A stretch of 56,286 nucleotides of DNA from Acidobacteriota bacterium. GTDB taxonomy: Bacteria; Acidobacteriota; Vicinamibacteria; Vicinamibacterales; UBA8438. Positions 1-56,286 of this stretch are shown in pieces. Within the stretch, counting starts at the first letter, position 1; each line of letters begins with the position of its first letter. The notes under the pieces were generated by a model that was not told the origin of the DNA, did not search any database, and saw only the letters and a program-made list of their open reading frames with translations. The stretch is from assembly GCA_009861545.1 (NCBI GenBank), contig VXME01000100.1, positions 1-56,286 on the forward strand, read 5' to 3'. A program made the position numbers and the translations under genes.

Positions 1-333
1 ATCCGCGCTACACCCTGTAGAATCAATCACTTGCGGGGTTTTCGACCGAACACTAGTTAGGTCAAGACTCCCACCAACGCAGTCCGCAGCTTGCGCTCCG
101 CGGCCGACACGAGGACGACGGTCGCTGTGCGAACGATCGGACATCGGAGCACGCGCCATGGTCGGCGAGTTGCTGTCCTTGCACGAAATCATCCAACTCG
201 CAGTCGGCTGGACCGATGTCCATCTGAGGTTCTGCGTCTTTCACACCAGCTTGCCCCGTCGTCGCGTTGAGGGGCGACGACGACGTGGGCGTCGACGCTG
301 GGGTCGATGATCAGGTCGCCCGGACCCGCGACG
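1..333. other. Stretch without a supportable gene
   Basis: I see no gene here. The first 60 bases are noticeably more AT-rich than the rest of the window. A short minus-strand reading frame (62-244) has no ribosome binding site, no recognisable domain and an unremarkable composition, so it is not called. The right part adjoins the decayed cadherin-like fragment and may be further remnant of it. Confidence 0.5.
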
Positions 334-920
334 CTATCTCCATCGCAGGCTCCGCTGTCGGCTTTGCCGCCAGCTATTCGGCGCGCCCGCCGACTCGTGG
401 TCCTCGTCCGTGGCCGCCTCGTCGTCCTCTGCCTCCGGCGGCTCGTTCACGTTGACGATCGTCGGGCCGGCATCGCGCACCATGCCGTCCCGCCTCCCGA
501 CGGTGAAGCGCAACCGGTCGCCCACCGCCAGCCCATAGCTCACCTCGTCGCCATCGGCGTCCGACGCCGCCACCGCGCCGAGGTCGACCGGCTTCCGGCT
601 GCCATCGACGTTCTCCCGCAGCTTGAACGCGTACCGGGTCGACTCGAACTCCGGCGGTTGGTTCGTGACCTCGACGGTCACCGTCGCTCCGACGCCGAGC
701 CGCCCCGCCCGTCGGAGACCCGCACGCGGATCGTCACCCGGCCCGTCGCCTCCGGCGCCGTCCAGCGCGCCGTCGCCCCGTCCGTCGCACCGCTGAAGCT
801 GCCCTCGGGGGCGCTCCAGGCATACGTCAGCGCGTCGCCGTCCGGGTCCGATGCCGTCGCCCGTCCGACAGAGGGCGCTTGGCCCGCATTGGCGCGGACC
901 TCTCCAAGCAACTCGTTCAA
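334..920 (-). pseudogene. Frameshifted fragment of a cadherin/PKD-like repeat protein
   Basis: Two adjacent minus-strand frames together read as one surface-protein fragment. The upstream frame (about 920 to 690) encodes a PKD/cadherin-like domain with 'ASDPDGDALTYAW' and 'RVRVSDGRGGSAS'. It then runs into a stop at 678. The next frame continues exactly where expected with 'ATVTVEVTNQPPEFE', 'AASDADGDEVSYGL' and 'IVNVNEPPEAED', a second cadherin-like repeat with an acidic calcium-binding type DxDGD motif. Removing one base near position 690 joins the frames without loss of homologous pattern. There is no ATG or signal peptide at the 5' end, and the C-terminal 20 residues look like out-of-frame sequence. 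I read it as a 5'-truncated, frameshifted relic of a large secreted repeat protein; a sequencing error at the shift is possible, but the missing N-terminus would remain. Confidence 0.6.
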
Positions 921-1075
921 CCCGTCTGCACGGCTTCCGGCGGCTCACGACATGGTCGACGTCAATTCGTGCGCGGCGATCTCGAAAGCCAGTTCTGGTT
1001 CACCGCGACACCCATTACAGCCGGCACGCGGGTCGATCCCGGACAACGTGCCGGCGGTGGTAGACTCGGCGAACC

Positions 1076-1612
1076 ATGCATCTAGCCACCAGGGTGCTGA
1101 TAGTCGTCGGTTGCCTCCTGCTGATCCCGGTCACCGCGGTCCTCACTGCTGCCGCGAAGCAACGTCTTTCGGACGGCTCGGACTTCGTATTCTCGGGCGG
1201 CCCCCTCGTGTCGGGCGAGTTGCACACCGGCCCCGAGCCGGACTGGAGCTTCACCAACGACATCGTGACCATCGAGCTGCAGTTGGAGGACCCGCCGCGG
1301 TCCCGCACCATCTGGGTCGGCGAGCACGACGGCAAGCTGTACGTCTTCTCCGCCTACATGCGCAGCGCGGTCGGCCGGCTGTGGAAGAGCTGGCCGCTCC
1401 AGGCCGAGCGCGACGGCCGGGCGGTGCTGCGCATCGACGGCAAGCGCTACGAGCGCCAGCTCCGGCGCATCGAGTCGGGTCCGATCCTCGAAGGCATCAC
1501 CGCCTCGATTGCCGACAAGTACACGTACAACATCAGCCGGGAACTCGTGCAAGCGGGCGAGATCTGGCTGTTCGAGGCGGCGCCGCGCGATCCATCCCGC
1601 CGACGCCGATGA
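1076..1612 (+). CDS. Small membrane-anchored protein, family member A (split-barrel-like?)
   Basis: A 178-residue protein with one N-terminal membrane segment (about residues 6-25) and an exported domain. The domain shows 'DWSFTNDIVTIELQ' followed by an alternating beta-rich stretch with 'DGKLYVFSAY', 'GRLWKSW', 'AVLRIDGKRYERQLRRI' and 'IWLFEA'. The same order of motifs (DW.F, hydrophobic strand, DG.(Y), W, LRI.G..Y, R, final W.F) occurs in two other proteins of this window, at 16261-16752 and 30106-30648. The pattern recalls flavin/F420-binding split-barrel proteins, in which a substrate-side strand is followed by 'G..W.LN'-like segments. That fold assignment is inference. The gene stands alone; no strong Shine-Dalgarno precedes the ATG. 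Confidence 0.6.
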   Translation: MHLATRVLIVVGCLLLIPVTAVLTAAAKQRLSDGSDFVFSGGPLVSGELHTGPEPDWSFTNDIVTIELQLEDPPRSRTIWVGEHDGKLYVFSAYMRSAVGRLWKSWPLQAERDGRAVLRIDGKRYERQLRRIESGPILEGITASIADKYTYNISRELVQAGEIWLFEAAPRDPSRRRR

Positions 1613-2031
1613 ACCCTGGCGGCAGGCCCTCGACGCCAGGGACGCTTGCGATCACGGCACGGCTGGACGCCTACGCGCCATCCGGCTCCTCACCGAGGAA
1701 CGCGCCCCAGCCATGCTCAGCCGGCTGTCGACCGGCGCGCGGCGTCCCGTGTGCATAAAATGTACATGCTGCTTGGCACGCCTTCCGAGATTTGACACCC
1801 CAACTGACACCCTACGGAGCGGACGCCCGTACGATTCCTCCGTTCTCGCCGCCGCGGCGCCCCTGCAGTGGCCGCCACGGGTGATTCTGCCATCCATGCC
1901 TCGCATGACCTCGATGGACGTGGCGAGGACGTGGCGCGTCGGTCTTGTCAAGGCCGACAGCAAGTACGCCGGGGGACGGGCGCGATCGACGCAACTTGAC
2001 TCTGGCCAGCCATTCCTCCTTGAATTGGCCC
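1613..2031. other. Intergenic stretch, no gene seen
   Basis: About 420 bases between the family A gene and the small exported His/Cys protein. Reading frames crossing it are shadows with no domain or ribosome binding site. The tract around 1750-1815 is relatively AT-rich and contains a short direct repeat, TGACACCC (1793 and 1805 region), which could belong to a promoter, but no convincing -35/-10 pair was found. Confidence 0.4.
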
Positions 2032-2310
2032 ATGGCTCCGTCGAGGTGGATCGCGGCGATCGCGGCGGTGCTGCTCATGGCGCTCGCGCCGTTTGGCGTC
2101 GCTCTCCACGAGCACGGCGCCGACCCGCAGACCGACGGTCACACGGACTGTGATGCGTGTCTCTTCCGCCACCTGTCCGTGATCACCGCGGACGGCGCGC
2201 CCGCGCCGACCGCACCGAATCTCGTCGCACACGCCGTCGTTTCCACCCCTGCGGCCGGCAACTTGCACGTCGCTTTCGGCATCCGTCCCACGCGCGCCCC
2301 ACCGGTGTAG
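2032..2310 (+). CDS. Small exported His/Cys protein, DUF2946-like
   Basis: A 92-residue protein beginning MAPSRWIAAIAAVLLM, a signal peptide or single membrane helix, followed by 'HEHGADPQTDGHTDCDACLF'. The combination of a signal helix, a histidine cluster and a C-x-x-C pair just after it resembles the DUF2946 family of small proteins that often sit beside transport genes and may bind metal. I chose the ATG at 2032 because upstream extension adds an unlikely charged leader in front of the signal helix. A second protein of the same design is at 7993. The ADOP permease starts 87 bases downstream on the same strand, so the two may be co-transcribed. Family membership is a tentative reading; function is unknown. 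Confidence 0.55.
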   Translation: MAPSRWIAAIAAVLLMALAPFGVALHEHGADPQTDGHTDCDACLFRHLSVITADGAPAPTAPNLVAHAVVSTPAAGNLHVAFGIRPTRAPPV

Positions 2311-2397
2311 TCCGGGACCGACGGCGCGGCTTCCATCTTCGCCGCGGACGCGGCCGCGCCTTTCCTACGCCACGGAAGCTGATGCGAGGGAGACCTG

Positions 2398-4881
2398 ATG
2401 TCAACGCAAACGACGTATCGCTTCGAGCCGGGCGCCTCGCGAGGTTGGCTCAAGCATTTCGAGCTGTCGTGGCGAGCATTGCGGCGCGCGCCTTCGTTCG
2501 CCGTTCCCGCGGTGGTGACCATAGCCCTGGGAATCGGGGCTGCGACGGCTGTGTTCAGCCTGGTCTACGCGATACTTCTCCGTCCGTTCCCCTATCCGGA
2601 CGCGGACCGCCTGGTGCGCGTGTTCACCGTGGCGGAGGGCGAGCAGGGGGCGGAGAGAAACTGCTCGCTGCTCGATATCGAAGAGTACAACCGGCGTTCG
2701 ACCCTGCTGGAGAACATCGGCGGGTACACCGTCTTCGATTCGCAGATCGAGGGCGACGGTTTGGCGGAAGCCGTCGTCATCGCGCAGTTGAACCAGGAAG
2801 CCATGCACGCGGTGGGAGTGCAACCGGCCCTGGGTCGGCTCTTCACCGAAGAGGAAGATCGCACGGGCGGACCGGTGAACAAGGCGATACTCGGCCATGG
2901 GCTGTGGCAACGTCGTTACGGCGGTGCGCCCGACGCGCTGGGGAGCATGATCCGGCTGCCCATGGGAGAGTTCGAAGTGGTCGGGGTGATGCCCGCGGGA
3001 TACGGGTACCCGGACCGGGCGACGCTGTGGCTCACGATGGAGAGCTGGTACGCGCTGGGGCTGGACACCTATCGCGAGAAGCAGCGTGATCAACGGTGGT
3101 ACCCGACCGTCGCGCGCCTCGCGCCCGGCGTATCTCTCGAGCAGGCGCAGGACGAGATGGGCGCCGTGGCCCGGCAACTCGCGGCAGAGTTTCCCACGAC
3201 CAACCAGGACGTCGGTGTTCGTCTCGTGCCTCTGCGCGACGCCGAGGTGGGCGAGGTGCGTCCCTACCTGGCGTTGCTGGCCGGCGGTGTGTCGTTGGTG
3301 CTGCTGATCTGCATCTTCAACGTCGCGAATCTGCTGCTCGCACGAGCTCTCACGCAGCACAAGCAGTACGTGGTGCAGGCGGCGCTGGGGGCGGGACGGT
3401 TCGAGCTGACGAAGGGATTCCTGGCCGAGAGCCTGCTGCTCGCCGCCGTCGGGGGTGCCAGCGGCGCCGCCGTCGCGTGGGTGGCCGTCCGCGCGTTCCA
3501 GACACTGCTGCCCGACTCGCTGCCGATGTGGATGCACATCACGGTCGACCCGCATGTGCTGGCATTCTGCTTCGCGGCGACGGTGCTCAGCGGGCTGGCG
3601 CTCGGGGTCGCGCCTGCCGTAATGGGTTCGCGAGTGAATCTTACCGAGGCGCTGAAGGACGGCACGCGGGGGAGCTCGGGCGATTCCTGGGGGCGCTCCG
3701 CGCTCGTCGTGACGGAAGTGGCCGCCTCGCTGCTGCTCTTGCTGGGTGCGGGACTCCTGATGAAGACGTTCGTGCAGATGCAGAACGCGGATCACGGTTT
3801 CGAGGCCGAGAATCTGATCGTGGCGAACGTGCGCAACAGCCAGTTCTCGCAAGCGCCGCGCGCGGAACGATCGGCGCTGCTCGCGGCGTATCACGAGCGG
3901 GTGCTGGCGCGACTGCATGCCATCCCCGGGGTCGAGAGCGCGGCGGTCACCAACTCGCTCCCCTATACGGGCGGCGCGTTGCGGCACGGACGGCTTCGGG
4001 TTCAGGGCCTGGCGGAGGAGGAAACGCAGTTTCTGTTGCCGACGACCGGAGCCGATGTCTCGTGGGACTACTTCGAAGCGATGCGGATTCCCTTGACGGC
4101 AGGTCGGTTCTTCGAGCGCACCGACGCGAGCGACAACGCGCCGGTGGTCATCGTCAACGAGGTCGGCGCAAGAGCGCTCTTCGGCGAGCGGAACCCGATC
4201 GGGCAGATGGTGCAGTGGGGAGACACCGTGGGACCGTCGAACCCGTACTGCCGCGTCGTCGGGGTGGTCGGTGACGTCAAGCATGAGGGCGCGGAGCGTG
4301 ACGCGATCGAACTGTACTACCCGTTCACGCAATGGCCGGTGGGCGGCGGCTACTACGTCTTGCGCACGCGTCTGGACCAGACCGCGGTGTCAAGCGCGAT
4401 TCGGGAAGCGATCTCGCAGGAGGACCGGAACGCGGCCATCGTCTCGATCCAGAGCATGACGGAACGAATCGACGGCGCGCTGTGGCAGCGAAGGCTCTGG
4501 GGCGTATTGTTCTCGGTGTTTGCGGCGTTGGCGCTGTTGCTCGCCAGCGTCGGGTTGTACGGATTGCTGAGCTACTCCGTTGCGGTGCGCGCGCGGGACA
4601 TCGGGATCCGGTTGGCGCTCGGGGCAACGCCGGCGGGCGTACGGGCCATGGTCGTTCGACGCGGAATGGCATTGGTCCTGCTCGGACTCGCGATCGGGCT
4701 GGTGCTCTCGGTGGGAGCTCTCCGTACGATCGCGCACTTGTTGGTCGATGTTGCCGTGCTCGACTGGGCCATCTACGCGCCGGTGGCGGGCTGTCTGACA
4801 GCAGCCGGACTCTTGGCGTCGCTGTGGCCGGCCGTCCGGGCTTCGCGGCTCGACCCCGCGCAGTCACTGAGGAGCGAATAG
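2398..4881 (+). CDS. ABC transporter permease, ADOP type (MacB/FtsX duplicated)
   Basis: An 827-residue integral membrane protein. The N-terminal quarter has the MacB-like start 'LRRAPSFAVPAVVTIALGIGAATAVFS', then an extracytoplasmic MacB_PCD domain (about 80-270), three membrane segments of a first FtsX domain (about 285-405), a second helix plus second periplasmic domain (about 435-680) and a final three-helix FtsX domain ending 'WPAVRASRLDPAQSLRSE'. This duplicated layout without an ATPase domain is the 'acidobacterial duplicated orphan permease' form. Such proteins are thought to work with a separate MacB-type ATPase in lipoprotein or efflux-type mechanotransmission. GGGAG lies 8 bases before the ATG. 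No ATPase gene is adjacent. The substrate cannot be inferred. Confidence 0.9.
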   Translation: MSTQTTYRFEPGASRGWLKHFELSWRALRRAPSFAVPAVVTIALGIGAATAVFSLVYAILLRPFPYPDADRLVRVFTVAEGEQGAERNCSLLDIEEYNRRSTLLENIGGYTVFDSQIEGDGLAEAVVIAQLNQEAMHAVGVQPALGRLFTEEEDRTGGPVNKAILGHGLWQRRYGGAPDALGSMIRLPMGEFEVVGVMPAGYGYPDRATLWLTMESWYALGLDTYREKQRDQRWYPTVARLAPGVSLEQAQDEMGAVARQLAAEFPTTNQDVGVRLVPLRDAEVGEVRPYLALLAGGVSLVLLICIFNVANLLLARALTQHKQYVVQAALGAGRFELTKGFLAESLLLAAVGGASGAAVAWVAVRAFQTLLPDSLPMWMHITVDPHVLAFCFAATVLSGLALGVAPAVMGSRVNLTEALKDGTRGSSGDSWGRSALVVTEVAASLLLLLGAGLLMKTFVQMQNADHGFEAENLIVANVRNSQFSQAPRAERSALLAAYHERVLARLHAIPGVESAAVTNSLPYTGGALRHGRLRVQGLAEEETQFLLPTTGADVSWDYFEAMRIPLTAGRFFERTDASDNAPVVIVNEVGARALFGERNPIGQMVQWGDTVGPSNPYCRVVGVVGDVKHEGAERDAIELYYPFTQWPVGGGYYVLRTRLDQTAVSSAIREAISQEDRNAAIVSIQSMTERIDGALWQRRLWGVLFSVFAALALLLASVGLYGLLSYSVAVRARDIGIRLALGATPAGVRAMVVRRGMALVLLGLAIGLVLSVGALRTIAHLLVDVAVLDWAIYAPVAGCLTAAGLLASLWPAVRASRLDPAQSLRSE

Positions 4882-4889
4882 ACGACCGA

Positions 4890-6506
4890 TCACACCGCGC
4901 AAAAGCGACGGAAGGCGACGACCGCGCCGGAGGTCCCGAACGCGGCGAACGCGGCGAGCGCGGCGAGCGCGGCCAGAGACCGCCGCACGATCGATCCGGC
5001 GGGTTCTTCCACATACTCGAAGGTCGGCAAGCGGTCGTAGTCCGCGGGCGAGAGCGCCGCCGCATGGAACACACGCGGCCAGAAAAAGGCGCGCTGCTCC
5101 GCCTGATAGACGGCCGCCAGTTCGAAGAAGCGTCGATAGCGGGCCTCACCCGTACCGGCCGCGTCGCTGAGCACGCGTTGCACGAGGGAGGCCGGCGCCA
5201 GCCATGCCCACCGATCGAGAAACGCGCGGCGCGAGACCAGGCTGTCGGCGATGCGATCCCGAACCGCCGCCGTGCGGCGCGCGACCGCCTCCTCCTGTGC
5301 CGCCAGCAGCACGTAGAAGAGGCTCATCTGCGTGAAGCGGCGATCGCCGGCGAGCTTCGGATGCCGCGCGAAGAAACCGTCGAGCAGCGGGTTGCCCACC
5401 GGCGCCGGCTCGACGATGGTGGTCATCGCCGCGTGCATCGACGCCTGGTCGTGGATGCGATCGCGGTGCCGTTCGAGGAACTGGCGGCGCAACGCCTCCT
5501 CGTTGGCGGTCACGCGCGCCTCGTTGCGCGCGCGGCGCGCGGCCTCCACGAGCTCGATGCGAGGCGGCACCGGGTGCAGCTCGGTGGCCGCGAGCGTGAG
5601 CGCGGACGGGAGCACGACCACCAGGACAATCCACAAGACGGCCAGCACCATCACGTTGTGCGCGGAGCCGCGGCCGGATGCGTTGATCCAGGCCGCGAGC
5701 GCGAGCCAGAAGGCGCCGTAGAGCACGACAGTGGCGGCCCACAGCAGCAGGCGCGTGCCGTCACCGGGCGCGGCGAAGCCGGTCGATGCGGCGATCCCGA
5801 TCACCGGGCACAGGAGGGCGAGGCCGACGATCAGCACGCCGCGCAACGCGATCTTCGCGGCCACCAGCGTCCGCAGCCGGATGGGCTGGGCAAGTACGAG
5901 CGCCAGCGTGCCCTCCTCGCGCTCGGTGGCGAGCAGGTTGCAGGTGAGCGCGATGATCAACGGATAGCCGTAGACCATCACGAACAGCAGATCGAAGTGA
6001 CCGACGAGCAGCCTGCGCGGGCTGGTCACGTTCTCGATCGCACGGCCGAAGATCGGCCCGGCGCCCTTCGACGGCAGTGCCTGCGGGTAGGGATTGATCC
6101 CGATCTCCAGCGTCATGACCGAGTAGACGTCCGGGTAGAGGTCCGTGCGGCCGACGGCGAGGGCCTCGTGCGGGGAGGGTGGCAGGACGACGTTCCGCTG
6201 CCGCGTCGCGGCGAGCACGAACTCCGGATCGCGAGGGCCGTATTCGGGTGGCCGGTCCGACGGCGCCCCCAGACGACGTTCGGCGTCCATGGCCTGTTGC
6301 CGGAGCTCGGCCACGGTCCGGCGGCCTGCCTCGGCCACCCGCTCGAGGGCGGAACGGTGCGCGGAGGCGCGCCGTTCCCCGGTGCCCAGCGCATAAGCCG
6401 CGAGGGCGACGAAGAGGACGAGCACCGTGACCACGGCGCGATCGGCGCGCAGCAGGCGCCATTCGTGGCGAAGCACCGTGCCCAACGTGCCCGAACGCTC
6501 AGACAT
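4890..6506 (-). CDS. ABC-2 type permease, DUF3526 family (second of pair)
   Basis: A 538-residue membrane protein with one N-terminal helix (about 25-42), a long extracytoplasmic loop (to about residue 185), then a cluster of five helices (about 187-320), a second large loop and a last helix near the C-terminus. The segment 'FVMVYGYPLIIALTCNLLATEREEGTLALVLAQP' region, here recognised by 'EREEGTLALVLAQP', is the signature cytoplasmic turn of ABC-2 permeases. The loop size and late final helix match DUF3526 proteins. GGAGG precedes the ATG by 4 bases and lies inside the 3' end of the upstream gene; the two genes overlap by 8 bases, so they are translationally coupled. It ends 9 bases from the converging ADOP gene. 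Confidence 0.88.
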   Translation of the reverse strand: MSERSGTLGTVLRHEWRLLRADRAVVTVLVLFVALAAYALGTGERRASAHRSALERVAEAGRRTVAELRQQAMDAERRLGAPSDRPPEYGPRDPEFVLAATRQRNVVLPPSPHEALAVGRTDLYPDVYSVMTLEIGINPYPQALPSKGAGPIFGRAIENVTSPRRLLVGHFDLLFVMVYGYPLIIALTCNLLATEREEGTLALVLAQPIRLRTLVAAKIALRGVLIVGLALLCPVIGIAASTGFAAPGDGTRLLLWAATVVLYGAFWLALAAWINASGRGSAHNVMVLAVLWIVLVVVLPSALTLAATELHPVPPRIELVEAARRARNEARVTANEEALRRQFLERHRDRIHDQASMHAAMTTIVEPAPVGNPLLDGFFARHPKLAGDRRFTQMSLFYVLLAAQEEAVARRTAAVRDRIADSLVSRRAFLDRWAWLAPASLVQRVLSDAAGTGEARYRRFFELAAVYQAEQRAFFWPRVFHAAALSPADYDRLPTFEYVEEPAGSIVRRSLAALAALAAFAAFGTSGAVVAFRRFCAV

Positions 6507-7926
6507 GCAACCTCCGGACCGAGGCCAGCAGGCCGGCGGTGGCAGCCGTCAGCCAGAGGAGGAGCGTGGCGGTGGATGTCCACGTGTAGCTCGCCGCCCA
6601 GGCCAGCGGAGGCCGCACGTACTCGAATCGCGGCAGCTCGGCCCAGAGGTCGCGACCGCGAAGATAACCCGCGTAGAACGTCTCGTCGCCGGGACGCTGC
6701 GCGATCTCGTCGTTCACGGCGATGGCGCGGTTGAGCGGCTGCACCAGGTCCAGGCGATAGGCTTCCGCGGCGGCGGCGAAGCGGCGGTGGTGCGCGAGGT
6801 CGGTGCCGGACAGCGCATTCGAGACGTGCTGCAAGGCCAGCGCCGGCGCCAGCAGTCCGACGATGCGTCCGACCTGCTCCTGCCGTTCGTAGATGTCGAA
6901 TAGTGCGTCGAGGTGGCGGCGGTAGATGTGACTGCTCTCGGCTTCGCCCTCGGAGAGCGCAAAGCCGATGGGACTGACCGGCAGCGCCTCGGGGCCGGCC
7001 ACGCCGTACTCGGAGACGAGGCGCTTCGTCACCGCCTCCACGCGCTGCGGGAAGGGGATCATCCGCGCGAAATCCTCTTCGATGTCGGCGTCGAAGGCCG
7101 TCGCGAGCGGGGCGGGATGGACGAAGCCCGCAAGATCGGCACCGAGCCGCGGCGCGAGCAGACAGGTGGCGAACCAGAACGCGAGCAGCCCCGCCAACGC
7201 CTGCCGGCTCGTACCCGCGCGGGCCGACACCCAGAGCCCCACTGCGCCCCAGATCGTGAAATACGCGAGGTAGACGAGCGCGAGCGCGGCGGCGCGGCCC
7301 ACTTCCTCCCGCACTTCCGAAGCGTCGGCCAGCGCGAGTCCTGCCCCCAGTAGCGCGGCGGGAAGCAGCACGCAGGCGAGGAGCAAGGCGACGGCCACGG
7401 TCTTTCCAAGGACGAGCTCCCAGCCGCGCACACCGGTGGCGAGCGCCTGGCGCAGCGTGCCCTGCTCCCGCTCGCCGGCGAACGTGGAGAACGTGAGGAG
7501 CACGATCACCAGCGGCACGAGGATCTGTAGCGCCGTGGCGGCCGTCAGCTCGCCGAAGCGTGCGCCCGGGGAGGCATCGGCGGCGGGCCGTCCCGCGAAG
7601 AGGTTCTGCTTGTGGGCTTCGAGAAAGACGAACGATCCGACATAGTCGTCGATCCCCCGGTCGACGGCGGCCAGGGGCGGCACGGGCTTGAACAGGAACA
7701 TGCCGTAGTGGGCCGCCATGTGCGGATGCATCGCCCCCTTCTCGAGCCAGGCCTCGTGCTGTACGTCCGTAGCCGCCCGCCGCAGGGCGGCGGCCTGGGT
7801 GGAGCGCGTCCAGCCGACCCACACGGAGACGGCGAGCAGCAGCAGAAGCACACCCACGGCCCAGCGCAGACGACCGTCGCGCGACATCTCCAGCAGGTCC
7901 CGTCGCGCGACCTGGAGCGCGATCAT
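6499..7926 (-). CDS. ABC-2 type permease, DUF3526 family (first of pair)
   Basis: A 475-residue membrane protein of the same architecture as its partner: an N-terminal helix, a large loop, a five-helix core and a terminal helix. 'FAGEREQGTLRQALATG' is the ABC-2 signature. I start at the ATG at 7926 because AAGGATGAG sits 5 bases upstream; a TTG six codons earlier is possible but has no such site. Pairs of DUF3526 permeases normally follow a gene for their ATP-binding subunit; here none is upstream, and the neighbouring region is occupied by a divergent small His/Cys gene. The pair therefore needs an ATPase encoded elsewhere or has lost it. Confidence 0.88.
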   Translation of the reverse strand: MIALQVARRDLLEMSRDGRLRWAVGVLLLLLAVSVWVGWTRSTQAAALRRAATDVQHEAWLEKGAMHPHMAAHYGMFLFKPVPPLAAVDRGIDDYVGSFVFLEAHKQNLFAGRPAADASPGARFGELTAATALQILVPLVIVLLTFSTFAGEREQGTLRQALATGVRGWELVLGKTVAVALLLACVLLPAALLGAGLALADASEVREEVGRAAALALVYLAYFTIWGAVGLWVSARAGTSRQALAGLLAFWFATCLLAPRLGADLAGFVHPAPLATAFDADIEEDFARMIPFPQRVEAVTKRLVSEYGVAGPEALPVSPIGFALSEGEAESSHIYRRHLDALFDIYERQEQVGRIVGLLAPALALQHVSNALSGTDLAHHRRFAAAAEAYRLDLVQPLNRAIAVNDEIAQRPGDETFYAGYLRGRDLWAELPRFEYVRPPLAWAASYTWTSTATLLLWLTAATAGLLASVRRLHV

Positions 7927-7992
7927 GCTCTCATCCTTCAACAACGAGGACGGCTTGACAAGCGTTCAAGGTCTGCGGTTAGGTAACTGGCA

Positions 7993-8322
7993 ATGGTGTC
8001 GATACCGCGGGGACGGTGGTTGGTCCCGGCCATCACGGTCATGTTGGTTGCGTTAGCGATCGGACCGGCCAGTGGGTTCTTTCATGGCCACGGGACCGGC
8101 GCGCCCGACGACCATTGTGCGGTCTGCCACGCGCACCATGCCTCCGCCATCGAGACACAGCACGCGCACGTCGGACTCGAGGCTGTCGCCCACACGCTCA
8201 CACCGCTGCAGGCCAAGGCCGAGCGTGACGTCTGCCTCGGCGTCCACTTCTGCCGCGGTCCCCCCTGCCCTCCTCGCTCTAGTCCCGATCGCTCGGACAC
8301 CACCAATCGCCCCGCGGGGTAG
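7993..8322 (+). CDS. Small exported His/Cys-rich protein, DUF2946-like
   Basis: A 109-residue protein: an N-terminal hydrophobic segment (about residues 10-29), then 'FFHGHGTGAPDDHCAVCHAHHAS', whose central part 'DDHCAVCHAHH' is very rich in potential metal ligands, then a less ordered tail with two more cysteines (VCLGVHFC). It shares design with the protein at 2032-2310 (helix, HxH, D-x-C-x-x-C). The CAVCH string also fits a haem c attachment motif C-x-x-C-H, but no cytochrome fold follows. It is divergent from the DUF3526 permease pair with 66 bases between starts, and 47-55 bases ahead of the amidohydrolase. Possible role: metal handling at the envelope. No specific function is known to me. 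Confidence 0.5.
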   Translation: MVSIPRGRWLVPAITVMLVALAIGPASGFFHGHGTGAPDDHCAVCHAHHASAIETQHAHVGLEAVAHTLTPLQAKAERDVCLGVHFCRGPPCPPRSSPDRSDTTNRPAG

Positions 8323-8377
8323 GCGCCGCCGGTCCCGTGGGCCATCGCGTAGGCGGCTGGAGTAGGGAGTGACGACC

Positions 8378-9511
8378 ATGGATGACATCACACGACGGAC
8401 GTTCTTCGGTCGAGCGGCGGCGGGAGCCCTCGGGGCCGCGGCGGTAACGGCAGGTCTGCCCGGCTCGATGCGCGCTCGTGCCCGGACCCAGCGCCCGGCG
8501 GCGCCGAGCGGTCCTCGCGCCGACTGGCTGGCATTGACTGACGAGGCCGTGCTGGAGCCGGAGCTGCCCATCATCGACCCGCACCACCACCTGTGGGATC
8601 GCCCGGGCAACCGCTACCTGTTGGATGAGCTGCTCGAGGACACGAACACACACAACGTCCGTCAGACCGTCTTCGTCGAGTGCACCTCGATGTATCGGGC
8701 GGACGGTCCGGAGGAGCTCCGTATCGTGGGCGAGACGGAGTTCGTGGAGGGCGTCGCCGCCATGAGCGCGAGCGGCCAGTACGGTGAGACCCGGGTGGCG
8801 ACCGGCATCGTGGGATCGGCCAACCTGCTCCTCGGCGACCGCGTGGCGCCGGTGCTCGAGGCGCAGATCGCGGCCAGCCCGCAGCGCTTCCGGGGCGTCC
8901 GCCATCGGGCCGCCTGGGCGGAGCCGCCCGTCGTGGCGCGGCGTCCGACCGGACCCGAGCATCTGCTTCTCGATCCCGAGTTCCGTCGTGGCTACGCGCA
9001 CCTGCGCCCCTACGGACTCACGTTCGAGGGCTGGCTTTATCACACCCACATTGCAGACCTGGCCGACCTCGCGGATGCGTTCCCCGACACGACCATCATC
9101 TTCAACCACCTCGGCGGGCCCATCGGGATCGGGCCCTACGCCGGACGCCATGACGAGGTCTTCGAGGTCTGGAGGCCGGCCGTGACCGAGCTGGCCCGAC
9201 GTCCGAACGTGGTGGCGAAGGTGGGTGGGATCCAGATGGTCGTTAACGGCTACGGCTGGCACGAGCGCGACCGGCCGCCGACCTCGGACGAGTTGCTCGA
9301 GGCCAACGGCGACTGGTATCGCCACATCATCGAGGCGTTCGGGCCGCGGCGCTGCATGTTCGAGAGCAACTTCCCGGTCGACAAGCTGTCGTGCTCGTAC
9401 ACCGTGCTCTGGAACCAGTTCAAGAAGCTGACGCAGGGGTTCTCGGCCGACGAGCGGGCGGCGATGTTCCACGACACCGCGTTGCGGGTCTACCGGCTCC
9501 CGCGGGTCTGA
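8378..9511 (+). CDS. Tat-exported amidohydrolase family 2 enzyme
   Basis: A 377-residue metal-dependent hydrolase of the amidohydrolase_2 (PF04909-type) family. The N-terminus carries a twin-arginine signal, 'RRTFFGRAAAGALGAAAV'. The mature domain opens with 'IIDPHHHLWD', the H-x-H metal motif, and later has 'FNHLGGPIG', 'VVAKVGGIQM' and 'MFESNFPVDK', the usual conserved run ending in the metal/catalytic aspartate. Members hydrolyse or decarboxylate small carboxylic acids and lactones such as 2-pyrone-4,6-dicarboxylate; the substrate here is open. AGTAGGGAG ends 8 bases before the ATG at 8378; a GTG nine bases earlier (8369) is less well spaced. Convergent with the molybdopterin enzyme gene. 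Confidence 0.85.
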   Translation: MDDITRRTFFGRAAAGALGAAAVTAGLPGSMRARARTQRPAAPSGPRADWLALTDEAVLEPELPIIDPHHHLWDRPGNRYLLDELLEDTNTHNVRQTVFVECTSMYRADGPEELRIVGETEFVEGVAAMSASGQYGETRVATGIVGSANLLLGDRVAPVLEAQIAASPQRFRGVRHRAAWAEPPVVARRPTGPEHLLLDPEFRRGYAHLRPYGLTFEGWLYHTHIADLADLADAFPDTTIIFNHLGGPIGIGPYAGRHDEVFEVWRPAVTELARRPNVVAKVGGIQMVVNGYGWHERDRPPTSDELLEANGDWYRHIIEAFGPRRCMFESNFPVDKLSCSYTVLWNQFKKLTQGFSADERAAMFHDTALRVYRLPRV

Positions 9512-9547
9512 CGAGGCAAGCGGGCGACGCGTGCCGAAAGGCGGGTG

Positions 9548-11674
9548 TCAGGGCCGGCGCCGCACGGTCACCGGCAGGCCGTTGAAGGCGGCGTTGCCGC
9601 TCAGCGTATCGAGGTGAAGCTCGCTCGTCACGTCGTTGGCGCTCGCGCCGGCGTGCGCGCGTGCGACGCCGAGGCGGCTGCCTTCGCGGTCGTGGCCCCA
9701 CCCGTGCGGCAGGCTGACGACGCCGGGCCGCATCGAGTCGGTGACCTCGACCGGGACGGTCACGCTGCCGGCCGCCGATCCGATCTCCGCCAGATCGCCG
9801 GTGAGGAGCCGGCGCGCTTCCGCGTCCTCGGGATGGACGAGGAGCGTGCAGCGCGCCGGTCCCTTCACCAGGCGCCGGCTGTTGTGCATCCAGGAGTTGT
9901 TGCTCCTGGACTGGCGTCTCCCGATCAGCACCAGTCCGCTCGCCCCGTCGCCGTCGGCCTCGGGGAGGAGGCGGTTGCGCGCCTCGCGCACGAACGCCTC
10001 GGGAGCGATGTCGATCCGTCCGTCCGGCGTGGCGACGCGGCCGGCGAGACGCCCCGGCTGGAGCGGGCCGAGGTCGACACCGTGCGGCGTGGCGCGCAGC
10101 CGGGCTAGCGTCAGGTCGTGCGGCCCCAGTCGCAGCAGCAGGTCGAGGACCCGCTCCGGCCGCAGCGCCCGGGCCGCCCGGGTGACCAGCCGGCGCAGCG
10201 GCCGCGGCGCGAGCGCGCGGCCACCCAGCTCCGCCAGGATCTCCCAGTCGTGACGCTGCGCCGGAGACCCGGGAACCGCGGGCTCGGCGTACTTCGCCAC
10301 GTTGCGCACGGCGAAGGCGTTGAGCGCCAGGTCGTAATGCGGGCGGGCGAGCGGCGGCGCCGGCGGCAGCAGGACGTGGGCGTGGCGCGTGGTCTCGTTG
10401 AGGTAGAGATCGACCGCGACCATGTGCTCCAGCGTCCCCAGCGCCCGCTCGAGGCGCCGTCCGTTCGGGGCTGACAGGACCGGGTTGCCGGCCACGGTCA
10501 GCAACGCGCGGACCGACCGCGGGCCGGCGTGCTCGATCTCGTCCGCCAGCCCCGCGACCGGCAGTTCGCCGCCGAACTCCGGCAGATTCCGCGCGCCGCT
10601 CCGCCAGCGGTCGAAGGTCCCGCGCCAGCCCAGTCGGGCGAGAATGCCCAGCACGTCGACGGCAGGCGTCGGCAGCAGCATGCCGCCGACCTCGTCCAGC
10701 CGGCCGGTCGCCAGGTTCAGCGCCTGTTGCAGCCACGCCGCGAGCGTCCCGTGGCGCTGCGTGCAGAGCCCCACGCGGCCGTAGCACGCGGCCCGTTCGG
10801 CGTGCGCGAAGTCGACCGCGAGGCGGCGTATCGCCGCGGGGGCGATCCCGGTGCGCGGGGCCACGCGCTCGGGAGTCAGATCGCCGACGAGAGCGGCCAG
10901 CGCATCGATACCGTTGACGCGGCCCGCCAGCCGGCCGAGGCGCACCCGTCCCTGCGCGAAGATCACCTGCAGCAGGGCGGCCAGCAAGAGGGCGTCGGCG
11001 CCCGGCCGGATGGCGAGATGCGTGTCCGCCGCGTCGGCGGTCTCGGTGCGGCGCGGATCGACGACCACCACGCGCCCGCCGCGCGCCCGGATGCCGGCGA
11101 GGCGGCGGCGCATGTCGGGCGCGCTCATGAGGCTGCCGTTGGAGACGAGGGGATTGGCGCCGATGACGAGAAAGAAGTCGGTCCGGTCCACGTCCGGCAC
11201 CGGGATCAGCCCGAAGTGTCCGAACATGCGCAACGCGGCCAGCATCTGCGGAAGCTGATCGGCGGAGCTCGCCGAGTAGACGTTGCGCGTCCCGAACGCC
11301 CGCCGAAAGGCGAGCCCGTGGGTCAGCAGGCCGAGGTTGTGCGCGACGGGATTGCCGTAGTAGAGCCCGACCGCATCGCGGCCGTGCCGGCGGCGGACGC
11401 CGGCCAGCCCGCCGGCGGCGCGATCGAGGGCCTCGTCCCAGGAAGCCTCGCGCCAGTCCGAGCCCGTGCGGATGAGGGGCGTCCGAATACGCTCGGGATC
11501 GTGGTGCAGATCGGCGAGCGCCGCCGCCTTCGGGCAGACATAGCCGCGGCTGAAGGGATCGTCGGGATCGCCGCGGACCGACCGGATGCGCCGGCCGTCG
11601 ACCTCGACCAGCAGGCCGCACATCGCCTCGCAGAGCGGACAGGTCGTGATGCGCGGCGCCGGTTGCCGGCTCAT
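9548..11674 (-). CDS. Molybdopterin (bis-MGD) oxidoreductase with [4Fe-4S] domain
   Basis: A 708-residue enzyme of the DMSO reductase superfamily. An N-terminal 4Fe-4S motif is visible as 'CPLCEAMCGL' (Cys12, 15, 19) with a fourth cysteine in 'GYVCPKA' (about Cys48). It is followed by molybdopterin-binding segments ('LYYGNPVAHN', 'FLVIGANPLVSNGS', 'VVVVDPRRTETAD') and a C-terminal molydop_binding domain ('NNSWMHNSRRL', 'VSLPHGWGHDREG'). No Tat signal is present, so it is probably cytoplasmic, like assimilatory or formate-dehydrogenase-like members. Where Cys or Sec would ligate Mo, the region reads 'YSASSADQLP', so a Ser or Asp ligand is possible. It lies 103 bases downstream of the dienelactone hydrolase on the same strand. 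Substrate unknown. Confidence 0.85.
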   Translation of the reverse strand: MSRQPAPRITTCPLCEAMCGLLVEVDGRRIRSVRGDPDDPFSRGYVCPKAAALADLHHDPERIRTPLIRTGSDWREASWDEALDRAAGGLAGVRRRHGRDAVGLYYGNPVAHNLGLLTHGLAFRRAFGTRNVYSASSADQLPQMLAALRMFGHFGLIPVPDVDRTDFFLVIGANPLVSNGSLMSAPDMRRRLAGIRARGGRVVVVDPRRTETADAADTHLAIRPGADALLLAALLQVIFAQGRVRLGRLAGRVNGIDALAALVGDLTPERVAPRTGIAPAAIRRLAVDFAHAERAACYGRVGLCTQRHGTLAAWLQQALNLATGRLDEVGGMLLPTPAVDVLGILARLGWRGTFDRWRSGARNLPEFGGELPVAGLADEIEHAGPRSVRALLTVAGNPVLSAPNGRRLERALGTLEHMVAVDLYLNETTRHAHVLLPPAPPLARPHYDLALNAFAVRNVAKYAEPAVPGSPAQRHDWEILAELGGRALAPRPLRRLVTRAARALRPERVLDLLLRLGPHDLTLARLRATPHGVDLGPLQPGRLAGRVATPDGRIDIAPEAFVREARNRLLPEADGDGASGLVLIGRRQSRSNNSWMHNSRRLVKGPARCTLLVHPEDAEARRLLTGDLAEIGSAAGSVTVPVEVTDSMRPGVVSLPHGWGHDREGSRLGVARAHAGASANDVTSELHLDTLSGNAAFNGLPVTVRRRP

Positions 11675-11777
11675 GCCCGAGACGCGGAAGGTGTGGAACG
11701 CATCGCCGCGACGGCCGGGCGCCGCCTCGCCGCGGGACGCAGGAAGCGCGGCGATGCGTTCCGGGAACGCGCGTTCG

Positions 11778-12641
11778 TCAGAGCGCGGTCTCGAACAGGG
11801 CGAGCAGACGGCTCCACGCCCGCTCCGCCTGCGCCTCGTGGTAGACCTGCGTGTCCGGCGGGCACCAGCCGTGCAGCGCGCCCTCGTACACCTCGATCTC
11901 CGCCGGCAGCCCGGCCTCCGCGAACACGTCGCGCAGGACGTTCTTCGCCTCGGGCTCGGCCTCGTCGTCGTCCTCGGAAATAGCGAACAGGTAGTGCGCC
12001 GTCATCTGCGGCACGAGCAGGTGCGGGCTGTCCGGCTGGTCGGTGACGAGGCCGCCGCCGTGGAACGAGGCGCCCGCGCCGATGCGGTCGGGCAGGGCCG
12101 CGGCCGTCCGCATGGTGATCGGGCCGCCCATGCAGTAGCCCATGGTCCCCATCTTCCGGTTGCTGTCCACCGACGACTGGCTGTCGAGGAAGCCCACGAA
12201 CGCCTGCGCGTCCCGCACGTGGGTCTCCGCGTTCAGCGTGCCCATCAGCGGCCTGACGATGGGGGCCACCTCGGCGAAGTTCGTCGAGTCCACGATGGGC
12301 GCGCGCTGCGACCGGTAGTACTGGTTCACCACCAGCACGGAATAGCCGGACTCCGCCAGCCGCTTCGCCATCTGCCGCTTCGCCGGTCGCAGGCCGAAGG
12401 CGTCGGGCCAGATGAGAACGCCGGGATGGGCGCCGCTCGAGGGGTGCACGAAGTAGCTGTCGCACACGCCGTCGGGGGTCGTGACGTCGATTTCGGATTC
12501 GGTGACGTCCTGGGCGTTGGCCGCCCGGGGCAACAACATCGCCAGTCCGGCGCCGGCCGATACGGCCCCGAACTCGCGCCGGGTCAGCCCCTTCGCGCGC
12601 AGGTACCTGACGTGGTCGGCAACGGTTCTCTCATCACACAT
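11778..12641 (-). CDS. Tat-exported dienelactone hydrolase family protein
   Basis: A 287-residue alpha/beta hydrolase. 'TRREFGAVSAGAGLAMLLP' then 'ANAQD' is a twin-arginine signal with a cleavage site. The mature part matches dienelactone hydrolases: 'GVLIWPDAFGLRP' after strand 3, the nucleophile elbow 'MGYCMGG' with a catalytic cysteine, and 'YEGALHGWCPP' carrying the catalytic histidine. The family cleaves dienelactones in aromatic ring-fission pathways, but many exported homologues have unknown ester substrates. GAGGAG precedes the ATG at good distance. It is the first gene of a same-strand pair with the molybdopterin oxidoreductase, and diverges from the STAS gene, with 88 bases between. 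Confidence 0.88.
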   Translation of the reverse strand: MCDERTVADHVRYLRAKGLTRREFGAVSAGAGLAMLLPRAANAQDVTESEIDVTTPDGVCDSYFVHPSSGAHPGVLIWPDAFGLRPAKRQMAKRLAESGYSVLVVNQYYRSQRAPIVDSTNFAEVAPIVRPLMGTLNAETHVRDAQAFVGFLDSQSSVDSNRKMGTMGYCMGGPITMRTAAALPDRIGAGASFHGGGLVTDQPDSPHLLVPQMTAHYLFAISEDDDEAEPEAKNVLRDVFAEAGLPAEIEVYEGALHGWCPPDTQVYHEAQAERAWSRLLALFETAL

Positions 12642-12729
12642 GGCGGTCTCCTCGCTGGGATCTCTCCCGGGACAATGTCAATCCCTCCGCCTCGATTCTA
12701 GCAGCCCGGTCTGCGGTAGTCTTCTCTGC

Positions 12730-13080
12730 GTGACCGACACGATCCGCATCGACGTGGACCACGAGAGAGAGACGCTCATCCTCACGCCGCGCGGGCGGCT
12801 GGACACCACCTCGACCGCCGATTTCGAGCGGCAGGTGATGGTCCATCTCGGCAAGGGCGCCACGCGGCTGGCCCTGGACTTCGACCACCTCGATTTCGTC
12901 GGCAGCTCCGCCCTCCGCATCGTCCTGATCGCCGCCAAGGCGCTGCGGGCACGCCAGGGGCGCTTCGCCCTGTGCAACCTCAAGCCGCACGTCTCCGAGG
13001 TCTTTCGCATCTCCGGCATCCACCGCGTCATCGACATCTACGGCACCCGGAACGACGCTCTCGCGGCCATCGACGCTTGA
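12730..13080 (+). CDS. STAS-domain anti-anti-sigma factor
   Basis: A 116-residue single-domain protein. 'LTPRGRLDTTSTADFERQV' corresponds to the beginning of the STAS fold, and 'LDFDHLDFVGSSALRIVL' contains the conserved serine that is phosphorylated in SpoIIAA/RsbV-type proteins (D-F-V-G-S-S). I use the GTG at 12730, since the open frame upstream is antisense to the dienelactone hydrolase and adds no domain. In partner switching, the STAS protein binds an anti-sigma kinase when dephosphorylated by a PP2C phosphatase. The SpoIIE-type phosphatase 105 bases downstream is the obvious partner; no HATPase kinase gene is in this window. Confidence 0.9.
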   Translation: MTDTIRIDVDHERETLILTPRGRLDTTSTADFERQVMVHLGKGATRLALDFDHLDFVGSSALRIVLIAAKALRARQGRFALCNLKPHVSEVFRISGIHRVIDIYGTRNDALAAIDA

Positions 13081-13185
13081 ACCTGCGGGTCCGCCCGAAC
13101 CGCGCGTCGGCACCCGCGCCGGCATCCCGGTCGGCCACCCTGCAAGCCGGCTCCGTTCAGCCTCGACTACCATTGGCGCGAGCAC

Positions 13186-14580
13186 GTGGCAGAGACGCAG
13201 ACCCTGACGGCGGAAATCGTGGAGATCGCCTACGGGACGATCCTCTTCTCGACCGGACTCGCCCTCGTCGTGCTGGGGGTGGCATTCCGTTCCGCCCGCT
13301 CCTACGAGGTGCCCGCCTTCGGCGCGGCCATTCTGCTGCACGGCATCCGTGCCCTCGGCGACATCGAAGCGGTCCGCCTCGCCTCCGGCCTGCCCGACGC
13401 GGTCTTCGACTACAGCGGTCCCATCTGTCTGTACTTCGTCTCGGCCGCCGCCTACATCTTCCTGGAGCAGTACTGGGGTTCCGGGCTGTGGAACTCGTTC
13501 CGCCGCATATGGCAGTTCCACCTCGTCTTCGCCGTCGTCGCGACGGCCGTCGACTTGTACACCGCGGCTCCCGGCCACTCGATGGAGCCCTACGGCGTCC
13601 TCGTCGTGGTCTATCGCGTCGTCCTGGTCGTCAACCTCGTCACCGGGTCGCTCAAGACCCGCCCCGAGGACGTGTACGTCCTCTACGGTTTCGGAATCGT
13701 GGTGCTCTGCACGATCCACGACGTGCTGGTCACCGCCGGGGTCCTCGAGTGGACGGCGCGCGCCAGACCCTTGGGGGTCCTGGCGTTCATGGCCGGTCTC
13801 GGCTACTCCATCCTGCTGCGCGCCCGGGCCAACCAGCGCCAGCTCGGCACGCTCTCCACGCAGCTCCGGACCGCCCGCCAGATTCAGCAGTCGCTGCTGC
13901 CTCCCGAGAGCGTCCATCCGAGCACGTGCCGGCACGCGGTCCGCTATATCCCCATGGAAGCCGTGGGCGGGGACTTCTACGACTTCGTCCCGATCGACGA
14001 GCATCGCTTTGCAGTCCTGGTGGCCGACGTCACCGGTCACGGCATTCCGGCCGCCCTGATCGCTTCGATGCTGAAAACCGCCGCTGCCGCGCAGTCGCGC
14101 ATCGCCGACGACCCGGCCGAGGTCGTACACGAGATCAACCAACGGCTGCACGATCAGCTCGACGCGCACCTGGTCACCGTCGTGTACGCCGTCGTCGATA
14201 CGCAGGCGGGACGAATCGCGATCGCGAACGCCGGCCACCCGCCGCCCCTGCTCCGGCGTCGCGGCGCCTTTACCGTGCGCGAGATCGGAATCGCCGACGC
14301 CGCCATCGGCCTTCTGGCCGACGAGCGTTACGGCGCAACGCGGATGGCGCTCGAGCCGGGCGACCGGCTCCTGTTCTACACCGACGGCGTCACCGAGGCC
14401 GCCTCCCCCAGCGGCCGCCACTTCTCCGTCGAGCAGGTCAAGAGCACGCTCCGCGAGCGACCCGACGTCGACCTCGAAAGCTGGGCCGACTACCTGCTCG
14501 AAAAGGTCCGGCGGTGGACCGGCCGGCCGACGCTCACGCTCGACGACGACCTGACGCTGGTGGCCATCGACATCCCGTAG
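13186..14580 (+). CDS. Membrane-bound SpoIIE-type PP2C phosphatase
   Basis: A 464-residue protein with about seven N-terminal membrane segments (residues 10-215), a short coiled linker ('LRTARQIQQSLLP') and a C-terminal SpoIIE/PP2C domain (about 235-464). Metal-binding acidic residues are seen in 'AVGGDFYDF', 'LVADVTGHGIPAAL' and 'LDDDLTLVAI'. 'LLFYTDGVTEA' is also diagnostic. The membrane part has no recognised sensor family, but its position suggests a signal-controlled phosphatase that dephosphorylates the upstream STAS protein. The start is a GTG at 13186 without a strong Shine-Dalgarno. It converges on the cytidine deaminase gene 48 bases away. Confidence 0.88.
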   Translation: MAETQTLTAEIVEIAYGTILFSTGLALVVLGVAFRSARSYEVPAFGAAILLHGIRALGDIEAVRLASGLPDAVFDYSGPICLYFVSAAAYIFLEQYWGSGLWNSFRRIWQFHLVFAVVATAVDLYTAAPGHSMEPYGVLVVVYRVVLVVNLVTGSLKTRPEDVYVLYGFGIVVLCTIHDVLVTAGVLEWTARARPLGVLAFMAGLGYSILLRARANQRQLGTLSTQLRTARQIQQSLLPPESVHPSTCRHAVRYIPMEAVGGDFYDFVPIDEHRFAVLVADVTGHGIPAALIASMLKTAAAAQSRIADDPAEVVHEINQRLHDQLDAHLVTVVYAVVDTQAGRIAIANAGHPPPLLRRRGAFTVREIGIADAAIGLLADERYGATRMALEPGDRLLFYTDGVTEAASPSGRHFSVEQVKSTLRERPDVDLESWADYLLEKVRRWTGRPTLTLDDDLTLVAIDIP

Positions 14581-14628
14581 CCCCGCGCGGCTGCGATGCG
14601 TGAATCGGGGTCGGCGCCGCACGGCCGG

Positions 14629-15027
14629 TCAACGAATCTCGTCCGGTCCGAACGCGTCGGGAAGCATGTCGCGCAGCGTGTGATGTTCGTTGACGAGCAG
14701 GGTTCCTCCACCCGCTTCGAACAACAGTTGTCGACACCGCCCGCACGGCTTGCCCGGCTGCAGATCGTCGAGGTTTCTTCCGGCCACGACAGCCACGGCG
14801 AGAAGCTTGCCCCCGCCACTGGAGTGCAGTGCACAGACGAGCGAGCACTCGGCGCAGAGCGCAAGCCCGTAGGAGGCGTTCTCGACGTTGCAGCCCTCGA
14901 CGACGCGGCCGTCGTCGACGAGCCCGGCGGCCCCCACGTAGTAGCCCGAGTAGGGGGCGTAGGCATTGCGGGCCACCGTCCGGGCGCGCCGAAACAGATG
15001 GTCCCAGTCCGGCCGGACGTCGCTCAT
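14629..15027 (-). CDS. cdd: Cytidine deaminase
   Basis: A 132-residue homotetrameric-type cytidine deaminase, converting cytidine and deoxycytidine to uridines in pyrimidine salvage. 'YAPYSGYYVGAA' is the family's start, 'GCNVENASYG' binds the nucleoside, and zinc and catalysis are provided by Cys58-Ala-Glu60 ('LCAEC') and Cys95/Cys98 ('PCGRCRQ'). Full length for the family. The start ATG has only a weak ribosome binding site. Upstream, between this gene and the next minus-strand gene, lies a GC-rich tandem repeat. Confidence 0.95.
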   Translation of the reverse strand: MSDVRPDWDHLFRRARTVARNAYAPYSGYYVGAAGLVDDGRVVEGCNVENASYGLALCAECSLVCALHSSGGGKLLAVAVVAGRNLDDLQPGKPCGRCRQLLFEAGGGTLLVNEHHTLRDMLPDAFGPDEIR

Positions 15028-15054
15028 GCTGGCAGGAACGCAGTGAAAGCGTTG

Positions 15055-15145
15055 GGCGCCCGGAAACGTGGTCCGGGCGTCGGCGCCCGAACGTGGTCCG
15101 GGTGGGCGTGGGCGCCCGGAGAGTGGTCCGGGCGCCCGGAGCGTG
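15055..15145. repeat. GC-rich tandem repeat of about 27 bases
   Basis: Imperfect copies of a unit resembling GGCGCCCGGAAACGTGGTCC begin at about 15055, 15082 and 15111, and a shortened one at 15131. Shared blocks are GGCGCCCG and GTGGTCCGGG. The array occupies nearly all of the intergenic space between the cdd start and the stop of the next minus-strand gene. The GGCGCC cores can fold on themselves, so the transcript could form serial hairpins. Confidence 0.7.
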
Positions 15146-15156
15146 AAGTCGCGGCC

Positions 15157-16137
15157 CTATTTGGCAGCCGCGGCGGCCGCTTCGTCGGCCCGCGCGCCCG
15201 TGAGCATCGTCTCCATCGAGTAGTTGCCCTCGTGGCAGGCGTACTCGAACAGCGGCAGGTCGCTGCGCACCATCGGCAGGTTCACCGTCCACGGCGCGAC
15301 CCAGGTCTCGGGGTCGGTCACGGTGTACTCGTACTCCAGGGTGTCTCCGTCGACGCGGGTGAAGCGCTCCTCGAGACGCATCTCGGCGCTCGCGCCCCGC
15401 CAGTTGCGGTCGACGTCGAAGTTGGCGGTCTCGACCACGAGGGTGTCGCCTTCCCAGCGCCCGCGGGAGACGCCGGACCACTGCGCGAGCTCTTCATCGA
15501 GATCCGAACGTCCGTCGATCGGCACCACGCGCACCGTGTGCACCATCTCGGTGAGCAGCACCACCTCGTCGGGGGTCTGGAAGATCTGCACGTTCTGGTT
15601 GTAGCCGCCCGGCGTGATCGGCGGTCCGGCGTTGAAGCCCGTCAGGCAGCGGTCGGCGTTGCTGAAGTCGGTGTAGGAATTCTGGATCCGATCGCTGAAC
15701 GAGCCGCGGCCGTCGGCGCGGCGCGCCTCGCCCGCCTCGGTCATCTCGGGCAGCCGTCCGTTGGGCGGATCGATGATCAGCGAGGTGCGCCGCGTGCCGA
15801 TGACGCGCGTGCCCCGGTCCATCCAGAAGTTGTTGTAGCCGCCAACGCTTCCGCCGGCCTCGGTGCGCCGGGCGTCGGCCTCCCAGAGCTCGATGTCGCG
15901 CTCGACCGCGTTCCGCTCGCGCTCGGCCGCTTCCTCTTCGGTCAGAAACGCCTTGTCGCCCAGGTCCTCGGGCCGCTCCATCGGGGTGATGGTCCGAAAG
16001 TCCCAGATTCCCTGCAGATCCGGCGCGTCCCAGTCGGTCCGCGGCGCATCGTCCTGCGCCAGGGCCAGGGCCGGCAGGGCCAGCAGTCCGGCCAGCGCGA
16101 TCAGCGCCAGCCTCGTCGTCGATCGTCCACGTGTCAT
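15157..16137 (-). CDS. Secreted protein of the 'W..PDLQG' family (unknown function), copy 1
   Basis: A 326-residue exported protein with signal peptide (residues 1-27, ending 'ALALAQDD'). Conserved stretches include 'WDAPDLQGIWDFRTITPMER', 'GDKAFLTEEEAAERE', 'GGYNNFWMDRGT', 'RTSLIIDPPNGRLP', 'DRCL', 'PIDGRS', 'GRWEGDTLVVETANF', 'ERFTRVDGDTLEYEYTV' and 'YACHEGNYSMETML'. The copy at 55117-56136 has all of these in order. I recognise the family as abundant in Acidobacteria but know no function; the beta-rich pattern and lone conserved Cys residues suggest a periplasmic ligand-binding or enzymatic domain. GGAGG lies 7 bases before the ATG; a longer frame upstream lacks support. Single-gene unit. 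Confidence 0.8.
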   Translation of the reverse strand: MTRGRSTTRLALIALAGLLALPALALAQDDAPRTDWDAPDLQGIWDFRTITPMERPEDLGDKAFLTEEEAAERERNAVERDIELWEADARRTEAGGSVGGYNNFWMDRGTRVIGTRRTSLIIDPPNGRLPEMTEAGEARRADGRGSFSDRIQNSYTDFSNADRCLTGFNAGPPITPGGYNQNVQIFQTPDEVVLLTEMVHTVRVVPIDGRSDLDEELAQWSGVSRGRWEGDTLVVETANFDVDRNWRGASAEMRLEERFTRVDGDTLEYEYTVTDPETWVAPWTVNLPMVRSDLPLFEYACHEGNYSMETMLTGARADEAAAAAAK

Positions 16138-16260
16138 CGCAAGACCTCCACAGTCGATACGGATTCCCGGTTGATCGCCTACCATAGCATGAGCCGGCGC
16201 GCCGGAGCGCGCCGGATTCGGCCGACGCGGCGTACGCGTACCGGCAGACGGGAGACTGCA

Positions 16261-16752
16261 ATGACGGACAGGCAGATCGAGAGCATCACGCTGGCCGCGG
16301 TCGCCGCGATCATGGTGCTCGTCTACGTCTTCGTGACGCCCTGGAACCGGATCGCGGGGGTGCGAATCGGCGGGGCCCCGACGCCGCCGCCGGTTGACTG
16401 GCGCACGGTGGACGACCAGCGCGTGATCCAGCTCAAGACGGGCGGCTTTCCCCCGTTCGTCGTCAACGTCGTCTACGCCGGCGCCGAGGACGGCGTGATC
16501 ACCGCGACCCGGCCCGACGGCGGCTACTGGGCGCGCCAGGCGCGGGCGAATCCGGACGGCTGGCTGCGGATCGGCGACGCCACCTATGCCATGCGGGCGA
16601 CCGAGATCCTGGGCGACGACCGCCTGCCGCTGCTCGAGGCCTACGGCGGGAAGAACGGCATGCGCATGGACGCGGGCCCCTCGGGCGGCATGATTCAGGG
16701 CCAGGCCGAGCCGCTCAGCACCTGGGAGGTCTTCTTTTGGACGCCGCGGTGA
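16261..16752 (+). CDS. Small membrane-anchored protein, family member C
   Basis: A 163-residue protein with one N-terminal membrane helix (about residues 9-26) and an exported beta-rich domain. Motifs 'VDWRTVDDQRVIQLKT', 'EDGVITATRPDGGYWARQA', 'DGWLRIGDATYAMRATEI' and final 'WEVFFW' parallel the proteins at 1076-1612 and 30106-30648. The run 'VDW....D...I.L.TGG..P..V.VVYA..DG' is like flavin/F420 split-barrel proteins of the DUF2255/pyridoxamine-oxidase-like type; this is inference. Its end overlaps the start of the epimerase-like gene, so the three genes 16261-18688 form an operon. Confidence 0.6.
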   Translation: MTDRQIESITLAAVAAIMVLVYVFVTPWNRIAGVRIGGAPTPPPVDWRTVDDQRVIQLKTGGFPPFVVNVVYAGAEDGVITATRPDGGYWARQARANPDGWLRIGDATYAMRATEILGDDRLPLLEAYGGKNGMRMDAGPSGGMIQGQAEPLSTWEVFFWTPR

Positions 16753-17663
16753 ACCAGGACGCCGGCCGCGGCGCCGTGGCGATCACTGGAGCCAACAGTG
16801 CGGTCGGCAAGGCGCTGCTCGCGCAGATCGCCGGTCGGGACACGGCGCGTGCGGTGGCCCTGGTGCGCCGGGAGGCGGCGCTGGAAGTCCTGCCCCGCTC
16901 GCCGCGCATCGCGTTCCGCGTCGTCACCTACGACCAACCCGAACGCCTCGTCGAGGCGCTGACCGGCGCCGGCTGCGTCGTGCACCTGGCGGGCATTCTC
17001 TTCGAGAGCCGGACGACGAGCTACCGGACCGGCAACGTCGAGAGCACGCGGGCGCTGGTCGCCGCGGCGCAGTCGGCGGGGGTGCGGCACATCGTGCTCG
17101 TCAGCTCCCTGGGAGCGGATCCGCGTTCCCCGAACGGCTACTTCCGCTCCAAGGGCGAGGCCGAGCGCCTGGTGATCGGCTCCGGGCTCAAGGCCACGAT
17201 CATCCGCACCCCGCTGCTGCTGGGCCCCGCAACGGCCGGCGGGCGCTCGCTGCTGCGCACCGCGGCGGGCAGGTCCGCCCGCGTCCTGGGGGGCGGATCG
17301 CACCGGCTGCGCCCGCTCGACGTCGACGATCTGTGCCGCGCCATCCTGGGCTACTGCCGGGAGTCAGGCGCCGGCGTACGGATCCGCGCCATGGTCGGCC
17401 CGACCATCCTCACGCAGCGTGAATTGCTGCAGCAGACCGCACGCCTGCTCGGTCACGACCTGACGGTCCGCTCGACGCCGGTGTGGCTGGCCAGGCTGGC
17501 GGCCGGAATCGCCGGTCTGGTCCGCACCGGCGGCCTCACGCCGGCGGTAATCGAGGTCATCACCTCCGACGAGGCGAATCTGTGCGTCGACCGCGCCCCG
17601 GCCGCCGCCCTCACCCCGTTGTCCGACACCCTGGCCCGACTGTGCGAGACCCGAGCACCATGA
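16737..17663 (+). CDS. NAD(P)-dependent epimerase/NmrA-like atypical SDR
   Basis: A 308-residue Rossmann-fold protein: nucleotide-binding 'ITGANSAVGKALL', 'VVHLAGILFES' and 'IVLVSSLGADP', then 'YFRSKGEAERLV' with the Y-x-x-x-K-like pair, and 'RPLDVDDLCRAI'. It belongs to the extended/atypical SDR group close to NDUFA9-like and complex-I-associated NAD-binding proteins. Two starts are possible: a TTG at 16737 with GGGAGG 8 bases ahead, used here, or a GTG at 16749 giving a 4-base GTGA overlap with the preceding stop. Either way it is translationally coupled to the membrane protein upstream, and its stop overlaps the next ATG. Confidence 0.8.
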   Translation: MDAAVNQDAGRGAVAITGANSAVGKALLAQIAGRDTARAVALVRREAALEVLPRSPRIAFRVVTYDQPERLVEALTGAGCVVHLAGILFESRTTSYRTGNVESTRALVAAAQSAGVRHIVLVSSLGADPRSPNGYFRSKGEAERLVIGSGLKATIIRTPLLLGPATAGGRSLLRTAAGRSARVLGGGSHRLRPLDVDDLCRAILGYCRESGAGVRIRAMVGPTILTQRELLQQTARLLGHDLTVRSTPVWLARLAAGIAGLVRTGGLTPAVIEVITSDEANLCVDRAPAAALTPLSDTLARLCETRAP

Positions 17664-18688
17664 GCGAAACACCTGTCGAGACCCGAGCCCCCGGCGACGC
17701 CCCTTCCGGCGACGCGCCGGCCGGCGACGCCCCGGCCGGCGACGCCCCTCCCGCGCCCCCGGGCCGCGGCCTGGCGGGACGCCTGGGGTTCCTGGCCCTG
17801 AGCATCGCCTGCTTCGCCTATCTCTACTTCCGGCTGAACGGCGCCGCGGCACGCGAGGAACTCTCCCTGGTCGACTACATGACGGGCGTCTTCGCCAACG
17901 TCGAGTGGCTGTCCTGGATCGCGCTCATGATGGCCTACTCGGGCCTCTACTTCGCCATCGACACGCTGGTGGTGAGCCGCGCCCTGAACTGGTTCATCTC
18001 GCCCATCCGCTACCGCGATCTCCTGCCGGTCCGCGCGAGCGCCTACATCATCTCGATCTTCAACGAGCAGATCGGCAAGGGCGCGATGGCCTTCTACCTG
18101 AACCGGCGCCACCGGGTTCCGGGCTGGGAGGTCGGCTCGGTGATGCTGTTCGTGATGTTCTGCGAGGTGTTCTACCTGCTGTTCTGGGCGACGGTCGGCT
18201 TCGCCTTCAGCGGCGGTTCGCTGCCCCCGGCGTTCGCGCTCGTTCCCTGGCTCGCGGCCGGCGCGATGATCGTCTTCGTCGCCTGGGTGCTGTACTTCAG
18301 CGGCAAATTGTGGCCAGGCAGCGGCCTGCGTGACAAGCGGATCCTGCACGCCTTCCGGACGGCGCAACTCCGGCACTACGCCCTGTTCCTGGCGTTGCGC
18401 TCGCCGGCGCTGCTGGCCGCGGTCGTCGTCTACACCGTCGCGCTACGCCTGTTCGGCGTCGAGGCGTCATTCCTCTCGCTGCTCGGCTACCTGCCAGTGG
18501 TCTTCTTCGCCGCCGCGGTGCCGACGCCGATGCGCGCCGCCGCCATCACGTTCTGGGTGATCCTGTTTCCGGAGAACGAGGGCCAGATGGCCGCGTTCGG
18601 CTTCGTGCAGCACAACTTCTTCATCCTGTTCAACGCCCTGATCGGGGTCGCGTTCTGGCCGCGGGCGCAACGAGAGCTGTTCGGGTAG
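17660..18688 (+). CDS. Polytopic membrane protein of unknown function
   Basis: A 342-residue membrane protein with about eight hydrophobic segments from residue 40 onward. The distribution and positively charged loops ('FNEQIGKGAMAFYLNRRHRVPG') recall flippase/UPF0104-like membrane proteins, where a similar 'N...GK.G....' segment follows the third helix, but the match is not firm. The first 36 residues are a disordered, acidic-proline leader made of four GDAP(A/S) repeats encoded by near-identical 15-base units (17694-17753). The ATG overlaps the previous stop (ATGA). Being last in a three-gene operon suggests envelope or lipid-related work; that is inference. Confidence 0.65.
   Translation: MSETPVETRAPGDAPSGDAPAGDAPAGDAPPAPPGRGLAGRLGFLALSIACFAYLYFRLNGAAAREELSLVDYMTGVFANVEWLSWIALMMAYSGLYFAIDTLVVSRALNWFISPIRYRDLLPVRASAYIISIFNEQIGKGAMAFYLNRRHRVPGWEVGSVMLFVMFCEVFYLLFWATVGFAFSGGSLPPAFALVPWLAAGAMIVFVAWVLYFSGKLWPGSGLRDKRILHAFRTAQLRHYALFLALRSPALLAAVVVYTVALRLFGVEASFLSLLGYLPVVFFAAAVPTPMRAAAITFWVILFPENEGQMAAFGFVQHNFFILFNALIGVAFWPRAQRELFG
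17694..17753 (+). repeat. In-frame 15-base tandem repeat encoding GDAP(A/S)
   Basis: Four consecutive units close to GGCGACGCCCCGGCC encode G-D-A-P-S, G-D-A-P-A, G-D-A-P-A and G-D-A-P-P at the N-terminus of the polytopic membrane protein. The third-position differences between units are few, so expansion may be recent and copy number could vary between strains. Confidence 0.75.
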
Positions 18689-18704
18689 CTCGGCAACCGG
18701 GCAC

Positions 18705-20381
18705 CTACGGGTTGGTCGCGGGCTGATCGTCGGCCGGGCTGTACTCCACCAGCGCCGCTCCGTCGAGGACCTTGGCGACCCGAACCAGAAACCGCCGACG
18801 GCGCGCCCAGCCCGGCTCCGTCGGATCCGGTCCCTCCGCCGCGTCGAGTTCCAGGACGCGATGCGCCCCTTCGACAAGGTCGATCGTCACCGCCTTCCTC
18901 TTGACCACCACCGGGACTTCACTCCCGGGCAACACGCCTTCGAAGACACCGGCACCGCCGCCCGGACGCGCCTGCAAGCGAACATGGAGTGCGCGTTCGT
19001 CCGGTATCCATGCCGGTTCTTCGTGTGCGGCGAATCCATCCTTGGCAACGAACACGGTCAGCGGCAGATGACGTGGGAGCAATTTCATCGTTGCCCGGCC
19101 CTGCTTGTCTGTTTTCGCCGACTTCCACGTCCTGTCGGGAAACACCGCGAGCACGCCGGCATCGGGAACAGGGCGCCCATCCACGAAGACCTGAACGAGC
19201 GGCTCTACCTTCGGAGGGGCAGCCGAGCGTACAAGGCGCCACGGCACCAACCGGCCGGGCGTGCGCTGCTGAACATCGTCCCCGCCGTAGACCACGGCTG
19301 CATCGCATCGCGACCGCAGATCCTGCAGATGGGGGCGCACGCGCTCCAGACCCGCCAACAGGCTCGACGCGGGCGTGGCGGCAGACTTCGCCTCGATGAG
19401 CGTCAGGTCGTCCGGTTCCTCGACGACGAGATCGAGCTCCGCCCCGTGGCGGTCCCGGTAGAACGAAAGACCGCCGCTGCGTCCGCCGTGCGTGCGATGC
19501 TTGAGGACTTCCGACACTACCCAGGTCTCGAACAGTGCACCGCGAAGCGGGTGCGACCGAAGTTGCTCGGACTCGCGAATCCCGAGCAGCCAGCACGCCA
19601 GACCGGTGTCGTGAAAGTACAGCTTCGGCATCTTTATCAGACGCTTGCGCAACCTCATGCTGAACGGTGGCAGGTGGAAGGCGATGAAGCTCGCCTCCAG
19701 AATGCTGAACCAGGCCTTGGCGGTCGGCTGCGAGATGCCGCAGTCGTCGGCCAGGGACGAGTAGTTCAGAAGTTGCGCGGTTCGGCCGGCGCAGAGCTCG
19801 ACAAAGCGCTGAAATGTGGCGAGATCGCCGACGCTGCCGATCGTGCGCACGTCCCGCTCGATGTAGGTCGCGACGTAGGAGCGCAGCCAGTCGGAAGGGC
19901 TGAGGTTCCGATTGTGGATGTGCGGGTAGCCACCACCGAACAGGGCGTCTTCGAGACTCGCGGGGTACTGGGCAAAGCGCCTGATCTCGTCCCAGGACAA
20001 GGGCAGGAGCTGATGCATGGCGGTTCTCCCCGCCAGCGACTGAGTGACCGATTCGAGCAGCGCGAAGTTCTGGGACCCGCTCAGTATCCAGCGTCCGGGA
20101 GTCGGGTCTGCGTCGATGATGCCCTGCAGGTACGACAGCAGATCCGGTACGCGCTGCACCTCGTCGAGAACTGCACCACGCGGAAACTGCGCCAGGAACG
20201 CCCTTGGATCCCGCTGCGCGAAGGCCCTGTCGTCCGGCGACTCGAGGGAGCGATAGGGATGATCCGGAAACGCCGCCTGACACAGCGTCGTCTTTCCGCT
20301 CTGCCGGGGACCGGTGAGCGTGATGGACGGGGCCCAGGTAGCGGCTCGGTCCAACTCCGCGGCGAGGTTGCGATGGATCAC
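18705..20381 (-). CDS. AAA_14/DUF4143 ATPase with extra C-terminal domains
   Basis: A 558-residue protein. The first 388 residues are a standard AAA_14-DUF4143 protein: Walker A GPRQSGKT (24-31), Walker B 'AVLDEVQ' (70-76), sensor 'LSGSQN' (100-105), a winged-helix region ('SLADDCGISQPTAKAWFSIL'), 'YFHDTGLACWLLG', and a nuclease-like 'AELDLVVE...IEAKS' segment. The following 170 residues are not usual for the family: a carboxypeptidase-regulatory/transthyretin-like domain ('VQVFVDGRPVPDAGVLAVFP', 'TDKQGRATMKLL') and a second beta-rich segment ending in a proline/acidic tail. The gene starts 24 bases from a perfect palindrome. Function of DUF4143 ATPases is not settled; they occur in accessory regions. 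Confidence 0.85.
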   Translation of the reverse strand: MIHRNLAAELDRAATWAPSITLTGPRQSGKTTLCQAAFPDHPYRSLESPDDRAFAQRDPRAFLAQFPRGAVLDEVQRVPDLLSYLQGIIDADPTPGRWILSGSQNFALLESVTQSLAGRTAMHQLLPLSWDEIRRFAQYPASLEDALFGGGYPHIHNRNLSPSDWLRSYVATYIERDVRTIGSVGDLATFQRFVELCAGRTAQLLNYSSLADDCGISQPTAKAWFSILEASFIAFHLPPFSMRLRKRLIKMPKLYFHDTGLACWLLGIRESEQLRSHPLRGALFETWVVSEVLKHRTHGGRSGGLSFYRDRHGAELDLVVEEPDDLTLIEAKSAATPASSLLAGLERVRPHLQDLRSRCDAAVVYGGDDVQQRTPGRLVPWRLVRSAAPPKVEPLVQVFVDGRPVPDAGVLAVFPDRTWKSAKTDKQGRATMKLLPRHLPLTVFVAKDGFAAHEEPAWIPDERALHVRLQARPGGGAGVFEGVLPGSEVPVVVKRKAVTIDLVEGAHRVLELDAAEGPDPTEPGWARRRRFLVRVAKVLDGAALVEYSPADDQPATNP

Positions 20382-20404
20382 GAACAGAATGTACTACGGC
20401 AGCC

Positions 20405-20435
20405 GGCTAATTCAAAAACTCATTTTGAATTAGCC
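20405..20435. promoter_or_regulatory. Perfect 13-bp inverted repeat, AT-rich
   Basis: Arms GGCTAATTCAAAA (20405-20417) and TTTTGAATTAGCC (20423-20435) are exact complements around a 5-base spacer. The element sits 24 bases upstream of the DUF4143 start codon (minus strand) and 18 bases upstream of the phosphatidyltransferase start (plus strand). Its AT-richness stands out in very GC-rich DNA. It could be an operator for a dimeric regulator, a transcript hairpin, or a recognition element tied to the DUF4143 gene. Confidence 0.75.
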
Positions 20436-20452
20436 CAACCGCCGAAGATCTC

Positions 20453-20995
20453 ATGAGAATTCAGGCTCACCTGCTCACCGGCTTGCGGCTCGCCCTGGCG
20501 CTGCCGCTCGCCGTCGCGTTCGCGCGCCCGGATTCCCTGAGCCCCTTCGTGGTCGCACTGCTGCTGGCTGCGGCCATCGGCAGCGACTACTTCGACGGCG
20601 TCGTGGCTCGCCGGCAGGGCACGGCGTCGGCCGGCGGTCAGCTCTTCGATCACGCCACCGACTGCCTGTTCGTGACCGCCTGCCTGGCCGGAGCGGCGCT
20701 GGCGGGCTCGGTCCCGCCGGTGCTGCCTGTTCTGGTCGCGCTGGCGTTCGGTCAGTACGTGCTCGATTCGTACTGGCTCCACCGCCGGAAACAGCTTCGC
20801 ATGAGCACGATCGGACGCTGGAACGGGATCGGCTACTTCGTGCCGCTGGTCGTACTCGCGGCGGCGCGGCTGGAAATGGTTGCGGCCCTGACGCCGTTGC
20901 TGACCGCGATTGCCCGCATCGTCGCCTACGCGCTGGTTGCGTCGACCCTCGTTTCCATCGTCGATCGTGCGACCGCCGTGCGACCTCGACGATAG
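20453..20995 (+). CDS. CDP-alcohol phosphatidyltransferase family protein
   Basis: A 180-residue membrane protein with about five helices. The active-site signature D-x2-D-G-x2-A-R-x8-G-x3-D-x3-D is complete: 'SDYFDGVVARRQG', followed by 'GGQLFDHATD'. These enzymes transfer a phospho-alcohol head group from a CDP-lipid or CDP-alcohol in the inner membrane; whether it makes phosphatidylglycerophosphate, cardiolipin or another head group cannot be told. Length agrees with short PgsA-like members. No clear ribosome binding site; the start lies 18 bases from the palindrome that it shares with the divergent DUF4143 gene. Confidence 0.88.
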   Translation: MRIQAHLLTGLRLALALPLAVAFARPDSLSPFVVALLLAAAIGSDYFDGVVARRQGTASAGGQLFDHATDCLFVTACLAGAALAGSVPPVLPVLVALAFGQYVLDSYWLHRRKQLRMSTIGRWNGIGYFVPLVVLAAARLEMVAALTPLLTAIARIVAYALVASTLVSIVDRATAVRPRR

Positions 20996-21106
20996 CACCC
21001 CGCACCGAAGGCCGCGAATCCAGCGGCACGACCCTTGCTTCTCGATTGTGACGTGCTCGTCGGCGCGGCACGGCGGGGCGCGGGCTCTTGAGGAAGTGTC
21101 TCAATC

Positions 21107-21442
21107 TTGCGACAATCTCCAGTACGGGAGGTAAGGTTCATCGGGTCGTCGCTCAACGATCTTCGCGCCTTGCCGAAACCTGCGCGGCAGGACATGGGCC
21201 GGCAACTCGATCGGGTTCAGCGTGGACTCGATCCGAATGACTGGAAGCCCACGCCCAGTGTCGGCCCCGGCGTCAGGGAGATCAGGGTTCGCGACGACAC
21301 CAAAATCTACCGGAGCATCTACGTGACGAATCTCGACGATGCCGTCTACGTGCTGCACGTGTTCACGAAGAGGACACGGAGGACGCCGACACGGGACATC
21401 CGGCTCGCGAGGTCCCGACTGAGGGCGCTTCGGTCGCGGTAA
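21107..21442 (+). CDS. HigB/Gp49-like toxin
   Basis: A 111-residue protein of the RelE/HigB superfamily, phage-derived Gp49-like type (PF05973). Diagnostic parts are 'VREVRFIGSSLNDLRALP', 'GVREIRVRDDTKIYRSIYV', 'VYVLHVFTKRTRRTPTRDIRLA', which match the normal 'YR..Y......YVLH.F.KK....P..DI..A' pattern. Toxins of this family cleave mRNA on the ribosome. The start is a TTG with AGGAAG ten bases upstream. The antitoxin gene begins 12 bases after the stop, the toxin-first order typical of higBA. The basic residues expected for mRNA cleavage are retained, so it looks intact. Confidence 0.85.
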   Translation: MRQSPVREVRFIGSSLNDLRALPKPARQDMGRQLDRVQRGLDPNDWKPTPSVGPGVREIRVRDDTKIYRSIYVTNLDDAVYVLHVFTKRTRRTPTRDIRLARSRLRALRSR

Positions 21443-21454
21443 ACGGCGGGAGAC

Positions 21455-22654
21455 ATGATTATGGAGATACACCCGAGCGAGAGCGTTTGGGATGCCGTCG
21501 CGGACGATCCGGCAGAAGCGGCGAACCTCAAGCTGCGTTCTCAACTCATGGATGCGCTTGAATCGTACATCGGTCACGAGGCGATCACGCAGACGGAGGC
21601 AGCCTTGCGGTTCGGGGTGCCGCGGTCGCGCGTGAGCGAACTCGTCAACGGCCGAATCAGCAAGTTCACCATCGACAAGCTGGTGAACATGGCCTCCCGA
21701 GTGGGGCTCACAACCAGGATTACAGTGGAGAGGAGTGCACCTCCCCGCTCGGTCCTCGACGCCGCCAACGCAAACGTCGGATTGGAGAACGCGAAGAAGC
21801 AGCGGAGAGTCGCACGTGCGACCCGGTTCGCGCTCATTGCCGCCGTCGACTGGTCGGCGCGGTCACATCCGAGTCCGGCTCGCGAGACGGCGGACAGTAT
21901 CTGGATCGCCTGGAAGCGGACGGGTGACGACCCTCGACCAAAGTACTTCCGCACTCGAAGCGACGCGGTTGCGCACCTGGAGAGTCTGCTTGATGAAACC
22001 CAGGGGCCCAGCCTGCTGGCCTTTGATTTTCCGTTCGGCTACCCATTCGGGAGCGGCATGGCCGCGAAACGGAACCTGTACGCAGAGATCGCGCGACGGA
22101 TCAACGACGAAGCCGACAACTCGAACAACCGCTTCGACGTCGCCGCCAGACTCAATGCCGAGCTCAACGCCGACCGGCCGGGTCCGTTCTGGGGCTGCCC
22201 GCCGAGCGAGGAGAGTCCGACGCTGACCGCGAAGGCCGACAACCGCCGGGGCGGCCCATTCGCGGAACGGCGGCTGGCGGACGAGCGCCTCGCCGGTCGC
22301 GGAATCCAGACCTGCTGGAAGCTCTACACCAGGGGTGCGGTCGGCTCCCAGATGCTGCTCGGGCTCCCGGTTCTGCATCGCCTCCTCCAGCGCCCGGACG
22401 TCAGGCTCTGGCCGTTCGAGACCGGTTGGGACCGGAAGCTCGACGGTACGGTACTCGCGGAGATGTGGCCGACGCTATTCCATGTCGCGTACGACGTGCA
22501 CCCCATCAAGGATGCGTGCCAGGTTCTTGCATCGGTGCGCTGGATGGACGAACACATCCCGGACGGCCTCGCACGGCCTGCATCGATCGATTGCGACGAG
22601 GAGGCGAGAGTGATGGCGGGCGAGGGGTGGATTCTCGGCCTGGATGCGCGTTGA
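21455..22654 (+). CDS. HigA-like XRE antitoxin fused to a predicted RNase H-fold (DUF429-like) domain
   Basis: A 399-residue fusion. Residues 20-92 are an XRE/HTH_37 antitoxin domain: 'NLKLRSQLMDALESYI', 'ITQTEAALRFGVPRSRVSEL', 'FTIDKLVNMASRVGL'. Antitoxins of this type normally stop near residue 100. After a basic linker (95-124) comes a 275-residue domain opening 'FALIAAVDWSARS' and continuing 'LLAFDFPFGYPFGSGMA', 'FWGCPPSEE', 'LWPFETGWD', 'DVHPIKDACQVLASVRWM' and 'AGEGWILGL'. The order of acidic residues (Asp132, Asp191, Glu322, Asp353) fits the RNase H-fold DUF429-like superfamily, whose related stand-alone members are often labelled CbiG or molybdopterin proteins without evidence. The start ATG has GGGAG 5 bases ahead. 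The reading frame is uninterrupted across the junction, so this is not a broken stop artefact. Confidence 0.75.
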   Translation: MIMEIHPSESVWDAVADDPAEAANLKLRSQLMDALESYIGHEAITQTEAALRFGVPRSRVSELVNGRISKFTIDKLVNMASRVGLTTRITVERSAPPRSVLDAANANVGLENAKKQRRVARATRFALIAAVDWSARSHPSPARETADSIWIAWKRTGDDPRPKYFRTRSDAVAHLESLLDETQGPSLLAFDFPFGYPFGSGMAAKRNLYAEIARRINDEADNSNNRFDVAARLNAELNADRPGPFWGCPPSEESPTLTAKADNRRGGPFAERRLADERLAGRGIQTCWKLYTRGAVGSQMLLGLPVLHRLLQRPDVRLWPFETGWDRKLDGTVLAEMWPTLFHVAYDVHPIKDACQVLASVRWMDEHIPDGLARPASIDCDEEARVMAGEGWILGLDAR

Positions 22655-22682
22655 CCTCCCAGCGGAGCTCACCGTCGCGCGA

Positions 22683-24257
22683 TCAGGCACGACGGGCGCG
22701 GCCGGCCCCGTGCCCCATCGCCCGCCGGTGGATCCCCTGCACCATCTCTATCGTGTCGGCCTCGACGGCCGTCTTGTCGTCGCGGTACCGCTTGACGCGG
22801 GCGAACCGCAGCGCCACGCCGCCGGGGTATTGCGGGCTGGCCTGCACGTCGTTGAAGGCGATCTCGACCACCAGTTCCGGCCGCACGAACACCGTGTGGC
22901 GGTCACGCCCGATCTCCAGCTCGAGGAACCGGCGCGTCTGCCAGGCCAGGAGCTCGTCGGTCAGCCCCTTGAAGGTCTTGCCGAGCATGACGAAGCCGTT
23001 TCGCTCGGCGTCGCGCGCGCCCAGGTGCAGATTGCTGAGCCACCCGCGCCGGCGCCCGCTCCCCCACTCGGCGGCGAGCACAACCAGGTCGAGCGTCGTG
23101 ACCTGCTTGATCTTCAGCCACGCCGCACCCCGGCTGCCGGCGGCGTAGCCCGCGTCGAGAGACTTGGCCATGACTCCCTCATGGCCGGCGCGACGAGCCT
23201 CGTCGACGAAGGCCGCCGTCTCGTCGACTCCGGGCGAGAGCACGCGCGGCACAAGCAACCGGCCGCCCGCGAGATCCGCGAGCGCATCCGCGCGCCGGCT
23301 GAGGGGCTCGTCGATCAAATCCTGCCCGTCGACCAGCAGGCAATCGAAGAAGAACGGCGTCAGCGGCAGCGTACGGCGCAACGCGTCGACGTCGAGCTTG
23401 CGGCCGAAGCGGCGCATCGTCACCTGGAAGGGAAGAGGAGTCCCATCGGATCGAAGCGCCAGCACTTCCCCGTCGAGGATCAACCGCCGCGGCGGCATGG
23501 CGGCCACCGTCTCAACCACCTCGGGAACCGCCGCGGTCACCTCGCGCAGGTGGCGCGTGAACACCCTTACCTCTGCCTCGTCCTTGTGTACTTGAACGCG
23601 GGCGCCGTCCAGCTTGTAGTCGAGCGCCATTGCGCCAAGGCGCGCCAGGGCATCGTCCACGCTGTCCGCGGACTGCGCCAGCATCGGCTGCACCGGATGG
23701 AACATGCGGAACGAGAACCGCGACAGATCCGGGTCGGTCCCGGCCAGCGCTACCCTGGCCACCGATCCAAGCCCGCCGGCCATCATCACCGCACGGCGCA
23801 CCCGTGCCGCGGGCAGCCCAGCCGCACGCGCTACGGCGTCGGTGATCACACTCTCGAGCGCACCCTGGCGGATCTCCCCCTGGAGCAACCGCACCAGGAA
23901 GTCCTGCTCGTCGCGGGTCGCCCGCGCCAGCAGGTCGCGTAGCTGCTGGACGCGAACGGCCGTCGAGCCGCGGCCCCTGGTAGCGGCCACCCGCTCGAAC
24001 GCACTGTCAACGGCCGCAAGCGTCAGCACGGGTGCGGATGCGGCCGGGACGGAACGGACTTCGCTCAGAGCGGAGAAGCCGACGCCGATGCGCCCCTGCG
24101 GCAGGGAGCCGCACAGGAAGGAGACGGCGATCTCGATCTCCTCCGCGCCGAGCCGTCCAAGGAAGGCGGCCAATCGGCCGACCTTGTCGAGGCGCCGACT
24201 AGCCTCACGCACATCGCAAGAGGTCGCTACCAGATCACGCAGCGGGGTATCGGTCAC
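22683..24257 (-). CDS. ATP-dependent DNA ligase (archaeal/LigB-like type)
   Basis: A 524-residue ligase. An N-terminal DNA-binding domain (about 1-190) precedes the adenylation domain with motif I 'DYKLDGARVQVH' (AMP-accepting Lys215), motif III 'PFFFDCLLVDG' and 'LILDGEVLAL', motif IV 'EGVMAKSLDAGY' and motif V 'AAWLKIKQV'; the OB domain ends at the C-terminus. It seals nicks with ATP and is distinct from the essential NAD-dependent LigA. I use the GTG at 24257 because the preceding open frame adds a low-complexity, unrelated leader. Upstream on the same strand, 77 bases away, is a PanE-like reductase. It converges with the antitoxin fusion gene (28 bases). Confidence 0.92.
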   Translation of the reverse strand: MTDTPLRDLVATSCDVREASRRLDKVGRLAAFLGRLGAEEIEIAVSFLCGSLPQGRIGVGFSALSEVRSVPAASAPVLTLAAVDSAFERVAATRGRGSTAVRVQQLRDLLARATRDEQDFLVRLLQGEIRQGALESVITDAVARAAGLPAARVRRAVMMAGGLGSVARVALAGTDPDLSRFSFRMFHPVQPMLAQSADSVDDALARLGAMALDYKLDGARVQVHKDEAEVRVFTRHLREVTAAVPEVVETVAAMPPRRLILDGEVLALRSDGTPLPFQVTMRRFGRKLDVDALRRTLPLTPFFFDCLLVDGQDLIDEPLSRRADALADLAGGRLLVPRVLSPGVDETAAFVDEARRAGHEGVMAKSLDAGYAAGSRGAAWLKIKQVTTLDLVVLAAEWGSGRRRGWLSNLHLGARDAERNGFVMLGKTFKGLTDELLAWQTRRFLELEIGRDRHTVFVRPELVVEIAFNDVQASPQYPGGVALRFARVKRYRDDKTAVEADTIEMVQGIHRRAMGHGAGRARRA

Positions 24258-24334
24258 GGTCGAGTATTCGCCCCGGTCCACCGCAACACCATCACGGCCA
24301 TCATGCCGAAGAAAGAGCTCCGCCGCCCCGCCCG

Positions 24335-25267
24335 TCACACGCGATCCTTCCCGCCTGCATACGGCTTGAGCGCGGCGTAGACTGTGCGGTGAACCGGGGT
24401 CGGGACGCCCTGCTCGCTCCCGAGGCGGACGACGGTGCCGGACAGCCACTCGAGTTCCAGACGCCGTCCCCGCTCGAGGTCGACGAGCTGCGAGGTCTTC
24501 CCGTTCGCGGGGCTGGCATCGAGGAACCCGAGCACCCTTTCCTCCACGTCGTCGGGAAGATGAACGCCGAGCGCGCGCCCCACCGCCGCCGCTTCGTCGA
24601 TCGCCCGGACAAGCACCCAGCGGGCATCCGGATCACTCCGCACCGGCCCCATCGGGAGGCGCGTGAGCGCGGTGGCCGCGCTCGAGCCGGCGATGAGACA
24701 GAACTTCTCCCAGATCATCCGCTCGGTGTCCTCGAAGACCGCGGCCTCGACCCCCGCTCGGTTGCAGGCGCGCGCGAATTCGCGGGCGCGCGGGCTCGAA
24801 CCGCCTCCCGGCTCGCCGAAAGCAATCAGCGGCTTGCCCGCCATGCGGCCGAGCCAGGCGATCTCCCCCGGCGCCGCGATATTGGCGGGAAAGTAGGCGG
24901 CGCCCGCCAGCGTCCGTTCCGGACCGATGACCGCGGCGATCCGGGCCGCACTCTCGACGCCGTTCTGTACAGTGACCACGAAGGTAGCCTGCCCGAGCAA
25001 CGGGCGGATCAACTCTGCGGCCGCGTCGGTATCGTAGAGCTTGACGCAGAACAGCACCGTGTCGACGGCGCCGATCTCCGCGGGACGATCGGTCGCCTGG
25101 AGGCCGGACACCTCCAGGGATTCTGCGCCGCTGATACGCAACCCGCGACGCCGCAACGCCTCCAGGTGCGCCCCGCGCGCGATCAGCGCGACGTCATGGC
25201 CGCCGCGCGCCAGCTTCGCGCCCAGGTAGCCTCCCATGCCGCCGGCTCCCATCACCGCGATGCGCAC
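24335..25267 (-). CDS. panE: 2-dehydropantoate 2-reductase (ketopantoate reductase)
   Basis: A 310-residue ApbA/PanE-family NADPH enzyme that reduces ketopantoate to pantoate in coenzyme A synthesis. The dinucleotide motif is 'AVMGAGGMGGYLGAKLA', followed by 'LFCVKLYDTDAA', 'VVTVQNGVES', 'MIWEKFCLIAGSSAATALTR' with the catalytic lysine region, and C-terminal 'LEWLSGTVVRLGSEQGVPTP'. The GTG at 25267 is chosen since it lies after AGGAGGG and opens directly on the Rossmann strand. Length equals the family's. Paralogues with other alpha-keto substrates exist, so the specific role is not certain. Confidence 0.85.
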   Translation of the reverse strand: MRIAVMGAGGMGGYLGAKLARGGHDVALIARGAHLEALRRRGLRISGAESLEVSGLQATDRPAEIGAVDTVLFCVKLYDTDAAAELIRPLLGQATFVVTVQNGVESAARIAAVIGPERTLAGAAYFPANIAAPGEIAWLGRMAGKPLIAFGEPGGGSSPRAREFARACNRAGVEAAVFEDTERMIWEKFCLIAGSSAATALTRLPMGPVRSDPDARWVLVRAIDEAAAVGRALGVHLPDDVEERVLGFLDASPANGKTSQLVDLERGRRLELEWLSGTVVRLGSEQGVPTPVHRTVYAALKPYAGGKDRV

Positions 25268-25362
25268 AACAACACCCTCCTGCCCGCCGGCTAGACTATA
25301 CTGCCGCGCCAAGAGTACGGCTCCCAGCGTAGCGATTGCGTTCGGACGACGATGTCGGGACA

Positions 25363-25590
25363 ATGCCAGTGATGCAGCCGCCGGAAGACCGTAGCGTCGA
25401 CTGGACCGGTGTCCACCCCGACGACTCCCCTATCGGGCCGCTCGACAGTCGATCGTTCCTCGCACGCCTGCGGATGCTCAGCGAACGCGCCCGCGACCTG
25501 ACCCTGCTTCGCAGGGCCCGGACGGAGCAGCAATCGCATGACGAGCGATTTTCTCGAGATCCTGAACGCGCTTCACGACCATCGCGTTGA
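25363..25590 (+). CDS. Small protein overlapping a nucleotidyltransferase gene
   Basis: A 75-residue frame containing a helical stretch 'LDSRSFLARLRMLSERARDL' and a charged tail. It overlaps the following nucleotidyltransferase gene by 53 bases in another frame. Codon third positions are GC-rich up to the overlap, consistent with coding. Two-gene units with a small helical protein and a single-domain nucleotidyltransferase are known from MNT/HEPN-like and AbiE-like toxin-antitoxin systems; this protein has no motif that assigns it to HEPN. The start could also be the ATG at 25372. Weakly supported as a gene. Confidence 0.4.
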   Translation: MPVMQPPEDRSVDWTGVHPDDSPIGPLDSRSFLARLRMLSERARDLTLLRRARTEQQSHDERFSRDPERASRPSR

Positions 25591-26038
25591 GTTCGTGATT
25601 GTCGGTGGCGTCGCCGCCGTCCTCCACGGCGGTTCGCGCGTGACGTTCGATCTCGATGTCGTGCCCAGCCTGGCGCCGGAGTCCTGGCAGTCCGCGGTCG
25701 ATCTGCTCTGGAATCTCGGAGCGCGCCCCCGCATTCCCGAGCCGATTGAACGCATTCGCGACGTCGAGCACGTTCGTCGCTGGCGGCGGGAGAAGGGCAT
25801 GCTTGCGCTCAACTTCCACACGCCGGACGGCCGGGCGGAAGTCGACCTGCTGGTCGCGGAGAGCGATGCGTTCGACGATCTCAGACAGCGGGCGGTCGAG
25901 GTGACCGTCGATCGGCGCACGTTCTTCGTGGCATCGATCGACGATCTCATCTCCATGAAGCAGCGCGCCGGCAGACCACAGGACCTGCTGGACATCGCGG
26001 AGCTGCGGAAGATCCAGGAACGGCTGGGCAGAGCGTAG
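25538..26038 (+). CDS. Predicted nucleotidyltransferase (AbiEii/DUF6036-like)
   Basis: A 166-residue protein of the polymerase-beta-like nucleotidyltransferase fold. 'EFVIVGGVAAVLHGGSRVTFDLDVV' carries the G-G....G-S/G-G-S-R...D-x-D signature, with Asp residues for metal binding, and 'AEVDLLV' supplies the third acidic residue. The C-terminal 'SIDDLISMKQRAGRPQDLLD' helix is typical of AbiEii and DUF6036-type proteins, which act as toxins or antitoxins by nucleotide transfer. GGAGCAG lies 8 bases before the ATG. Paired with the overlapping small gene upstream. Confidence 0.8.
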   Translation: MTSDFLEILNALHDHRVEFVIVGGVAAVLHGGSRVTFDLDVVPSLAPESWQSAVDLLWNLGARPRIPEPIERIRDVEHVRRWRREKGMLALNFHTPDGRAEVDLLVAESDAFDDLRQRAVEVTVDRRTFFVASIDDLISMKQRAGRPQDLLDIAELRKIQERLGRA

Positions 26039-26050
26039 TCCCCGCCCCCC

Positions 26051-26083
26051 AAAAAAAACGGGGCTGGCCTCGGCCAGCCCCGT
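26051..26083 (-). terminator. Rho-independent terminator for the DUF1800-DUF1501 operon
   Basis: A perfect 12-base stem, ACGGGGCTGGCC (26058-26069) with GGCCAGCCCCGT (26072-26083), is followed on the minus strand by eight T residues (the A-run 26051-26058 on the plus strand). It lies 52 bases downstream of the DUF1501 stop codon. The U-tract is on the minus-strand side only, so it ends that operon, though the hairpin could also hinder read-through from the nucleotidyltransferase gene. Confidence 0.92.
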
Positions 26084-26134
26084 CGATCCGCTCTACCCCC
26101 AGCCGGACGAAGCGCCTCTACGGCGCCGTTCGCG

Positions 26135-27397
26135 CTACGCGAACATGCCGAGCGTATCGAACTTGCCGCCGAGCACGTTCTCCGACTTGCGGTAGCCGAG
26201 GTACTCCTCGATCAGCGTGGCGTACACCCGCCGGAAGTCGGTGGTGTACTGCAGGTTGTCGCCCAGCACGAGATCCGTCAGGCTGACCGGCTTGCCGTAC
26301 TGGCCGCCCTCGACCCCGCCGCCGAGCACGAACGAGACGTTGGCGGTCCCGTGGTCGGTGCCCAGGCTCGTGTTCTCGGGCACGCGCCGGCCGAACTCGC
26401 TGTGGATGAAGACGGCCACCTCGTCCTGCTTGCCGAGCCGCTTCATCTCCTCGAAGAAGCCCCAGACGGCGTCGCAGCAATACTGCACCTGGCGGTTGTG
26501 CGGGCTCTCCTGGTTGACGTGGGTGTCGAACAGGCTGTTGCGCAGCCGCACGTAGTAGAGCCGCGCCGGGAAGTCGTTCTCGATCAGCGCCACGACCTTG
26601 TCGAGGTCGAGCAGGCGCACGTCGCCGCGGGTGCTGGTGTAGTTCTCCCACGCCTGGCTGACCAGGGCCGACGCCTCGCGCGCGCTCTGGTTGACGTCGA
26701 GCAGGAACTTGTGGATCTCGCTGCGCGCCGCCTGCCCGTTGCCCAGCCTGCCGATGTACGGGCTCTGCGGGTGGAAGAAGTCGCGGCGGAATGCGCCCGG
26801 ATCATTGAAGACGACCGGGACGTGCTCGTGCGCCCGCACCGCGAGCGACTGCGCCGAAGCGATGTTCACCAGGAAGTTGGGCGACCCGGTCGGATCCAGG
26901 GCGTCGGCGGTGCGGCCGTACCAGCCGTAGGCCTCCCCGCTGTTGGGGGCGCCGGTGTGCCAGAACGAGCTGGACGCGAAGTGGGAGAACGACGGCTGCT
27001 CGTAGCCGCAGCCGTGGATGACGGCGCAGTTGCCCTCTTCCCACAGCCGCTGCATGCCCACCATCGACTTCTGGAAACCGAAGTGCTCGTCCGCCTTCAG
27101 GACGTCCTGCTCGCGGACGCCGATGGTCGGCCGCCGCCGGTACAGCTCGTCGTCGCCGTAGGGCACGAACGTGCTCAGGCCGTCGTAGCCGCCGAACCAC
27201 TCGAACACCACCAGGATCTTGCCCTCGGTGGCGGCCAGCGCCTCCGAGGTCGCGCCGAACAGCGGCGGCAGGGGGCCGAGCCCGCTGCCGAGCAGGCCGA
27301 GGCCGATGCCGCGGGCGCCGATCTTCAGCGCCTGGCGGCGGGACACGCCACTGGAATCGCACAGCTTCTTGCCGCGGTTGGTCAGGGTCATGGTCAT
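26135..27397 (-). CDS. DUF1501 family exported protein
   Basis: A 420-residue protein of the DUF1501 family, sulfatase/alkaline-phosphatase-like in fold. A Tat signal 'SRRQALKIGARGIGLGLL' occupies residues 19-50. The core shows 'ILVVFEWFGGYDGLSTFVPY', 'NCAVIHGCGYEQPSFSHF', 'HSEFGRRVPENTSLGTDHGT' and 'VSFVLGGGVEGGQYG', the last two being the best-conserved part of the family (E-F-G-R...G-T-D-H-G). It is the second gene of an operon with a DUF1800 protein 26 bases upstream; the two families are almost always paired, but their joint function is unknown. AGAGGTG precedes the ATG. Confidence 0.92.
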   Translation of the reverse strand: MTMTLTNRGKKLCDSSGVSRRQALKIGARGIGLGLLGSGLGPLPPLFGATSEALAATEGKILVVFEWFGGYDGLSTFVPYGDDELYRRRPTIGVREQDVLKADEHFGFQKSMVGMQRLWEEGNCAVIHGCGYEQPSFSHFASSSFWHTGAPNSGEAYGWYGRTADALDPTGSPNFLVNIASAQSLAVRAHEHVPVVFNDPGAFRRDFFHPQSPYIGRLGNGQAARSEIHKFLLDVNQSAREASALVSQAWENYTSTRGDVRLLDLDKVVALIENDFPARLYYVRLRNSLFDTHVNQESPHNRQVQYCCDAVWGFFEEMKRLGKQDEVAVFIHSEFGRRVPENTSLGTDHGTANVSFVLGGGVEGGQYGKPVSLTDLVLGDNLQYTTDFRRVYATLIEEYLGYRKSENVLGGKFDTLGMFA

Positions 27398-27423
27398 GCA
27401 CCTCTAAATTCGTGGACGGTCCC

Positions 27424-29268
27424 CTAGTCGATCTGATACTCCGGCGTGCTCATGATGATGTGCGTCACCATGCGCAACGGGTCTTCCAGGTAGGTTCGGG
27501 CTCGCGCCAGGTCCCGGGTTCCCAGCTCGCCCTCCAGCAGCTCCACCAGCGCAACGCGCAGCTCGGTCGCCACCGGCATCCGCAGGAATCGTCCCAGCAG
27601 GTGATCGACCGCCTCGTCGGTGGTCTCCGCCCCGGAGTCCAGGACCATGCGCGCCATGTCGAACTGCGCTGCGCCGCGCGGGGTCGGAATCAGCTTGCGC
27701 ACCGCCTCGGCCCAGGCCCGGTAGCCCGAGACACGGGTATTGAACAGCTCGTCGCGCTCGAGAGCCGACAGGTCGAACGCGGTCATCTGGTTCGGGTCGC
27801 CGTCTATCGAAATGGCGGCGCCGAAGTCGTAGCCGCTCCGCAGGCGCTCGCCCACCACCCCGTCCCCGGTCCGGGCGAGGAAGCTCGGATCCCGAAAGTC
27901 GATGACGTCCGGGAACAGGTAGTTGAAGGCGACGTTGCCCCGCTCCTGCAGGAGCGCCGGTGTGATCCAGGACCGGCCCTGCGCCCAGCCGGCGACCGAC
28001 GGCGGGTTCAGCAGGTGCTGGCCCAGGGCGATGGTCGTGCTGTTGAAGTCCGGAACGCCCGGCACGTCGGGGGCGCCGAGCTGCTTCAGCATCGCGATCA
28101 CGTGCTCGACCGGTCCCTTGATGTGGGCGCCGTAGCTCGCCTCGCTGTAGAAGTCGCGCGACAGGAAGATCGTCCGCAGCAGCGGCTTCAGCTCGTAGTG
28201 GTTGTCCCGAAAGACGGCGCCGAGCTCGGCCTGCAGTTCCGGCGAGGGATCCTCGCGGACGAAGAAGCGGTAGATCTTCGAGGCGATGTACTCGGCGGTG
28301 ATCGGCTGCTCCAGGATGATGTGCAGCACGTCGACGCCGTCGAAGTTCCCGGTGCGGCCCAGGAAGGCCTTCTCCTCGTCGTCGTGCTGGTCCTCGTTGA
28401 CCACGAAATCGAGGTTCACGAAGTTCCAGCCCGTGAACGCCCGCGCCGCCTCGCGAACGTCCATCTCGGAGTAGTTGCCCACGCCCATCGTGAACAGCTC
28501 CATCACCTCGCGGGCGAAGTTCTCGTTGGCGGCGCCCTTCACGTTCACGCCGGCATCCAGGTAGTAGAGCATCCCCGGATCCTGCGCCACGGCGACGAGC
28601 AGCTCGCCGAAGTTCCCGGCCGCGTGCCGCTCGAAGGTATCGATCTGCAGCAGCATCTTGCGGTAGTCGCGGACCTTGTTCTGGGCGGTGGCGAAATGCC
28701 CGTGCCAGAACAGCGCCATCTTCTCCTGCAGCGGCCGGTTGGTGTCGAGCATCCGCTCGGCCCACCAGTAGCCGACGCGGCGGGTCTCCAGCGCGGTCGC
28801 GCGCAGCCAGTAGAAGAAGCGGTCGGAGACCGGCTGCATGTGGCGGTTGACGAACTCCGGCTTCACGCGGATGCCCATGCTCGCGCCGAGCGCCATCGCC
28901 CGGTCGGTAGCGGCGGGCCGGCTCGGCGGGAACTGCATCAACGTCTCGTCCCAGAAGCCCGAGTGCTCGAACGGCTCGAGATGATCGTTCGGAATGTCGT
29001 CGTAGTCGACCAGGGCGCTGACCGCCTCTTCCGGCGTCATGTCCGCCAGCCGCCGGACGTCCTCCGGCGTGCCGCTGAAGCCGGCCCGGCCCAGCAGGTG
29101 CTCGGCGCGGTCGTAGCTCCAGTCCGCGACGGCGATCGGGGCCAGGTCCCCCGTCCACGAGGCGGGCCCCGGCTCCCAGTCGTTCGATTGGGCGGCAACT
29201 GTGCTGCCGGCAACGCAGAGCGCAAGCGCCGCGCTGGCCACCACTGCGCAACGGTGTCGAATCTTCAT
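27424..29268 (-). CDS. DUF1800 family exported protein
   Basis: A 614-residue secreted protein with a Sec signal peptide (residues 1-26, 'AGSTVAAQS'). DUF1800 features include 'AEHLLGRAGFSGTPEDVRRL', 'KMALFWHGHFATAQNKV', 'NENFAREVMELFTMGVGNYS', 'AARAFTGWNF', and the terminal 'MSTPEYQID'. The family is paired with DUF1501 in planctomycetes, proteobacteria and acidobacteria; no biochemical role is firmly established. The ATG at 29268 begins the signal peptide directly; longer frames upstream add unrelated sequence. A promoter is visible 70-100 bases upstream and an intrinsic terminator follows the DUF1501 gene, so this is a complete two-gene unit. Confidence 0.92.
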   Translation of the reverse strand: MKIRHRCAVVASAALALCVAGSTVAAQSNDWEPGPASWTGDLAPIAVADWSYDRAEHLLGRAGFSGTPEDVRRLADMTPEEAVSALVDYDDIPNDHLEPFEHSGFWDETLMQFPPSRPAATDRAMALGASMGIRVKPEFVNRHMQPVSDRFFYWLRATALETRRVGYWWAERMLDTNRPLQEKMALFWHGHFATAQNKVRDYRKMLLQIDTFERHAAGNFGELLVAVAQDPGMLYYLDAGVNVKGAANENFAREVMELFTMGVGNYSEMDVREAARAFTGWNFVNLDFVVNEDQHDDEEKAFLGRTGNFDGVDVLHIILEQPITAEYIASKIYRFFVREDPSPELQAELGAVFRDNHYELKPLLRTIFLSRDFYSEASYGAHIKGPVEHVIAMLKQLGAPDVPGVPDFNSTTIALGQHLLNPPSVAGWAQGRSWITPALLQERGNVAFNYLFPDVIDFRDPSFLARTGDGVVGERLRSGYDFGAAISIDGDPNQMTAFDLSALERDELFNTRVSGYRAWAEAVRKLIPTPRGAAQFDMARMVLDSGAETTDEAVDHLLGRFLRMPVATELRVALVELLEGELGTRDLARARTYLEDPLRMVTHIIMSTPEYQID

Positions 29269-29339
29269 GGGTCGGTCCCTCTGATGCTCCAGTCCGATCC
29301 TCCGGGCAGAACCCCGGCCATTATCCATCCCGGATCGGT

Positions 29340-29369
29340 ACATTCTGAGCGTCTTACCGGCAATGTCAA
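29340..29369 (-). promoter_or_regulatory. Sigma-70-like promoter for the DUF1800-DUF1501 operon
   Basis: On the minus strand, a consensus TTGACA (29364-29369) is followed after 18 bases by GAATGT (29340-29345), a weak -10. The predicted start of transcription is near 29333, giving a 5' leader of about 65 bases before the DUF1800 ATG. The exact -35 match in GC-rich DNA supports the call; the -10 is poor. Confidence 0.45.
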
Positions 29370-29452
29370 GTGCCGCGGACGCACGCCCGCGCCCCGTCGG
29401 ATCGGCCGCGGCAATCGGGCCCCGCGGAGACATGACCGGGCGGGACCGACAC

Positions 29453-29968
29453 TCATTCCGGATCATCATCCCGTCCATTTGCTCCTGGCACTGTGCCACC
29501 CGACAGGTTGATTCCTGGACGGGGCAGCCCGTACACGTCCATCTGCCGCATGCAGTCGTGTACGGTGGCCTCGCTACCGAAGATGGCGAAGGAGGCTTGT
29601 CGATCGGGGGCGCGCACGACGATACGCACCGTCCCGCGGAGGGTCCTCAATACGAAGTGGACCCCGCGGGGGTCTTCGACTTGCACCGTATGCTCGCCGA
29701 CCGCCGTGACCCGAACGGGGAGTTGGTCGCCGGGAACAGCTCGCAACCAGACTCGTTCGGGCGCCTGGAGCGGCTCGGCAAACGTGAATCGTGCGCGAAC
29801 TCCTTGATTCACGCACTGGAGGACAATCACGGCCCCCTCGGCGTTGCGAAGACGGAATTCCACGCCGCCCGGCAACGCGCTCTCCTCCCACACCGCCTGC
29901 CCGGTGACCGGCGCCGCGGGCAACGTCACGAACACCCCCACGGCAACTGCGGCTACAGTCCTCTTCAT
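29453..29968 (-). CDS. Small secreted protein of unknown function
   Basis: A 171-residue exported protein: signal peptide 'MKRTVAAVAVGVFVTLPAAP' then a beta-rich domain with 'VEFRLRNAEGAVIVLQCV', 'LRTLRGTVRIVVRAPDRQASF', and a C-terminal 'EATVHDCMRQMDVYGLPRP', leaving two cysteines that could pair. AAGGAG precedes the ATG at 29968 by 7 bases, which decides the start. I do not recognise a family. It stands alone between the DUF1800 operon promoter and the fbiC operon, both on the same strand. Confidence 0.65.
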   Translation of the reverse strand: MKRTVAAVAVGVFVTLPAAPVTGQAVWEESALPGGVEFRLRNAEGAVIVLQCVNQGVRARFTFAEPLQAPERVWLRAVPGDQLPVRVTAVGEHTVQVEDPRGVHFVLRTLRGTVRIVVRAPDRQASFAIFGSEATVHDCMRQMDVYGLPRPGINLSGGTVPGANGRDDDPE

Positions 29969-30105
29969 CGGAGACTCCTTCGCGCTAGCGGCCGGGCTGT
30001 CCATGTCAGCGTTGCAGGTCCTACATTCCAAAGCGTATCCACCTTACCCAGAGGACCGGAATCGTCACCTTGAGCAATGTTCCCACGAACTTCGCCGGCG
30101 GGATA

Positions 30106-30648
30106 CTAGCCGCGCGACACCACCCGGAACGACCACCAGCCGTCCGGCCGCGGCGTGCCGATCGGCACCGGCGGGTTGGCCGGCTCCTCCAGCGAGTGCA
30201 GCTTGTCGAGCCTGGCGACCCAGGCCGTGTCGAGCTCGTCCGCGTCCATCGCCCGCGTCAGTTGAACCGGGTAGACGGTGCCGTCGAGGCGCAGCCACGC
30301 CGTGCCGTCCTCGACCGCGAACCCGGACCAGCGCTTGCCGTCGCAGTTCGAGCAGCTCAGGTACAGGTCGCCGCTCTCGGTGGCGAAGCAGTTCAGGTTG
30401 ATGGCGTGCGGCAGCAAGCCGGCCCGGATCTGGATCTGGCACAGCGTCACCTGGTTCGCGAACGTCCAGTCGCTCACCGGCTCCTCGTGCTCGGCGCCGA
30501 ACAGGACGGCTCCGGGCATGCGATCGCACGGGCAGGTGGCCGACCACCCGTAGAAGCCGATCGCAAGCAGGACCACGAGGGCCACCGGTGCGCTGATGGC
30601 CGGTCGCTCCAACACCTTCTCGAGCAGGGCGCGGATGTCTGTGCTCAT
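30106..30648 (-). CDS. Small membrane-anchored protein, family member B, coupled to fbiC
   Basis: A 180-residue protein with one N-terminal membrane helix (about residues 17-35) and an exported domain with seven cysteines. Motifs 'SDWTFANQVTLCQIQI', 'ESGDLYLSCSNCDGKRWSGF', 'TAWLRLDGTVYPVQLTRAM' and final 'GWWSFRVV' follow the order seen in the proteins at 1076-1612 and 16261-16752. The ATG overlaps the fbiC stop (ATGA), with GGAGG inside the fbiC end, so translation is coupled. A C-x-C pair follows the helix ('ATCPCDRMPG'). Co-expression with the F420 gene makes a deazaflavin-linked role attractive; this is inference. Confidence 0.7.
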   Translation of the reverse strand: MSTDIRALLEKVLERPAISAPVALVVLLAIGFYGWSATCPCDRMPGAVLFGAEHEEPVSDWTFANQVTLCQIQIRAGLLPHAINLNCFATESGDLYLSCSNCDGKRWSGFAVEDGTAWLRLDGTVYPVQLTRAMDADELDTAWVARLDKLHSLEEPANPPVPIGTPRPDGWWSFRVVSRG

Positions 30649-33143
30649 CGGTTTGCCTCCCTCTGTCTCATTGAACGTTCCGGTGAACCGTTGTCCCCGA
30701 CGTCGGCACCGAGCCCGGGCCGGACCAGCGCCGGCCGCGCCCCGTCCCGCGCCCAGGCGGGACTCGGGGCCTGGACGACCGGTTGCAGGTCGGCGGCCTG
30801 AAACGACCGGGCCACCTGCGCGGCCACGGGCTCCCCGTAAGTGGTGGAGCGCTGCCTCGGCGTCCGGCCGGCCCCGCAGATCAGGGCCTCCATCCGCTCC
30901 GGCGACAGCTCCTGGCCGAACCCCGCGCCGGCGGCCCGCGTGATGCTCTCGTTCATCAGGGTGCCGCCCAGGTCGTTCACCCCGGCGTTCAGGCACGCGC
31001 GCACGCCGCGGGGCCCCATCTTCACCCACGACGCCTGGATGTTCGGCACCAACGGGTGCAGCGCCAGCCGCGCGACCGCGTGCATCAGCAGCGACTCGCG
31101 GAACGTCGGACCGCGGCGCGCCTTCCCCTTGAGGTAGATGGGCGCCTCCATGTGCACGAAGGGCAGGGGCACGAACTCGGTGAACCCCCCGCTGCGCGCC
31201 TGCAGCCCCCGGATGCTCGCCAAGTGGTGCCCCCAGTGCCGGGGCCGGTCGATGTGGCCGTACATGATGGTCGCCGTCGTCCGGAACCCGACCCGGTGCG
31301 CCGTCTCCATCACCTCGAGCCACTGCCCCGCCGTCAGCTTGTCGGGGCACAGGTCGCGCCGGACCTCGTCGTCGAGCACCTCGGCCGCGGTGCCCGGCAG
31401 CGTTCCCAGGCCGGCCGCCTTCAGTTGCCGCAGGAACGCCTCCAGCGACACGCCGAGGGTGGCCGCGCCCTGCCAGACCTCCAGCGGCGAGAAGGCATGC
31501 ACGTGCATGTCGGGCACCGCCGCCTTGACGGTGCGGCAGATGTCCAGGTAGGTGGCCCCCGTGTACTCGGGATGGATGCCGCCCTGCATGCACACCTCGG
31601 TGGCGCCGCGCTTCCAGGCCTCCACGCTGCGCCGGGCGATCTCGTCGAGGTCGAGGTCGTAGGGCGCCCCCCGCAGGTTCTCGCTCAGCTTGCCCTTGGA
31701 AAAGGCGCAGAACTGGCACTTGAAGTAGCAGACGTTGGTGTAGTTGATGTTGCGGTTGACGACGTAGGTGACCTCGTCGCCGTTGACCTCGCGGCGCAGT
31801 GCGTCGGCCGCCCGCACCACGGCGACCAGATCGTCGCCACGGGCGGAAAAGAGCGTCGCGATCTCCACCTCGTCCAGCCCGTCGCCGCGCGCGGCCCTCT
31901 CGCACAACGCCCGCACCGTGGCGCTCGGCGCCGGCGGGGCTGCATCATCGAGGCGTTCCAGAAGCGGCGCCGGCAGCACGGCGTCGGGGTCGCCGGGCGA
32001 CCAGGCGCTCTCGCGGGCGAAGCCTTCCGCGTCGGATGCCTGCCGGACAGCCGGCCGCAACGGCTCCGCCACCCAGCGGTCCAGATCCCGCGCGTAGGAC
32101 GGATAGACCGTCAGCCGCTCGGTCAGCACCTTGCCCTCGCGCGCGGTCTCGCGCGCCAGCGCCTCCAGATGCGGCCACGGCGCCTCCGGATTGACGTGGT
32201 CCGGCGTCACCGGAGACACCCCGCCCCAGTCGTTGATACCCGCCCGGATCAGGGCGCCGAAGCGGTCCGGGGTGAGGTTGGGCGGCGCCTGGATCGCCAT
32301 GTCGGGACCGAAGATCAACCGCGCGCAGGCGATCGTCCACTGCAGGTCGGCGAGCGGCGGCTCGGGAGCCTGGGCCATCCGGGTGTCCGTCTTGGCCCGG
32401 AAGTTCTGGACGATGATCTCCTGGACGTGACCGTGCTTGTCGTGCAGGTCGCGCAACGCAAGGAGCGATTCGATGCGCTCCTCCCTGGTCTCGCCGATGC
32501 CGATCAGGATGCCGGACGTGTAGGGAATCGCCAGCTCCCCCGCCAACCGCATCGTCTCCAGACGCGCGTCCGGGTCCTTGTCGGGTGAGCCGTGGTGCGC
32601 CAGGCCCGGCTCCAGCAGGCGCCGGGAGACGCTCTCCAGCATCATTCCCTGCGACGGGCACACCGCGCGGAGCGCGAGCAGCTCGTCCCGCGTGACGACA
32701 CCGGGGTTGGCGTGCGGCAGCAGGCCCGTCGCCTCGAACACCGCGCGGGCGGCGGCCACCAGGTACGCGATCGTCGTCGGATACCCCAGCGCGTCCAGCT
32801 CGGCGCGCGCCTGCGGATATCTCAGCTCGGGCTTGTCGCCGAGGGTGAAGAGCGCCTCGTTGCAGCCCGCCTCCGCGCCGCGGCGGGCTACCTCGACGAC
32901 CTCGTCGAGCGTCATGTACGCCCGCTCGCCCGGTCGCGGCGGCTGGGCGAACGTGCAGTAGTGGCACACGTCGCGGCACAGCTTCGTGAGGGGGATGAAC
33001 ACCTTGCGCGAATAGCTGACAGGCCGCCCGAAGCCCGCGTCGCGCAACTCGGCGGCGCGCCGCATCAGGGCTGGCAGGTCGGTTTCCCGCGCGAGGTCCC
33101 ACGCCGTCTCCCGAGACGGCCTGACGTAGGTGCTGGTGTCCAT
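30645..33143 (-). CDS. fbiC: 7,8-didemethyl-8-hydroxy-5-deazariboflavin synthase, CofG-CofH fusion (FbiC)
   Basis: An 832-residue double radical-SAM enzyme that makes F0, the deazaflavin precursor of coenzyme F420, from a ribityl-aminouracil and tyrosine. The CofG half has the C-x3-C-x2-C cluster at Cys56, Cys60, Cys63 ('LCRDVCHYCTF') and 'MMLESVSRRLLEPG'; the CofH half has Cys472, Cys476, Cys479 ('VCYFKCQFCAF') and 'GTAAEVLDDEVRRDLCPDKL'. Fusion of both halves is the actinobacterial FbiC form. I start at the ATG at 33143; the frame further upstream has no homologous pattern. A TATAAG-like -10 (33183-33188) lies about 40 bases ahead. Other F420 genes (fbiA, fbiB, fbiD) are not in the window. 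Confidence 0.95.
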   Translation of the reverse strand: MDTSTYVRPSRETAWDLARETDLPALMRRAAELRDAGFGRPVSYSRKVFIPLTKLCRDVCHYCTFAQPPRPGERAYMTLDEVVEVARRGAEAGCNEALFTLGDKPELRYPQARAELDALGYPTTIAYLVAAARAVFEATGLLPHANPGVVTRDELLALRAVCPSQGMMLESVSRRLLEPGLAHHGSPDKDPDARLETMRLAGELAIPYTSGILIGIGETREERIESLLALRDLHDKHGHVQEIIVQNFRAKTDTRMAQAPEPPLADLQWTIACARLIFGPDMAIQAPPNLTPDRFGALIRAGINDWGGVSPVTPDHVNPEAPWPHLEALARETAREGKVLTERLTVYPSYARDLDRWVAEPLRPAVRQASDAEGFARESAWSPGDPDAVLPAPLLERLDDAAPPAPSATVRALCERAARGDGLDEVEIATLFSARGDDLVAVVRAADALRREVNGDEVTYVVNRNINYTNVCYFKCQFCAFSKGKLSENLRGAPYDLDLDEIARRSVEAWKRGATEVCMQGGIHPEYTGATYLDICRTVKAAVPDMHVHAFSPLEVWQGAATLGVSLEAFLRQLKAAGLGTLPGTAAEVLDDEVRRDLCPDKLTAGQWLEVMETAHRVGFRTTATIMYGHIDRPRHWGHHLASIRGLQARSGGFTEFVPLPFVHMEAPIYLKGKARRGPTFRESLLMHAVARLALHPLVPNIQASWVKMGPRGVRACLNAGVNDLGGTLMNESITRAAGAGFGQELSPERMEALICGAGRTPRQRSTTYGEPVAAQVARSFQAADLQPVVQAPSPAWARDGARPALVRPGLGADVGDNGSPERSMRQREANR

Positions 33144-33280
33144 CGAAGTCCGGCTGCAGTGTCCGACGGGTATCCGCAGACGCTTATACCACGTCGGGAG
33201 CGGTGCTGGCACAAGGAGCACGGCGCGCCGAGGAAATGCAAATGTAACTCGCAGGTCTTCATCTGCATGGTTCTTGGCCT

Positions 33281-36200
33281 TCAGAAACGCACGCTCAGCC
33301 CCACCTGCCCGCGCCGCGTGTCGCCCAGTCCGCTACGCAGGGTCCCGTCGAAGTTGAACAGCAGCGACCCGACCGCGGTGTCGACGGTGTTGTCGGCGTT
33401 GGTCAGGTTGAACACCTCCAGGATCGGCTCGATGACGGTTCCGTTGCGGAGCGTGAAGCGTCGCGAGAAACGGATGTCCCAGGTGAAGAAGCTGTTGTCG
33501 CGCCGCAGGGTGTTGCGGGTCAGGATGGTGCCGTCCGCGCAGATGCGGTCCGACGGCTGCGCGGCCCGCAGGCCCCGGTTGGCGCACTGCTCGGAGACCG
33601 GAGATGCCGACAGGTAGCGCACGACGTTGTTCAATTGCAGCTCGCCCGGCAGCGTGGCCAGCAGGTAGCCGCTCACCTGGTGGCGGCGGTCGCGGTCCGA
33701 CCAGCCGTACTCCGGAACGAGGTTGCCGGCATTGGCGTAGCGGAGAACGAACGGATCGCGCTCGTTGTCGTCGTCCGAGCGGTCGAAGGCGAGCGTGTAG
33801 TGGGTTTCGAAAGTGAGCGGCCGGTTGCGGACCGCGCCCCGCCCGCGCAGCCCGAGCGTCAACCCGTGGTACCGCGACCGCGCGCTGCTCTCGGCCACCG
33901 TCAGCGCGTTGATGCCGCCCCCGGACGGGTGGGTGCCGATGCCGAACGGCGCGCCGAACACGGGATCGTTGCGGTTGACGAAGCGGAAGAGGTCGTCGGT
34001 CCGCGCGTGGACGAAGGCGGCGCTGGCCGCCACGCCCCGCCCGAGGTCGCGGTCGAGGCCGGTGCTGAACGACCAGGTGCGCGGCAACTCCAGGTCGCGG
34101 TCGGCGACCTGGATGTCGGGCAGGAACGGCGGCGCTGCCGACGCGTCGATCAGCTCGTCGATGGCGGGCACCGGACCGAGGGCCGCGGCGGCGGCGCTGC
34201 TGCGGAACAGGGTCTGCTGGAAGGCCCCGTTGGTCGACCGGTGCTGGGCGAAGACCAGCATCGGGATGCGGGCCACGTACGAGCCGCCGTTGGCGCGCAC
34301 CACCGTCCGGCCGTCGCCGGCGACGTCCCAGGCCAGCCCGACCCGCGGCTGGAAGTTGTCGAGGTCGTCCGGGATCCGGCCGTCTGACGGAAATCGGGGA
34401 TCGTCGAGGTACGGCGCGAAGAAGGTGTCCTCCGGCTCGACGAACATCGTGGGATGCCAGGTCCCCTCCCAGCGGAGCCCGAGGTCCAGCGTCACCCGGT
34501 CGTGCGGATGCCAGGTGTCCTGCAGGAACGCGCCCAGCTCGTGGACCTGGAACGCCTGCAGGCCGAGCTGCTCGGCCGGCACGCCGGGGACGGTCGCCGA
34601 CTGCAGGTAGAGAAGCACCGGCCCGGCGACGCCGGCGCCCGGCGGGCAGACGCCCAGCGCGCTGGACGATCCATCGGAGCAGGTGACGAAGCGGTTGCCC
34701 TGCGTGATGAAGCCCATGAAACCGTCGACCGAGTCGAAGACGTAGCGTCCGTTCGCGAAACCGATGAACTGCTGCTCGACACCGGTCCGGTTGTACTCCA
34801 GCCCCGCCTTGAACAGGTGGTCGCCGGTGGCGAAAGACACGTTGTCGACCACCTGCAGCCGGGTGTCGAACGCCGGATCGATCGGGAGGAAGAACGGCAG
34901 CCCGATCCGGAACCCGTCGGCGAAATCCATGGCGATGTCGGGGAACGGACGGCCGCCCAGCCGCTCGAACTGCGGCGGGCCGGCGGTGCGCGCGCCGGGC
35001 AACAGCGGCCCCTCGTACCAGCGGGGCCGGTCCTCGCGCGCCCACTGGATGCGCAACTCGTTGGAGAGCGCGTTGGTGAGCAGGGAGCGCAGGCTGCCGT
35101 TGAAGGCGTGCGACTCGTCCCCCTCGATCCCGTTCATCGACGCCCCCCAGGCGTCGACGTCGAAGGTGCCGTTCACCTGCTCCGCCCACGTGTAGTTGTA
35201 CTTGAACGAGGCCTGGTGCCGGCCGTCGAGGTTGAAATCCAGCTTGGCGAGCAGCGACCGCGCGTCGTCGGTGCGCCGGATCGGCCCGAACTCCTTGTCG
35301 AACAGCCCGGGCCAGCGCGCCTGCAGGAAGCTGGCGAGCCGCTCCAGGTTCGCCGGGTTCACGACGTGCCGGACGGCCTGCTTGGTCTCGTTCGATACCT
35401 GCTGGTCGTAGGCGAGGAAAAAGAAGGCCCGGTCGCGCACGAGGGGGCCTCCCAGCGTGGCGCCGGCCTGGTTCCGGCCGAAGTCGGGCTTCCCACCGCC
35501 CCGCGCCGCCGGAAACGGCGCCGCCATCTCGTCCCACTGTCCGAAGTAGTGCGCCGAGCCGCTCAGGTCGTTCGTTCCCGACTTGGTGATCACGTTGACG
35601 AAACCGCCGGCCGAGCGACCGAACTCGGCGGTGGCGCCCTGGTTCACCACGACCAGGTCCTCGATGGCGTCCTGGTTGAAGGTGAAGGCGGGCCGCTGTC
35701 CGCCCCGCTGCTCGCCGAAGAAGGGATTGTTGAAATCCGCCCCATCGACGATGAAGTTGTTGAAGATGCCGCGCTGGCCGCTGATGTTCAGCTCGTCGCC
35801 GTCGGGCCCCTGCGATATCGACGCACCCGGGGTGAGCAGGGCCAGGTTCACGAAGTTGCGGCCGTCACTCGGCAGCGCGTCCACTACGTCCTCCTGGATG
35901 CGTTGCGAGCGCGTGACGTCCGTGGTGTCGATCACGCGCGGCGCCTCGCTGACGACGGTCACCGTCTCGGTCGCCACGACCCGCAGCTCCACGGACAGGT
36001 CGAGCATCCCCCCGACCCGCAGGACCGCGCCCTCGATGCGCTCGGTGCCGAACCCGGCGGTCGCCGGCACCACCGTCAGGTCGTAGGTGCCGGGCGACAG
36101 CAGGGCACGGACGAATGTGCCGGACGAACCCGTCTCGACCGTCGTCAACAGGTCGGTGTCGCGGTTCTGGATGACGATCACCGTTCCCGGCACCGGGTCG

Positions 36201-36382
36201 CCGGCCGGGTCGTGGACGGCGCCGCGGATGACGCCGGTAGTGGTCCCGGCCTGCGCCGCGACCTCCGGCACGCCCGGGCCGACCAGTGCGGCCAGGAGCA
36301 TGGCGGCGGTCACGCCCCGCACGCCGTGGCGCGGCGCGGCATACCGGAACTCGTGAAGTACAGTTGGTGTCATGGTTCGCAT
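33281..36382 (-). CDS. TonB-dependent receptor with carboxypeptidase regulatory-like domain
   Basis: A 1033-residue outer membrane protein. A signal peptide (to about residue 43) leads to a carboxypeptidase-regulatory-like domain ('GVIRGAVHDPAGDPVPGTVIV', 45-125). The plug follows, 'NFVNLALLTPGASISQ' and 'FIVDGADFNNPFFG', and the remainder is a large beta-barrel ending in aromatic Phe, 'GQVGLSVRF', as needed for outer-membrane assembly. This Oar-like/CarboxypepD-TBDR type is expanded in acidobacteria; ligands are generally unknown, often peptides or carbohydrates. The start could be the ATG at 36373. It diverges from the NTPase gene with 96 bases between start codons. Confidence 0.9.
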   Translation of the reverse strand: MRTMTPTVLHEFRYAAPRHGVRGVTAAMLLAALVGPGVPEVAAQAGTTTGVIRGAVHDPAGDPVPGTVIVIQNRDTDLLTTVETGSSGTFVRALLSPGTYDLTVVPATAGFGTERIEGAVLRVGGMLDLSVELRVVATETVTVVSEAPRVIDTTDVTRSQRIQEDVVDALPSDGRNFVNLALLTPGASISQGPDGDELNISGQRGIFNNFIVDGADFNNPFFGEQRGGQRPAFTFNQDAIEDLVVVNQGATAEFGRSAGGFVNVITKSGTNDLSGSAHYFGQWDEMAAPFPAARGGGKPDFGRNQAGATLGGPLVRDRAFFFLAYDQQVSNETKQAVRHVVNPANLERLASFLQARWPGLFDKEFGPIRRTDDARSLLAKLDFNLDGRHQASFKYNYTWAEQVNGTFDVDAWGASMNGIEGDESHAFNGSLRSLLTNALSNELRIQWAREDRPRWYEGPLLPGARTAGPPQFERLGGRPFPDIAMDFADGFRIGLPFFLPIDPAFDTRLQVVDNVSFATGDHLFKAGLEYNRTGVEQQFIGFANGRYVFDSVDGFMGFITQGNRFVTCSDGSSSALGVCPPGAGVAGPVLLYLQSATVPGVPAEQLGLQAFQVHELGAFLQDTWHPHDRVTLDLGLRWEGTWHPTMFVEPEDTFFAPYLDDPRFPSDGRIPDDLDNFQPRVGLAWDVAGDGRTVVRANGGSYVARIPMLVFAQHRSTNGAFQQTLFRSSAAAAALGPVPAIDELIDASAAPPFLPDIQVADRDLELPRTWSFSTGLDRDLGRGVAASAAFVHARTDDLFRFVNRNDPVFGAPFGIGTHPSGGGINALTVAESSARSRYHGLTLGLRGRGAVRNRPLTFETHYTLAFDRSDDDNERDPFVLRYANAGNLVPEYGWSDRDRRHQVSGYLLATLPGELQLNNVVRYLSASPVSEQCANRGLRAAQPSDRICADGTILTRNTLRRDNSFFTWDIRFSRRFTLRNGTVIEPILEVFNLTNADNTVDTAVGSLLFNFDGTLRSGLGDTRRGQVGLSVRF

Positions 36383-36478
36383 CAGTAGTGCAAGGTCGAC
36401 GGTGGACGCGGCGGCGCGCGCGCGGCCGGCCACGCACAAGTGTAGCCATTCGGGACTACACGTAGCCCTCCTGCATCG

Positions 36479-39400
36479 ATGAAGCATCCGGACGGCCCCG
36501 CCGACACGGCCGGCAACCGCTACGAGCACTGGTGGACGCTGGCGGAGTGCGTGCGCCTGCTGCACGGCGGCGCCGAGACCCTGCGGATCGAGGCCCTCGC
36601 GGCCGGTCGCGCGGAGCTGATCGTAACCACGGACGCGGAGCGGGAGGTGCACTACGCGCGACTCCGGCACCCGGCCGGCGCGTTGAACCTCACGGCTCTC
36701 GACAACGCGGCCGGGCCGCTGCAGACCGCCGGCGACCGTCTGGCCGGCAACGACGACCGGTTCGTCCTGGTGTCCGGCAGCGCGGCCCCGGAGCTCTCCG
36801 GACCCTGCGCGGCGGCGGCGACCTCGGACTCGTCGGAGGCGTTCGAACGCGAGTGGCTGACCACCCGCGCCCGCCGGGAGTGGTTCGCGAGGCTACTCCG
36901 CTGCTGGGTCTGCGAAGCGCCGGCGGCACTCGACCGGCTGCGGCGGATCGAGGTCCGGACGGTCGCCGGGCGGGAGGTGGAGGAGCAGGTGCGCCGGGGG
37001 CTGCAGACGCTCTTCGTTGCGGACCCCGGCACGATGGTCGCACGGCTGCGAGCGATCGTGGAAGGCGCCGGGCCGCGCACGATGACCAGCCGGGAGCTGG
37101 TCGAGCGGCTCGCCCGGCGCGGATTCCGGCCACGCCGCTTGCACGACGCCGGCCGAGCGGGCGCCGCAGTGGCGCGCGCGACGGACCGCTACCTGGACGG
37201 CGCGCGCCGGGGGCTGATTCGAGGAACGGTGCTGCCGCGGGAGGCGGCGGCGAAGCTGAAGGCGCGTCTGGAAGGAACGGCGAGCGAGAGCGTCCTGACC
37301 GGGAGGGCGGGAGCCGGCAAGACCGCCTGCGTCGTCGACGTGGTGGATGCCGCGCGTGCGCGGGGTCTGCCCGTTCTGGCGTTCCGGCTCGACCACATGA
37401 TCACGGCGGCGACCGCCACGGACCTGGGACGCCACCTCGATCTCGAAGAATCGCCGGTCCTCGTGCTCGCCGAGGCCGCCCGGGCGGCCGGACGGGCCGG
37501 CGTCCTGATCGTCGACCAGGTGGACGTCGGCGCAGAGCTGTCCGGCGACGGCTCCGGCGCCGGCGGCCTCATCGAGCGGGTGATGCAGGAAGCGCGCGGA
37601 ATCCGCCCGCGGGCGCCAATCCACACCGTCGTCGTCTGCCGGGCCTTCGACTGGCGGAACGATCCCGCCCTGCGGCGGCTCCTGCCCGCTGCCGAAGCGC
37701 GGATCGAGGTAGCCGAGCTCGACCGCCGCGAGGTCGAGGAGACGCTGGCGGGAGCCGGACTCGATCACGAAACGTACGGCGATCGCGAGCTGGAGATCCT
37801 GCGGCTTCCCCAGCACCTGCATCTCCTGCTCGAGAGCGGGGCCGACGCGTCGAGCCCGCCGGCGTTCGCCACCGCGACGGCCCTGTTCGACAGGTACTGG
37901 ACTGCAAAGCGCCGCGCCGTCGCCACCCGGGCCGCGCCGCAGCCGGACCAGTGGATGGCCGTCGTCGGAACCCTCTGCGAAGAGATGATCTCCTCGCGGA
38001 AACGCACCATCCCGATGGAGCGGCTGGACGAGGTCTCCCCCGCGTATCTGGAGCAACTGGCGGCGGCGGGCGTGGTGGCCGTCCACGGGCGTCGCTGCGG
38101 ATTCGGTCACGAGAGCCTCCTCGACTACTGCGCCGCGCGGGTGTTCTTCCACCGGCGGGAATCGCTGGTGTCGTCTCTGGAGGGCTCGTCCCAGCATCTG
38201 TCCCACCGCACCCGGATCCGCCAGACGCTGGCGTACCTGCGGGACGCGGACCCGTCGCAGTACGTGCGGGAGCTGCGCGGACTGCTCGCCGGCGAGCGCA
38301 TCCGGCCGCACGTCAAGGATCTCGCGTTCGCGACCCTCGCCGACGTCCCGGATCCGACCGGGCGAGAGTGGACGGTCTGGGAGAACTGGATCGCCCCGGC
38401 GTTGCAGGCCATCGAGGACGACGCCGCGAACCCGGACCCGTTGTCGGCGCTCGCGTGGCGGCGCTTCTTCGACTCGGCGTCGTGGTTCGCGTTCACCGAC
38501 AGGTACGGCCCGACCAGCGGCTGGCTGGCCTCGGGCAACGACCGTCTGGCCGGCGCCGCCGTGGGCTACCTGCGGCGGCACCATCGCCACGCTCCCGATC
38601 GGGTCGCCGCCCTGCTGGAGCCCTATGCCGATCTCGGCGGCGTTTGGACCCCGCGCTTGCGCGCCTTCATGGAGTGGGCCGACCACCACGCGAGCCGCCG
38701 TCTTTTCGAGCTGTTCCTGCGTCTCGTCGACAACGGCACGCTGGACGAGGCCCGTGGCCGGACCGCGGCGAACGCCACGTTCTGGAGCGCGCTCCGGGGC
38801 CTGGGAGAGCACCGCCCCGAGTGGGTGCCGGAAATCGTGGCGTACCGCTTCCGCCGGCGCCTGGCCGTGCTGCAGTCCACGGGCCAGGACCTGGGAAGCC
38901 ACGAGCTGCCGGGCTACGACGACCACGCGGCGGCGCTGTTCGCACGGTCCGCCGAGCACGCGCCCGGCGCCTTCGTGGAGCACGTTCTGCATCCCGTGCT
39001 CGATTTCTCGGACGCCACGCTGACCGGCGGCAATCCGCCGCGGCACGACGCCGTGTGGCCGATCGTCACCAGGACGGAGTATCCGGAGGCCGACCATGCC
39101 TGCCTCGACGCGCTGGCGGCGGCGCTGGCCGCCGTCGCGCGCGCCGGCGAGAAGGCCCTGACGGACATCGTCGGCGACCTGCGCCGGCGCGAAACCCACG
39201 TGGCGAACCGTCTGTTGCTGGCGCTCTACGCGGGATCGGGCGCGCGGCACGCGGACGAGGCGGTGACATTGCTGTGCGACGAATCGTGGCGTTTTCGGTG
39301 CGGGTTCTCCGACAACCCGCAGTGGTACGCGACGGAGACGATTCGGGCAGTGATTCCGCACTGCGCCAGCGAATCACGCGAGCGTCTCGAGCGCGCGCTG

Positions 39401-41032
39401 CTCGACTACGTGGCCCCCGACGAGCGCGGCATCCGCGGCTACCGGCAGGCCGGGCGGGCTCGTCTGGCCCTGCTCTCGGCGCTGCCCGCCGAGTTGCGCA
39501 GCGCCGATGCGAACGCGGCCGTGCAGGCGCTCGAGCGCAAGTTCGGGACGGACGGCGACAGCCGGCAGCCGATTGCCGTCGATTCGGTCGCGCCCCCGAT
39601 CGACCGGCGTGCCGCCGAGGCCATGAGCGACGAGCAGTGGCTCGGGGCCATCGCGCGGCATCGGCCCAGGGCCCCGGCGCCGGCATCGCGCGACGAGCTC
39701 AAGGGGGGCGAGTGGGAGCTGGCGGGGCACCTCGAAGCGCGCGCCGCCGAGGACCCCGATCGCTTCGCGCGGCTCGCGCTGAAGCTGCCTCCCAACGCGC
39801 ATCCCGTGTATCTGGACCGGACGCTGGCGGCTCTGAAGACCGCCGCCGCCCCGCCCGCCGTCAAGCTTCAGGTCTGTCAGAAGGCCTTCGCGGAGTCGCG
39901 CGGCGCCTGCGGGCGTTCGGTCGCCGACGTGCTCGGGAGCATCCGCGAGCCACTGCCGAACGACGCCGTGCGCATGCTCCACTGGCTCGCCACCGAGCAC
40001 GCGGACCCCGCCACGACGACCTGGCAGGAGGAGGAGGTCGGGATCGACACCGCGCGCGGGAGCGCGGCCGAGGCCATCCGCGGGCTGATCGTCGAGGACG
40101 CCGCCTACATCTCCCGATTCCGGGTCACGCTCGACCGCCTGATCCGGGACCCGAGCGCCTCGGTGCGGGCGTGCGCCGCGGCGGCGATCCGGGCCGTCTC
40201 CGACCGCGATCCGGCCCTCGGCATGACGCTCTTCAATCGCCTCGACCTGTCCGAGGATCGTCTGCTCGCCAGCTCGCAGGTCTACGGCTTTCTCCGCGAC
40301 AGCCTGCGCGACCGCTTCACGGACGTTCGGCCTGTCGTCGAGCGCATGCTGCAATCATCGGCGGCGGAGGTCTGCGAGGCCGGCGCGCGCCTGGCCAGCC
40401 TGGGCGCGCTGGAGCACGCCGGCGCGGTCGATGCTTCCACCGATGCCCCGCAGCCCGCGGTAGCCGCGATGAGCGCCGAGCCGGAGCACCGCAGCGCCGC
40501 GGGTCTGGCCGCCGACGCCGCCCGCGGCGGCCCTGCGCACCGCCTCGGCGTGGCGCACGTAGCCGCCGCCAATCTGGCGATTCCGGAGTACCGGCGCTGG
40601 TCGACCACGACGCTCACCGCACTGTTCGACGACGACGACGACGCGGTCCGACGCCGGGCGGCGACCTGCTTCCGGCACGTGCAGGACGAGCCGCTCGACA
40701 CCTACGGCGATCTCATCGAGGCGTTCAGCGCCAGCAAGGCGTTCGGCGACGACCCCGCTTCGATTCTCGACACGCTGGAAGCGTCGCGCGAACCACTGCC
40801 GGGCGCCGCCTGCACGGTCTGCGAGAAGTTTCTCGACCGCTTCGCCGACGAGGCCCGGGACGCACGCAGCGACCGCCACGCCGACGCGCTCACCGTCGCT
40901 GCGCTCGTCTTCCGCACCTGCCGCCAGCACGAGGACGACGAGTGGGCGAAGCGCGCGCTGGATCTCGTCGACCGCCTCTGCCTGCTCCAGATCGGCGACG
41001 CGCGAGGCGCCCTCGAGCAGTTCGAGCGCTAG
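36479..41032 (+). CDS. STAND-like P-loop NTPase with degenerate Cap4-like N-terminus and HEAT-like C-terminus
   Basis: A 1517-residue protein. Residues 10-80 resemble the DUF4297/Cap4 nuclease start ('AGNRYEHWWTLAECVRLL', then Glu38, then a hydrophobic strand), but the expected Asp is Glu46 and the Q-x-K is 'ARL' at 60-62, so the nuclease centre looks lost. The NTPase has Walker A GRAGAGKT (275-282), Walker B 'GVLIVDQVDV' (Asp346), and the 'VVVCRAFDWRND' and 'LRLPQHLHLLLE' motifs seen in large defence NTPases. From about 560 on it is helical repeat (HEAT/ARM-like, e.g. 'PSASVRACAAAAIRAV'), fit for sensing a ligand. No signal or membrane segment. The OLD-like gene follows 47 bases downstream. 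Function in phage defence is inferred from architecture. Confidence 0.75.
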   Translation: MKHPDGPADTAGNRYEHWWTLAECVRLLHGGAETLRIEALAAGRAELIVTTDAEREVHYARLRHPAGALNLTALDNAAGPLQTAGDRLAGNDDRFVLVSGSAAPELSGPCAAAATSDSSEAFEREWLTTRARREWFARLLRCWVCEAPAALDRLRRIEVRTVAGREVEEQVRRGLQTLFVADPGTMVARLRAIVEGAGPRTMTSRELVERLARRGFRPRRLHDAGRAGAAVARATDRYLDGARRGLIRGTVLPREAAAKLKARLEGTASESVLTGRAGAGKTACVVDVVDAARARGLPVLAFRLDHMITAATATDLGRHLDLEESPVLVLAEAARAAGRAGVLIVDQVDVGAELSGDGSGAGGLIERVMQEARGIRPRAPIHTVVVCRAFDWRNDPALRRLLPAAEARIEVAELDRREVEETLAGAGLDHETYGDRELEILRLPQHLHLLLESGADASSPPAFATATALFDRYWTAKRRAVATRAAPQPDQWMAVVGTLCEEMISSRKRTIPMERLDEVSPAYLEQLAAAGVVAVHGRRCGFGHESLLDYCAARVFFHRRESLVSSLEGSSQHLSHRTRIRQTLAYLRDADPSQYVRELRGLLAGERIRPHVKDLAFATLADVPDPTGREWTVWENWIAPALQAIEDDAANPDPLSALAWRRFFDSASWFAFTDRYGPTSGWLASGNDRLAGAAVGYLRRHHRHAPDRVAALLEPYADLGGVWTPRLRAFMEWADHHASRRLFELFLRLVDNGTLDEARGRTAANATFWSALRGLGEHRPEWVPEIVAYRFRRRLAVLQSTGQDLGSHELPGYDDHAAALFARSAEHAPGAFVEHVLHPVLDFSDATLTGGNPPRHDAVWPIVTRTEYPEADHACLDALAAALAAVARAGEKALTDIVGDLRRRETHVANRLLLALYAGSGARHADEAVTLLCDESWRFRCGFSDNPQWYATETIRAVIPHCASESRERLERALLDYVAPDERGIRGYRQAGRARLALLSALPAELRSADANAAVQALERKFGTDGDSRQPIAVDSVAPPIDRRAAEAMSDEQWLGAIARHRPRAPAPASRDELKGGEWELAGHLEARAAEDPDRFARLALKLPPNAHPVYLDRTLAALKTAAAPPAVKLQVCQKAFAESRGACGRSVADVLGSIREPLPNDAVRMLHWLATEHADPATTTWQEEEVGIDTARGSAAEAIRGLIVEDAAYISRFRVTLDRLIRDPSASVRACAAAAIRAVSDRDPALGMTLFNRLDLSEDRLLASSQVYGFLRDSLRDRFTDVRPVVERMLQSSAAEVCEAGARLASLGALEHAGAVDASTDAPQPAVAAMSAEPEHRSAAGLAADAARGGPAHRLGVAHVAAANLAIPEYRRWSTTTLTALFDDDDDAVRRRAATCFRHVQDEPLDTYGDLIEAFSASKAFGDDPASILDTLEASREPLPGAACTVCEKFLDRFADEARDARSDRHADALTVAALVFRTCRQHEDDEWAKRALDLVDRLCLLQIGDARGALEQFER

Positions 41033-41079
41033 CCGCCCGGCAGACGGTTGCGTACGATGGCAACGAACAGACCCGTGCC

Positions 41080-42813
41080 ATGCTGACGAAGCTCACCGTC
41101 CGGAACTTCAAGCGCTTCGGCGAGGTCGAGATCGAGCTCGGCGATCCGGTGGTCTTCATCGGCCCGAACAACTCGGGAAAGACCTCCGCGATGCAGGCGC
41201 TGGCTCTGTGGGACATAGGCCTCAAGCGCTGGAACGAGAAGCGATCCGGCAAGAGCACGCCCGAAAAGCGCCCCGGCGTGACGGTCAACCGCCGCGACCT
41301 CGTGGCGATCCCGATACCGGACGCGAATCTGTTGTGGCGCGGGATGCACGTGCGGGACGTGCGGCGGGAAGACGGCCGGCAGACGACGAGGAACATCCGC
41401 ATCGACCTCGTCGTCGAGGGTGTGACCGCCGACGAACGCTGGCTCTGCGGACTCGAATTCGACTACGCGAACGAGGAGTCCTTCTACTGTCGGCCGCTCC
41501 GGGAAACCGACGGCAGGACGCCCGAGCGCATGCCGATACCCGACGCGGCGGGAGGCGTCCGCATCGCCTTCCTGCCTCCGATGTCGGGGCTGGCGGCCAC
41601 GGAGACGAGGCTCGCTCACGGCGCCGTGAACGTCCGTATCGGCGAGGGACGCACCGCCGAGGTGTTGCGCAACCTCTGCTTCCGCATTCACGAAGAGCAA
41701 CCGGCACGGTGGAACGGACTCGTCGAGCACGTTGGGAGCCTCTTCGGGGCGGAGCTCGATCCGCCGCGCTACGTCCCCGAGCGCGGCGAGATAGTGATGG
41801 GCTACCGCGAGCAGGGAGCGCGGCTCGACCTGTCGTCATCCGGGCGGGGCCTGCAGCAGACGCTGCTCCTGCTGGCGTACATGTACGCGAATCCGGGCGC
41901 CGTCCTGCTTCTGGACGAGCCGGACGCGCACCTGGAGATCCTGCGCCAGCGCCAGATCTACCGGCTGCTCACGGACGTCGCGGCCGAGAGCGGCAGTCAG
42001 ATCATCGCCGCCAGTCATTCCGAGGTGCTGCTGAACGAGGCCGCCGGGCGGGACGTGGTCGTGGCGTTCGTCGGCCCGCCGCATCGCATCGACGATCGCG
42101 GCAGCCAGGTCCTGAAGGCGCTTCGCGACATCGGGTTCGACCAGTACTACCAGGCGGAACAGACCGGCTGGGTGTTGTACCTCGAAGGCTCCACCGACCT
42201 GTCGATCCTGCGCGCCTTCGCCCGGCGACTGGGACACGAACGCGCCCTCCGGGTGCTGGAGCGGCCGTTCGTGCACTACGTCGGGAACCTGCCCACGGCC
42301 GTGCAGAGCCACTACCACGGCCTGCGCGAGGCGCTCCCCGCGCTCCGCGGCGTTGCCATCTTCGATCGTCTCGAAGGGGTCCCTCGGGACATCGCGCCGG
42401 TCGACTGCCTGATGTGGAAACGCCGCGAAATCGAGAACTACGTCTGCTCGCGCGCCACGCTGGAATCGTACGCGAGCACGTCAACTCCGGAAGAGGCCGA
42501 GGGCCCGCTCTTCACGGCGGCGGAAGCGGAGCGGCGCCTGGGCGTGATGCGCACGGCCATCGACGAGATCCGGTCGGCGCTGGACACGCTGGGCAAGGGC
42601 TCACCCTGGCACCCGGACACCAAGACCAGCGACGAGTTCCTGACCCCCCTCTTCGAAACCTACTTCTCCAGGCTCGGCTTGCCGAATCTGATGGCGAAGA
42701 AGAACTTCCACGTGTTGGCCGAGTACGTGCCGGACGACGAGATCGACTCCGAGATCGGCGACAAGCTGGACGCCATCGCGCGCGTCGCCGAGAGCGCGAC
42801 GCCCGCCGGATAG
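41080..42813 (+). CDS. OLD-family ATPase with Toprim-like C-terminal domain
   Basis: A 577-residue protein. The ABC-type ATPase half starts 'LTKLTVRNFKRFGEVEIEL', with Walker A GPNNSGKTS (28-36), signature 'LSSSGRGLQQ' (251-260), Walker B 'AVLLLDEPDAHLE' (Asp279, Glu280) and switch His 'ASHSE' (311-315). The C-terminal half is Toprim-like: 'LYLEGSTDLSIL' (Glu369, Asp373), 'VAIFDRLEG' (Asp429) and 'KRREIENYV' (447-455), the last a recurring motif of OLD-type nucleases. These are ATP-regulated nucleases used in several defence systems (Gabija GajA, PARIS, retron-linked). The start ATG has no strong ribosome binding site, suggesting coupling to the upstream NTPase gene. Confidence 0.88.
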   Translation: MLTKLTVRNFKRFGEVEIELGDPVVFIGPNNSGKTSAMQALALWDIGLKRWNEKRSGKSTPEKRPGVTVNRRDLVAIPIPDANLLWRGMHVRDVRREDGRQTTRNIRIDLVVEGVTADERWLCGLEFDYANEESFYCRPLRETDGRTPERMPIPDAAGGVRIAFLPPMSGLAATETRLAHGAVNVRIGEGRTAEVLRNLCFRIHEEQPARWNGLVEHVGSLFGAELDPPRYVPERGEIVMGYREQGARLDLSSSGRGLQQTLLLLAYMYANPGAVLLLDEPDAHLEILRQRQIYRLLTDVAAESGSQIIAASHSEVLLNEAAGRDVVVAFVGPPHRIDDRGSQVLKALRDIGFDQYYQAEQTGWVLYLEGSTDLSILRAFARRLGHERALRVLERPFVHYVGNLPTAVQSHYHGLREALPALRGVAIFDRLEGVPRDIAPVDCLMWKRREIENYVCSRATLESYASTSTPEEAEGPLFTAAEAERRLGVMRTAIDEIRSALDTLGKGSPWHPDTKTSDEFLTPLFETYFSRLGLPNLMAKKNFHVLAEYVPDDEIDSEIGDKLDAIARVAESATPAG

Positions 42814-42882
42814 CCGCGCGACCTCCTCTCGAACAACGAAGGGCGTAGCCGGTCCCGCCCGTGCGCCGGGACATGAGCCTGG

Positions 42883-42917
42883 ATGTCGCGGCCGGCCCGA
42901 GAGACCGGCCGCGACAT
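42883..42917. terminator. Strong hairpin between convergent genes
   Basis: A perfect 13-base stem, ATGTCGCGGCCGG (42883-42895) with CCGGCCGCGACAT (42905-42917), loop of 9 bases. It lies between the ends of the OLD-like gene and the cupin gene, 70 and 31 bases away. There is no T-tract, so it may be a factor-assisted or bidirectional stop, or an mRNA 3' stabiliser. Confidence 0.6.
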
Positions 42918-42947
42918 GCCTGTCGACTCAGCGCGACGCGTTCGCCG

Positions 42948-43400
42948 TCACTGCCCCGCGCCGCTGCCGTACACCTCGTCCGTCACCGGCTCGAGCCACT
43001 CGATGGTCAGGTGCTCGCCGGCCTCGTTCGGGAACGTGATCGAGACGTGCGTCAGCGCCTCGCCGGGGATCGCACCGTGCCAGTGGCGGACGCCGCGGGG
43101 CAGGTGCGCGGTCTCGTGCAGGCCGATGTCCCGGACCGGCTGGCCCTCGACCTGGTAGCGCAGGCCGCCCTCCTTGACGAACAGCAACTGCTCGCTGTGC
43201 GTGTGCCAATGCGTCCGGGCGCCGGCCTCGAAGCCGCGCGACGACACGCGGACGTCCCCCGCATCGAGCCGGAAGGAGGTCCCGGTGAAGGGATTCTCCT
43301 GGCCGGACGCCGTCGGCTGGCCGATCCAGACGACCGCGACCGTCGCGACGACTCCCACCAACAGCCCGACGCGCAACCGTTCCCGCAGCTTCCAGCTCAT
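42948..43400 (-). CDS. Exported cupin-domain protein
   Basis: A 150-residue protein: an N-terminal membrane/signal segment (about residues 10-28), then a single cupin fold with metal motif 'HWHTHSEQLLFVKEGG' (H-x-H-x3-E-type) and second motif 'HLPRGVRHWHGAIPGE'. Single-domain exported cupins act as small dioxygenases, isomerases or sugar-binding proteins; no specific activity can be deduced. GGAGAC lies 4 bases before the ATG at 43400, fixing the start. It diverges from the glycosyltransferase gene. Confidence 0.85.
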   Translation of the reverse strand: MSWKLRERLRVGLLVGVVATVAVVWIGQPTASGQENPFTGTSFRLDAGDVRVSSRGFEAGARTHWHTHSEQLLFVKEGGLRYQVEGQPVRDIGLHETAHLPRGVRHWHGAIPGEALTHVSITFPNEAGEHLTIEWLEPVTDEVYGSGAGQ

Positions 43401-43582
43401 GCCAGTCTCCTCTCGCGCCCGGCGCGGGTCGATCACCGTCCGTCCCGCGAGCCCGAGCGCAGCGTTCCGCTATCTGACCGCGAACCGGCGTTCGGAGTCA
43501 ACGCCGGAAACCGGAGCCCCTCGGACTCCCACGGCTGCTGCCCTACGCCCCGCGGTCGTGCTAAGACTGAGCGCGTACGACC

Positions 43583-44644
43583 ATGCGGATCCTTCACGTC
43601 GCGGATCGGCTGAGCGGCCGCGGGGGCGCCGACCTGGCCCTGCTCGGGCTGCTCGACGCGCTGTCGGACGACCACGACCTGCATCTCGCCGCAGGCCGCG
43701 ACGACGGGAACGTGTCCCCGCCCTGCCCGCTGAGCATCGTGCCGGGACTCGACTCCAGAACTCGCGCCGAGGCCGCACTCGACTCCGTTCTGGCGCGGGT
43801 GCGCCCCGACCTGGTGCACGTGCACAACGTGGTCAACCCCGCGGTGCTGGAATGGGCTTCGCGCGTGGATGCGCTCATGACGGTCCAGGACCACCGCTTC
43901 TTCTGCCCCGGACGCGGGAAGTGGACCCTGGACGGCCGCGTCTGCGGCGACCCGATGCGGCGCGAGGTCTGCGTCGGCTGCTTCGACGACTCGACGTATT
44001 TCGAAGAGACCCTCCGGCTCACGGCGGACCGCCTGGAGCCCTTGAAGCGGATGCGGCTGACCGTGCTGTCGGCCTATATGCGGTGCGAATTGATCCGGGT
44101 GGGCGTTCCGGCGGACCGGATCACGGTGGTCCCACCCGTCGCGTACGGCCTGGACCTTGCCGCGCGGGCCGACGGTCCGCCGTGCGTCCTCTTCGTGGGG
44201 CGGGCAGTCGAGGCCAAGGGCATCGGCGACGCGATCGAGGCCTGGCGGCGCTCACGGTCTGTCCTGCCCTTCGTCGTCGCCGGCACCGGGCCGTTGCGTC
44301 AGGAGATCGAGACCGCGGGCATCGAGGTGCTCGGCTGGCTCGACCGCCGGCGCCTCTGCGCGGCGTACCGGCGCGCCGCGGTGGTGGTGCTGCCCTCTCG
44401 CTGGCAGGAGCCGTTCGGCATCGTCGGGCTGGAGGCCCTGACTCTCGGTACGGCGGTCGCCGCGTGGGACAGCGGCGGGGTGCGCGAGTGGCACCCGGGA
44501 GGCGAGTTGCTGGCGCCCTGGGGCGACGTCGACGCGCTGGCCCGGGCCATCCGTGTCGGACCCGGCTGCCGCGTCGATTCCCCGCGCGGGTTCGAGCGCG
44601 ACCTCCTCATCCGCAGGATGGAAGCCGTGTACGCGGCGAACTGA
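43583..44644 (+). CDS. Family 4-like glycosyltransferase
   Basis: A 353-residue GT-B fold glycosyltransferase. The N-domain starts 'MRILHVADRLSGRGGADLAL' and contains 'PDLVHVHNVVNP' and 'MTVQDHRFFCPGRG'. Four cysteines follow (FFC, RVC, EVC, GC), a cluster common in GT4 enzymes with 'HD...CP'. The C-domain has 'CVLFVGRAVEAKGIGDAI', 'VVAGTGPL' and the donor motif 'EPFGIVGLEALTLG' (E-x7-E). It transfers a sugar from a nucleotide donor to an unknown acceptor, perhaps in surface polysaccharide synthesis. The start ATG lacks a strong Shine-Dalgarno. Confidence 0.88.
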   Translation: MRILHVADRLSGRGGADLALLGLLDALSDDHDLHLAAGRDDGNVSPPCPLSIVPGLDSRTRAEAALDSVLARVRPDLVHVHNVVNPAVLEWASRVDALMTVQDHRFFCPGRGKWTLDGRVCGDPMRREVCVGCFDDSTYFEETLRLTADRLEPLKRMRLTVLSAYMRCELIRVGVPADRITVVPPVAYGLDLAARADGPPCVLFVGRAVEAKGIGDAIEAWRRSRSVLPFVVAGTGPLRQEIETAGIEVLGWLDRRRLCAAYRRAAVVVLPSRWQEPFGIVGLEALTLGTAVAAWDSGGVREWHPGGELLAPWGDVDALARAIRVGPGCRVDSPRGFERDLLIRRMEAVYAAN

Positions 44645-44737
44645 GGACCGCGCGCCCGGATCGCTCCGCTGCCCGCCCCGAACACCCTTGTCCCACTCGG
44701 CGCCGCAAAAACGGACTGCGCGTCGACGGAACGGGTG

Positions 44738-44743
44738 TATAAA
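44738..44743 (+). promoter_or_regulatory. TATAAA -10-like element before the PQQ gene
   Basis: TATAAA lies 68 bases upstream of the ATG of the cytochrome c-PQQ gene, in an otherwise GC-rich region. No good -35 is seen at 16-18 bases distance, so this rests on the -10 alone. Confidence 0.3.
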
Positions 44744-44810
44744 GGCGTCGAGACGCTGCACGGCGCGTACGCGGCTCGTGCGCGGACGAGGCGAGCGGGA
44801 GGTCACGACC

Positions 44811-46988
44811 ATGCGCGCACCGGATCGACGTCGCCCCACCGTTCGCGGTTGGAGCCTGGGAGTCTCCTTCGGCGCAGTTGTCGCCCTCGCGTTCGTTCCC
44901 GCGACGGTCGCGGGCCAACAACAGCAGCAACGGCGTACCCCGGCCGGCTACACCGCCGAACAGGCGGATGCGGGCTTCGAGGCGTACCAGCAGCGCTGCG
45001 CCGTGTGTCACGGCGCGAACCTGGACGACGGCCCGTTCGCACCGCCGCTGCGGGGCGCCGTCTTCCGCGAGACATGGCTGCCCCGCTCGGTGGAGGCGCT
45101 GTTCCGGCTGACCGCCGAGACCATGCCGCAGGACCTGCCGGGCACCCTCGACGACTATACGGTGACCGAACTCGTCGCCCTGATGCTGCAGGAGAACGGC
45201 GTGGAGCCGGGCGCCGCGGCCCTGCCGTCCGATCCCACCCTGATGGCCGGCCTGTCGCCGGGATGGAGCTCGTTGGGCGGTGGCCTCTCGCCGGGCGCGT
45301 CCCTGCCACCGTGGCCGGCCCCGTGGAACCCCCTGGACACCATGCAGCCGGTCACCGACGAGATGCTGCACGATCCGCCGGCCGAGGACTGGCTGCTGTG
45401 GCGGCGCACCTATGGCGCCTACGGCTTCAGCCCGCTGGATCGGATCGACAAGAAGAACGTGGCTGACCTGCGCGTCGCCTGGTCGTGGGCGCTGCCGCAG
45501 GGCCCGAACGAGTCGACGCCCATCGTGCACGACGGCGTGCTGTTCGTGCACGGCTACGGCGATCGGGTCCAGGCGCTCAACGCCGCCAACGGCGACTTCC
45601 TCTGGCAGTACACCCGGCGCCTGCCCCGCGACGTCTCCCCGAGCCTGAAGCGCGGGATGTCGATCCACGGCGACCGCCTCTTCGTCCCGACCTCCGACGC
45701 TCACGTCGTGGCGCTCGACGCGAAGACGGGCAACGTCGTCTGGGATACGCAGGTCGGCGACCTCGACGCCGGTCTGCGGATGACCGGCGGGACGCTGGTG
45801 GCGCGCGGGAAGGTGATGGTCGGCACCATGGGGCGGCACGCGGGCGGCAACTACGTCGTGGCCCTCGACGTCGAGACCGGCGAGGAGGCGTGGCGCTTCG
45901 GAACCATACCGGCGCCGGACGATCCCGGCGGACACACCTGGAACGGCATCCCCCATGTCGAGCGCAACGGCGCCTCGGTGTGGATCCCCGGCAGCTACGA
46001 CCCGGTCAGCAACCTGGCGTTCTTCGGCACCGGCAACACCTACGACACCGCGCCGCTGCGCGATCCGACAGGACCGCCCGGCACCAACAACGACGGGCTG
46101 TACCTCGACGCGACACTGGCCCTGAATCCCGACACGGGAGAACTCGCCTGGCACTTCCAGCACCAGGCCAACGGGCAGTGGGATCTCGACTGGGCGTTCG
46201 AGCGGCAGATCGCGGAGCTGCCTTTCGGCGGCGAATCGAAGAGTGTCGTCGTCACCATCGGCAAGCAGGCGATCTTCGACTTCGTGGAGACGGCGACCGG
46301 CGAGTACGTCTCGTCCATCGACCTGGGCCTGCAGACCGGCATCACCTACATCGACCCGGTCACCGGCCGCAAGACGCAGGATCCGACCCTGATTCCGGGC
46401 GACGGCGAGACCAAGCGGCTCTGCCCGCACGTCGGGGGCGGCCGGAGCTGGCAGCCGACCGCCTACGACCCGGGCACGCACATCGCGTACATTCCGATCA
46501 TCGAGGCGTGCATGGACCTGGTGCCCGTCGGCGAAGGCGAACGCGGCAGCCTGACCACCGGCGTCCGCTGGACGGTCCGGCCGCGGCCGGAGAGCGACGG
46601 GCGGTACGGACGGCTGGAAGCCATCGACCTGGCGACCGGGGAGACCGCGTGGATTTCGCGCCAGCGCGCGCCGCAGACCACCGCCGCGCTTGCCACCGCT
46701 GGCGGCCTGGTCTTCGCCGGCTCGCTCGACCGGCGCATCAGCGCCTACGACGCCGCCACCGGCGACCGGCTCTGGGCGACGCGGCTAACCGAAGTGCCGA
46801 ACGCCCCCCCGATCACCTACGCAGTGGACGGGCGGCAGTACGTCGCCGTCATCGTCGGCAGCGGCGGTTACCTCACGCGCGCCTACTCGATGCTGGCCCC
46901 GGAGATCCGGAACCCGCCGGACCGCGCCGCGGCGCTGTTCGTGTTCGCACTCCCGGATGATGACGCCACGGTCTCGAACGCACCGTAG
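44811..46988 (+). CDS. Cytochrome c-PQQ beta-propeller dehydrogenase
   Basis: A 725-residue exported quinoprotein. A signal peptide (1-34, 'ATVAGQ') is followed by a cytochrome c domain with haem motif 'CAVCH' (about 62-66) and 'GAALPSDPTLM'-type linker, then an eight-bladed PQQ propeller with typical blades 'DWLLWRRTYGAYGFSPLDRI', 'STPIVHDGVLFVHGYGDRV', 'VVALDAKTGNVVWDTQVG', 'HTWNGIPHVE' and 'LVFAGSLDRRISAYDAATG'. Such fusions oxidise alcohols or sugars in the periplasm and pass electrons to the haem. Haem at the N-terminus rather than the C-terminus differs from classical quinohaemoprotein alcohol dehydrogenases. GGGAGG lies before the ATG. Substrate unknown. Confidence 0.9.
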   Translation: MRAPDRRRPTVRGWSLGVSFGAVVALAFVPATVAGQQQQQRRTPAGYTAEQADAGFEAYQQRCAVCHGANLDDGPFAPPLRGAVFRETWLPRSVEALFRLTAETMPQDLPGTLDDYTVTELVALMLQENGVEPGAAALPSDPTLMAGLSPGWSSLGGGLSPGASLPPWPAPWNPLDTMQPVTDEMLHDPPAEDWLLWRRTYGAYGFSPLDRIDKKNVADLRVAWSWALPQGPNESTPIVHDGVLFVHGYGDRVQALNAANGDFLWQYTRRLPRDVSPSLKRGMSIHGDRLFVPTSDAHVVALDAKTGNVVWDTQVGDLDAGLRMTGGTLVARGKVMVGTMGRHAGGNYVVALDVETGEEAWRFGTIPAPDDPGGHTWNGIPHVERNGASVWIPGSYDPVSNLAFFGTGNTYDTAPLRDPTGPPGTNNDGLYLDATLALNPDTGELAWHFQHQANGQWDLDWAFERQIAELPFGGESKSVVVTIGKQAIFDFVETATGEYVSSIDLGLQTGITYIDPVTGRKTQDPTLIPGDGETKRLCPHVGGGRSWQPTAYDPGTHIAYIPIIEACMDLVPVGEGERGSLTTGVRWTVRPRPESDGRYGRLEAIDLATGETAWISRQRAPQTTAALATAGGLVFAGSLDRRISAYDAATGDRLWATRLTEVPNAPPITYAVDGRQYVAVIVGSGGYLTRAYSMLAPEIRNPPDRAAALFVFALPDDDATVSNAP

Positions 46989-47031
46989 CCGATACACTGT
47001 ACCAATCACACGCGAACGAAGGAGAAGCAGC

Positions 47032-48054
47032 ATGCGGAACCTGAGAATCGCCCTCATCGCCATCGTCGTCGGTCTGCCCTTCGCGCTAGGGGGGTGCGCC
47101 GCCGAGACTCCCGCCCCGGCCGCGGAGGAAGCGGCCGTCGACGCCGCCGGTCCGCGCGATCCCTTCGTGGGAACGTACGAGCTCATCGGACGCAACGTGA
47201 AGGACGAGAACGGCGAGTACGTCCCGGTGGAGGACTTCAACTCGCTCGGCTACATCACCTACAGCGACCGGGGGTACATGGCCGTCAACGTCATGCCTCT
47301 GGACCGCGAGCCCTTCGCCGACGGCAGCAACCCGACGCCGGAGGAGGTGCAGGTGGCGCTGCAGGGCTACACCGGGTACTACGGCCCCTTCTCCGTCCAC
47401 GAGGACGAGGACGGCGGGTACCTGATCCACCACCGCACCGGGCAGATCAACCCCGGCGGCGAGGTGGACGCCAAGCGCTACTACGACCTCGTGGACGACA
47501 AGCTCATCCTCACCCCCGCGTCCGACACCGGGATGAAGCACGACGCCAACCGCCAGGTCGTGTGGCAGCGGCTGCCGGACGTGGAGCTGTCGGAGGAGGC
47601 GCAGCGTTTCCTCGGACACCGCGAGCTCCTGTACACCACCCGATACACGGTGCAGGACGGGGAGCCGGTCGAGGACGGCGAGCGGAACGAGAGCCGCGCC
47701 GGGTCGGTCATTCTCTACACGCCGACCGGCCATATGATGGTGCACCTGATGGCGCGCGAGGGTCGCACCCCGTACGCGGGCGACACCCCGACCCCGGAAG
47801 AGTCCATGGCCGCCTACCGGACCTATGGCGGGTACTTCGGACGCTTCACCGTCCATGAGGACGCCGACCCGATATACGTCGTCCACCACCAGGAGGGCAG
47901 GTCACGGCCGACCACCGGGGTGACCGACGCCGAGCGGCTCTACCAGTTGGACGGCGACGTCCTGCGACTGGGCGGCCGGCCGAGCGAGAACGAGGACGGC
48001 GACCTCGCGGGCGGACACCTCTACTGGGAGCTGATGCCGCACCGGGAGGAGTAG
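47032..48054 (+). CDS. Lipoprotein with two lipocalin-like domains
   Basis: A 340-residue lipoprotein. The lipobox is 'PFALGGCAAE', so the mature protein is anchored at a cysteine. Two tandem copies of a lipocalin-like domain follow: first 'FVGTYELIGRNVKDENGEYVP' with 'LGYITYSDRGYMAVNVM' and 'GYYGPFSVHEDEDG', second 'SRAGSVILYTPTGHMMVHLM' with 'GGYFGRFTVHEDADP'. The repeat of 'YTGYYG.F.VHED' in both halves shows the duplication. The role is probably binding of a small hydrophobic molecule. AAGGAG precedes the ATG. It is 43 bases after the PQQ gene on the same strand. Confidence 0.82.
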   Translation: MRNLRIALIAIVVGLPFALGGCAAETPAPAAEEAAVDAAGPRDPFVGTYELIGRNVKDENGEYVPVEDFNSLGYITYSDRGYMAVNVMPLDREPFADGSNPTPEEVQVALQGYTGYYGPFSVHEDEDGGYLIHHRTGQINPGGEVDAKRYYDLVDDKLILTPASDTGMKHDANRQVVWQRLPDVELSEEAQRFLGHRELLYTTRYTVQDGEPVEDGERNESRAGSVILYTPTGHMMVHLMAREGRTPYAGDTPTPEESMAAYRTYGGYFGRFTVHEDADPIYVVHHQEGRSRPTTGVTDAERLYQLDGDVLRLGGRPSENEDGDLAGGHLYWELMPHREE

Positions 48055-48112
48055 ACGGGCCGGCGCGGAACTGAAACGCCACGCACCCGCCCTGATCCGA
48101 TCGTCGCCGAAG

Positions 48113-50803
48113 ATGCGGAACGCGCAATGGACTGCCGTCCTCCTGCTGGCGGCACTCCTGCCGTCAGGGATCGGGTGGGCGTCGGAAGGGCGCGGCGCGC
48201 ACCAGGGCGGCGACCCGCGGAAACCGGTCGAGGAGCGGACGGACGCGCCGGTCGAGGAGCTGGGCCGCGCGCTCGGAATGACGCCGTCCGAGATCGAGGC
48301 CCTGGGGTTGTCGCCCGCCGAGATGCAGCGGCTGCTCGCAGGATTCACCGAGGAGACGGTGGTCGTCGGCTCCCGCGCGCAGCCGCGCAGCGCCACCCAG
48401 TCGGCGGTCCCCGTGGACGTGTTGTCGGCCACCGACCTCGTCAGCCCGGGTGCGGGCGATCTGAAGGACCAGCTCCGTACCGTCATCCCGTCGTTCAGCA
48501 CCAACTCCCAACCGATCAGCGGCGTATCGACGGTGGTCCGTCCCGCCATGCTTCGCAACCTGGCCCCGGACCATACGCTGGTCCTCGTCAACGGCAAGCG
48601 CCGTCACCGCTCGTCGATAGTCGACTGGCACGGCGGCAACGGCGTGGCGTTCGGCTCGCAGGGCCCCGACATCTCCGCCATCCCCCCGATTGCGTTGCGG
48701 CAGGTCGAAGTGCTGCGGGACGGCGCGGCGGCCCAGTACGGCTCGGACGCCATCGCCGGCGTGATGAACTTCCAGCTCAGGGACGCCCGCTCCGGCGGTT
48801 CGATCGAGCTGAACACGGGGATGTACCGCGCCGGCGACGGGGAGTCGACCCGGTTCGCCGGCAACGTCGGCCTGCCGCTCGGCGCGACCGGTTTCGCCAA
48901 CCTCAGCCTGGAGTACGGCAACGCGAACCTGACCGACCGGTCCGCGCCGCGCCGCGATGCGATGACGTTGATCGCGGCGGGCAATCCGCACATCGGTTCC
49001 GACCATCCGCAGGCGTGGGGCGACCCGGACATCGACGACGACCTGAAGACGTTCGGAAACTTCGGTTACACGCTGCCCGCCGGCCTGCAGGTGTACGCCC
49101 ACACGAGCTACGCCCGCAAGAAGGTCTCCTACGGCGTCTTCTTCCGCAACCCGAACACGCGCCTCGGCGTGTACAGCATCGACCGCGGGCGCACGCTGCT
49201 GGTCGGCGACGTGCTGGCGGCGAACGGCATGGGCTCGGCGAACTGCCCGACGGTCGCCGTCACCGGCCACGTACCGGACCCGGTCGCCCTCCAGCAGGTG
49301 TCGGACGACCCGAACTGCTTCACGTTCCAGGAGCTGTTCCCCGGCGGCTTCACCCCGCAGACGGGAGGCACGGCGGCCGACGCGTCGCTCGTCGGCGGGG
49401 TGCGCGGCTTCGCGGCCGGCGGATTCGACTGGGACCTGAGCGCCTCGCTCGGGATGCATCGAACCGACCACTTCGTCCACAACACGATCAACGCCTCGCT
49501 CGGTCTGATGTCGCCCACCGCGTTCGACATCGGCAGGAACCGACAACGGGACGTCAACGTGAATTTCGACGGGTTGTACGCGGTCACCGACAGGGTGAAC
49601 ATCGCAGCCGGCGCGGAATGGCGGGAAGAGCAGTACGGCCTGCGTGCGGGCGACCGTGCGGGGTGGACGATCGGCCCGTACGCAGCGCAGGGCTTCATGG
49701 GCGGCTCCAACGCCGTCTTCGCCTACAGCCCGGCGCAGGCGGGCACGTGGAGCCGCCACAACGTCGCGGCCTACGGCGACCTGGAGGTGACCGACCCCGG
49801 CGACGCGTGGACGCTGGGCGCGGCGATCCGCATCGAGGACTTCGAGGACTTCGGAACGACGACCAACGGCAAGGTGTCCGGCCGCGTCGGCTTCGTGCGC
49901 GGCAGCGTCAGCACCGGCTTCCGGGCGCCGACCCCCGGCCAGCAGCACGGCCTCCACATCCAGAGCTGGTTCGACCCGACGGTTGGCGATCTGGTCAACA
50001 ACGCGGTCATACCGTCGATCTCGCCGGTAGCGCTGCTGCGCGGCGGTGCGCCGCTCGGGCCCGAGAGATCCGTCAGCTACACCGCCGGCGTCGTGTTCGG
50101 CACCGGTCCCTTCACGCTCACGGCCGACTACTTCCGCATCGACGTGTCCGACCGGCTCGGCATCACCAGCAACTTCGTCCTGACGCCGGCGGAGATCGCC
50201 GAGGTCGTGGCCGGGGGATTCGAGGCGGCGCAGAGCGTGCGGAACTACCGGTTCTTCACCAACGCCTTCTCCACGACATCGCAAGGCGTCGACGTCGTGT
50301 CGACCTGGACGCCGCTGGCGCTGCGCGGGAACACGGTCATCAGCGGCGTCTTCAACCACACCGACACCGAGGTGACGAACAACGCCAGGGGTCTGCTCGA
50401 CGGCCGGCGGCTCGCCGAGTACGCCTACGCCCTGCCGCGCACGCGCTGGAACGTCGGCGTCACGCAACGCGTCGGACGGGCGAGCCTGCTGGGCCGCCTC
50501 AGCTACTACAGCGGTTGGTACGACTACGACAGCGGCTACGGAACGATCTTCGATCCCGCGGGCGGGCTGGAACAGGGCTTCTTCGACGGCCGGCCGATCG
50601 TCGACCTGGAGCTGAGCGTCCCGCTCGGGCAGGGAACGACACTGGCCGTCGGGGGACAGAACGTCTTCGACACCTACTCGCAGGTGTCGGTCATCGCAAA
50701 CGCCGTCGGCGAGCAGTACAGCGAGTACATGCCGTGGGGATACAGCGGCGCGTACTACTACGCACGCATCGGCCTACGACTGGGGCAACTGATTACGGAC
50801 TGA
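48113..50803 (+). CDS. TonB-dependent receptor
   Basis: An 896-residue outer membrane receptor. After a signal peptide (1-24) comes a 50-residue helical segment with 'EELGRALGMTPSEIEAL', then the TonB box-like 'EETVVVGSRAQPRS'. The plug shows 'HTLVLVNGKRRHRSSIVD', 'VEVLRDGAAAQYGSDAIAGV', and the barrel covers the rest, ending 'YARIGLRLGQLITD'. The plug arrangement resembles iron-siderophore and large-substrate TBDRs with a long second plug loop. It follows the lipocalin-like lipoprotein and PQQ gene on the same strand, so the set may act on one substrate. Its stop overlaps the converging secreted-protein gene by 11 bases. Confidence 0.9.
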   Translation: MRNAQWTAVLLLAALLPSGIGWASEGRGAHQGGDPRKPVEERTDAPVEELGRALGMTPSEIEALGLSPAEMQRLLAGFTEETVVVGSRAQPRSATQSAVPVDVLSATDLVSPGAGDLKDQLRTVIPSFSTNSQPISGVSTVVRPAMLRNLAPDHTLVLVNGKRRHRSSIVDWHGGNGVAFGSQGPDISAIPPIALRQVEVLRDGAAAQYGSDAIAGVMNFQLRDARSGGSIELNTGMYRAGDGESTRFAGNVGLPLGATGFANLSLEYGNANLTDRSAPRRDAMTLIAAGNPHIGSDHPQAWGDPDIDDDLKTFGNFGYTLPAGLQVYAHTSYARKKVSYGVFFRNPNTRLGVYSIDRGRTLLVGDVLAANGMGSANCPTVAVTGHVPDPVALQQVSDDPNCFTFQELFPGGFTPQTGGTAADASLVGGVRGFAAGGFDWDLSASLGMHRTDHFVHNTINASLGLMSPTAFDIGRNRQRDVNVNFDGLYAVTDRVNIAAGAEWREEQYGLRAGDRAGWTIGPYAAQGFMGGSNAVFAYSPAQAGTWSRHNVAAYGDLEVTDPGDAWTLGAAIRIEDFEDFGTTTNGKVSGRVGFVRGSVSTGFRAPTPGQQHGLHIQSWFDPTVGDLVNNAVIPSISPVALLRGGAPLGPERSVSYTAGVVFGTGPFTLTADYFRIDVSDRLGITSNFVLTPAEIAEVVAGGFEAAQSVRNYRFFTNAFSTTSQGVDVVSTWTPLALRGNTVISGVFNHTDTEVTNNARGLLDGRRLAEYAYALPRTRWNVGVTQRVGRASLLGRLSYYSGWYDYDSGYGTIFDPAGGLEQGFFDGRPIVDLELSVPLGQGTTLAVGGQNVFDTYSQVSVIANAVGEQYSEYMPWGYSGAYYYARIGLRLGQLITD

Positions 50804-51806
50804 CGGTGACGGTCACGTCCTCGTGCACCGCCAGGCCGCCATCGTGGGCGAGGCAGCGGAGCACGTAGGTCCCCGGCTCGCTGAACGTCGCGTGGACCAC
50901 CCAGTTGCCGTCCTCCGGGACCTCGGGCGGCGCCCACCCGGGTGCCCACGGCGAGTCCGCGCCCTCGCGGTAATCCTCCCAGACCTCGAACTGCGGGGGA
51001 TCGAACGTGACGCGGTCCTCGCCGCGATAGACGATCCAGGCGACGCGGAGGCCGCTGGCGCTGTTCGGCGTTCCCGCCCCGCCGCGGCCGAGCCGCCAGC
51101 TCGGGGGCGGCATCGCCCGCCGCTTGGGCACGCCGTCGTCGCTGGCCACGGCGGTCAGGACGACCGGCTCGCCCACCCTGACCTCACGGACTGAATCGCC
51201 CTCGACGTCGAGCACGGGCCGCTCGTTGCCGAAGATGTTGTAGGCGCCGCCGGCCGGACCGCCGGCGCCGTTGTTGTTCATGATCGCGATGTCGTTGAGG
51301 AAGTAGTCGGGGTGCAGCGTCGCGTAGGCGCGCTCGGTCTGCCCGTTGCTGGTCAGCGTCCAGACGACCTCGCCGTCCCCGAAATCCGCCGGCACCCGCA
51401 CCCGGAAGACGTGCCGGTTGCGCCGCGGCTGGAAGTGCGTCGGCTGGCCGCGATCCGGGCCGCCCGGATCGAGCCGGTTGCCCGGCCCGATCGGGACGTC
51501 GAGCTCCTGGTCCCAGTTCCGGTTCATGTAGCCGAAGACGAGGTTGAACGTCCCGTCCTCGTTCTGCTCCCAACCCTCGTAGGCCGGCGCGATACTCTGG
51601 TCGGTCTGCGGGTACACCTGCCCTGCGGCGGGCGCGACGGCGAGGGCCAGTCCCAGGACCATGGCCGTCATCACGTACACCGCCGCGGCCGGCAACCAAC
51701 GGGACGGCGCCGCCGGCACCCCGCGGGCAGCCGCCAGAACCGGCGACGTCCGGGCCGGCGCCGCCGGCCGCATGCGCCCCGGAGTCAGCCCCACGCACAT
51801 CGTCAC
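50793..51806 (-). CDS. Secreted protein with Ig/PKD-like C-terminus
   Basis: A 337-residue exported protein. A signal segment 'MTAMVLGLALAVAPAAGQVY' follows an atypical 44-residue leader; a start within the leader is possible. The domain after it has 'NLVFGYMNRNWDQELDVPIG', 'HVFRVRVPADFGDGEVVWTL' and 'AYATLHPDYFLND', then an Ig/PKD-like part with 'VGEPVVLTAVASDDG' and 'GTYVLRCLAHDGGLAVHEDV'. I do not know the family's role. A GTG at 51806 overlaps the stop of the upstream gene (GTGA), so translation is coupled to the copper-monooxygenase-like gene; an ATG two codons later is the alternative. Confidence 0.72.
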   Translation of the reverse strand: MTMCVGLTPGRMRPAAPARTSPVLAAARGVPAAPSRWLPAAAVYVMTAMVLGLALAVAPAAGQVYPQTDQSIAPAYEGWEQNEDGTFNLVFGYMNRNWDQELDVPIGPGNRLDPGGPDRGQPTHFQPRRNRHVFRVRVPADFGDGEVVWTLTSNGQTERAYATLHPDYFLNDIAIMNNNGAGGPAGGAYNIFGNERPVLDVEGDSVREVRVGEPVVLTAVASDDGVPKRRAMPPPSWRLGRGGAGTPNSASGLRVAWIVYRGEDRVTFDPPQFEVWEDYREGADSPWAPGWAPPEVPEDGNWVVHATFSEPGTYVLRCLAHDGGLAVHEDVTVTVSP

Positions 51807-53242
51807 TGCCCCCCGTCGTTGTCGTCGTCCGTCGCCGACGAGAGTCCCGGCAACTCGGCGTAGCCGCACAACGGGCACCCGATCGTCGTCTCGCCCGGCT
51901 GCAGGCCGAGCCGCTCGCGGCGCGTCGCCATCTCCGCGGCGAACTCCTCGTCGTCGAGGAACACCGCCTGCCCGATGTTGATCATCATGTTGTCGATCGA
52001 GCGATGGCCGAGGCCGGACCAGTTGCGCGGGTCGGAGACGTTGGGGTTGGTCGGGGTGTTGTCGAAGTAGCCGGTGATGCGCAGGATGGTGCCCCGCGGC
52101 AGCAGCGGCGCGTGGTCGTCCTCGAAGGTGTAGACGCGCACCCAGTTGTGGTTGTAGCCGGCGCAGCTCAGCGTCTCGATGGTGTTGTTCCAGATGGCGT
52201 CGAGGCACATCCGCACGCCGGCGGCGTGCATGTGCGGCTCGTACACCGTCATCTTGGTGTGCTCCATCAGCGTGCTGAACGCCTCGAACTTCTGATCGGC
52301 CTGCAGCGGCCTGATGTCGAGGTCGAGCGTCGCCGGCCCGATGATCTGCACCGTCCGCGCCGGCTCGTAGCCTTCCGGATGGAACTTCAGGCCGATCTCC
52401 AGGTGCGCGCGCGTGTGGCGGCCGTTCGAGTGCAGGTGGGCGGAGGGGAACGTGATCTTCGAACCCGCCTTGAGCAGCTTGCCGGAATCGGGGTGGAAGA
52501 CATCGGCGTTGCGGCCTACCTCGTGCACCGGCCAGAACCCGGCCTCCGCGACCGGCCTGCCGTCGGGACCGACCGGCGAGATGACCAGGTGGTGGATGAC
52601 GTAGAGCCCGCCGATGGTGTCGCGCTCCGGGGGTCCCTCGAAGGTGTTGACCTCGCGCATCTCGATGGCCGAGACGTAGCGGTCCTCCGTCAGACCCGTC
52701 TCCGTCTCGCCCATCGGGCCCCACCAATCGGGGGCGGTCGGCGCCACCTCGATCTCGGGGGACGTGAGCACGAGATCCGGCTCGCCGATCTCCCACCCGG
52801 ACGCATCGGCCGCCACGGCTTCCGCGGTCTGCTCGACGGGCTCGCCGCGCGGCGCCCCGTTGTCGGCCCACTCGGCGATGGCCGCAATCTCCGCGGCGCT
52901 CAGGGAGACGTCGCCCTTGTAGTGCTGGATGCCGATGTCCTTCTCGATGTACCAGGGCGGCATCACGTCCGGCTTGCCGACGCGGCCGGTGCGGTACTTC
53001 ATGGCCCGCGCCCACGGGCGCGCCTGCTCGTAGGTGAGCAGCGACATCGGGGCCACGGACTCCGGGCGGTGGCACTGCTGGCAGCTCCGCTCGAGGATCG
53101 GCGCGATGTCCTTCGCGTAGGTCACGCCGTTCTCGGCCCCCTCCGAGGCGAAGGCGGGGGCAGCGAGCAAGCCTGCGGCCACGACGGCCGTCAGGGTCCG
53201 GAGCAGTACGGACGTTTTGCGGGCGATCGGCAGACGCAGCAT
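51803..53242 (-). CDS. Cytochrome c fused to a copper type II monooxygenase-like domain
   Basis: A 479-residue secreted protein. Signal peptide (1-33, 'APAFASEG'), then a cytochrome c-like domain with haem motif 'CQQCH' and 'VMPPWYIEKDIG', then two beta-sandwich domains of peptidyl-glycine-hydroxylating/dopamine-beta monooxygenase type. Copper ligands are seen as 'YVIHHLVISPVG', 'PSAHLHSNGRHTRAHLE' and 'YEPHMHAAGVRMC', and 'CAGYNHNWV' is near the second site. The eukaryotic enzymes use ascorbate; a fused cytochrome suggests another electron source. AGGAGGG is 8 bases before the ATG at 53242. The coupled gene downstream may assist it. Confidence 0.82.
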   Translation of the reverse strand: MLRLPIARKTSVLLRTLTAVVAAGLLAAPAFASEGAENGVTYAKDIAPILERSCQQCHRPESVAPMSLLTYEQARPWARAMKYRTGRVGKPDVMPPWYIEKDIGIQHYKGDVSLSAAEIAAIAEWADNGAPRGEPVEQTAEAVAADASGWEIGEPDLVLTSPEIEVAPTAPDWWGPMGETETGLTEDRYVSAIEMREVNTFEGPPERDTIGGLYVIHHLVISPVGPDGRPVAEAGFWPVHEVGRNADVFHPDSGKLLKAGSKITFPSAHLHSNGRHTRAHLEIGLKFHPEGYEPARTVQIIGPATLDLDIRPLQADQKFEAFSTLMEHTKMTVYEPHMHAAGVRMCLDAIWNNTIETLSCAGYNHNWVRVYTFEDDHAPLLPRGTILRITGYFDNTPTNPNVSDPRNWSGLGHRSIDNMMINIGQAVFLDDEEFAAEMATRRERLGLQPGETTIGCPLCGYAELPGLSSATDDDNDGGQ

Positions 53243-53421
53243 GGAATCCCTCCTCAACGAATCGCCGGACGATGACAAGTCACCATCGTAGTCGGGCGGC
53301 AGGTCCTTTATCAACGAAATCTCGCCGCGCCCGCACGCGTCTCGGACCCAGGCCGCACCCGGCAGGACCGGCGGCTCGTGCGGGACGAGTTCCGCCGGTC
53401 CCCGCTGAGCACTTCGGAACA

Positions 53422-54918
53422 CTACTGGCCGTTCAGGATCCGCAGGAAGTCGACGTGCGACCCCACCAGGCCGTGCACGCCGACGTGCCGGGCCACGTCC
53501 AGCCCGAGCCGCTCGATGGTCGCGGCCAGCGCCCGCATGTTGTCGTTCACGGGAGGCGGCTCGGCGCTCGGCAACCGCGGCGAGTAGAGGTCCGCGTTGA
53601 CCAGGATCCGCTCCGCCGGCAGGTGTACGACCAGCATCGTCCCCACGTGGCCGACGTCCGGCACGGCGTGGACGTTCATCACCCGCTCGCCGTCGGTCAG
53701 CGTGTAGCCGTCGCTCACCAGCTCCAGCGCCGGGATGCGGTTGGGCGCAAACCACGGCATCAGGCTCGACAGGATGTCCGGCTCCAGCGAGCGCGTGCCC
53801 GGATGGAGGAACACGTCCAGGTAGAAGTCGCGGTTCGCCTCGTGCGTGACGACCGCGGCGCTCTGCGCGACGTAGGTCCGCAGGCCGCCGGCGTGGTCCA
53901 CGTGGTGGTGCGTGTTGACGACGTAGCGGATCGGCTTGTCCGGCACGCGCCGCCGCAGCTCGGCGATCACCGCGAGCGAGCGCGCCTCGCTCTGCGGCGC
54001 CTCCACCACGGCCAGGAAGTCGTCGAACTCCACGCCGATGCTGTGGTGGCTGCCGCCCGACACCCGCCACACGCCCGGCGCCATCTGCGTCGACCGGGCG
54101 ACGACGGGGGGCACCGTTGCCTCCAGCACGGCGTCCGGCACCACCGGCTCCCGGTCGATGTCGAGGTTGGGGTGCACGCCGGTCACCGTGATCTCCATCC
54201 AGTTGTGGCCGGGATTGAGCCGTGGATCGCCCTGGTGCGAATGCAGCACGGTCGGGAACATCACGCCGTCGAACTCCTGGTACGCCGTGTAGCGGTGGTC
54301 GTAGATCATGTCGCCGAAGTACGGGTTCGGCACCCAGGTCAGGACCCGCTCGACGAGGTTGTCCTCGTTGATGGTGCCGTTGACGCGGAACCTGCCCAGC
54401 GCGGTGAACGACACGATGGTCAGCGGGCGCCCCTCGAGCACCAGACCGGTCGCGGAAGCGTCGTCGGCTTCCGCCGCCGCCTTCAGGAAGCCGTGCGGCG
54501 ACATCCAGATGTCGAGCTGGCGGATCTCGGCGTTGGCCGGCTGCGGCACCGGGTCGTCCCCGGCGAGCGTCCAGGTATGCTCGCCGAGGGTGAAGAAGAC
54601 GCGCTGCTGCTCCCCCTGCAGCGGCGTGCCGCCGCCGAGCGCGGGATAGTCGCCCTGACGGCGCGTGTAGATCTCGTACGACGCGCGATGGTCGTAGCTG
54701 ATGGTGCGGTCGTAGGCGGTCACCTCGAAACGCGGCCAGTCGTCGGCCGGCGTGTGGCTCTGCCCCATGTTGGCCACCCACCCGCTCCCGGAGTACCGGA
54801 TCGTGCTCACGTCGCCCATCGTCTCGGCAGCGGCCTGCAGCACCTCGTCGACGTCCTGTGCCGCGGCCGGCGCCGCCAGGACGCACCCTGCGGTCAGCAG
54901 AGCAAGCGTTCTGCGCAT
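53422..54918 (-). CDS. Exported metallo-beta-lactamase-fold hydrolase
   Basis: A 498-residue secreted protein. A signal peptide (1-21) leads to an N-terminal beta-rich domain (about 22-260) and a metallo-beta-lactamase domain (about 280-498) with the zinc motif 'YVVNTHHHVDHAGGL' (H-x-H-x-D-H), 'AVPDVGHVGTMLVVHLPAERILVNADL' whose core 'VGHVGTMLVV' and 'NADL' hold later ligands, and a final histidine 'VGVHGLVGSH'. The substrate of this two-domain exported type is unknown; it is unlikely to be a true beta-lactamase. The ATG follows a GGGGGG purine-rich run. Divergent from the second 'W..PDLQG' gene. Confidence 0.85.
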   Translation of the reverse strand: MRRTLALLTAGCVLAAPAAAQDVDEVLQAAAETMGDVSTIRYSGSGWVANMGQSHTPADDWPRFEVTAYDRTISYDHRASYEIYTRRQGDYPALGGGTPLQGEQQRVFFTLGEHTWTLAGDDPVPQPANAEIRQLDIWMSPHGFLKAAAEADDASATGLVLEGRPLTIVSFTALGRFRVNGTINEDNLVERVLTWVPNPYFGDMIYDHRYTAYQEFDGVMFPTVLHSHQGDPRLNPGHNWMEITVTGVHPNLDIDREPVVPDAVLEATVPPVVARSTQMAPGVWRVSGGSHHSIGVEFDDFLAVVEAPQSEARSLAVIAELRRRVPDKPIRYVVNTHHHVDHAGGLRTYVAQSAAVVTHEANRDFYLDVFLHPGTRSLEPDILSSLMPWFAPNRIPALELVSDGYTLTDGERVMNVHAVPDVGHVGTMLVVHLPAERILVNADLYSPRLPSAEPPPVNDNMRALAATIERLGLDVARHVGVHGLVGSHVDFLRILNGQ

Positions 54919-55044
54919 TGGTTCCCCCCGCAATCTGCAAGTGTCTGTGGAGCCGGATGATAGTCCGCGGTCCGAGACACCGACAAGGGCGCGCTCGTCG
55001 AGGGCAGGGCTGCGAAACCGCCCCCGCACGCCCCTGCGCGGGCG

Positions 55045-55050
55045 TATAAT
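55045..55050 (+). promoter_or_regulatory. TATAAT -10 element before the second 'W..PDLQG' gene
   Basis: An exact TATAAT, 67 bases upstream of the ATG at 55117. The region 17 bases further upstream is GC-rich and gives no -35 match, so an extended or GC-tolerant promoter is implied. Confidence 0.4.
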
Positions 55051-55116
55051 TTGGAGAACCGACCGTCACGAACGAAGCCAGGAAAACGGCCGCAAGGCCC
55101 AGTTGGGAGGTGTCAG

Positions 55117-56136
55117 ATGACTCGGCCCTGTTTCGCCGCCGCGCTCGGCGTGCTCGTGCTGCTCGCGCTGGCCCCGGCAGGCGCCGCCGGGCAGGACGGC
55201 CAGCGGACTCCCTGGGGCGATCCGGATCTCCAGGGGACCTATACGAACAAGACCATCACGCCGCTGGAGCGCCCCGAGGCGCTCGGCGACAAGGCCTTCC
55301 TCACCGACGAGGAGGTCGCGGAGCAGGAGCAGGCGCGCGTCCAGCGCAACCAGGATCTGCTGGAGGCGCCGCCGCGGCGCACCGTCGCAGGCGGGAACGT
55401 CGGCGGCTACAACAACTTCTGGCTGGACGGCGGCACGCGCCCGACCAACCGCACCTCGCTGATCGTCGATCCGCCGAACGGCCGGCTGCCGGCGCGGACC
55501 GCCGACGCCGCGGCGCGCAAGGCCGCACACGACGAGGCGTATCCGGTCGAGGGCCCGTTCGACTCCTGGGAGGACCTGGAGCTGAACGACCGCTGCCTGG
55601 TCTGGTCGGCCGGCCCGCCGATGCTGCCCAGTGCCTACAACAACAACTTCATCGTCCTGCAGACGCCCGACCACGTGGTGATCTACGCCGAGATGATCCA
55701 CGACACCCGCATCATCCCGATCGACGGGCGCGGCCATGTGCCGGCGAGCATCCGCCAGTGGCACGGGGACGCGCGCGGCCACTGGGAGGGCGAGACGCTG
55801 GTCGTCGAGACCACCAACGTGCGGAAGACGACGGCCAACGCCGGCGCGGTCGGCGGCGACCCGGTCCTGCTCCGCATGGCGAGCGGCGGGACGGAAGACA
55901 CGCTCACCGTGACCGAGCGGTTCACCCGGAGCGGCCCCGACAGCCTGCACTACGAGTTCACCGTCGACGATCCGACCCACTTCTCGCAGGCCTTCTCCGG
56001 GGAGTTCCCCTTCACGGCGTTCCCGGCCGACGAGCTGCCGTTCCTCTTCGAGTACGCGTGCCACGAGGGGAACTACAGCATGACGAACATCCTCGGCGGC
56101 GAGCGCGCCCAGGAGCGGGCGACCGACCAGCCGTAG
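55117..56136 (+). CDS. Secreted protein of the 'W..PDLQG' family (unknown function), copy 2
   Basis: A 339-residue exported protein with signal peptide (1-25, 'PAGAAGQDG'). Its landmarks are 'WGDPDLQGTYTNKTITPLER', 'GDKAFLTDEEVAEQE', 'GGYNNFWLDGGT', 'RTSLIVDPPNGRLP', 'DRCLVWSAGPP', 'PIDGRGH', 'GHWEGETLVVETTN', 'ERFTRSGPDSLHYEFTVDDP' and 'YACHEGNYSMTNIL', in the same order as in the protein at 15157-16137. The family carries no motif of a known enzyme class. GGGAGG lies 6-7 bases before the ATG. The gene stands alone in the window, and a TATAAT promoter element is 67 bases upstream. Confidence 0.82.
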   Translation: MTRPCFAAALGVLVLLALAPAGAAGQDGQRTPWGDPDLQGTYTNKTITPLERPEALGDKAFLTDEEVAEQEQARVQRNQDLLEAPPRRTVAGGNVGGYNNFWLDGGTRPTNRTSLIVDPPNGRLPARTADAAARKAAHDEAYPVEGPFDSWEDLELNDRCLVWSAGPPMLPSAYNNNFIVLQTPDHVVIYAEMIHDTRIIPIDGRGHVPASIRQWHGDARGHWEGETLVVETTNVRKTTANAGAVGGDPVLLRMASGGTEDTLTVTERFTRSGPDSLHYEFTVDDPTHFSQAFSGEFPFTAFPADELPFLFEYACHEGNYSMTNILGGERAQERATDQP

Positions 56137-56179
56137 GCATCCCGGCTCTCGGCGAGAGCAGCATCCCACGCTCACCGGC

Positions 56180-56202
56180 GGGGGGGGGGGCACCCCCCCC
56201 CC
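56180..56202. repeat. Poly-G/poly-C inverted run near the window end
   Basis: Eleven G (56180-56190) followed by CA and ten C (56193-56202) form a simple hairpin, followed by more GC-only sequence to about 56240. This composition differs from all preceding intergenic DNA and lies in the last 110 bases, so it may be an unreliable contig end as much as a biological repeat. Confidence 0.6.
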
Positions 56203-56286
56203 GCGGCCGCGGGGGAGGGCGGGGGGGCGCCGCCGCCGGGCGAGGACACAAAGCACGCACACGCAAGAAATAGGGGAGAGTGTATG

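What the first reader, a model, noticed from the sequence alone, without database searches (positions are those of the whole stretch)
36479..42813. Two-gene candidate defence system: STAND-like NTPase plus OLD-Toprim nuclease
A 1517-residue P-loop NTPase with a long helical-repeat C-terminus (sensor-like) is followed 47 bases later, same strand, by an OLD-family ATPase with Toprim-like acidic residues (Glu369, Asp373, Asp429) and the 'REIENY' motif. Large NTPases with helical sensors (Avs-type) and OLD nucleases (Gabija, PARIS) are each known in phage defence, but I do not know this pairing as a described system. The pair is bordered by a strong hairpin and housekeeping-like receptor and cupin genes, as a cassette would be.
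Basis: partly seen in the sequence, partly recalled or inferred. Interest (0 to 1): 0.88.

Follow-up and report, generated by a model that had tools for sequence, protein, structure and literature searches.

The report
Two separate defence genes, not a pair
Two bacterial genes that both look like anti-virus weapons really sit side by side here, but their relatives elsewhere almost never do, so they are best read as two independent, individually familiar defence genes that happen to be neighbours in one genus rather than as a new two-part system.

Summary
In detail: a 1517-aa ORF (36479-41032) is followed 47 bp later by a 577-aa ORF (41080-42813) on the same strand. The domain reading also holds. 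Gene 1 is a STAND/NACHT NTPase: residues 224-640 model as an NLR-type NACHT, and Foldseek ranks Avs4 first. Gene 2 is an OLD-type ABC ATPase with a Toprim-like C-terminus; E369, D373 and D429 are invariant in 13 sequences.

The proposed two-gene system is not supported. Of 80 loci from many phyla holding a gene-1 relative, only the two from the window's genus also hold gene 2. Of 19 loci holding gene-2 relatives in other Acidobacteriota, none has gene 1. One congener keeps gene 1 at the same site without gene 2. Synonymous divergence between congeners differs more than threefold between the neighbours (0.75 against 0.22), so gene 1 was exchanged without gene 2.

Most likely these are two stand-alone defence-type genes brought together once. 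Unexpected: in this genus the nuclease motif of gene 1 (QxK) is lost (YAR, YPR, RVR), while the NTPase motifs and purifying selection persist.

The parts
36479..41032 (+). gene 1 (P0001): 1517-aa STAND/NACHT NTPase, Cap4-like N-terminus, helical C-terminus
   Evidence: ORF; relatives in 80 loci; AF2 model of residues 1-640, pLDDT 86.7
36500..37135 (+). gene 1 residues 8-219: Cap4/DUF4297-like PD-(D/E)xK fold domain
   Evidence: Z 15.7 over 193 residues to the E. coli Hachiman entry 8zue_A; Z 13.9 HerA-DUF 9c1m; Z 13.5 Cap4 6wam
36653..36661 (+). gene 1 residues 59-61 (Y-A-R) at the place of the family's catalytic-looking Q-x-K
   Evidence: alignment of 68 family members: QxK in most with this kind of N-terminus, QxR in L049, L050, L052, and YAR / RVR / YPR in the three aligned species of the window's genus
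37148..38398 (+). gene 1 residues 224-640: NACHT/STAND NTPase
   Evidence: Z 23.9 NLRP9 7wbt, 393 aligned, rmsd 4.6; Foldseek rank 1 Avs4 8dgf, E 9e-11
37301..37324 (+). Walker A, GRAGAGKT (residues 275-282)
   Evidence: conserved through the family
37502..37525 (+). Walker B, VLIVDQVD (residues 342-349)
   Evidence: conserved through the family
38189..41029 (+). gene 1 residues 571-1517: long tail, HEAT-like in part; presumed sensor
   Evidence: Pfam HEAT at residues 1219-1241, E 4e-4, below the curated cut-off; only its first 70 residues were modelled in structure
41055..41055 (.). point where collinearity with the congener G001 ends, 25 bp before gene 2
   Evidence: blastn of the window against L044; collinearity resumes at 42950 on another contig, L178
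41080..42813 (+). gene 2 (P0002): 577-aa OLD-type ABC ATPase with Toprim-like C-terminus
   Evidence: ORF; Pfam AAA_21 72 bits and AAA_15 67 bits; Foldseek rank 1 TsOLD 6p74, E 4e-12
41161..41184 (+). gene 2 Walker A, GPNNSGKT (residues 28-35)
   Evidence: G28, P29, N30, N31, G33, K34 invariant in 13 sequences
42184..42441 (+). gene 2 residues 369-454: Toprim-like acidic core E369, D373, D429 and W446-R448-E450-E452-Y454
   Evidence: invariant columns; second Asp of a DxD motif is absent in the window's subfamily
42883..42917 (.). 13-bp perfect inverted repeat between the convergent genes P0002 and cupin
   Evidence: sequence and RNA fold about -29 kcal/mol; no T-run

Best explanation
Two independent, stand-alone defence-type genes lie side by side. 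Gene 1 is most likely a bacterial NLR-like (STAND/NACHT, Avs-like) surveillance protein: the long C-terminal tail binds a phage component, the NACHT NTPase switches and oligomerises, and the N-terminal Cap4-type domain acts as effector (inferred by analogy with Avs1-4). In this genus the nuclease motif is eroded, so here the effector step is probably weakened or works without cleavage. Gene 2 is most likely a class-1-like OLD protein: an ATPase that gates a Toprim nuclease (inferred). They came together once, in the history of this one genus, at a rearrangement or insertion junction; they may be co-transcribed there, but relatives show no sign that they need each other. Shown: folds, motifs, distribution, unequal histories. 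Inferred: antiphage role, ligand and activity.
For: Gene 1 family in 80 loci of many phyla, gene 2-like in only two of them, both from the window's genus; with a profile search only weakly matching AAA genes appear in three further loci, one of them a true GajA. Nineteen loci around gene 2 relatives, no gene 1 relative. G001 keeps gene 1 downstream of the same receptor, collinear up to 41055, and carries the cupin side collinear from 42950 on another contig, with no gene 2 orthologue found in the genome. Window against G003: dS 0.75 for gene 1, 0.22 for gene 2, 0.36 for the receptor, non-overlapping 95% intervals; DNA identity drops to 66-78% over gene 1. Folds. Defence context of gene 1 relatives: between HmaA (519 bits) and HmaB (380 bits) in L045, beside a BPTD_3080 restriction endonuclease (1312 bits) in L057, in the same loci as GajA (792 bits), PD-Lambda-4_A (295 bits) and Avs3a (415 bits). 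Gene 2 relatives as lone genes near phage portal- or tail-like genes in two viral contigs.
Against: The 47-bp gap (1 bp in G002) and same strand suggest co-transcription in this genus, and the adjacency is kept in three separately assembled genomes. Gene 1 has lost its nuclease motif just where a nuclease-like gene stands next door, which would fit a functional link. No antiphage activity has been shown for either family here, and most of the C-terminal tail was not modelled.
Confidence: 0.8

Rival explanations
1. A true two-gene system limited to this genus: gene 1 senses phage and, having lost its own nuclease, hands the effector step to the OLD-Toprim protein encoded 47 bp downstream.
For: Tight same-strand spacing kept in G000, G002 and G003; loss of QxK in gene 1 of this genus; both proteins under purifying selection.
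Against: G001 has the same motif loss (YPR) and no gene 2 orthologue; QxR variants occur in loci without gene 2 (L049, L050, L052); gene 2 relatives lack gene 1 in 19 of 19 loci elsewhere in the phylum; gene 1 diverged or was exchanged between window and G003 without gene 2.
Confidence: 0.08
2. Gene 1 is a decaying defence gene on its way out in this genus; gene 2 is the only functional member of the pair.
For: QxK lost; two frameshifts in G002; fragments of gene 1 relatives in G019 and G001.
Against: Intact 1517-1520-aa frames in G000, G001 and G003, Walker A and B intact, dN/dS 0.31-0.33 over synonymous distances up to 0.8; the G002 frameshifts may be assembly errors.
Confidence: 0.1
3. Gene 2 is not a defence gene but a vertically kept housekeeping OLD-type ATPase.
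For: In genus g142 the orthologues sit at a similar place in many species, beside sulfatase-like and enoyl-CoA hydratase-like genes; an archaeal OLD-family ATPase with a cell-cycle role is known (PMC12796447, abstract).
Against: Patchy distribution (32 of 396 genomes of the phylum at E 1e-40), lone copies in viral contigs, and relatives lodged between a methyltransferase and a BPTD_3080 restriction enzyme.
Confidence: 0.12

Closest known systems
Avs (AVAST) STAND NTPases, in particular Avs4 (PDB 8dgf)
   Same: N-terminal nuclease-fold effector, central STAND NTPase, long C-terminus, similar total size; top Foldseek match of the model
   Different: no meaningful match to PADLOC Avs models (best Avs2, 12 bits); catalytic motif of the nuclease lost in this genus; ligand unknown
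PDB 9n00/9n01/9yix 'AAA family ATPase', 1523 aa
   Same: closest solved relative of the gene 1 family by sequence, profile E 1e-41, best stretch 68-637 of the profile
   Different: window protein itself only E 7e-8 by phmmer; name and function not found in the held papers
PADLOC candidate PDC-M54A
   Same: only PADLOC model with a clear match to gene 1 (48 bits; 80 bits for the G008 relative), over the NTPase region
   Different: match covers about 100-300 of 1600 positions; the make-up of the candidate system was not available to test
Class 1 OLD nuclease (TsOLD, PDB 6p74; P2 Old)
   Same: ABC ATPase plus Toprim-like C-terminus in one protein; without gene 1 in nearly all genomes
   Different: Toprim half not matched by sequence to any solved structure; second Asp of the usual DxD absent in this subfamily; here it stands beside another defence-type gene
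PARIS (AriA/AriB, AriAB fusion)
   Same: AriA-like ATPase head (PADLOC 76 bits; Z 17.6 to 8v46) and a partial match to the AriAB fusion model (48 bits)
   Different: single gene; the match is partial and other ATPase models score as well; no separate AriB gene next to it

Membership tests
STAND/NACHT (bacterial NLR-like) NTPase | NACHT-type NTPase fold with Walker A and B | tested here: met
   residues 224-640, Z 20-24 to NLRP9, NLRP3, NLRC4, NOD2; motifs
STAND/NACHT (bacterial NLR-like) NTPase | exchangeable N-terminal effector | tested here: met
   N-termini in the family differ by motif: Cap4-like, Mrr-like (QCK), TIR-like and nucleosidase-like; only the window's was modelled
STAND/NACHT (bacterial NLR-like) NTPase | C-terminal repeat sensor | tested here: inconclusive
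   about 950 residues after the NTPase, weak HEAT match; structure of this part not predicted
Avs (AVAST) | sequence match to an Avs profile | tested here: not met
   best PADLOC Avs model 12 bits, E 0.0075; structural likeness only
Avs (AVAST) | active N-terminal nuclease | tested here: inconclusive
   fold present but Q and K of the family motif replaced by Y and R; activity not measured
Avs (AVAST) | recognition of terminase or portal | not testable with these tools
   needs co-expression or binding assays
OLD family | N-terminal ABC ATPase | tested here: met
   Pfam AAA_21 and AAA_15 above cut-off; Z 17-18 to PtuA, SMC and AriA heads
OLD family | C-terminal Toprim domain with conserved acidic motif | tested here: inconclusive
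   E369, D373 and D429 invariant and long Foldseek alignment to 6p74, but model pLDDT only 70.6 and no Toprim sequence match in Pfam or PDB
OLD class 1 | single gene, not next to other defence genes (PMC10568477) | tested here: inconclusive
   no gene 1 in 19 of 19 loci elsewhere; in the window it adjoins gene 1; other defence neighbours were not scanned for systematically
Gabija (OLD class 2) | adjacent UvrD-like helicase GajB | tested here: not met
   next gene downstream is a cupin-like gene on the other strand, upstream neighbour is gene 1; GajA models only 45 bits or less
PARIS | AriA plus AriB (DUF4435 Toprim), separate or fused | tested here: inconclusive
   AriA 76 bits, AriAB 48 bits, partial; DUF4435 not hit by Pfam
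conserved two-gene system gene 1 + gene 2 | genes adjacent in unrelated genomes | tested here: not met
   2 of 80 loci, both in the window's genus; 0 of 19 in the reverse test

The most novel reading that the evidence does not exclude
In this genus an NLR-like sensor has lost its own nuclease and uses the neighbouring OLD-Toprim protein as its effector in trans: a STAND-OLD system of very recent origin, with G001 as a secondary loss.
Probability: 0.06. Interest if true: 0.75.

Novelty: new member of a known kind. Interest (0 to 1): 0.3.

Why it matters
The negative result removes a candidate system that rested on one adjacency. What remains of value is a broad, seemingly unnamed family of about 1500-aa NACHT NTPases (80 loci sampled from many phyla) with swapped N-terminal effectors, repeatedly found inside or beside restriction-modification and Hma loci, with a lineage that kept its NTPase but lost its nuclease motif: a natural case for testing whether such receptors can act without cleaving.

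Tried and rejected
Viral contigs for gene 1: 97 pattern matches, none a relative. Plasmids for gene 1: four distant relatives, as single genes; no OLD gene annotated beside it in the three loci opened. NCBIfam gave no family for gene 1. The Toprim half of gene 2 found nothing in PDB by sequence. Papers on PDC-M54 and on PDB 9n00: none held. I considered that the OLD-like hits in L060, L063 and L080 rescue the pairing: L080 is a GajA, L060 scores best to PD-T4-4_A, and L063 is a 20-bit match only. Considered that the adjacency is an assembly artefact: rejected, because three genomes show it. Clustering of neighbour genes over the 80 loci found no partner recurring in more than four loci.
Full report
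What is there. Two same-strand ORFs, 36479-41032 (1517 aa) and 41080-42813 (577 aa), are separated by 47 bp. The window is a whole contig of a 6.35-Mb, 174-contig genome; close relatives of the locus carry titles from Acidobacteriota, Vicinamibacterales. Upstream, on the other strand, lies a TonB-dependent receptor; downstream, on the other strand, a cupin-like gene, then a glycosyltransferase. The pair is visible in three genomes of the genus: G000 (window), G002 and G003, so it is not an assembly accident.

Gene 1. Sequence searches gave only a partial PADLOC match to candidate PDC-M54A (48 bits), weak HEAT and AAA matches in Pfam and nothing in NCBIfam. A profile of relatives finds one solved relative, PDB 9n00/9n01/9yix, an 'AAA family ATPase' of 1523 aa (E 1e-41), whose paper I could not find. 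AlphaFold2 on residues 1-640 with 39 sequences gave pLDDT 86.7. Residues 224-640 align with NACHT domains of NLRP9, NLRP3, NLRC4 and NOD2 at Z 20-24, and residues 8-219 with an E. coli Hachiman chain (8zue_A), HerA-DUF (9c1m) and Cap4 at Z 13-16; Foldseek ranks Avs4 first. So gene 1 has the effector - NTPase - long tail plan of Avs-type STAND proteins.

Family of gene 1. A genome scan returned 80 loci (145 candidates) from Acidobacteriota, Pseudomonadota, Rhodothermota, Spirochaetota, Chloroflexota, Actinomycetota, Planctomycetota and others; nearly all the complete proteins are about 1480-1750 aa long. In a 68-sequence alignment the Walker motifs, the CR-x-FD segment and the H-E/Q segment near residue 544 are largely kept; N-termini differ by motif: Cap4-like in most, Mrr-like (QCK), TIR-like and nucleosidase-like in distant branches (the last three are motif readings, not tested by structure). 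In the aligned rows of the window's genus the Q-x-K of the Cap4-like domain reads Y-A-R, Y-P-R and R-V-R; in near relatives L049, L050 and L052 it reads Q-x-R. dN/dS among the congeners is about 0.3, so the protein is still under constraint. Relatives lie in defence contexts: between HmaA and HmaB, beside BPTD_3080 restriction endonuclease and a methyltransferase, and in loci with GajA, with PD-Lambda-4_A and HmaB, and with Avs3a.

Gene 2. Pfam AAA_21/AAA_15; PADLOC's best matches are NsnB and AriA at 76-77 bits, and no family of NCBIfam reaches its cut-off among those listed. E369, D373 and D429 and R448-E450-E452-Y454 are invariant over 13 sequences down to 32% identity. The model (pLDDT 70.6, 12 sequences) matches OLD nuclease 6p74 first in Foldseek and PtuA, SMC and AriA heads over residues 1-353. 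Toprim identity rests on the acidic residues and the Foldseek alignment; sequence profiles do not confirm it, and the second Asp of a DxD is absent. Relatives occur in 32 of 396 Acidobacteriota genomes at E 1e-40, many at 48-82% identity, with varied neighbours, and in one genus at a conserved place. Two viral contigs carry 57% and 65% relatives near portal- or tail-like genes. More distant relatives (about 32-37%) sit between a DNA methyltransferase and a BPTD_3080 restriction enzyme, the same kind of locus that also houses gene 1 relatives in other genomes. Both families are thus guests of the same type of restriction locus, independently.

Test of the pair. Forward: with gene 2 and two of its relatives as tblastn queries, 2 of the 80 gene 1 loci carry gene 2, L056 and L062, which are G003 and G002 of the window's own genus; 64 of the 80 have at least 2 kb downstream of the gene. 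A profile search added three weak hits, of which L080 is a genuine GajA. Reverse: no gene 1 relative in 19 loci around gene 2 relatives, by 68 tblastn queries and a profile. Within the family of the window, gene 1 without gene 2 nearby is found in G001 and G008, and gene 2 without gene 1 nearby in G005, G006, G013, G019 and G021.

History of the junction. In G001 the DNA is collinear with the window from the receptor through gene 1 to position 41055 and then changes; the other side is collinear from 42950 on a different contig, preceded by unrelated genes. Gene 2, which lies exactly between, has no orthologue found in that genome (best 39%). Which arrangement is older I cannot say. Between window and G003, DNA identity is 82-94% in the receptor gene, 66-78% over gene 1, and 88-95% over gene 2; dS is 0.36, 0.75 and 0.22 with non-overlapping 95% intervals. 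Gene 1 therefore has a different history from its neighbour even where the two are adjacent; exchange with a diverged copy is my reading of this.

Conclusion. Mechanism: for gene 1, sensing by the tail, NACHT switching, effector by the N-terminal domain, the last step doubtful in this genus; for gene 2, ATP-gated Toprim cleavage. Both are inferences from fold and motif by analogy with Avs (PMC12931631) and OLD proteins (PMC10568477); no function was measured.

Noticed in passing
L057, L060, L063 (gene 1 relatives) and L028-L033 (gene 2 relatives): Both families occur, in different genomes, beside or inside the same kind of locus: DNA methyltransferase plus BPTD_3080 restriction endonuclease, which seems to collect accessory genes.
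   Followed up: partly
L045, 1936-15294 (same place as L049): Gene 1 relative lies between HmaA and HmaB, that is, embedded in an Hma-type locus.
   Followed up: partly
G019:C161:36546-36824; G001:C155:36816-37255; L021:13505-13643: Fragments of gene 1 (C-terminal 93 aa; N-terminal about 150 aa) and of gene 2 (N-terminal 47 aa) at other places, signs of gain and loss.
   Followed up: no
L022 (G002), 8300-12826: Gene 1 is broken by two frameshifts in this genome assembly; gene 2 follows 1 bp after its stop codon and is cut by the contig end.
   Followed up: no
L115:7502-8185, L126:7497-8186, L128:7661-8335: A separate gene of about 225 aa just upstream of distant gene 1 relatives resembles a split-off nuclease-like domain by motif; no PADLOC match for the one from L115.
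   Followed up: no
L182-L188, L193-L196 (mostly genus g142): Gene 2 orthologue at a similar place in many species, beside sulfatase-like and enoyl-CoA hydratase-like genes: apparent vertical keeping of a lone OLD-type gene.
   Followed up: partly
window 30645-33221 (-): Two-part radical SAM protein with a CofH/MqnC C-terminal region, resembling a fused F420 FO synthase.
   Followed up: no
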